From Pirellula sp. (GTDB taxonomy: Bacteria > Planctomycetota > Planctomycetia > Pirellulales > Pirellulaceae): a stretch of DNA of 32,624 nt. Of this stretch, positions 1 through 32,624 are shown in pieces. Location: NCBI GenBank assembly GCA_021300155.1, contig JAJTID010000144.1, positions 1-32,624 of the forward strand, read 5' to 3'. The stretch's first letter is position 1, and each line of letters opens with the position of its first letter. The notes below the pieces were generated by a model, which saw nothing but the letters and a program-made list of their open reading frames with translations, did no database searches and was not told the origin of the DNA. A program made the translations under genes and the position numbers.

Positions 1-1
1 C

Positions 2-847
2 CACAAGGATTCAACTATCATCAAGATTCGCATGAAGGCTCCTTTCTTCAAGATTGCCGGTGGGAAGTCGGTGACAGCCATCGAGGTGAATGGTCAAGAA
101 CGCGTTGGCGTTGAAGATCTCACGATCCGCTATGCGGCCGTTGATTTCGAACCCATGGATAAAAATGATTTTCATGCCCCTTGGGAAAACAGTTCCTTTC
201 ATGCCGATGAAGTCCGCGACGATCAACTGTTTGTCCATTCACTCATCTTTGCTAACTCCCGCAATTGCTGGGTCGACAATTGTAATCTGCTTTGGGCTGG
301 AGCCCATCCGCTGGGCATGTCGAATTGTCAGCATATGACCATGCGGGACAACTTTGTCGATCGCGCTTACGTCAAAAAGGGTGGGATGCATGGAGGTTAC
401 TACGGTGTTTGGGGAACGAGCTACAGCTTGTTCTACAATGAAACGGTGCGACGGATCCGACACTTTGCGATGATGTCGCCTGGATGCAAGTACAACGTAG
501 TCTACCAGTGCGATTTCGAAGTGGATGTCAATTATCACGACGCGGATGATGGGCAAAACCTAGTAGAAAAGTCGCGAGTCGCCACCCCAGTGTGGCACAG
601 TTGGGATGCATTATCCGGAGGCTCGCCAGAAAAGCATCGCCCACCCGGGCCGCGAAATTTCCTATTCGACAATTTGGTCATCTCCAAAGGGGTAAAGGGC
701 TACAGTCGACGAGGTCCGGTTAGTGACACCGGCAAGATCTATCAAGTTATGACAGAATTTGGGCAGCCAACTGTCTCCGTCATGGAAAACGAACCGCCTC
801 CGAAAGGAAATACACTGTATGCCATCACGAGGGGACTACAGAATTGA
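2..847 (+). CDS. Right-handed beta-helix (pectate-lyase-like) protein, 5' end outside window
   Basis: The reading frame is open from base 2 and ends at TGA 845-847, so only the C-terminal roughly 280 residues are present. An internal ATG lies at 32, but the open frame upstream of it argues the true start is outside the window. The visible part has irregular Asn/Asp/His-rich rungs such as NSRNCWVDNCNLLW and SNCQHMTMRDNFVDRAY. Short hydrophobic strands alternate with turns, the usual look of right-handed parallel beta-helix proteins of the pectate-lyase-like superfamily. Proteins of this fold are usually secreted and act on or bind polysaccharides. No catalytic residues can be assigned from this fragment. 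The fold is an inference from pattern; the substrate is unknown. Confidence 0.6.
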   Translation, partial: HKDSTIIKIRMKAPFFKIAGGKSVTAIEVNGQERVGVEDLTIRYAAVDFEPMDKNDFHAPWENSSFHADEVRDDQLFVHSLIFANSRNCWVDNCNLLWAGAHPLGMSNCQHMTMRDNFVDRAYVKKGGMHGGYYGVWGTSYSLFYNETVRRIRHFAMMSPGCKYNVVYQCDFEVDVNYHDADDGQNLVEKSRVATPVWHSWDALSGGSPEKHRPPGPRNFLFDNLVISKGVKGYSRRGPVSDTGKIYQVMTEFGQPTVSVMENEPPPKGNTLYAITRGLQN

Positions 848-1406
848 ACTTGCCCAACCGAGGAACAGTTGCTCCTATGCGCGAACGCCGATTGATTCGA
901 CACATGGCAATGGAACAGGCCAAATTGCTTGCCAACTCTCGCTGTCGAGCGCGACGGCAGACAAAAAGCGACCTGCCCTCGTCTTTCCGTGCAGCCACTC
1001 GATACGTTGACTCCAAGGTTCAATTAATTGGATGGTACGAGTGCTATCTTCGAAGCAAGAAGTACTCCAATCGAAAACCAATCTGGTTTTTCTTGACAAA
1101 TCCACCACCATGTCCGAAACATTCGGAAGACAGTAAATGAACAAACTCACCTGCGCGCTGCTGGTTTCGGCTATCGTCCCACGTTGTCGAGCAACGTGAT
1201 AACGATGTGGCTCGCTTCGCCCATTCCAATTCGTTTTCATTGGACGGGACAAACCATTGTACGTATAGTCGTAGCAGGCTATGGTCGTGGAGCCTTGCTT
1301 GTGCATGAGGCTGCACAACCGGTTGATCGTGTCGAAACGTGCAGTCCTTGGGGAGCCACCGCGTTGCCCTCGAGCAGCGAATCATTGCCAGTTAAACAAA
1401 CTCACG
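848..1406. other. 559-bp intergenic stretch without a convincing gene; one imperfect hairpin
   Basis: No reading frame here looks like a protein. The overlapping minus-strand frames (875-1318 and 1044-1385) are rich in Arg, Cys, Ser and Trp with no hydrophobic pattern or recognisable motif. The stretch separates the convergent ends of the beta-helix gene and the ThuA gene. It contains an inverted repeat with arms CACGTTG (1180-1186) and CAACGTG (1192-1198). The stem can be extended imperfectly outward through ATCGT (1173-1177) and AACGAT (1201-1206). There is no T-run beside it. A decayed gene is possible but not shown. Confidence 0.4.
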
Positions 1407-2306
1407 TTATTTCTTCTTGGCCTTGGCTGGTTTCGGTTTGGGCTCGCGGGGCGTCTGCATGGCCAGGAGTTTGTCCTCATCGATTTCACATGGGGCAGCG
1501 TCTGTTGGGATTTCTTTTCCGGCTGTCCACAGAACACCGTTCAACATGAGGCGACGCATGCCGGGCAGCGACCACGCGGAGTGAGCATCCAAACCGGTGA
1601 AGGAAAAAGATTTGCCACCATCAGGTCTTTCGTATGCCCATGCAACAATATCGTTGTCTAAGCCTGCGCGACTTCCCGCGTATTCTTTCCCTGACCATAC
1701 CAACGGGGTGATCCTCGTCCTGTCCTCGACGAACTCAATTCCATTGAGCCATCCATCGTTGATCTTCCACGGCACAACACCATGCGTAATCGGGTGTTTG
1801 GGAAAATCCACGTGAGTGCTATCCCAATGCCCGCGACCTGATACGCGAGTTCGATAAACGCCGCCGAGCCATCGCTTTCCTTCCGTGACATGAGTCTCAG
1901 GAAAGTCGACCGCTTGATGAATCATGACGATGCCCACACCCTTGTCGGCTAACTTTTGTAGGTTGGCAACGCGCTCGGGCTTCGTCAGAAACGCTTGTTT
2001 GCCACCTCCATCGGTATAAAAAACAATCGAATGCGCTTTGTCAAAGACCTGTTCGTCCGAAGGCCATCCCTCCGACACTTGAATGACATTTACACCGGGC
2101 GTCTGGCGCAAGAGAGCTTCAAGACACTTGCATCCTGCGAGATAGTCATGATGCCCCATGTCGTCCACCTTGGCCGTCTCTCCGGCGACGAGGACGATGG
2201 TCCGTTCGCTCGGTGTGTCCGCCGCGTCGACTTTGTTCGCGACAGAATTTGTGATCTGAAATAACGATATAGCCAAAAGCCCAATCTTCCAGGTGGATAG
2301 TTTCAT
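1407..2306 (-). CDS. Secreted ThuA-like domain protein
   Basis: This is a 299-residue protein starting at ATG 2306-2304. A signal peptide is evident: a basic start (MKLSTWK), then a hydrophobic core (IGLLAISLF), with probable cleavage after the Ala near residue 28. The body matches the ThuA family, a class I glutamine-amidotransferase-like fold. It shows an early strand RTIVLVAGE, the segment GHHDYLAGCKCLEALL, the motif FYTDGGG, the segment GVGIVMIHQAVDF, and late KSFSFTGLDAHSAW followed by LMLNGVLW. The C-terminal tail is Lys/Pro-rich. ThuA-like proteins are abundant in planctomycetes and often accompany sugar-related oxidoreductases, but their reaction is mostly unestablished. The gene diverges from the cytochrome pair at 2932. 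A shared control region is possible. Confidence 0.85.
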   Translation of the reverse strand: MKLSTWKIGLLAISLFQITNSVANKVDAADTPSERTIVLVAGETAKVDDMGHHDYLAGCKCLEALLRQTPGVNVIQVSEGWPSDEQVFDKAHSIVFYTDGGGKQAFLTKPERVANLQKLADKGVGIVMIHQAVDFPETHVTEGKRWLGGVYRTRVSGRGHWDSTHVDFPKHPITHGVVPWKINDGWLNGIEFVEDRTRITPLVWSGKEYAGSRAGLDNDIVAWAYERPDGGKSFSFTGLDAHSAWSLPGMRRLMLNGVLWTAGKEIPTDAAPCEIDEDKLLAMQTPREPKPKPAKAKKK

Positions 2307-2931
2307 AAGATCTTTAGCGGAGCAAGAAGGTGGAGAGGTTTGTACGAAGTACGAAAGGAAGTCGATATTGTACTATCGGAAGATCGCGGGCACATCCATG
2401 GATGTTGCAATCAACCTCCGAATGGGTTTTACAATGCGTCTCATCGCGGTGCACCGCGATGAGACGCATGACACGATCGCCACTATCCCTATCTGTTTTT
2501 TCCCTTTCCCTTTTGCAAAGCCAAAAGCAAAGGGGGATGTAGGATTCCATCTGTACCCTGGGGGCAATCCTCCATGCAAACCCAAATTGGCCAAACGGGG
2601 ATTTACGAGGCTACGATGATCTCGCATTTCGTGACTATAGTTGAATTTTTTGGACCTAGATGTTTCAAAACAAAACGGGTGTGTAGCGGTCCCGGAAAAA
2701 GCGCTGACTTGAGAGGGAATGATAGTCTATTTTCCCGAGGAAATATCGGAATCTCGCGACTCCAATACTTATTTTTCCAGTGTATAAACATTCTAAAGGA
2801 AAACTGATGTAGACTTCTATTTGACAAGACCCTTATGAGACTTCCGACTTTTGGATGACACCTGCTGCCTCGGTTTTTATGGCGTGTTATCGACGCGTGC
2901 CCAGAAAAAAATCAAGACCATCAACATCTCG
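2307..2931. promoter_or_regulatory. Divergent intergenic region between the ThuA gene and the cytochrome operon
   Basis: About 625 bp separate two divergent starts. None of the short frames inside looks like a protein, and two of them are mirror images caused by a perfect palindrome at 2434-2469. A weaker inverted repeat pairs CCCTTTTGC (2508-2516) with GCAAAGGG (2527-2534). The right half (about 2640-2830) is A/T-rich, as expected for promoters, but I cannot assign -35/-10 boxes with confidence. An in-frame ATG at 2851 exists upstream of the cytochrome but lacks a signal peptide behind it. Confidence 0.5.
2434..2469. repeat. Perfect 36-bp palindrome (18-bp arms, no spacer)
   Basis: Bases 2434-2451 are the exact reverse complement of 2452-2469, with the axis between G2451 and C2452; the centre reads GGTGCACC. 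The match stops sharply on both sides (A2433 against G2470). It lies about 130 bp upstream of the ThuA start and about 460 bp upstream of the cytochrome start. A palindrome without loop is a poor intrinsic terminator, and no T-run follows. An operator for a dimeric regulator, or a cruciform or mobile-repeat origin, fits better. Function is unknown. Confidence 0.9.
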
Positions 2932-5349
2932 ATGAGAACCCTACATCTTCTGCTTTGTTTGATCCTTTGTTGCAGCAACGATTCGGTTTCGCGTGGCGAG
3001 GAACCGTTCGTTGCTGGCTTTGATCGATTTCATGTACCCGCATCGAATGACTCGATGGCGGGCAATCTCTTACTTGCAGAGTTGAATTGCACAGCATGCC
3101 ATTCCGCAGGAAAGGAATTGAAGCCCAAAGGAGGCCCGAACCTCCTGGGAGCGGGTAACCGTCTTCATCGAGAATGGATCGCAAACTATCTGCGTTCACC
3201 ATCCTCAGAGAAGAGCGGTGGTACGATGCCGCATATGCTTCATCAAGTTCCCGAGAGCGATCGCGAAAAGGCCATCCAAGCGTTAGTCGCTTTTCTTTCC
3301 ACCGAACCAGCTGAGGAACCCAAAATCGTGGCTTCAGGTGGTAGTCCTGTGGCGCATGAATTTTGGCTCAAAGGAGATACAAGTCGAGGACGAACGCTCT
3401 ATCATCAAATCGGCTGTATCGCTTGCCATGCTATCGATGAGAGCTTCCAAACTTCAAAGAAAATCCCGTCGGATCTAGAACGCAAAATTGCCAGTCTCGA
3501 TTTGGAAGCGGACGAGCTCGAAGAAATGGGTCTCGCGCTTCCCAAAGAAATACGCCCTATTCCGATGAGCCGGATTGAAGCGAAGTATACTTTGAGATCT
3601 CTATCGATGTACCTGATCGCGCCACATCTCGTGCGACCAGGCGGCAGAATGCCTAGCTTGGAACTGCAACCGCACGAAGCAGCCGATATTGCCTCCTATC
3701 TTATGCGCGAGTCCAAGGCTTCGCCGACGCAAGCGACAGAATCATCCGTTGAAGAGGATGCTCTCGTTCAACAAGGGGAAATGCTATTTGGGAAGCTAGC
3801 ATGTGCTAATTGCCATGCGAGTTCAGACACGAAACCAATACGCTCAAAGTCGCTAGACGAATTGGATGTTGATGCACCGCGTGGTTGTTTATCAGAAAAT
3901 CCTGCAGGTCCGATCTACGGTTTGTCCGAGAGGCAAAAGAAGGCGATTCACACAAGTATTACCGCCAGTCAATTGAAGAAACATTCACCGGAATCTTCTG
4001 TACAAAAGCTAGGAGATGATCTGACGTTCCTGATGATGCAATTGAATTGCTACGCCTGTCATGAACGGAATGGACGGGGGGGAGCCGGTCCCAGGCAATG
4101 GCCATTTTTCGAGAACACACAACAAATCGATATCGGCGATGAAGGACGAATGCCTCCATCGTTGGATCACGTAGGTCGCAAATTGCAGAGTAGCTGGCTG
4201 CAGAAAGTTCTCGAAGGAAAAGGGGATGTGCGACCTCATTTTCGCGTCCGCATGCCTGTTTTCCAAGAACATGCGAAATCATTAGCTACTTTCTTCGCAG
4301 ACGTCGATCAAGTGCCAGACACAAAGCCTTTAGACACAAAGGCATCGCAATCCAAACCCGAGAATACTGCTAAGGTGCTCGATCTGGAAGCGGGTCGAAG
4401 CGTCATGGATTCGGGATGTGTGCAATGCCATACCTTTCGATCGGAATCTTTGCCTGGCACCATCGGGATCGATATTGCAAATGTCGAAGATCGCATCCAT
4501 CGCGAATGGTTCGAAGCATTCCTTTTGAACCCGGTCAGTTTGAAGAAGAATACACGGATGCCTTCGTTCTTTCCGGATGGCAAATCTTCCGTACCACATG
4601 TGCTCGATGGTCATGTTCCAAGTCAATTGAAATCGCTTTGGGGTTATCTGAATTCAAAAGAGACACCGTTACCGAACAAGCTTGAGCAAAGCCGATCGCA
4701 GCTTTTCGAGTTGGTTCCGAAAGGAGCACCCATCGTTCTACGGACCTTTATGGAATCCCAATCTGCCGGAACCTTTGCGATCGCCGTTGGATTCCCAGGT
4801 CAACATCATTTTGCATTCGACGCGAAGAGTATGCGATTAGCCGAAGCATGGAAAGGGAAATTTCTAAATGCCCAAGGAACGTGGTTCGATCGGTTCGCGC
4901 CGCCCGCCATTCCACTCGGTACTGATCGAATATTGTTCCCCCGGTCCAGCTATTATGTACGTTCTAATGAAGATCTGTTTGTTCCGGTGGAATTATCACA
5001 GATGCAATTCAGGGGATATACGTTAGATGCTCATGATGTACCTGTGTTTCGATACACAGTGGAAAAAAATGTCATCGAAGATACGATCCAATCCAAGGCA
5101 ATAAATGGGCTCGTTAGAAAGATTAAGGTCGCGGAGGCTTTAACTAGTATCTCCAAGTCCGATGTCGTCTGGCTTTTGGTTTCGGATCAAGTGGTTCGAA
5201 TGGAGAAAGATATCGTTTGGACTTTATCGAATTTGAAAGTCAATCTTTCAGCAACGTCCGAGCGAAAGCTGATTCCACACGATGGCAGATCCGATTTGTT
5301 TATCATGCTTCCAACCAATGCAGCCGTGGAGGTCGGGTATCAATGGTAA
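2932..5349 (+). CDS. Secreted multi-heme cytochrome c-like protein (five CXXCH motifs)
   Basis: I place the start at ATG 2932, giving 805 residues, because it opens directly into a signal peptide (MRTLHLLLCLILCC, then SRGEE). The in-frame ATG at 2851 would put a 27-residue polar extension ahead of it. Five CXXCH heme-c motifs are visible: CTACH (53-57), CIACH (162-166), CANCH (291-295), CYACH (373-377) and CVQCH (496-500). Each sits in a cytochrome-c-like module with a downstream Met/Pro segment such as GGTMPHM, GGRMPSLEL or EGRMPPSLDH that could supply the distal ligand. Residues after about 570 are heme-free and beta-rich. This suits periplasmic electron transfer. The stop overlaps the start of the next gene (TAATG), implying translational coupling to the beta-propeller protein, its likely redox partner. 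Confidence 0.85.
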   Translation: MRTLHLLLCLILCCSNDSVSRGEEPFVAGFDRFHVPASNDSMAGNLLLAELNCTACHSAGKELKPKGGPNLLGAGNRLHREWIANYLRSPSSEKSGGTMPHMLHQVPESDREKAIQALVAFLSTEPAEEPKIVASGGSPVAHEFWLKGDTSRGRTLYHQIGCIACHAIDESFQTSKKIPSDLERKIASLDLEADELEEMGLALPKEIRPIPMSRIEAKYTLRSLSMYLIAPHLVRPGGRMPSLELQPHEAADIASYLMRESKASPTQATESSVEEDALVQQGEMLFGKLACANCHASSDTKPIRSKSLDELDVDAPRGCLSENPAGPIYGLSERQKKAIHTSITASQLKKHSPESSVQKLGDDLTFLMMQLNCYACHERNGRGGAGPRQWPFFENTQQIDIGDEGRMPPSLDHVGRKLQSSWLQKVLEGKGDVRPHFRVRMPVFQEHAKSLATFFADVDQVPDTKPLDTKASQSKPENTAKVLDLEAGRSVMDSGCVQCHTFRSESLPGTIGIDIANVEDRIHREWFEAFLLNPVSLKKNTRMPSFFPDGKSSVPHVLDGHVPSQLKSLWGYLNSKETPLPNKLEQSRSQLFELVPKGAPIVLRTFMESQSAGTFAIAVGFPGQHHFAFDAKSMRLAEAWKGKFLNAQGTWFDRFAPPAIPLGTDRILFPRSSYYVRSNEDLFVPVELSQMQFRGYTLDAHDVPVFRYTVEKNVIEDTIQSKAINGLVRKIKVAEALTSISKSDVVWLLVSDQVVRMEKDIVWTLSNLKVNLSATSERKLIPHDGRSDLFIMLPTNAAVEVGYQW

Positions 5350-6980
5350 TGAACGGAGATCAAGATAGAGTTCGAGTGAATCGAGCGTTGTTGCTGCGGT
5401 TTGGCCGTTCCGTCGTGTGGTTCTCGATGTGCAGGTTACTGGCCATTGGCATTTACTTCGCCAATGTTCACGCCGAAGAGATTGTCAAAGCGACGGAGGC
5501 TGATTTTTATCGATTGGTGACGATCAAGACTTCGCAAGCGAGCGACTCCCGTTCGAAGAATTGGAAGCCCGCCCCAGATTCACTTGTATTGGAAGTGAGC
5601 GGGATGGCAAAACTTCCGGATGGCCGGTTGGCTGTTGCGATTCGCAAAGGGGAGGTCTGGCTGCTTTCGAATGTTTACGAAGATCCCCCAAGCAACGTTG
5701 GTTATCATCGATTCGCATCGTCACTACACGAGCCACTGGGGCTTCTGTTTCACGAAGGTTCTTTGATAACTGTACAACGAACAGAGATGACACGTCTATT
5801 AGATAAAGACAAGGACGATGTTTGTGATGAATACGAGACGATGGCGACCGGATGGGGTGTGACCGGCAACTACCATGAGTACGCGTTTGGTCCGAAGGCA
5901 GACAGCGAGGGGAACCTTTGGTTAACACTCAATTTAGGTTTGGGGCTCAAGGCGGAACAAAAGTCCGCAGCTATTACCAACAAGACTCTTGGTTTCACCC
6001 AAGCGTTATGGCGAGGCTGGGGAATGATGGTCACACCAAACGGGCAACTCCAACCGATGTGCGCCGGGATGCGATCACCGTCTGGAATAGGTTGCAATCT
6101 CAGTGGAGATGTCTTTTACTCGGATCAGCAGGGAAACTGGGTTGCGACCAACAGTTTGCATCATCTTCGCAGCGGTGCCTTTTATCATCATCCTGAGAGT
6201 TTGGCTTCTGTAGATCAACAGGGTTCCACACTGAAACCGGTTGCGGAAGTCCCGGATGGCCTGCCTTTCCCTGAGGCGGTCAAGAAGCTTTCGATCTTGA
6301 AGCCACCGGCGGTTTGGTTGCCTTATAAAAAGGTTGGTCAGTCGGCTACGGATATCATAGCCGACGGGAGTGGAGGAAAGTTCGGGCCATTTGCCGGCCA
6401 ACTCTTTGTTGGCGAGTTTACTCAATCCTCGATCAATCGAGTTTTTCTGGAGAAGATTGATGGCGAGTATCAAGGAGCATGTTTCCCGTTTCGCGAAGGG
6501 TTTGCCTCTGCCGTGTTGCGATTGGAGCAAGGGACGGATGGAAGCGTCTTTGCGGGATTGTCCAATCGTGGTTGGAGCAGTTTAGGTCCTGCTTCGTACG
6601 GTTTGCAGAGACTCGTTTGGACAGGACGTATGCCGATGGAAATGAAGGAGATACGAGCGCAACCGGACGGCTTTGAGGTCGTCTTTACGCAACCTGTGAA
6701 TCGCGAATCAGCTTCTCAACTCCACTCGTATCGACTCAGCAGTCATACGTACCGATATCAATCCCAGTATGGCAGCGACGATATCTTAGAGAAGCAATTG
6801 GACGTTACCTCGGCAACTGTATCGGAGGATGGACTTCGCGTTCGGCTCATGGTCAGTCCATTGCGGGAACTCTTTGTTCACACGCTCAATGCAAGTGGCG
6901 TTCGCAGCATCGACGGCGAACCTCTACTGCACAACGAGGGCTATTACACTCTCAACCGAATACCCAATCAATCTCGCTAA
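5349..6980 (+). CDS. Secreted beta-propeller protein of the PVC 'membrane-bound dehydrogenase' type
   Basis: The ATG at 5349 shares its A with the upstream TAA stop (TAATG); an alternative ATG is at 5343. The protein has 543 residues and a long signal-type N-terminus with a hydrophobic stretch (LLAIGIYFANVHA) before EEIVKATE. The body resembles glucose/sorbosone-dehydrogenase-like propellers common in planctomycetes, often fused or paired with cytochrome c. Typical segments are SGMAKLPDGRLAVAIRKGEV, EPLGLLFHEGSLITVQR, DKDKDDVCDEYE (a Ca-binding-like acidic loop) and MCAGMRSPSGIG. The C-terminal 110 residues look like a beta-sandwich add-on. There is no CXXCH here, so the heme function sits in the coupled upstream protein. 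Cofactor and substrate are unknown. Confidence 0.75.
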   Translation: MNGDQDRVRVNRALLLRFGRSVVWFSMCRLLAIGIYFANVHAEEIVKATEADFYRLVTIKTSQASDSRSKNWKPAPDSLVLEVSGMAKLPDGRLAVAIRKGEVWLLSNVYEDPPSNVGYHRFASSLHEPLGLLFHEGSLITVQRTEMTRLLDKDKDDVCDEYETMATGWGVTGNYHEYAFGPKADSEGNLWLTLNLGLGLKAEQKSAAITNKTLGFTQALWRGWGMMVTPNGQLQPMCAGMRSPSGIGCNLSGDVFYSDQQGNWVATNSLHHLRSGAFYHHPESLASVDQQGSTLKPVAEVPDGLPFPEAVKKLSILKPPAVWLPYKKVGQSATDIIADGSGGKFGPFAGQLFVGEFTQSSINRVFLEKIDGEYQGACFPFREGFASAVLRLEQGTDGSVFAGLSNRGWSSLGPASYGLQRLVWTGRMPMEMKEIRAQPDGFEVVFTQPVNRESASQLHSYRLSSHTYRYQSQYGSDDILEKQLDVTSATVSEDGLRVRLMVSPLRELFVHTLNASGVRSIDGEPLLHNEGYYTLNRIPNQSR

Positions 6981-7004
6981 GCTTCGGATCAAAATACCAA
7001 TCGT

Positions 7005-9653
7005 TTAATTGGATTCTTTTGCTTGCCTTTGGAGTGCTTCTAGTTGCTGCAAGGCTTCAATCGGTGTCATGCGTTCAATTTCCAACGACTTCAATCGGTC
7101 GACAACAGCGTTGTCCTTCCATTCAAAGAGAGTCATCTGGATCGAGCCGTTCGCTTTGCTTTTGGGTGGTGCGATATTTGGCTGACCATACTTATTGAGA
7201 TGGTTCTGTTCGAGTTGCATCAGTATCTCTTTGGCACGATCGTTTACTTCGCGTGGAACGCCAGCCAATCGCGCGACATGGATACCATAACTGCGATCTG
7301 CTCCTCCCGGAACGATACGATGCAAGAAGACAACGTTATCATCCCATTCCTTGACAGACACATTCCAGTTGCGAACACCGGGCAGCGACTTTTGAAGATC
7401 AATCAGTTCATGGTAGTGTGTCGCAAACAATGTACGCGCTCGGTTGACACCATGAAGATGCTCGACAATCGCCCATGCTAACGAGAGTCCATCGTACGTG
7501 CTTGTGCCTCGGCCGATCTCATCGAGGATGACGAGCGAGCGTTCTGTCGCCGTGTTCAGAATGCGGGCCGTCTCAACCATTTCGACCATGAAGGTACTTT
7601 GACCACGGGCCAACTCATCGCTCGCGCCGACACGAGCGAACAGACGATCTGCAATTCCAATCGTAGCTTTTCGCGCTGGCACAAAACTGCCCATCTGAGC
7701 CATGATCGTGAGCAAGGCCGTTTGGCGAATGTAAGTGCTCTTGCCCGCCATGTTCGGGCCTGTGATCAATAGTATGTTTCCGTGTTCTGTGCCAATCATC
7801 GAATCATTCGGCACGAACGTTCCCTTAGGAAGGGTTGCATCCAACACAGGGTGCCGGCCTTCGTAGATTTCTAACAGCGGCTCGTCGGTAATGCTCGGTT
7901 TGACGTACCCCTGTTTGACAGCTAATTCAGCGAGAGAAGCGATCGCATCTAACTCCGCGAGAATTGCAGCGTTCAATTGCAAAGCTTGGGTTTGCAAGTG
8001 AACTTGCTCACGCAGTTCAAGGAACAATTCGAACTCCAGCGCCTTGGCAGACTCATCCGCTGTTAGCACTTTCTCTTCGTATTCTTTGAGTTCAGGTGTA
8101 ATGTAGCGTTCGGCATTCTTCAGGGTCTGTTTGCGGATGTAGTTTGCAGGGACACGATCGCGATGTGTGTTGGTGATTTCGAGATAGTAACCAAAGACCG
8201 ACGTAAAGCCGACTTTGAGACTCGTGATGCCCGTCTGCTGGATTTGGTCTGCTTGATAGCGAGCGATCCATTCTTTGCCGCCTGTCGCTAATATCCTGAA
8301 GTCATCCAAGCGTTGGTCATAACCCGTGCGAATGTAACCGCCATCGCGTGCGACCAATGGGCAGTCTTCTTCGAGTGCCGATTCCAAATGCTCACGCAAG
8401 GTCGGTAGAAGATCGATTCGAGTTTGAAGCTGAGTCAATCGCGCCGAAAGACGTTCTTCGAGCAACGCTTTGATCTTCGGGATTTGTCCGAGAGAACGAC
8501 CGACTTGTTTGAGATCGCGAGGGCTGCATCGTCCAGTGGAAACGCGCGCCATGAGTCGTTCGATATCGTAAACATCCGATAGGTTCTCCCGCATGGCAGT
8601 GCGCAATCGATCGTTGCGAACAAACTCGTCGACCGCGTCCAATCGAGACTCGATCTGTTCTTTCGAAAGAAGCGGCGATGCGAGCCACTGTCCAAGTCGC
8701 CGAGCCCCCATCGACGTGACGGTACGGTCCAATACCTCGAGAAGCGATCCTTCCCGAGTGGCGGTGCGAATGGTTTGCGTTAACTCCAACGAGCGGCGCG
8801 TGGCGGAATCGATCTCCAGGATACGACTCAATCGCGATGGGACCAATTGTTGGATATGGGTCAGCGAAGTCTTCTGCGTCTCTTGCAGATAAGCCAACGC
8901 TGCACCAGCCGCGCTGATGGCGAGAAGGTCTTGAAGACGTGTCGAGTTCACCGAGGCATCGGGTTGGAGATCCCAGCCCATTCCAGACAAATCCAAAACA
9001 CCGAAGTGCTCATGAAGCACGCGTTGCGATTCTTCAAATCCGAATTGCCAGGAAGGCCGACGGGTCAGAGCCCACTTTTCAAAGTCGTCGCGCTTGAACG
9101 TCGAGTCATCTTCGCGAACCAAGATTTCCGCTGGTTCGAGCCGAGCGATTTGATCGGATAGGGATGCGAGCGGAAAAGAGCCCGCCTCGAAGCGCCCCGT
9201 GGATAGCTCTACCCAAGCTAGGCCAATCGATGCCGACGAGCCTCCAGCTTTTCCCGGTGCGGGATGGTAAACGGCCAAAAGCAGATTGCCTGACCGAGGA
9301 TCGAGGAGGGCGTCGTCGGTCAAGGTGCCGGCCGTTACGATGCGTTGGACTTCGCGACGTACCAGCCCTTTGGCCGTGGCCGGGTCTTCGATTTGCTCGC
9401 AAACCGCGACGCGAAAGCCAGCTCGGACCAGTTTCGCAAGATAGCCCTCCAGTTGATGGTGGGGAAAACCGGCCATCGGGATCGGATTTTCTCCTTTGTC
9501 CCGGCTGGTGAGGGTCAGCCCCAAAACTCGGGCGACGGTTTTTGCATCCTCGTGAAAAAGCTCATAAAAGTCACCCATTCGGAAAAAAAGGATGGCATCG
9601 CCGCTGGCGGCTTTGGCTTCTTCGTACTGCTTCATCATCGGCGAAAGGTTCAT
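7005..9653 (-). CDS. mutS: DNA mismatch repair ATPase MutS
   Basis: This 882-residue protein matches bacterial MutS in length and order of domains. The mismatch-reading Phe-X-Glu motif is at F29-E31 in MGDFYELF. The connector and lever domains follow, then the Walker A GPNMAGKST at 632-640 and the Walker B/signature LDEIGRGTSTYDG with D711-E712. A late ATFATHYHEL-like segment (here LFATHYHEL) completes the ABC-type site. The C-terminus has QMTLFE, which fits a beta-clamp-binding motif, and a final helix for dimer or tetramer contact. MutS binds mismatches and recruits MutL. The gene is convergent with the propeller gene; only 24 bp separate the stops. A weak 5-bp stem (CCAAT/ATTGG, 6997-7012) overlaps its stop. 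Confidence 0.97.
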   Translation of the reverse strand: MNLSPMMKQYEEAKAASGDAILFFRMGDFYELFHEDAKTVARVLGLTLTSRDKGENPIPMAGFPHHQLEGYLAKLVRAGFRVAVCEQIEDPATAKGLVRREVQRIVTAGTLTDDALLDPRSGNLLLAVYHPAPGKAGGSSASIGLAWVELSTGRFEAGSFPLASLSDQIARLEPAEILVREDDSTFKRDDFEKWALTRRPSWQFGFEESQRVLHEHFGVLDLSGMGWDLQPDASVNSTRLQDLLAISAAGAALAYLQETQKTSLTHIQQLVPSRLSRILEIDSATRRSLELTQTIRTATREGSLLEVLDRTVTSMGARRLGQWLASPLLSKEQIESRLDAVDEFVRNDRLRTAMRENLSDVYDIERLMARVSTGRCSPRDLKQVGRSLGQIPKIKALLEERLSARLTQLQTRIDLLPTLREHLESALEEDCPLVARDGGYIRTGYDQRLDDFRILATGGKEWIARYQADQIQQTGITSLKVGFTSVFGYYLEITNTHRDRVPANYIRKQTLKNAERYITPELKEYEEKVLTADESAKALEFELFLELREQVHLQTQALQLNAAILAELDAIASLAELAVKQGYVKPSITDEPLLEIYEGRHPVLDATLPKGTFVPNDSMIGTEHGNILLITGPNMAGKSTYIRQTALLTIMAQMGSFVPARKATIGIADRLFARVGASDELARGQSTFMVEMVETARILNTATERSLVILDEIGRGTSTYDGLSLAWAIVEHLHGVNRARTLFATHYHELIDLQKSLPGVRNWNVSVKEWDDNVVFLHRIVPGGADRSYGIHVARLAGVPREVNDRAKEILMQLEQNHLNKYGQPNIAPPKSKANGSIQMTLFEWKDNAVVDRLKSLEIERMTPIEALQQLEALQRQAKESN

Positions 9654-9833
9654 GTCGAGATGTTACCATCCCACCCGAGCTGGCCAAATAGGCTGAGCTG
9701 GGAAGCTTCCCGCGAAACAAACTCCTTGGTCCGGTGTTTTCTGTAGGCGGGAGATTCCCGTCCAGCTAGAATTGTGGGGTTAGTGAAGCATTTTTGCTGC
9801 ACGCCAGAATTGGCGGCGAGTCCGAGAGAACCG

Positions 9834-11252
9834 ATGATGAAAAGACCAATCCAAACTGCAATCTGCCTCATTTGTGGGGTTCTTCTGGGTGCCGACACGG
9901 TCGTTCTCAGCACGAACCTGGTACTAGCCCAACCCCCAGGTTTCGGTGGCGGCCCACCATTTGGAGGCTTCGGTGGCGGACCTCCTTCGTTTGGTGGTGG
10001 ATTTGGCGGCCGGGAAGGTGGTTTTGGTAGCCGGGATGGAGGTAGCCGCGAAGGTGGCAGTCGCGAGGGCGGATTTGGAGGATTTGATCCATCGATGTTC
10101 CTCGGCCGGATGGACCGAAACGGCAATGGGATGCTCGATCTCGACGAGATGGAAGGACCTGCTCGCTTTATGATCGAACGGATGGCTCGTGGAAATCCGA
10201 GCATCGACATGTCCAAGCCTATTCCGCTCTCGAAAATCACAGAGGCGTTTCAAGCAATGAGGAACGGAGGTAGCTCGTCCTTTTCTTCCTCATCCTCAGA
10301 TGAGTCGATGAGCGAAGCCACCACTCTTGTACCTGGATTCGGTATCAAAAAAGAGAAGGTGCCCGTTCCTGGTTTCGGATCGATCGCGAATGCCATTAAC
10401 ATCCGTGTAGAAGAACAAGACATTCGCGATGCAGATGATCGAATGGGTCGCTACGACACGAATCGAGACGGAGTCTTGGATGCGACCGAAGTGACCAATA
10501 GCCGTATGACTGACGCGATGGAGTATGACCGAAACGGCGATGGCAAAGTCACGCGAGACGAGCTTGCAGTGCGCTACGCCAAGCGTCGGCAATCGTACAG
10601 CCAAAGCAGCCAATCGAGTCAAGATAATTCTCGCCGTGACAGTCGGGACTCTCGCGGTCGAGACAGCAAAGACAAAGACAAGGAAAACAAGGAAGTTCCT
10701 AACCCTTTCGAGAAGATCTTTAGCTATCGAATCACGGACAAAGATGGAAAACTGAAACGCCCCGCAGGCTTACCGGAGTGGTTCGTTCGACGAGACATCA
10801 ATGTCGATAACCAAGTTTCGATGGACGAATATTCCAGCAAATGGAATTCCGATGTTATCGATGAATTTGCAAAAGCCGATGCGAACCTCGATGGCTTTAT
10901 TACGGCAAAGGAATGTCTCACGGCTGTCAAGAAAGGGTTCATTCCAGGATCCGGTGGAGGTTCGTCGAGCGCAGCATCCAGCAGCGTGTCCACGGATACC
11001 AGGTATTCTACTGCCAGTACGAGCAGTACATCCACCGCAGCGCCGAAAGCACCTGTTGCAGGGGGCGTAGATCCCAAAATGGTTGCTTGGATGGAGGGTC
11101 GGATGAAGAAGTACGACAAGAACTCAGATAATAAATTGGATGTAGGTGAGTTCAAAGCCTATGATGCAAACGGCGACTTCGGCGCTGTCGATCAAAACAA
11201 AGATGGATTAGCCGACGTCACCGAATTGGTTATTGCGCGGCAAAAGAAGTAA
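9834..11252 (+). CDS. Secreted Gly-rich EF-hand (calcium-binding) protein
   Basis: The start is ATG 9834 (or the adjacent ATG 9837), opening a signal peptide (KRPIQTAICLICGVLLGADT, cleavage near VLAQ). This is preferred over the in-frame ATG at 9774. The 472-residue mature part begins with a Gly/Phe/Arg/Ser repeat region (GGFGGGPPSFGGGFGG, then GSREGG repeats). At least seven EF-hand-like calcium loops follow: DRNGNGMLDLDE (94), DTNRDGVLDATE (208), DRNGDGKVTRDE (232), DINVDNQVSMDE (321), DANLDGFITAKE (349), DKNSDNKLDVGE (428) and DQNKDGLADVTE (453). Two Ser-rich or Arg/Asp/Lys-rich linkers separate the clusters. It is likely extracellular or periplasmic calcium binding or scaffolding. It lies 18 bp upstream of nth but is probably functionally unrelated. 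Confidence 0.85.
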   Translation: MMKRPIQTAICLICGVLLGADTVVLSTNLVLAQPPGFGGGPPFGGFGGGPPSFGGGFGGREGGFGSRDGGSREGGSREGGFGGFDPSMFLGRMDRNGNGMLDLDEMEGPARFMIERMARGNPSIDMSKPIPLSKITEAFQAMRNGGSSSFSSSSSDESMSEATTLVPGFGIKKEKVPVPGFGSIANAINIRVEEQDIRDADDRMGRYDTNRDGVLDATEVTNSRMTDAMEYDRNGDGKVTRDELAVRYAKRRQSYSQSSQSSQDNSRRDSRDSRGRDSKDKDKENKEVPNPFEKIFSYRITDKDGKLKRPAGLPEWFVRRDINVDNQVSMDEYSSKWNSDVIDEFAKADANLDGFITAKECLTAVKKGFIPGSGGGSSSAASSSVSTDTRYSTASTSSTSTAAPKAPVAGGVDPKMVAWMEGRMKKYDKNSDNKLDVGEFKAYDANGDFGAVDQNKDGLADVTELVIARQKK

Positions 11253-11270
11253 GTCGATGATTAGTAACGC

Positions 11271-11921
11271 ATGAAGCGAGAACAGCGAGCTGAAATTGTA
11301 CTGAAGCGACTCGGTGAACTATATCCCCAGACGCCGATCCCGCTCGATCATGGTGACACTTATACGCTCTTGATTGCGGTGCTCCTCAGTGCTCAGTGCA
11401 CGGACAAGATGGTCAATCGAGTCACGCCCAGTCTCTGGAAATTGGCCGACAATCCTTACGACATGAGCAAACAAAAAGTGGATAATATTCGAGCGATTAT
11501 CCAGCCATGCGGATTGAGTCCTCAAAAGTCGAAAGCGATCCTTGAGCTCTCAAAGATCCTTGTGACGAAGCACGATGGTAAAGTTCCCGAATCGTTTGAG
11601 CACTTAGAGGAATTACCTGGCGTCGGCCACAAGACGGCATCCGTCGTCATGAGTCAAGGATTTGGGCATCCAGCATTTCCTGTAGATACACATATACATC
11701 GCTTGGCTCAGCGCTGGGGGTTAACCAACGGTCGAAGCGTGGAGCAAACCGAGAGAGATTTGAAGAAACTTTTCCCCGAAGCGAGTTGGAATCAGCTTCA
11801 TCTTCAGATAATCTTCTACGGCCGTGAACATTGTACTGCGCGCGGTTGCGACGGCATGACCTGCGGAATCTGTCGCGAGCTTTATCCCAAGCGACGCACA
11901 CCCATAATCACCAAGAAATGA
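11271..11921 (+). CDS. nth: Endonuclease III-type DNA glycosylase/AP lyase
   Basis: This 216-residue protein has the full endonuclease III core. The helix-hairpin-helix reads LPGVGHKTASVV with the catalytic Lys at K121, and VDTHIHR supplies the catalytic Asp at D139. These sit one residue from the E. coli K120/D138 positions. The N-terminal segment LLIAVLLSAQCTDKMVN is typical. It removes oxidised pyrimidines from DNA. The C-terminal cysteines are odd: C188, C193, C198 and C201 give C-X4-C-X4-C-X2-C. The usual 4Fe-4S pattern is C-X6-C-X2-C-X5-C, and no Cys exists near residue 207. The stop TGA overlaps the ATG of the comF-like gene (ATGA). Confidence 0.95.
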   Translation: MKREQRAEIVLKRLGELYPQTPIPLDHGDTYTLLIAVLLSAQCTDKMVNRVTPSLWKLADNPYDMSKQKVDNIRAIIQPCGLSPQKSKAILELSKILVTKHDGKVPESFEHLEELPGVGHKTASVVMSQGFGHPAFPVDTHIHRLAQRWGLTNGRSVEQTERDLKKLFPEASWNQLHLQIIFYGREHCTARGCDGMTCGICRELYPKRRTPIITKK

Positions 11922-12676
11922 CCGTTGGATTATCTAAACCTCGATGGTTGCAAAAGATACGCCCGTACGCCGACATTTTCTTTCCTCGTGCCTGCTTGCT
12001 TTGCCATCGCGTGCTCGTCAATGAGATGAACGAATCCGTCTGCACTGGTTGTTTGGATGAATTGGTGCCGGACAAGAACGTTTGCCAGAAGTGTTCTGCA
12101 CCTGTTCCTTTGTCTGTTGCCGAGACCCCGAAGAAATGCCGACTGTGCAAAAGTGACTGGGAGTTCAACCGTGTTTATAGCATGTGTACGTATCGATCCT
12201 CGGCAGCCAAGGCGGCTCGAAAAATGAAGTCGATCAAGCACGAGTCGTTGACTGCGGAGGTTGGACAGAAGATGGGAATCTGGTTTGCGGGATCTGCCGT
12301 GGGGCGACCAACCTATGACGCGATTGTTCCCATACCGCAACACTGGATACGCAAATGGTTCACGAAATACAACCAAGCTGCAGTTCTGGCGGAAATGGTC
12401 TCTAGGGTCACAAGGATTCCAATAGAGAGTCGATGGCTCTATCGATGCAAATGGACAGAGAAGCAAGGGACGAAGACGATCGAGGAACGATTGGCGACAG
12501 CTCGCGATTCGTTCGCTATTTCGAAACCAAAAGCTGTACAGGGAATGACCATTCTGTTAGTGGACGACATTCTCACCAGCGGAGCTACCGCGAGCGATGC
12601 GGCTCGAGCACTCCGAGGGGCTGGAGCGAAACAAGTGGATGTTCTCGTTTTTGCAAGAGGTGCCAATGCGACTTAA
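11918..12676 (+). CDS. ComF-family phosphoribosyltransferase-like protein
   Basis: The start ATG 11918 overlaps the nth stop (ATGA), giving 252 residues. Four CXXC pairs at the N-terminus (C26/C29, C42/C45, C56/C59, C74/C77) form the zinc-ribbon region of ComF proteins. The C-terminal half is a type I phosphoribosyltransferase with the PRPP-binding segment ILLVDDILTSGAT (212-224). It is preceded by VPIPQHWIRKWFTKYNQA, the ComF-typical strand and Arg/Lys loop. ComF is needed for DNA uptake in several transformable bacteria, but homologues are widespread in species not known to be competent, so the role here is open. Coupling to nth implies co-translation. Confidence 0.85.
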   Translation: MTVGLSKPRWLQKIRPYADIFFPRACLLCHRVLVNEMNESVCTGCLDELVPDKNVCQKCSAPVPLSVAETPKKCRLCKSDWEFNRVYSMCTYRSSAAKAARKMKSIKHESLTAEVGQKMGIWFAGSAVGRPTYDAIVPIPQHWIRKWFTKYNQAAVLAEMVSRVTRIPIESRWLYRCKWTEKQGTKTIEERLATARDSFAISKPKAVQGMTILLVDDILTSGATASDAARALRGAGAKQVDVLVFARGANAT

Positions 12677-12921
12677 GGACGCAGGATCGCCTTTAGGAGT
12701 TTTTTACGCGAAAAAAAGCGCAAAAAAACCAATCCGTCGTTGAACGACTTTTTAAGTCCGGCTAATCTTACCGTTTCCGCTAGGATGATCAGTCAAGGAT
12801 CACCTACACCACTTGGGGGGAGAACTAAGCTTCGTCTCACCAACCTCGATCTCGCGAGCTTTTTAGTAGTGTCTGGAAAGCACGGATCTTTGATACTGTT
12901 ACACGTAACCAAGAGTTAAGC
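12677..12921. promoter_or_regulatory. Leader/intergenic region upstream of the pyrophosphatase gene
   Basis: This 245-bp gap holds an A/T-rich inverted repeat: GTTTTTTACGC (12699-12709) can pair with GCGCAAAAAAAC (12718-12729). The repeat is only 23 bp after the comF-like stop and could end that transcript, although its T-run precedes the GC core on the plus strand. The rest presumably contains the hppA promoter and a long untranslated leader. I recognise no known riboswitch. The start ATG 12922 is preceded by AAGAG at 12911-12915, a weak ribosome-binding candidate. Confidence 0.35.
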
Positions 12922-15090
12922 ATGGGTCAAATTATCACGTATTTCGTCCCCGTCGCAGGGGTAGTTGCTTTGTTTTTGATGATCTACAAGGCGAAGTGGG
13001 TAAGCGAACAAGATTCGGGTACGGATCGGATGCGGAAGATTGGCGAAACGGTTTCGGCCGGAGCGATGGCTTTTTTGAAGGCTGAGTACAGAGTGCTAAC
13101 GATTTTTGTATTCATCGTTGCGGTACTATTGGGCTATATGGGAAGCCAATCCAGTGAATCTTCTGCACTACTTGGAGTCGCGTTTGTTGTGGGCGCTTTT
13201 TGTTCTGGTCTCGCTGGCTTTTTCGGGATGAGCGTCGCCACAAAGGCAAATGTGAGAACCGCCAATGCCGCGAGAATAAGCCTAGGAGAAGCTCTCAATG
13301 TCGCATTCACGGGCGGTTCGGTTATGGGATTGGCTGTGGTAGGACTGGGGGTTCTCGGGCTCAGTGCCCTTTTCATTATCTTCTCGAAACTTGACGGTTG
13401 GGACACCAACAGAGTCCTAACAGTGGTGACCGGATTCTCCTTTGGTGCATCTTCTATTGCTTTATTCGCACGGGTTGGAGGCGGGATCTACACCAAGGCC
13501 GCTGACGTTGGTGCAGACCTTGTTGGTAAAGTGGAAGCCGGTATTCCCGAGGACCATCCTCTTAATCCTGCGACGATCGCTGATAATGTTGGAGATAACG
13601 TAGGCGACGTGGCAGGAATGGGTGCTGATTTATTCGAATCTTATGTCGGTGCGATTGTCGGAGCGATGGTTCTGGGTGCACTCTTTATTGGTACCCCTGG
13701 TTTCGAAACGGACAACACGTTCGCCGGCCTGAATGCTGTGTTGTTGCCACTGGTATTGTCCGCTGTTGGCATTTTGACATCCATTTTCGGCATGCGGTTC
13801 GTTCGTGTTGGAGATGGCGGTGACCCGCACCGCGCTCTAAACAAAGGAGAATTGGTTTCTGCAGGTGCAATGTTGGTCGCGACTTTTGCACTCTCCAAGC
13901 TAATGTTACCGAATGAATTAGTGATCCATGGCGAAACCTACTCGTCGTTGGGGGTGTTCTTCGCAGTGATATTTGGATTGGTAGCTGGATTGGCCATTGG
14001 ATATGTCACAGAGATCTATACTGGCACAGGTACGAAAGCGGTGCGAGGAGTCGTGAGTCAATCGATCACCGGTAGTGCCACCAATATCATCGCCGGATTG
14101 GGAGTAGGAATGCAATCGACTGCAGTTCCAACTCTCATATTGGCAGCGGCGATCGTTGGTGCTTATGAGTGCGCAGGTCTTTACGGGATCGCCATCGCTG
14201 CGGTCGGCATGTTGTGCAATACGGGAATTCAGTTGGCGATCGATGCCTTCGGACCGATTTCCGACAATGCTGGTGGGATCGCAGAGATGAGTGGGTTGCC
14301 GAAAGAAGTACGAGAGCGAACCGATAAGCTGGATGCCGTGGGAAATACAACGGCCGCTATTGGTAAGGGCTTTGCCATCGGATCGGCAGCGCTGACCGCG
14401 ATCTCCCTGTTTTCAGCATATATGTCCAAAGCTGGAATCGACTCGATCAATGTGGCGCAACCGCATGTAACAGCCGGGCTTCTGATCGGTGGAATGCTAC
14501 CTTTCCTATTCTCTGCAATGGCCATGGGTGCTGTTGGTCGGGCGGCTATGGATATGATTCAGGAAGTTCGTCGACAGTTCGCAACAATTCCTGAATTAAA
14601 GGCGGCACTAGCCGTGCTTCGAGAGAATGATGGCAAAGCGATAACCGAATGGACCCAAGAAGATCAAGACATTTTCAATGCCGCAGATGGAAAGCCCGAA
14701 TACGGAAAGTGTGTCGAAATCTCGACCAAGGCTTCGATTCGCGAAATGGTCTTGCCTGGACTACTAGCGATCGTAGCGCCAGTAGCCGTTGGATTTGGAG
14801 GCGGAGCAGAGATGTTAGGAGGTCTCTTAGCTGGCGTCACGGTAACAGGTGTTCTATTGGCGTTATTTCAATCCAATGCAGGTGGGGCTTGGGACAACGC
14901 CAAGAAAATGCTCGAAGAGGGCGTCGTCATCGATGGAGTCACCCATAAGAAAGGTTCGGATGCGCACAAGGCAGCAATCGTTGGTGACACAGTTGGCGAT
15001 CCGTTCAAAGATACCTCTGGGCCATCACTGAATATTTTGTTGAAGCTGATGTCGGTGGTTGCATTGGTGATTGCAACCATGTTGAAATAG
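12922..15090 (+). CDS. hppA: Membrane-bound ion-translocating pyrophosphatase
   Basis: This 722-residue polytopic protein is a membrane pyrophosphatase, which couples PPi hydrolysis to H+ or Na+ export. Substrate motifs are present: [20 protein letters not shown], then the acidic loop [20 protein letters not shown]. Near the C-terminus are [12 protein letters not shown] and [20 protein letters not shown]. The determinant [10 protein letters not shown] has Ala at residue 478 where K+-independent enzymes carry Lys, so this should be the K+-dependent class. Glu239 in DLFESY sits where Na+-pumping and some H+-pumping K+-dependent enzymes have their gating Glu, so Na+ transport is plausible but not proven. 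The gene is monocistronic by appearance, with its own terminator. Confidence 0.95.
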
Positions 15091-15113
15091 CCTTTTAGAG
15101 AATGACTTTGCTT

Positions 15114-15143
15114 GTAGCCTGCCTATCGGGAAGGCTACTTTTT
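15114..15143 (+). terminator. Intrinsic terminator after the pyrophosphatase gene
   Basis: GTAGCCT (15114-15120) pairs with AGGCTAC (15132-15138) across an 11-nt loop, followed at once by TTTTT (15139-15143). It lies 24 bp after the hppA stop. It also overlaps the stop codon of the convergent minus-strand propeller gene, so the two genes share their 3' ends. Confidence 0.75.
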
Positions 15144-16462
15144 GGAAGCATCGAGTGATGCACGAACGAGTCGTTTGTCGTTGCGAGCGAAGACGCTCTT
15201 TTCGGCAAAGGCAGGATGAGACCAACAGACACCTCCACGCTGTCCTAGCTGGTCGCGAGTCGGTTCGATCAACGGACATCGATCGAGGATGGTCAAACCT
15301 GTCGGAGAGAGCTTTGCCAGGAGCAATTCGCCTCGTTCGTTGAACATCCATACTCGATCGGCTTGCCGGACCATATGGATCGTCGCCCATCGAGCGCGCG
15401 GCACAGCAGTGAGATCTTCCCAAATCCGTTCACCTGTTTTTGCATTGAGACAACGAAATTGTCCGTAGCTATCGGCCCCATAGATGAATCCTTGCTGAGA
15501 TATGCAACAACCGATCATGGCGTGTAGTGATTTGGTTTGTTGTTCATCTGGCCCGACAACTCGCCAAAGGACCTCTGAGGTTAACGATTCTTTTGGAGTA
15601 CGTATCATTCTTTTGGAGTACGTATCATCAGCGAACCATCATAAAACGACGAAACAAAAACGGTGTCGCCGTCTACGATTGGATCACCGATTCCGATTGG
15701 CATTCGGGATGGTGGGAAAGGATGCCCCCAGTAGACATTGCCTGTCACTGGGTCTAGACCAGACAAACTGTCGCCGGTCCAACAAACCAAGACATCTTTT
15801 CCAGCTTGTTGGATGAGGACTGGTGACGAATATGCCGCTCTATCCTTCAGGGACCTCCACACTTCTCGTCCCGACGTTTTATCAAAAGCCACCATGCAGG
15901 CACCGGCGTCTCCGGATACTTGCTGAATAACAAGTTCCTTATAGATGAAGGAAGAGCCAGCAATACCCCAAATCGGCATTCGAATGTTGTACTTTTCCAG
16001 CAAGTTGTGGTGCCAAAGCACTTCACCCGTCGATGCGTTCAGGCAATGAAAGTGACCCATCGCACCAATACAATAGACTTTTCCGTTGTCGATCGTCACA
16101 CTAGCGCGAGGGCCTGCCGTGTAGCTGATCTTGTAGTCAGCTTGGTATTCGTGGGTCCATAAAGACTTGCCTGTCGATGAGTCGAAACAAAGTACACGTT
16201 CGGTCGCGTCTCGATCTTTGGGTTGGCGGTCCATTACATAGACCTTGCCCCCGGCGACGGTAGGTCCGGTGTAGCCAGGTCCAACCTCTACGGACCAATC
16301 AAGTGGCAGTTGTCCATCTGGAAGCTCATTCACAAGCCCGGTTTCATTCCAGATTCCATCGCGAGTTGGGCCTCGCCATTGAGGCCAATCGTCTGCGGTT
16401 GTCAGACCGAATGGTATGGCTGAGAAAATAGACAAAAGAAAAAGGGATCGAAGTGGCTTCAT
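15135..16462 (-). pseudogene. PQQ-type beta-propeller protein gene split by a 20-bp tandem duplication
   Basis: The N-terminal part (16462-15605, 285 residues) starts at an ATG that opens a signal peptide (MKPLRSLFLLSIFSAIPFGL) and then DDWPQWRGPTRDG, the hallmark opening of planctomycete BamB/PQQ-like propellers. Blade motifs such as GKVYCIGAMGHFHCLN and STGEVLWHHN follow. It ends ...SSFYDGSLMIRTPKE-stop. The C-terminal part (15608-15135, 157 residues) begins MIRTPKESLTSEVLW and continues the blades (GFIYGADSYGQFRCLN, KTGERIWED). The shared MIRTPKE comes from the duplicated 20 bp. With one copy the frame is a single 435-residue protein. The new stop (TGA 15607-15605) overlaps the second ATG (15608-15606), so reinitiation could yield two polypeptides. 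It may be a recent mutation, a phase-variable state or a sequencing artefact. Confidence 0.85.
15587..15626. repeat. Exact 20-bp tandem duplication inside the propeller gene
   Basis: Bases 15587-15606 and 15607-15626 are identical (ATTCTTTTGG then AGTACGTATC). Because 20 is not a multiple of three, the second copy shifts the reading frame of the minus-strand propeller gene. Removing either copy restores one continuous frame. The repeat has no internal short period, so it looks like a single recent duplication and not a long-standing microsatellite. Confidence 0.95.
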
Positions 16463-16677
16463 GGGGTTGCCTCGGCCTGGCGGCCAGCGGATGCGGAATA
16501 AAACGTGCCCCAGTTTAGTCCTTTCGGACTTCACCCGATACATACCTTTGTTGCCCTGAGGCCATATTTCGATCAGCAATGCACCTCGTCGCGTTTCTCC
16601 GCGACGAGGATCTGACGTAAAGCGCGACTTGCTACAGAGCTATGCATAGTCGCGAGCTTCGCTGCTGTTGCCCATCA
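16463..16677. other. Intergenic region with two successive strong hairpins
   Basis: Between the lipoprotein stop and the propeller start lie two inverted repeats. The first has perfect 10-bp arms, CCTCGTCGCG (16584-16593) and CGCGACGAGG (16600-16609), around a 6-nt loop. The second has 7-bp arms, CGCGACT (16623-16629) and AGTCGCG (16648-16654). On the minus strand they come just after the lipoprotein gene. Neither is followed by a strong T-run, so a terminator role is only likely, not clear. They could instead stabilise the 3' end or be a repeat family. The propeller promoter should lie between 16463 and about 16580. Confidence 0.7.
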
Positions 16678-17046
16678 TCAATCAAGCTTGAGATCGATCG
16701 AGCCAGCTTCCTTCACATCAAAGGTGCGATCCATCGCCCCTGCGTGATATTTGGCGGGAATAGCGTTGAAGGCTGCTGGGGCTTTTCCTTCCGATACAAA
16801 GTAGGTGTATGTTCCCGGTATCACGCTTAGTTTCAACTTCCCCTGGGCTACCGATCCTTGAGCCTGCCCCCCTTGTTCACCTACGGAAAGGAGAGTTAAC
16901 GACACATCGTTCACTGGCTTACCACCTGCCGTAACGGAAAATGTCATTTCAACAGGGTCTGACTTTGGAACAACCTTGACTCCGCCGCAACCCACCAAGA
17001 AAACCAAACCCAAAAGCGTGCAACACTTTGCGAACATGGAACTCAT
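16678..17046 (-). CDS. Small predicted lipoprotein
   Basis: This 122-residue protein has a lipoprotein signal: FAKCCTLLGLVFLVGC with the lipobox L-V-G-C and the lipidated Cys at residue 20. The mature part is a single beta-rich domain (VEMTFSVTAGGKPVNDVSLTLL, later KLKLSVIPGTYTYFVSEG). It resembles the short carboxypeptidase-regulatory-like or transthyretin-like lipoproteins that commonly follow DUF1559 genes in planctomycetes. It lies 78 bp downstream of the DUF1559 gene with a terminator between, so it is probably transcribed by readthrough or from its own promoter. Function is unknown. Confidence 0.8.
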   Translation of the reverse strand: MSSMFAKCCTLLGLVFLVGCGGVKVVPKSDPVEMTFSVTAGGKPVNDVSLTLLSVGEQGGQAQGSVAQGKLKLSVIPGTYTYFVSEGKAPAAFNAIPAKYHAGAMDRTFDVKEAGSIDLKLD

Positions 17047-17070
17047 CCGAAGAAAATTAGAGAGCTATAC

Positions 17071-17102
17071 AAAAAATAAGCGGGGCTACATCACAGCCCC
17101 GC
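17071..17102 (-). terminator. Intrinsic terminator after the DUF1559 gene
   Basis: Read on the minus strand, an 8-bp perfect GC-rich stem (arms at 17102-17095 and 17087-17080, loop of 7) is followed by TTATTTTTT. It sits 22 bp past the DUF1559 stop and about 25 bp before the lipoprotein start. It would strongly reduce transcription into the lipoprotein gene, as is often useful when a prepilin-like gene is highly expressed. Confidence 0.88.
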
Positions 17103-17124
17103 ATTACTAGATATTCGGAGTCAA

Positions 17125-18249
17125 TTACTGATCGTTTGCAACGACAAAACCATCTTGCGATGCTGCCAAAGATTTGAGCGTCCGCCAATCGGTCGAGTCA
17201 CTCATGAATCGAACAGATCCATCACCCATGACTGCATTGACGCCACCTGTGTGGAAACTGAAAGGTTCGTCATTTGGCCCACAGTTGTTGTTTGACCATC
17301 GGCAAGTTGCCGGACCACCCATTGGGGTCTTATTCTGGTTGATTGCAACAACACGTGAAGCAGGAGAAATAGCATTGCTCGGTCCAGAGAGACCGTTTGT
17401 ACCAGAATCGGGATCTGCCCAAGCATACATTCGACGACCACCAGTCGATCCGCCTGACCAAGCGACAGTGTCTGCCGTAATCACAGCTGGTCGGGAGGAG
17501 AGAGAGCCAAAAGTACCCACGTTGGGATGTGCTCGACCTGCATCTTCGATGCACAAAATGGTGTTGCTAGTACCGTCAGATACTGCTCCGAAACCCCAGC
17601 CTCTTTCGCACGAAAGCATACCTTGACGAGTCATCGCAGTCCGGCGAGCCGCCGCCGTAGGTCTTGTCCCTGGCGGATCTGTCATTCCAGTTTGCTCTTC
17701 AACGTCACAGACGGAGATAAACATGTAGTCCCATCCACCGTATCCGTCTGGAGCACGAGAAGCACCCGAAATCGGTGAGCTTGGGCACTGGAAACTTGGA
17801 ATCTGAGTCTTAGCTGCAAGTACTGTGTTTGGGAAAGCGGGATCGTGATACACAGCACCTTGAGCACGTGCGTGCATAGCTGAAAGATTATAACCCGCTG
17901 TCGTCATCTGAGCGCGAGTCATGTTGTGGTCCATCAAGTTATAGACGTTGTTTTGCTCCAAGTAAGGAAGCAATAGTGTCGGTGTCGATTGAGACATGTA
18001 AACCGTGCTTGCAGCGCCCGTGCTGTCGCACTGACCAGCGTGTGGAAAAGCTCGATTACCACTCTCAAAGTTATGAAATGCCAAGCCAACTTGCTTGAGG
18101 TTGTTGGAGCACTGCATACGCCGTGCTGCTTCTCGTGCAGCCTGAACAGCAGGCAAAAGCAATCCAACCAAGATGCCGATGATGGCAATAACCACTAGCA
18201 ATTCTACAAGCGTGAATCCAGGGCGTTTCGCCCACAATCTGCGTTTCAT
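17125..18249 (-). CDS. DUF1559 protein with type IV prepilin-like N-terminus
   Basis: The start at ATG 18249 (374 residues) places the prepilin leader at the very N-terminus: MKRRLWAKRPG, then FTLVELLVVIAIIGILVGLL, then PAVQAAREAARRMQCSNNLKQ. An in-frame ATG at 18303 would add 18 polar residues and is less likely. The cleavage site is after the Gly, giving mature Phe-1 with Glu at +5, as in type IV pilins and type II secretion pseudopilins. The C-terminus carries the DUF1559 signature SFHTGGVNAVMGDGSVRF. This family is hugely expanded in planctomycetes; its members are thought to be cell-surface or secretion-associated, but their role is unsettled. A terminator follows directly. Confidence 0.92.
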   Translation of the reverse strand: MKRRLWAKRPGFTLVELLVVIAIIGILVGLLLPAVQAAREAARRMQCSNNLKQVGLAFHNFESGNRAFPHAGQCDSTGAASTVYMSQSTPTLLLPYLEQNNVYNLMDHNMTRAQMTTAGYNLSAMHARAQGAVYHDPAFPNTVLAAKTQIPSFQCPSSPISGASRAPDGYGGWDYMFISVCDVEEQTGMTDPPGTRPTAAARRTAMTRQGMLSCERGWGFGAVSDGTSNTILCIEDAGRAHPNVGTFGSLSSRPAVITADTVAWSGGSTGGRRMYAWADPDSGTNGLSGPSNAISPASRVVAINQNKTPMGGPATCRWSNNNCGPNDEPFSFHTGGVNAVMGDGSVRFMSDSTDWRTLKSLAASQDGFVVANDQ

Positions 18250-18583
18250 CAGTCTCAACCCTAGAATAGAACATTCATCGATCGACCGGAATTGGTCTTT
18301 CACTTCGCGGGATTATGGATGGGGGCGTTCGGGTTGGTAAGGCTCAAAAACGCTTATTAACAGAAGCTTCATATTTCCTCAACAAAAGCGTAACGACTCA
18401 ACGAAATTAGCTAAACGGGGCGGCTGGTAGCTGAAGTCACGCTTTGAACGTAGCGTGGGACCATTGTCCTGAGCGATAGATTGTGCAAGCAGTTCATGAC
18501 GAGCAGGGCTCAGAACTGTGGATGACTATGGTCCCGGCTTGCTTCGACTTTTGTCGGCGATGTGAAGCGTGCAAAAAGCTGAG
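18250..18583. promoter_or_regulatory. Upstream region of the DUF1559 gene; no gene seen
   Basis: About 330 bp lie between the DUF1559 start and the 3' end of the next minus-strand gene. No coding frame stands out. An inverted repeat CACGCT (18438-18443) / AGCGTG (18452-18457) may mark the end of the upstream transcript. The A/T-rich stretch 18340-18410 is the most likely promoter zone for the prepilin-like gene, but I could not place reliable -35/-10 elements. Confidence 0.4.
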
Positions 18584-18904
18584 TTAAGCGGCAGAGGCCC
18601 TGTGCAGGCCTGTGTCGTCCGCATTCTTGCTAGGAAACTTGTTGGACATGAAAAGACGCTCCCACCATCTAGCTTTGCGAAGGCGATAATCGTTCGAGGA
18701 GACGACATGAGACTTTCCCTTTCGAGTCTCCAGCACCAATTCGTCGCCGTTTACCTGGCGAACGATCCAATACTTGTCAACCTCATAGGAATAGAGTTCG
18801 CCATACGGGGAAGGGGCGATGTTCTTCGCCCGAGGTCCAGGAGAAAGGCTGTGTTTTTCTCGAGTGTAGATAACCCAATCATTAGGTTGAAACGAACTGG
18901 TCAT
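18584..18904 (-). CDS. Small unknown protein with basic/aromatic beta-rich core
   Basis: The 106-residue protein starts at ATG 18904. The core reads QPNDWVIYTREKHSLSPGPR, then NIAPSPYGELYSYEVDKYWI, VRQVNGDELVLETRKGK and LRKARWWERLF. It looks like a small SH3-like or KOW-like beta barrel: alternating strands, a VNGDELVLETRKGKSHVV hairpin and many aromatics. I believe similar short proteins occur in other planctomycetes, but this is from memory of sequence style and not a search. There is no signal peptide or membrane segment, so it is cytoplasmic. The opposite-strand frame (18569-19072) is longer but has no protein-like pattern. Function is unknown. Confidence 0.7.
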   Translation of the reverse strand: MTSSFQPNDWVIYTREKHSLSPGPRAKNIAPSPYGELYSYEVDKYWIVRQVNGDELVLETRKGKSHVVSSNDYRLRKARWWERLFMSNKFPSKNADDTGLHRASAA

Positions 18905-19206
18905 GTGGACGTTCCCGCTCTGTCAAATGCTTGCAATTTACGTCGCTTAGCGAAACCACTCCTAGAGGAGGCTTTTTTCAACACGATTGTCTTGGACAGA
19001 AACATAGCTGGTGTCTCGGACAGAAACATAGCTGGGAGCCTGTTGCTTCTGGACAAAGCAGGCCGTAACTAGCCAGACACTGCCCAAAAAATCGTATGAT
19101 TGTATTCTTTCTTCATAGCGGAATAGAATCCAGGTCAGCATGAGCGGAATCTGGGGAATTGTTGATAATAGTGCGGATTTTCCGCTTAAGTAGGGATGTC
19201 TAGTTT
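18905..19206. other. Intergenic region with a 24-bp-period direct repeat
   Basis: There is no gene in these roughly 300 bp between divergent genes. An 18-bp unit (GGACAGAAACATAGCTGG) occurs exactly twice, at 18994-19011 and 19018-19035, with a 24-bp period. A partial third copy (TCTGGACA, near 19047) follows. The rest, 19070-19200, is A/T-rich and should contain the promoter of the phosphatase gene. The repeats could be regulator sites or the remains of a transposable-element end; neither is shown. Confidence 0.6.
18994..19035. repeat. Two exact 18-bp direct repeats, 24-bp period
   Basis: Copies at 18994-19011 and 19018-19035 are identical over 18 bp and separated by TGTCTC. The spacing of just over two helical turns would place two bound proteins on nearly the same face of DNA. 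Two copies are too few for a CRISPR array. Confidence 0.85.
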
Positions 19207-19701
19207 ATGGCGATTGAACCCCTCAGTGTCCAGTTCGTGTGTCTTGGAAATATCTGCCGTTCGCCGGCGGCACAAGCAGTGATGGAAAGTCTCACAGCGA
19301 GCGACCCTCGGTGGCAGGGTGTTGTAGTCGACTCCGCCGGTACTGCAGGTTACCACATCGGTCGCGCCGCAGATTCGCGAATGATCGCGGCAGCGAAGCT
19401 GCGCGGGTACGACCTTCAAAGCCGAGCGAAGCAGTTTGAGCGGAGATTTCTCTGCTCCCGGACGTTGATCCTGGCAATGGATCGAGAAAACTATCGAGAC
19501 ATTATGCTTCTGGCGACAGGTGCAGCCCCAAATGTGCGGCTATTTAGCGACTATCTTGATGAATCCTGGCCTCGCGATGTCCCTGACCCATACTATGGGG
19601 AGAACGATGGATTCGAATATGTTTTGGATATGCTGGAGGCCGGATGCCCCAAAATTCTGGAGGAAATCCTTAGCAAAAAAGACTCGCTGCATTCTCAATG
19701 A
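19207..19701 (+). CDS. Low-molecular-weight protein tyrosine phosphatase
   Basis: This 164-residue protein shows the P-loop VCLGNICRSP near the N-terminus, with the nucleophile Cys12 and Arg18 (C-X5-R). The general-acid loop DPYYGE begins at Asp127. Length and order match the LMW-PTPase family. Such enzymes dephosphorylate tyrosine on proteins such as bacterial tyrosine kinases involved in polysaccharide export; related arsenate reductases lack this DPYY acid loop, which argues against that role. It appears to be transcribed alone or with recA, 213 bp downstream on the same strand. Confidence 0.92.
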   Translation: MAIEPLSVQFVCLGNICRSPAAQAVMESLTASDPRWQGVVVDSAGTAGYHIGRAADSRMIAAAKLRGYDLQSRAKQFERRFLCSRTLILAMDRENYRDIMLLATGAAPNVRLFSDYLDESWPRDVPDPYYGENDGFEYVLDMLEAGCPKILEEILSKKDSLHSQ

Positions 19702-19914
19702 CCAAACGTGTCCGTGCCTTGTCGAAAACTTGTATTAGCAGTGGGTGCCTGATTGTTTTGAACCTCGCAATGCGTTAGCATCAAGCCGAGCGTTAGGAAC
19801 GCAAAGTAGCCAAGAGAGTGACCTCTGCCCGATGAACGAGATTTGTGAGGGATGCTTGTTCATTTATTCATCTATTGATCTCTCGATGTTTTGATCGAAA
19901 AGGGAATTTGTACG
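19702..19914. promoter_or_regulatory. Upstream region of recA
   Basis: This 213-bp gap carries GCGTTAG twice (19772-19778 and 19790-19796, 18 bp apart). The second copy is part of a small hairpin GCGTT/AACGC (19790-19802). These are candidates for regulatory sites, but I cannot match them to a known LexA box. The recA start at 19915 is preceded by AAAAGGGAA (about 19898-19906), a plausible ribosome-binding site. Confidence 0.35.
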
Positions 19915-21036
19915 ATGGCCGCATCCAAGAGCGCGAGCAAGAAGAAGTCCGACAAAAATTTACCGAGCGAGCCAAGCGGACTCGAGGTCCTCTACAAACG
20001 AGAGCCAGGCCTAAAGAATGCTCTCCAACAAATCGAAAAGCAGTTCGGCGAAGGCTCGATCATGCCTTTGGGTGGCGAATCTCAACTGAAGATCGAAGGG
20101 ATCAATACCGGATCTCTTTCGCTAGACATGGCACTCGGGGGTGTCGGTATTCCGCGAGGACGGATCATCGAGATCTTTGGCCCAGAGTCGAGCGGTAAAA
20201 CGACAGTCTCCCTTCACATCTGTGCGCAAGCTCAGAAGCTAGGTGGAATCGCTGCCATTATCGACGCGGAACATGCGTTCGACCCAACCTGGGGTAAAAA
20301 ACTCGGAGTGCAGTTAGATACATTGTTGGTCAGTCAACCGGGCAGCGGTGAAGAAGCGATGCAGATCGCAGAGATGTTGATCAAGAGTAACTCGGTAGAC
20401 GTCATCGTTGTGGACTCCGTCGCAGCATTGGTTCCTCGTCAAGAACTCGAAGGTGAAATCGGCGATACGCACGTTGGATTGCAAGCGCGATTGATGAGTC
20501 AGTCGATGCGCAAGCTGACGGGAGCTATCGCCAAGAGCAAGACGGCTGTCATCTTCATCAACCAGATTCGCGAGAAGATTGGTGGTATGTCCTACGGTTC
20601 ACCCGAAACCACTTCCGGTGGCCGTGCACTCAAGTTCTACGCTTCGTGTAGAATTGATGTCCGCCGAATTGGTCAACTAAAAGATGGCGAAGAAGTCGTC
20701 GGACAACGAGTCAAAGCAAAAATTGTGAAGAACAAGGTCGCGCCTCCCTTCCGAGTTGCTGAATTTGACATGATGCACAACTGCGGTATCAGCTACGAAG
20801 GTGACCTCCTCGATTTGGGAACCGCCCACAAGATCGTGAGCCGAAGCGGCGCATGGTACAAGTATGGTGAAACCTACATCGGTCAAGGAAAAGAAAAGGC
20901 TCGTAATTATCTCGTGGAAAACAAAGACGTTGCCGCAGAGATTCGCGATGCAATCCTGGCTTGCGGTGGCTACGCGGGCCCGGAAGGCAAACCGGATGCG
21001 GACGATGATGTTGACGAAGGAACCGCTGACTCTTAG
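19915..21036 (+). CDS. recA: Recombinase RecA
   Basis: I choose ATG 19915 (373 residues) because [11 protein letters not shown] begins after a purine-rich ribosome-binding site; the upstream in-frame ATG at 19891 would add eight residues. RecA hallmarks are all present: [14 protein letters not shown], the Walker A GPESSGKT (89-96), the Walker [13 protein letters not shown], loop L1 with EGEIGD, loop L2 [20 protein letters not shown], and [16 protein letters not shown]. The acidic C-tail ([13 protein letters not shown]) is typical. RecA forms filaments on single-stranded DNA for strand exchange and SOS induction. There is no intein or frameshift. Confidence 0.98.
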
Positions 21037-21165
21037 TGACTTGTAGCGTCTAGTAAGCGTCTAGTCGTTGGGTTGTTTGTCGTAAGCCGTGACGCATCAC
21101 CGTCCGGCTTAAATGCCAAAAGCCACTTCACATGTGCGGCGAGGTACGCAGTGCTTGCGTACGTT
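21037..21165. terminator. Convergent 3' region of recA with two hairpins
   Basis: Two inverted repeats lie between the convergent recA and the small membrane protein gene. One is TAAGCCG (21083-21089) / CGGCTTA (21105-21111). The other is GTACGCA (21144-21150) / TGCGTAC (21156-21162), ending four bases before the minus-strand stop. Neither has a strong T-run, so bidirectional termination is likely but inefficient by rule. A tandem AGCGTCTAGT (21045-21054 and 21056-21065) directly follows the recA stop. Confidence 0.5.
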
Positions 21166-21549
21166 TCATGGACTGCAGTGAAATAGCCTAGGGTTCCACT
21201 CATCTTTCTCGTAAATCCGCCTCACCGCCAAGTTTTCGACACCCGTCAAGCTCCAGCAACTGAAGCATAGAAAGAAAACGCCGACGGTCACGGGCAGCGC
21301 GAGTCGGTGGTATTGATTCCATGTTTGTTTGTTAAGTATCGCAGAGGTCGCGTTGTATGGCAGGCTCGCATTTTTGTCGGGATGACGACTCGCGTGTGCA
21401 AACGTACCAGGAACTGCATGCGCAACGGCAAACTGGTTTCTAGTCGTCTCCTGTGCGATAGACCAGAATGCAGATAGCGTCACCAGAGCAAGGAAACTGC
21501 ATGCAAACGTAATGATTCGCAAGTGGTGAAGTCGGCAACGGTTAGGCAT
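21166..21549 (-). CDS. Small predicted membrane protein (two transmembrane helices)
   Basis: From ATG 21549 the protein has 127 residues. Its first helix is LRIITFACSFLALVTLSAFW (about residues 10-30). A polar, His/Asn-rich exposed segment follows, then a second helix LALPVTVGVFFLCFSCWSL and a charged C-terminus (RRIYEKDEWNPR). The two clean hydrophobic blocks and charge pattern support a real gene, although no family is recognised and the frame could be accidental. It is convergent with recA and separated from it by hairpins. An ATG at 21633 would extend it with a less plausible N-terminus. Confidence 0.5.
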   Translation of the reverse strand: MPNRCRLHHLRIITFACSFLALVTLSAFWSIAQETTRNQFAVAHAVPGTFAHASRHPDKNASLPYNATSAILNKQTWNQYHRLALPVTVGVFFLCFSCWSLTGVENLAVRRIYEKDEWNPRLFHCSP

Positions 21550-21961
21550 ATAGGTTGTGGAACACGAAGAGACTGGAATCTGGATTTTTGGGAGCCTCTT
21601 GCCCCCGAACCATTCTCTGCAAAGCAATGCCAATGCCCATTTGGAAAAAGTGAGCTATAGTTCCCAATGTCCACCGTTCCAGCCAAGGAATTCGTTGGGA
21701 ACTAGGCAAAATTCTTTTCGGGAGGTAAGTCGAGAGGTTGCAGGGTTGTTGACTTTTTGCAACACAAGCTCGTCCTTCTGGGACAACCGTGATGTCTGAA
21801 AACATCAATCGCTAAAGGCGGCTTAATCGATTCCTTCTACTTCGGGACGCCCCACAGTCCCTGCCAATTGTTACTAATTTTAGTTGCCGACACAAAATTG
21901 GGCTTACGTTTCCAATGCATCTACGTGACCAACCATTTTTGGCAACCATTCTTTACCTCCA
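21550..21961. other. 412-bp region without a clear gene
   Basis: The short frames here lack protein-like character. The stretch separates two divergent genes and should hold both promoters. The A/T-rich part at 21860-21900 lies just ahead of the HD-GYP start. One small inverted repeat, GTTGCA (21737-21742) / TGCAAC (21758-21763), is visible; I see nothing else. Confidence 0.4.
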
Positions 21962-23506
21962 ATGATTCCAACAGAACGAATCCAGAAAAAATGCGATTCG
22001 CTGTCCCGATACCTTGGGTCAGTCTGTAGGCCATTTTTATGCGACGAGAATTCAGCCAACAGCAATCCAAAATTCGACCAACTATTTGGTGAAGATGTAC
22101 ATGCGTTGGAACAGCTGTGCTCAGAATCGGCGAAATCAGGTCTCCCTGCGGTACTAAGCATTTCGAAAAGCGAGTCTGTTTTTGTCATTCCGCTTGAAAA
22201 AGGGCCACCAACATGGTTCGCAGTCGGTACGAATCCATTTCCTGCCACCGACTCGGCGATCCGACTCGTGAAATTAGCGTATCAATCCCTGCAGCAGGAA
22301 CTCGATATTGAAGAACGCGATAACGCGCTCTCCCTTACCGAGTCAGAATTAAACCGCTGCTACGAAGAGCGAGCTTGGATTCGCGAACTAAATTCTTCGA
22401 GGGCATTACGGAAACGCTCCAGTTCGTCTCAGGCGAAGCAAATCATTGAATCGGTTCGAAGATTGATCGATGCAGAGGCCGTTGGGATCTTCGTGTTTGA
22501 GGATCAGGATACAAAATGTAGTGGACTCGAGTCCATGATCACAACCCATCCCACATGGACGAGCGATGATGTTCGGTATTTGATTCAACGTCTTCCGAAG
22601 CCTGAAGTTGGAGACATCCAGTTTGAATCGCAACTCTCGATCAAGGTAAGGCGCGGGGTCTTGAACTCTGCTGTAATTGTACCTATTGGGAATACTAGCG
22701 TGTTGGGTTATGTGGTTGCATGCAATCGTAAACATCCCTCGACGCCAGCCAACGAACTAGGTCGGGCCTTTGATATATCGGATGCTCAGACGTTGTTGGA
22801 AGTTGCAGACTTTTTGGTCGCCGAAGGATTCACGAATACCATCCTAAAGGAAAGTGAAGAGCTGGTTCTTGGCACGCTTCGTGCCATGTCCATTGCGATT
22901 GAAGCTCGCGATCCCTACACCCGCGGGCATAGCGAACGTGTCGCAGAAGTAGGATTTGAGATAGCTCAACGCATGAACCTTTCGGAAGAATCCTGCCAAG
23001 AAATCTACTTGGCCGGAGTCCTTCACGATGTTGGGAAGATAGGAATTCCCGACCATGTCTTGTTGAAGCCAGGCAAACTCGACAGCGAAGAATTCGCGAT
23101 CATCCAAAAGCACCCAGAGATCGGGTTCAAGATCATCGATGGGCTGGGCAAATTAAAATTTGCTTTGCCAGGCGTTCTCTATCACCATGAGCGATTCGAT
23201 GGCATGGGATATCCGCATCGACTCAAAGGAGAAGAGATTCCCTTGATGGCTAGGGTTCTGGCGGTTTCAGATGCGTTCGATGCCATGACTTCGTCGAGAA
23301 TCTATCGCACAGCGATGTCCCCTTCGAGAGCCGCCGAAATACTTCGCGATGGTGCAGGAATCCAGTGGGACGCCCAAGTTATCGAAGCATGTCTAGAGTG
23401 GATTGACGAGAAAGTTCTGGTTCTCGCCAATGGAATGACTGAGAATCGAAACTACGCAAACCCTGGTCGATTATTATCACAGGCACTTCGAACCGTCCAG
23501 TACTAG
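21962..23506 (+). CDS. HD-GYP domain protein with N-terminal GAF-like sensor region
   Basis: This 514-residue soluble protein ends in an HD-GYP domain. The metal-binding pair is in LHDVGKIGIPD (H355-D356), then HPEIG, YHHERFDGMGYP (H408-H409, GYP 416-418), and SDAFDAMTSSRIYR. All ligands of an active c-di-GMP phosphodiesterase appear present. Residues about 150-290 have the strand-helix pattern of a GAF domain (RLIDAEAVGIFVFED, AVIVPIGNTSVLGYVVACN), preceded by a coiled-coil-like helix (QQELDIEERDNALSLTESEL). It has no membrane segment or receiver domain. It probably lowers c-di-GMP in response to a bound ligand. The downstream metallopeptidase-like frame overlaps or abuts it. Confidence 0.9.
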   Translation: MIPTERIQKKCDSLSRYLGSVCRPFLCDENSANSNPKFDQLFGEDVHALEQLCSESAKSGLPAVLSISKSESVFVIPLEKGPPTWFAVGTNPFPATDSAIRLVKLAYQSLQQELDIEERDNALSLTESELNRCYEERAWIRELNSSRALRKRSSSSQAKQIIESVRRLIDAEAVGIFVFEDQDTKCSGLESMITTHPTWTSDDVRYLIQRLPKPEVGDIQFESQLSIKVRRGVLNSAVIVPIGNTSVLGYVVACNRKHPSTPANELGRAFDISDAQTLLEVADFLVAEGFTNTILKESEELVLGTLRAMSIAIEARDPYTRGHSERVAEVGFEIAQRMNLSEESCQEIYLAGVLHDVGKIGIPDHVLLKPGKLDSEEFAIIQKHPEIGFKIIDGLGKLKFALPGVLYHHERFDGMGYPHRLKGEEIPLMARVLAVSDAFDAMTSSRIYRTAMSPSRAAEILRDGAGIQWDAQVIEACLEWIDEKVLVLANGMTENRNYANPGRLLSQALRTVQY

Positions 23507-23547
23507 ATTGGATCGCGACGTCTGTCCGAGTCGGACGATTTGTCGGA

Positions 23548-23979
23548 TTGTTGATTGCATCCTGGTGTGTCATGGTTTGCGTTCATGAACTTGGACACAT
23601 CTTTTGTGGTCGGTCATGTGGCGGAAAACTGCAAAGCGCAGATTTGATTCCGTGGCACCTTCCTTTCAGTGTTTTCGATCCCGATCCGCAACCTTTGATC
23701 ACGTTGTGGGGCGGCCCCATAATCGGCGTATTGTTGCCAGTCGGCATCGCTTGGATCGCGAAGCGAGAATCAATTTGGTTTATCGCAAATTTTTGTCTCC
23801 TAGCAAACGGCTCCTACATTGCGATTGCATGGATCACCGGCGAACGATACCTGGATACAACCAAACTGTTAGAACACGGTGCGCACCCATTATCGATCGG
23901 TGTCTATTGTCTCCTGACCATAGGGTTCGGTTATCCGAGATTTAGGCGTTCATGTGCTCATTACATGACACGTGATTGA
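23548..23979 (+). CDS. Small membrane metallopeptidase-like protein (HELGH motif)
   Basis: This 143-residue frame, opened at TTG 23548, contains the zinc-binding motif VHELGHIFCGRSCGG (HELGH at 13-17) in a hydrophobic helix. Further helices are LITLWGGPIIGVLLPVGIAW, IWFIANFCLLANGSYIAIAW and IGVYCLLTIGFGY. This resembles M50/site-2-protease-type membrane peptidases. The later ERYLDTTKLLEHG could offer the third ligand Asp, but the protein is short for a full S2P. No ATG precedes HELGH except one at 23572 inside the helix. The frame is open back to 23443 inside the HD-GYP gene and could begin at a rare ATT near 23470. It may be functionally linked to the HD-GYP gene. Confidence 0.65.
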   Translation: MLIASWCVMVCVHELGHIFCGRSCGGKLQSADLIPWHLPFSVFDPDPQPLITLWGGPIIGVLLPVGIAWIAKRESIWFIANFCLLANGSYIAIAWITGERYLDTTKLLEHGAHPLSIGVYCLLTIGFGYPRFRRSCAHYMTRD

Positions 23980-24209
23980 CACCTTATTCCAGAATTGTTG
24001 GGATTTAAATCCCGAAATTGTTGGAGTCGTTGAATCGCATGGGCTTGAGATACCCAGTTGTTCCGCGTACCCCGGGTTGGGCAAAGAAACGCCGTTGGCG
24101 TAAAAACCGAAATACCATAACGCTCTTCAAACTACATTGTCGATCCGCAATTTGAAACTTTGTTCTCATGGTTGTTGTTTCACCACCGGCGGTGTAAGTA
24201 GGTCATGAT
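23980..24209. other. Intergenic region with a perfect 14-bp palindrome
   Basis: This lies between convergent genes. It contains GGGATTTAAATCCC at 24000-24013, flanked by near-identical AATTGTTGG on both sides (23993-24001 and 24016-24024). No T-run follows, so it is not a standard terminator. Nothing else stands out. Confidence 0.55.
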
Positions 24210-26708
24210 CTACCGATCGAGGTAGACTTGCGTGCTCTCTTCTTTCACGACAGGGACTGGGCGATTCTTGCTCTTGAGTTGTGCTCGTAGTACGAGAACC
24301 CCTTCTTTCGCATGGCGAACAGCCACTCGATAAATTTGCTGATCTTTCGGTTGCATCTGGGGAATCGGAGCGAAGACAATGGTTCGTTGTGATGTTTGGT
24401 GATTGGTAGGTGCATTCACTTGTTCGGATTTTGATCCATCTGGCATTTCAATCACCAGTTGGATATCGTTGTCCATTCGGGTTCCGGTGTTCGTGATGCG
24501 AATCAGATAAGTCGTCAAGCCATCAGTCTCGATCGGATCGTTATCGTCTTCGATGGTGAAGGCTAATTCGCTTTGCCCCTCCACTTGGACTTTCTTGTCG
24601 ACAGCATCCGCGCGAACACCGTCCGACAATCCTTGCAATCGGAGGACAAAATCTCCTTCTTGAACAGGAAGCAACACGACTTCGGTCGTCGCAGAGGAAC
24701 CGGCACTCAATTCGGAGAGGGACCAAGCGACTGCGTGTTGATCGGGCAAATAGGTACCTTCGTTGGCTGCGCTGTTGAATTCCATACCTCGTGGCAAATA
24801 AAGCATGAGCTCTACATTCTTGGCCATCGCCGTGCCTGAATTGGTAACACTGGTTCGATAAGTCGCTTGCCGTTCGAGGTAGCGAAGTCGCGGTCCTTCG
24901 ACGTTGAGAACTAACTTCGGAAGAATGACATCGATAGTTGCGGAAGATTCAAAGGTTGCACTATTTGTGGAGATCGCGCGGATTTTATTGATTGCCTTGC
25001 CCGCGGAAACCGCCATCAGATCGATTTCGAATCTCTCAGACTCTCCAGGCGCGAGATCGCCGACAGTCAGTCCAAGTGTTGACACACCAGAACTGTGACG
25101 CATGTTGGTCGGTACATCTTCCTCCAATTCCACACCGCGAGCTGTGCCAGTGCCAGTATTGGAAACTTCAATCGTGATCCGTAGATCATCACCACCGAGT
25201 ACTGTCGTATTGGCTTTTTGGTTGACGACAAGCTTCGGTTGGGTACTCATCGTTCGAACCGACGCTTGTGCCGCGAAGGTGACACTCGCGACGGAGCCGA
25301 GCTCCCCTTCGGATTCAGGGACGAGATCCACTGTCAGCACTTGTTCACTGCCCGCTTTCATCTCACCCAGTTTCCATACCAATTTGCCAGACGGATCGGT
25401 TTGAGCTGTTGGGCTTGTGCGAACAAGCTTGGCTCCTTTGGGTACGGCATCATGCACGTTGACATCGAATGCGGTCGCATTGCCAACATTGCGAACAAGC
25501 AGCGTGAATGTCGATGGTATGCCGACTTGTACTTCTGCTGGCGCACGTTTTTGGATCTCCATGCTTGGGTTTTGAGATCCATCCAAGTGCCGAACTCCAG
25601 GCGCTGCACTTGCGAGCGGGGTGAACTGACTAGTTGTCGATGTGGAAGCAAAGTTGCTCGGGGGCATCGACTCGTTTAACGATTCGCGAGGTAGCGGAGC
25701 ATTGAAGCGTTCTGTCGATCCTCCGCGCAGCGAATCACTCTTTGGCATCAGTTGCGGCATCGATTGTGTTGCCGACTGAGGGGCCGATGGAGGGGCCGAT
25801 TGAGGCATCGGTGGAGGTTCGAAGTTGTTGTTAGGATTGGAGATTGCGGGTGCGGGCGCAAAGTTTGGTTCCGATGCGATGCTTCGAGGATTAGCCAGCG
25901 ATGGTGGTTGCAGCCGTGCGGTGGCTGTATTCGAGGGTGTGCTATCTATCTCTGGAATTGCCTCGTTGTCGGCTGGTAGGCTGGTATTGCGTGGTTGAGA
26001 GAATGGTGAGCTCGGAAGATAGGCTGGTCCGCGCGGGAGCGTCGCTGGCAGCGTGCTCGGGCTTTGAAGCGTGTCCGTTGGCGTATTGGATAGATTATTG
26101 GGAAGAACCGGCGAGCCGATCGATGATGCTTCATCGGAGAGGCGATTGATCGGATTTGTTTGGTTCGAGGGAACGAGTGAAGGCATGTTTCCGCGCAGTT
26201 CGTCGATCGATGGAGAGTTGGTCAAGGGAGGGAGAGATGAGCCCGGTAGTGGAGAGCTAGGCAGTGGAGAGCTAGGCAGTGGTGAGCTAGGCAGTGGTGA
26301 GCTCGGAAGAAGGCCGCTGGTTGTGGGGAGAGGGGGCGTTTCGCGCAGAGGTGGTGGCTCCGCAAGAGATGTCGCGGCTCGATTTTGATTGGAGTAACGG
26401 ATCAGACTAACAGGCGATCGAAATGGGTTGTTTGGATCGACACTTCGCGATGCATGGTTGGTGGCGACAGGATCGGAATCGTTACCTCGGATCACAGGTG
26501 CAGGTGGAAACCCTTCTCGGTCGGCGGTGGTGTCTAGAATAATTCCTTGCGCAGGTCGGTTGGCATAAGTAAACTCGAGACCTGGTGAAGTTGTTTTTTC
26601 GACGCGAGCATCACGTTGTGCTAGGGCCATTGCCACCAGGATCATTGCAACGGATCCCGCAATTCCTCCGATGGTGATCGCGAGTTGTTTTAGTTTCGAG
26701 TTGTCCAT
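24210..26708 (-). CDS. Membrane-anchored Pro-rich protein with repeated DUF11-type beta-sandwich domains
   Basis: The 832-residue protein has an N-terminal helix (LAITIGGIAGSVAMILVAMALA) that is either an uncleaved anchor or a signal peptide. Residues about 35-380 are low-complexity Pro/Ser/Asn/Thr, including a five-residue repeat (PSSPL) five times. From about 385 to the end are four Ig-like domains of the DUF11/CARDB type, each with a variant of VRNVGNATAFDVNVHD: EVSNTGTGTARGVELEED, SVTNSGTAMAKNVELML and IRITNTGTRMDNDIQLVI. Such proteins are envelope or surface structural components, and planctomycetes carry many. It stands alone, divergent from gnd. Confidence 0.85.
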   Translation of the reverse strand: MDNSKLKQLAITIGGIAGSVAMILVAMALAQRDARVEKTTSPGLEFTYANRPAQGIILDTTADREGFPPAPVIRGNDSDPVATNHASRSVDPNNPFRSPVSLIRYSNQNRAATSLAEPPPLRETPPLPTTSGLLPSSPLPSSPLPSSPLPSSPLPGSSLPPLTNSPSIDELRGNMPSLVPSNQTNPINRLSDEASSIGSPVLPNNLSNTPTDTLQSPSTLPATLPRGPAYLPSSPFSQPRNTSLPADNEAIPEIDSTPSNTATARLQPPSLANPRSIASEPNFAPAPAISNPNNNFEPPPMPQSAPPSAPQSATQSMPQLMPKSDSLRGGSTERFNAPLPRESLNESMPPSNFASTSTTSQFTPLASAAPGVRHLDGSQNPSMEIQKRAPAEVQVGIPSTFTLLVRNVGNATAFDVNVHDAVPKGAKLVRTSPTAQTDPSGKLVWKLGEMKAGSEQVLTVDLVPESEGELGSVASVTFAAQASVRTMSTQPKLVVNQKANTTVLGGDDLRITIEVSNTGTGTARGVELEEDVPTNMRHSSGVSTLGLTVGDLAPGESERFEIDLMAVSAGKAINKIRAISTNSATFESSATIDVILPKLVLNVEGPRLRYLERQATYRTSVTNSGTAMAKNVELMLYLPRGMEFNSAANEGTYLPDQHAVAWSLSELSAGSSATTEVVLLPVQEGDFVLRLQGLSDGVRADAVDKKVQVEGQSELAFTIEDDNDPIETDGLTTYLIRITNTGTRMDNDIQLVIEMPDGSKSEQVNAPTNHQTSQRTIVFAPIPQMQPKDQQIYRVAVRHAKEGVLVLRAQLKSKNRPVPVVKEESTQVYLDR
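26238..26312. repeat. 15-bp tandem repeat within the DUF11 gene, five units
   Basis: Units start at 26238, 26253, 26268, 26283 and 26298. The central three are near-identical (consensus AGAGCTAGGCAGTGG), with the outer two diverged. The length is a multiple of three, so on the minus strand it adds PSSPL pentapeptides without a frameshift. Copy number is expected to vary between strains. Confidence 0.85.
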
Positions 26709-26963
26709 ACGATCGGATCCATCTTCGTACTTAGGCGAGAGGCAGTTGGGAACATCCCAACCCGACGCGTGAGCGAGGGACTCGCGTTACTGCTGGCATG
26801 TGATTGAAGTGTTGGTGAAACCTTCGCATTGGGTCATAGCAAAAGCTAGTGAAGCAGGGAAAGATCATTCTTCTCTCTGTTGATGTGAACGGGCTCACAA
26901 GATAGAATCCGGCTTGCTTTTTGCGGCGAATGCCAGCGTTTCTCTACCTCTGACCCACTTTGT
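26709..26963. promoter_or_regulatory. Divergent promoter region between the DUF11 gene and gnd
   Basis: This 255-bp region has no coding frame that looks real. It presumably holds both promoters. No repeats or recognisable operator stand out, and I could not place -35/-10 boxes reliably. Confidence 0.35.
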
Positions 26964-28445
26964 ATGACTATGAGTGAACTTTGCGATTTCGGCCTCATCG
27001 GCTTGGCTGTTATGGGTGAAAACCTAGCCCTCAACGTAGAAAGCCGTGGCTACCGAGTCGCCGTTTTCAATCGAACTACCGACAAAGTAGACGATCTTAT
27101 GAAGGGTCGAGCTGCCGGCAAGAATTTTGTCGGTTGCCATTCTATTGTCGAAATGGTCAAGAATCTCAAGCGACCACGATTCGTCATGATGTTGGTGAAA
27201 GCGGGGCCAGCGGTCGATGATCTCATCGAACAATTGCTCCCCCATCTTGAGCCTGGTGACATTGTTATTGACGGCGGCAATACCCATTTTGCTGACACCG
27301 AGCGGAGAACAGCGTATGTCGAGAGCAAGGGGCTGCTATACGTCGGTGCTGGCGTATCCGGCGGAGAAGAGGGAGCGCTCAAGGGGCCGAGCTTGATGCC
27401 TGGCGGAAGCAAAGCTGCTTGGGAAACGATCAAGCCAGTGTTTCAAGCGATTGCCGCTAAGGTCGGTCCAAACAACGACATTCCCTGTTGCGAGTGGGTC
27501 GGACCACGCGGGGCAGGCCACTATGTGAAGATGGTTCACAACGGGATCGAGTATGGCGATATGCAGCTCATATGCGAAGCTTACTTTTTATTGAAGGAAG
27601 CGGCTGGTCTATCCAATGGTGAACTCTATGATGTCTTTGCTGATTGGAATCGAAGTGAGCTGCAAAGTTATCTGATCGAAATCACGCGAGATATCTTTAG
27701 CGCGAAAGATGATCAAGGTGGAGATGGGTACTTGGTCGACAAGATCGTTGACGTGGCTGGTGCGAAGGGAACCGGCAAGTGGATGAGCCAATTGGCTTTG
27801 GACCTCGGTGTTCCGAGCACGCTGGTAACAACGGCAGTTTACGCTCGGTCGTTGTCGTCGATCAAAGAAGCACGAGTGCGCGCGAGCAAAGTTCTGCCCG
27901 GTCCTGCTGCGTCTCACAACGCTGCATTCGATGTCGCAGTGAAGAAGCTCGTCAGCGACAAGAAGGCATTTGTGGAAGCGGTCAAGCAAGCGCTTTATGC
28001 CTCCAAGATCTGCTCTTATGCACAAGGGTTCGTCCAGCTTCAAGAAGCGAGCAAAGAGCACAACTGGGGGCTGAACTACGGAGACTGTGCACTGCTATGG
28101 AGAGGTGGATGCATCATTCGCGCTCAATTCCTGGATCGTATCAAAGAAGCGTTTGATGCTCAGCCTAACTTGGAAAACTTGTTGCTGTATCCTTACTTCC
28201 AGCAAGCGATTGAAAAGGCACAGGAGTCGTGGCGAGCCGTCATCATGGCAGCGACCCATCTTGGTCTTCCTGCCCCTGCATTTACTACAGCACTGGCATA
28301 CTACGATAGCTATCGATTGCCTCGATTGCCTGCCAATCTACTTCAGGCACAGCGCGATTACTTTGGTGCTCACACGTACCAACGACTCGACAAACCAGGT
28401 ACCTTCCACAGTGAGTGGCTCGAACTTCGCAAGAAACCTGAGTAG
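26964..28445 (+). CDS. gnd: 6-phosphogluconate dehydrogenase, decarboxylating
   Basis: This 493-residue protein (ATG 26964; another ATG two codons later at 26970) carries the NADP-binding opening FGLIGLAVMGENLALNVES with FNRTTDK at the end of the second strand. The substrate motif is VGAGVSGGEEGALKGPSLMPGG, the catalytic Lys is in GHYVKMVHNGIEYGDMQ, and the C-terminal substrate-binding segment includes GGCIIRAQFL. It oxidises 6-phosphogluconate to ribulose 5-phosphate, CO2 and NADPH in the oxidative pentose phosphate pathway. Length fits the long, dimeric type (about 470-490). It directly abuts an unknown gene at 28446. Confidence 0.97.
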   Translation: MTMSELCDFGLIGLAVMGENLALNVESRGYRVAVFNRTTDKVDDLMKGRAAGKNFVGCHSIVEMVKNLKRPRFVMMLVKAGPAVDDLIEQLLPHLEPGDIVIDGGNTHFADTERRTAYVESKGLLYVGAGVSGGEEGALKGPSLMPGGSKAAWETIKPVFQAIAAKVGPNNDIPCCEWVGPRGAGHYVKMVHNGIEYGDMQLICEAYFLLKEAAGLSNGELYDVFADWNRSELQSYLIEITRDIFSAKDDQGGDGYLVDKIVDVAGAKGTGKWMSQLALDLGVPSTLVTTAVYARSLSSIKEARVRASKVLPGPAASHNAAFDVAVKKLVSDKKAFVEAVKQALYASKICSYAQGFVQLQEASKEHNWGLNYGDCALLWRGGCIIRAQFLDRIKEAFDAQPNLENLLLYPYFQQAIEKAQESWRAVIMAATHLGLPAPAFTTALAYYDSYRLPRLPANLLQAQRDYFGAHTYQRLDKPGTFHSEWLELRKKPE

Positions 28446-29363
28446 ATGAGCCATCACTCGCACCCTCTGACAGCGAAACTCGACCCACTCAACAAGAGTG
28501 TGTCGACAAACCCCAACAGCCGTTGGTCGGTATCCTCGACTGGCGGTGGGATGTTGGATTTAGAACTTCCTGTTTACTCTCGGATTCTTCACGATGCATC
28601 GCTTAGCGATGGCGTTGGCGAATCCGTGGCGGGTTATCTGAGTCATTTTGGCGTCCCATGGATGGACTCCAAAGTCCCGTTGGCGGCAGCGCTTTCCAAG
28701 CGAATTGCTCCGATACACAACAGTGAGTCCATCGATGGCAATCGATTCGCCAACGCTTCGGCAATTCAATTTCAACTGTACGGCCTACCGTTTGAGTCAC
28801 CTCCGGCGCACAAGTTTGTTCGGTGGAAACCGAGCTTGCCTGTCGAGTTATACGCGTTAGAGCAGTTCGCCGATAAAGTAGAGGCTGTTCGCCAAATCGG
28901 TCTACACGAGCTGCCTGTCGGAGCGGCCATCGTAGCGAACGAAGCTACCGTTTATGAAGATGTCCGGTACTTGCTGGATAGCGGTGTCGATTGGATTGAG
29001 CTGATTCAATCGGCCTGCTTTGATTTCACTGCGACTTCGCATCTCGTCTTTGCGGAATTGCAGGCAACAGTTTCGCAGGCGTTAAAGGCGAGAACGGATG
29101 CGAAACAAAACTGCCCGATCTGGTTAACGGGCCATTTTGCATCGATCAAAGATTGGAGCCATTGGCTTTCTCTCGGCGTCAACGCTTGTTGCATAGACGG
29201 GTACATCGTCGCTCGCCGACCGGTCAGCCATACGCCCCGGGATACGCTGGCCGGAATCCGAGTTCAGACCACCCCGAGTAGTCAATTCGAGTGGTTAGCA
29301 GAGGTCATGCGCGATATGCGAATGGCGATGATCGATGAGTTTTCTTTTCGCAATTGGTTTTGA
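28446..29363 (+). CDS. Unknown TIM-barrel-like protein abutting gnd
   Basis: The 305-residue protein starts at the base after the gnd stop, so it is probably co-transcribed. The N-terminal 35 residues are polar and disordered. The second half has the alternating strand-helix pattern of a beta/alpha barrel: ELPVGAAIVANEATVYEDV, SGVDWIELIQSACFDF, CPIWLTGHFASIKDWSHWLS and LGVNACCIDGYIVARRP. The last block resembles the phosphate-gripping end of FMN-dependent barrels such as glutamate-synthase-like enzymes (usual pattern: Gly-Ile-Arg ... Ala-Leu-Gly-Ala-Asp-Ala-Val). Known FMN-binding motifs are not intact, so no reaction is claimed. I do not recognise a family. Confidence 0.75.
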   Translation: MSHHSHPLTAKLDPLNKSVSTNPNSRWSVSSTGGGMLDLELPVYSRILHDASLSDGVGESVAGYLSHFGVPWMDSKVPLAAALSKRIAPIHNSESIDGNRFANASAIQFQLYGLPFESPPAHKFVRWKPSLPVELYALEQFADKVEAVRQIGLHELPVGAAIVANEATVYEDVRYLLDSGVDWIELIQSACFDFTATSHLVFAELQATVSQALKARTDAKQNCPIWLTGHFASIKDWSHWLSLGVNACCIDGYIVARRPVSHTPRDTLAGIRVQTTPSSQFEWLAEVMRDMRMAMIDEFSFRNWF

Positions 29364-29431
29364 GATAGTTGGAAACATTCGGTAAGGTTCCTCGCACGTC
29401 TTAGATCCTCGATCAATATCACTTGAATCGA

Positions 29432-30385
29432 TTAGAGGAGTCGGCTCACCTTGCCAATGAACAGTGCATAAATCAGCAGAAACAACGCTCCTTCAAAGGA
29501 AGAGATTCTCTTGTCTTGCGTTAGTAGATAAAACATCAGTACCAATCCGCCATAGGCTGGCAGCGAAAAACCAATGAGTTCTGCCGGCACATTCAACGGG
29601 CCGAAGCAGGCTGCAACTCCCGGGATTGCCAAGGCGTTGAAGATGCAGGAACCCAAGACGTTACCGACAGCTATCTGCGATTTTCCAGCGAGTGCAGCAC
29701 TCACGCTGACCACACACTCTGGCAATGTGGTTCCCAAGGACAGAAGCGTCATCGAGACGATTGCTTTGCTGACTCCAAGTTGATCGGCAATACCGGACAG
29801 CGATTCGATCGTTTTGTTTGCGGCAAAATAAATCACCACACCGCTCGCAATCAAAATAGAGATAGACTTCCAATACGTGGAGGATACTGTCGATTGTTGT
29901 TGTTCGGCAGATTCGTTGTCCTCCGTACCACCACCTGTCTTGAGCAAATAATAGAGATAGACGAGGTAAGCTGTCAGACCGAGCAACGATTCTGCCAAAT
30001 GCATCGTGCCATCATACATAATGACAGTCAGAATGAACGCCGCACCTGCTAAAAAGTTTAAATCGACATAGATGTATTGAGCACCAAGATCGATTCGTTT
30101 CGGAGAAAGAATCGCTGTTAAGCCCAAGACAAAGAGAATGTTCGAAAGTGAGGAACCAATAACGTTGCCTGCAACAATCTCGGAATTCGCACTTTGCGCC
30201 GCAGCGATCGCGGAAATGAGTTCGGGTAGCGATGTGCCAATCGACACGATCACCACACCGACGACAAACGGACTCAGCCCTAAGCCATAGCCGATGACTT
30301 CTGCAGCTTGGGTAAAGAATTTGGCTGCCAGGATTAGGAAAGCCACCGAGACCAAGAAAACGAGCAGGGATAACAGGAGTGTCAT
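29432..30385 (-). CDS. CaCA-family cation antiporter (Na+/Ca2+ exchanger type)
   Basis: This 317-residue protein has about ten hydrophobic helices and two antiparallel alpha-repeats. The first is GTSLPELISAIAAA with AGNVIGSSLSNILFVLG, the second GTTLPECVVSVSAAL with VGNVLGSCIFNALAIPG. The paired Pro-Glu and Asn residues coordinate the exchanged cation. A central polar loop (GGGTEDNESAEQQQSTVSS) divides the halves. It is similar in size to E. coli YrbG. It exchanges Ca2+ for Na+ or H+ in the inner membrane; direction is not predictable. It is the last gene of a tight four-gene minus-strand cluster, 6 bp after the previous stop. Confidence 0.93.
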   Translation of the reverse strand: MTLLLSLLVFLVSVAFLILAAKFFTQAAEVIGYGLGLSPFVVGVVIVSIGTSLPELISAIAAAQSANSEIVAGNVIGSSLSNILFVLGLTAILSPKRIDLGAQYIYVDLNFLAGAAFILTVIMYDGTMHLAESLLGLTAYLVYLYYLLKTGGGTEDNESAEQQQSTVSSTYWKSISILIASGVVIYFAANKTIESLSGIADQLGVSKAIVSMTLLSLGTTLPECVVSVSAALAGKSQIAVGNVLGSCIFNALAIPGVAACFGPLNVPAELIGFSLPAYGGLVLMFYLLTQDKRISSFEGALFLLIYALFIGKVSRLL

Positions 30386-30391
30386 TAGATC

Positions 30392-30619
30392 TTAGGAGGA
30401 TTTCGAAGGTAAACCTTTGAGAGCAAGTCGAGAGGTTGTCGAGAGTCGGACGAGCAAAATGCCCGCTCGCAATACTCCCATGGCTGCCAGCATGACAATC
30501 GATGCTTCGATCAGTTTGGGTGCATCGACATCGGCTACGTAGATCAATCCGATTCGCAGCAAGTAGAGCGACAGGCCAACCAACAACCATCCCGCGATCT
30601 CTCGAATCCAGAAGAACAT
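30392..30619 (-). CDS. Small unknown membrane protein (75 residues)
   Basis: The two hydrophobic helices are GWLLVGLSLYLLRIGLIYV and IEASIVMLAAMGVLRAGILL. A charged linker (ADVDAPK) lies between them, followed by a basic C-terminus (RLALKGLPSKSS). It has no recognisable family. It starts 2 bp after the upstream stop, and its own stop lies 6 bp before the exchanger start, so it is very likely real and co-translated. It could be a subunit or chaperone of a neighbour; this is inference from position only. Confidence 0.75.
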   Translation of the reverse strand: MFFWIREIAGWLLVGLSLYLLRIGLIYVADVDAPKLIEASIVMLAAMGVLRAGILLVRLSTTSRLALKGLPSKSS

Positions 30620-30621
30620 GC

Positions 30622-31353
30622 TTATTTGCCCCGACTACTTTCTTGAGTTTGCTTGGCGATGATTTTGGCTCGCAAATTTCGTCTTAGTTTAACCGCGCGC
30701 ATTAAATCGCTGTACTGCAATCGCAACGATTCGGTTCGCAACATCAGAGCGGCTTGGACTTGCGTCTTTCTTCTCCATGCCCACTCTCGCAGCGCAATAG
30801 CGATTCCAAGCATGAGCACCAGCAACGTTGGGCCAGGCCAAATCACTTGACGGGATTCGCGTACCCAACTCGTCCATTGACGATTGCCCCCTCCAAGCGG
30901 ATTATTCCCAAGCAGTAAGGCGGCCAACAATGCCAAAGCCATTCCGCAACCCACCCATGTCAACAGTCCACCGAATATTCGGAACAAGTCATTCGAGTCT
31001 GTATTGAACTCCGAACCGAATGAAGACGCGAGTATCTGCCCGAGTTGTAAACGTAGATCGTTGTACTTGGTGCGAAGTGAAAAGATGGCGCACCAAAGAA
31101 GGGAAAGTACGATGGAAAAGCTCCAGTCCCATGCTTGTCCGCGAATTCCGATTCTCCATAACGTGGTCGAGATCAGCAGGACACAAACCCAACCCGGGTG
31201 AAGTCGTAGCGTCAGCCAACTCACCAAGATCGCCAGGACAAAGCCGATCTCGCCACCACCCCACGGGATGGTCATCGACATCGCAAAGTAGATCAATACC
31301 GTATAGAGAGTAAACAATCCAAAGGTGACTAATAGCGTAAGTCGCTCCCGCAT
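30622..31353 (-). CDS. Unknown polytopic membrane protein
   Basis: This 243-residue protein has about six hydrophobic helices: LTLLVTFGLFTLYTVLIYF, GFVLAILVSWLTLRL, GWVCVLLISTTLWRIGI, FSIVLSLLWCAIFSL, GGLLTWVGCGMALALLAALL and GPTLLVLMLGIAIAL. A basic, helical cytoplasmic tail follows (LRRNLRAKIIAKQTQESS). A soluble loop lies between helices four and five (DLRLQLGQILASSFGSEF). I recognise no family. It begins 1 bp after the stop of the upstream gene and is followed after 2 bp by a small membrane protein, so the cluster is tightly coupled. Confidence 0.8.
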   Translation of the reverse strand: MRERLTLLVTFGLFTLYTVLIYFAMSMTIPWGGGEIGFVLAILVSWLTLRLHPGWVCVLLISTTLWRIGIRGQAWDWSFSIVLSLLWCAIFSLRTKYNDLRLQLGQILASSFGSEFNTDSNDLFRIFGGLLTWVGCGMALALLAALLLGNNPLGGGNRQWTSWVRESRQVIWPGPTLLVLMLGIAIALREWAWRRKTQVQAALMLRTESLRLQYSDLMRAVKLRRNLRAKIIAKQTQESSRGK

Positions 31354-31354
31354 G

Positions 31355-32624
31355 CTATTTCTCTTCCTTCAAGAGAACAACTTTCTTTCGAAAGACACGT
31401 CGGCCTTTGTTTTGTTTCAACTGAGCTGGATCGAGAGACAGTTCTACATCTTCCTGCACCTCGTATTCCTTTTTGCCGACATAGAATGACATTGTCCATT
31501 TTTCTGGTAGATTTTGGATTCTGGCGATTCCCCCGGCATCCGTTTCTGACATGTAACCACTATACTCCCTCTCGCCTTCTGGAACGGATTTGGACCGATC
31601 CAACCTTGCAACTACATCATCCATCGACTTCCGTCTTTCGCCAAGGATTTGGCTTCCCCATCCGGCCCAAAGTTGGTTGGGATTGAAACCGACACTTGCA
31701 CCGGAGATTGGCAGTCCAGCCTTATCCGTAACTGCAATCTCGACATCGATCGTTGGTTCCATTTCGAGGGTCACTTTCGTTTCTCTCTCGTCGATTTCGA
31801 AGGATTCTCCAATGGTGAAGCCTCGATCGTCCGCTTTGCCTACGAAGCCATCGCATTTTGCAATCATTTGAATCTTTCCAGAGCGTGGGAGCGAGACAAA
31901 CTCGAACGAGCCGTCTTCGCGAATCGGTACCCAATCTCCCCAACGGAGAGTAGCGATTCCGAGGTTTTGCGGATCCTCCATTGGCATCGGTGCTTGCAAC
32001 GCCATGACTTGTCCGTCGCGAATAGGCCGCGGAACATTATCCGAGATTTTTCCCGTTAAGCGTATGCCTGCGTAGACTTCGACATCTTCGAGAAGCACAC
32101 CCTTTTCCCGATCCTTTTCGCCGACACGAATGAAAAGCGGTTCGCTGAAGCAGGTCTTTCCATCGGTTCCCGGCATAACGATCATCGCTTGATGATCTCC
32201 GTTGGGAATCGCTTTCGATTCGATGGTACCGTTTCCGAGATCGTTCCAATTCTCTGGTGGCGTATCTCCGCTCATGATGACCGAAAATGGTTTGGACAAT
32301 AGCTTGCCGTCTTCATCGACAGCTTTCAGTTTGAACGAGACCCCTTGTTTTAGTTTGACTTCGAAGTCTTTCGATTCGCTTACCGTGACACGCGCGATTG
32401 CACGAATGTAGTCGGGATGGGAAACGACTCCATCGATCGAGGTACATAGGACAGAGCCACCAATCATTTCAGGGTAGTCGACTTCCGCGATACCTTCTGC
32501 GTTGGTACGTTGTGCGGTGGGTGGCCCCATTTGCTTCGTCGGCCAGAAATAATTCGAGTTTAGCCCCCAAGGCTTAAAGGATGCGTTGGCAATCGGTTTG
32601 TCGTCGGGGCCAACCACCAGGATA
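31355..32624 (-). CDS. Carboxypeptidase-regulatory-like repeat protein, 5' end outside window
   Basis: The frame is open to the window edge (codons continue past GTG 32617), so at least 422 residues are seen and the N-terminus is missing. It contains repeated beta-sandwich modules of the carboxypeptidase-regulatory or transthyretin-like type. Each begins with a VxGPDDKPIANA-like or VTDKAGLPISGASV motif and ends in strand pairs like GIAEVDYPE, GSFEFVSLPRSGKI and GGIARIQNLPEKW. In planctomycetes such domains occur in secreted, often surface, proteins. It heads the cluster with two unknown membrane proteins and the cation exchanger, one base before the next start. Confidence 0.8.
   Translation of the reverse strand, partial: ILVVGPDDKPIANASFKPWGLNSNYFWPTKQMGPPTAQRTNAEGIAEVDYPEMIGGSVLCTSIDGVVSHPDYIRAIARVTVSESKDFEVKLKQGVSFKLKAVDEDGKLLSKPFSVIMSGDTPPENWNDLGNGTIESKAIPNGDHQAMIVMPGTDGKTCFSEPLFIRVGEKDREKGVLLEDVEVYAGIRLTGKISDNVPRPIRDGQVMALQAPMPMEDPQNLGIATLRWGDWVPIREDGSFEFVSLPRSGKIQMIAKCDGFVGKADDRGFTIGESFEIDERETKVTLEMEPTIDVEIAVTDKAGLPISGASVGFNPNQLWAGWGSQILGERRKSMDDVVARLDRSKSVPEGEREYSGYMSETDAGGIARIQNLPEKWTMSFYVGKKEYEVQEDVELSLDPAQLKQNKGRRVFRKKVVLLKEEK

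Follow-up and report, generated by a model that had tools for sequence, protein, structure and literature searches.

Short tandem duplications are commonly put down to slippage during replication or to a related copying error. Frameshifting duplications of this class have exact adjacent copies, short microhomology, a unit length that is not divisible by 3 and a premature stop, all of which are shared by the repeat at 15587-15626 that we describe here; the only difference is that, by coincidence, an ATGA lies where the copies meet. Phase-variable contingency loci, which are built on simple sequence repeats, resemble our locus in that copy number determines the reading frame. They differ in that our locus contains a 20-bp unit just twice, its same-genus orthologues lack the repeat and no adaptive phenotype is known. 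In yeast, microhomology-mediated tandem duplications (MTDs) reportedly involve longer pairs of microhomology. According to a passage of a review (PMC13207564, citing Dan et al. 2021), MTDs in the fission yeast gene ssp1 convert one segment into two tandem copies, create a premature stop and are reversible. The duplication examined here is likewise a segment doubled in tandem with a premature stop, and would in principle be reversible, but it is bacterial and has just 2 bp of microhomology.

Our analysis covered a window of 32,624 nucleotides, meaning the whole stretch of DNA. The following features on its minus strand are central to the argument.

15607..15626, minus strand: the copy of the 20-bp tandem unit that comes first in gene direction; it matches the second copy at 20/20 positions.
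15587..15606, minus strand: second copy (in gene direction), 20 bp, absent from loci L003 and L032, which have one copy.
15605..16462, minus strand: ORF1, 285 aa, with ATG at 16462 and TGA at 15607-15605; a putative signal peptide (by eye) and part of a PQQ_2 propeller, truncated after the C-terminal MIRTPKE; PF13360, 98.3 bits.
15135..15608, minus strand: ORF2, 157 aa, with ATG at 15608-15606 and running to 15135; C-terminal portion of the propeller protein that ORF1 begins, starting with MIRTPKE, with no signal peptide (by eye); PF13360, 16.8 bits.
15605..15608, minus strand: ATGA, in which the start of ORF2 overlaps the stop of ORF1; it spans the junction of the copies.

The repeat is exact and far above chance expectation. 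Specifically, Tandem Repeats Finder (TRF) called 15587-15628 with period 20, 2.1 copies and 100% match, and the perfect run of 22 bases was the longest in the window when units of 10-60 and runs of at least one unit were considered. Under the same criterion, the longest perfect run in sequences simulated from a first-order Markov model with the composition of the window (n = 20) was 10 in 2 cases, and the other 18 had none. The unit length of 20 is no multiple of 3, so doubling it shifts the reading frame. A match run of 22 for a unit of 20 leaves a junction microhomology of 2 bp (AT). Furthermore, the unit begins with GA and finishes with AT, so that doubling it mechanically yields ATGA, which needs no selection to explain its presence. 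Apart from this break, ORF1 and ORF2 are open, and no further stop has been acquired. The earlier note on this DNA had claimed an exact duplication that splits one propeller gene into two frames sharing MIRTPKE, with an ATGA stop/start at the junction and a single 435-residue protein expected from one copy. Each of these claims was borne out, the last by the intact frame of the L032 orthologue, whose residue count equals that of the two pieces minus the shared heptapeptide (285 + 157 - 7 = 435). Gene callers may report two genes at the split locus.

The affected gene encodes a PQQ_2/BamB-like beta-propeller protein. ORF1 shares the PF13360 family match, with a score above the curated Pfam cut-off of 27.6 bits, whereas ORF2 alone falls under it. 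A profile of 20 intact homologues matched chains of BamB and of quinoprotein dehydrogenases with solved structures, covering the BamB chains over parts only. BamB proper is a lipoprotein with a Cys after its signal peptide. By eye, the N terminus of ORF1 (...PFGLTTADDWPQW) lacks a Cys of the lipoprotein type where cleavage is likely, and thus ORF1 is not BamB proper; it belongs to a large group of paralogues. As a query, it matched at least 38 places in its own genome at E <= 0.001 (41 of 58 candidates scored), which are not necessarily whole genes. Across the 60 genomes searched, its own included, there were 8 to 45 matches per genome. The split gene thus belongs to a set of related propeller genes that is large in these bacteria, and redundancy among them is plausible. 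The window was also scanned for RNA families, at gathering thresholds, and for tRNA, and none were found.

Comparison with relatives indicates the direction of the change. The closest relative found was a metagenome-assembled genome of an uncultured Pirellula sp. (G024, contig C268, CAIOHR010000268.1), represented by L003 and L032, which appear to be one record. Its sequence is identical to the gene in 1243 of 1376 columns (90%), with a single 20-column gap exactly at the repeat, one copy of the unit and an intact frame. Relatives were also checked for the pattern that the earlier note held would count against its reading, namely, two separate proteins in all of them, and this pattern was not seen. 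In all 18 same-genus orthologous loci retrieved (L003-L020), both halves lie in one continuous frame, and none of the 18 has a second copy at the site. The ORF1 search behind this set took in 26 other same-genus genomes, 8 of which gave only weaker best matches that we took as paralogues. Among all 75 loci compared (L003-L077), 58 had both halves in one frame and 2 had the halves in different frames (L058 and L063); in the other 15, mostly distant or truncated loci, at least one half had no match. The homologue at L063 (3956-5283) is more remote, with 54% identity to ORF1 and 42% to ORF2; either a break that arose independently or an error of sequencing could explain its frame difference. When ORF2 was searched across the family, 118 of the 119 genomes, its own included, had a match. 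Among the matches listed, the ORF2 match was nearly always inside a far longer frame; the short frames besides that of G000 measured 144 aa in G061 and 89 aa in G104, the latter lying 3 bases away from the contig start, and G076 had one stop within a match. Since the closest relative and every same-genus locus retrieved have one frame, the one-copy state is, by this comparison, ancestral and the split derived. As far as seen, this particular split appears to be confined to its own genome.

The duplication also seems to be young, because no difference separates its copies, although this genome and G024 differ at ~10% of aligned columns (1785 of 17794). The ratio of dN to dS between the two genomes is ~0.08 in the 5' part of the gene and ~0.07 in the 3' part. 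Together with the otherwise open pieces, these values are consistent with a gene that was constrained until recently. We therefore consider it probable that this is a real and recent frameshifting tandem duplication, its junction carrying 2 bp of microhomology, that inactivates one propeller gene and most likely leaves a null allele. Specifically, slippage during replication or a related copying error would have duplicated 20 bp in a secreted PQQ_2/BamB-like gene of a bacterium near Pirellula; the frameshift places a stop after residue 285 of 435, with the last third of the protein lost. Such a null allele could be tolerated via the many related genes in the genome. The exact repeat, the frame break and the intact one-copy relatives are direct observations; how the second copy arose, that the protein is secreted and that its function is lost are what we infer. 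The fresh null mutation suggested by the earlier note is the best reading of the locus. On this account, the locus clearly illustrates a young frameshifting tandem duplication at a stage when the gene has yet to decay, and by itself it is of little importance.

Among the alternatives, an error of assembly or consensus fares best. The true sequence would then have one copy and an intact gene, and the extra copy would stem from overlapping ends left unmerged, from gap filling or from mixed strains. The draft genome consists of 260 contigs, its contamination is estimated at 3.96%, and an error would fit both the intact same-genus loci and the change in divergence from G024 near the duplication; against this, identity with G024 is back to ~91% past the 3' end of the gene (193 mismatches in 2169 in the hppA region), and the window is without any N. 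In a short-read assembly, moreover, reads crossing the junction would be required. We also surveyed ~666 kb of the same genome, comprising the window and 40 chosen, non-random stretches (~10% of 6.46 Mb), and found no other 20-bp unit among its exact tandem repeats. Furthermore, repeats with units not divisible by 3 are also present in G006, a single-contig genome, which has eight non-low-complexity entries of this kind in 400 kb. No sign of an assembly error was found, yet such an error would look the same. It is possible, but we judge it unlikely, and we infer that the duplication is real in the organism.

It was also proposed in the earlier note that the locus is reversibly switchable. Under this explanation, slippage would move cells back and forth between a one-copy state with the full protein and a two-copy state with the split one, to the benefit of the lineage. 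Loss of one copy is indeed possible for a perfect tandem repeat whose unit length is no multiple of 3, one-copy revertants of the duplication must arise at some rate, and the ssp1 duplications described above offer a precedent for two-copy repeats that reversibly make premature stops. Nevertheless, phase-variable repeats form multi-copy tracts whose length varies between relatives, and here there are only two copies, with one in G024. The locus also lacks a conserved hypermutable tract of the sort seen in contingency repeats with many copies. A maintained switch is unsupported, since relatives should keep the repeat and none of the 18 same-genus loci has it. A meaningful switch is thus highly improbable. 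We regard as a similarly long shot the more elaborate version, in which the duplication reversibly switches a secreted propeller protein at the level of the population. It would then be a bacterial parallel to the rapidly reversible duplications described in yeast, and may have originated close to the boundary of a recombination tract. If one-copy and two-copy molecules coexist, the locus would still provide a simple natural case for measuring duplication reversion in bacteria outside the laboratory.

Reinitiation at an ATGA works in bacteria, and such overlaps can support translational coupling. In this respect, the stop/start overlap at 15605-15608 is that of a coupled pair. A Shine-Dalgarno (SD) motif before the downstream start is usual in such pairs, though not obligatory. 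By eye, no SD motif of the GGAG type is visible upstream of the ATG of ORF2 (TACTCCAAAAGA), whereas ORF1 has GAGG (CGAGGC). In the passages on SD usage of one study (PMC6728339), Planctomycetes are grouped with proteobacteria. Removal of the SD motif is reported there to have substantially lowered reinitiation in four of five tested Escherichia coli pairs, and over all pairs its contribution is described in those passages as anything from essential to nil. The termination-reinitiation suggested by the earlier note is accordingly possible in principle as far as the overlap goes, but the C-terminal piece has neither a visible SD motif nor a signal peptide. That the gene is a functional split gene, whose two polypeptides assemble into a propeller, is scarcely credible, given that ORF1 with its signal-peptide-like N terminus and ORF2 without one should land in different compartments and that the split form occurs in 0 of 18 same-genus orthologous loci. 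In particular, an exported propeller co-assembled from ORF1 and ORF2 is improbable because ORF2 is without a signal peptide.

A separate observation concerns the 3' part of the gene, which is unusually similar to that of G024. Between the two genomes, dS was 0.131 in the 3' part (150 codons) versus 0.418 in the 5' part, while the lowest value among 133 overlapping 150-codon segments, drawn from nine reading frames elsewhere in the contig, was 0.202. Correspondingly, the 450-column segment at 15133-15582 had 14 mismatches, the lowest in the alignment (mean 44.5). The next lowest, with 15 mismatches in 450 columns, was 19733-20182, which spans the start of recA and the sequence upstream of it and is possibly a conserved regulatory region; the names recA and hppA were assigned by eye from translations. 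A simple chimeric join of two lineages in the contig was considered and rejected, as identity with G024 rises only over the 3' third of the gene and then returns to its level of ~91%.

The evidence on the cause of this similarity points in more than one direction. In the 153 pairs of the 18 same-genus orthologues, most of which are saturated, mean identity at fourfold sites was 0.329 in the 5' part and 0.328 in the 3' part, with the 3' value higher in 79 pairs. Saturation aside, this equality speaks against a general synonymous constraint. The eight closest same-genus pairs, which are not mutually independent, speak for synonymous constraint or a regionally low rate in the 3' part: dS was lower there in five of the eight, and in two it was about half of the 5' value (0.220 versus 0.422 and 0.233 versus 0.461). 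A short recombination tract between lineages in the 3' part of the gene is a possible explanation, fair but unproved. Because there are several differences from G024 inside the first 60 bases past the duplication, the edge of such a tract would lie near the duplication but not demonstrably at it, and any causal link between the two is speculative.

We also considered whether frame-breaking tandem duplications are a genome-wide habit, and rejected the idea. With low-complexity 14-bp entries left out, the ~666 kb surveyed held two exact repeats with a unit not divisible by 3, namely, the 20-bp repeat in the window and a 13-bp repeat at L088:1187, which overlaps no frame of at least 90 aa. Other tandem repeats also occur in the window. 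At 18988-19035, between two divergent ORFs, there is an imperfect 24-bp tandem duplication (95% matches), and its counterpart in G024 is shorter by 17 bases; this second duplication in the contig counts in favour of our preferred reading of the 20-bp repeat. Finally, a 15-bp repeat of 3.7 copies at 26248-26303 lies in frame within an 832-aa ORF (24210-26708, minus strand), where it encodes a Ser/Pro/Leu repeat.
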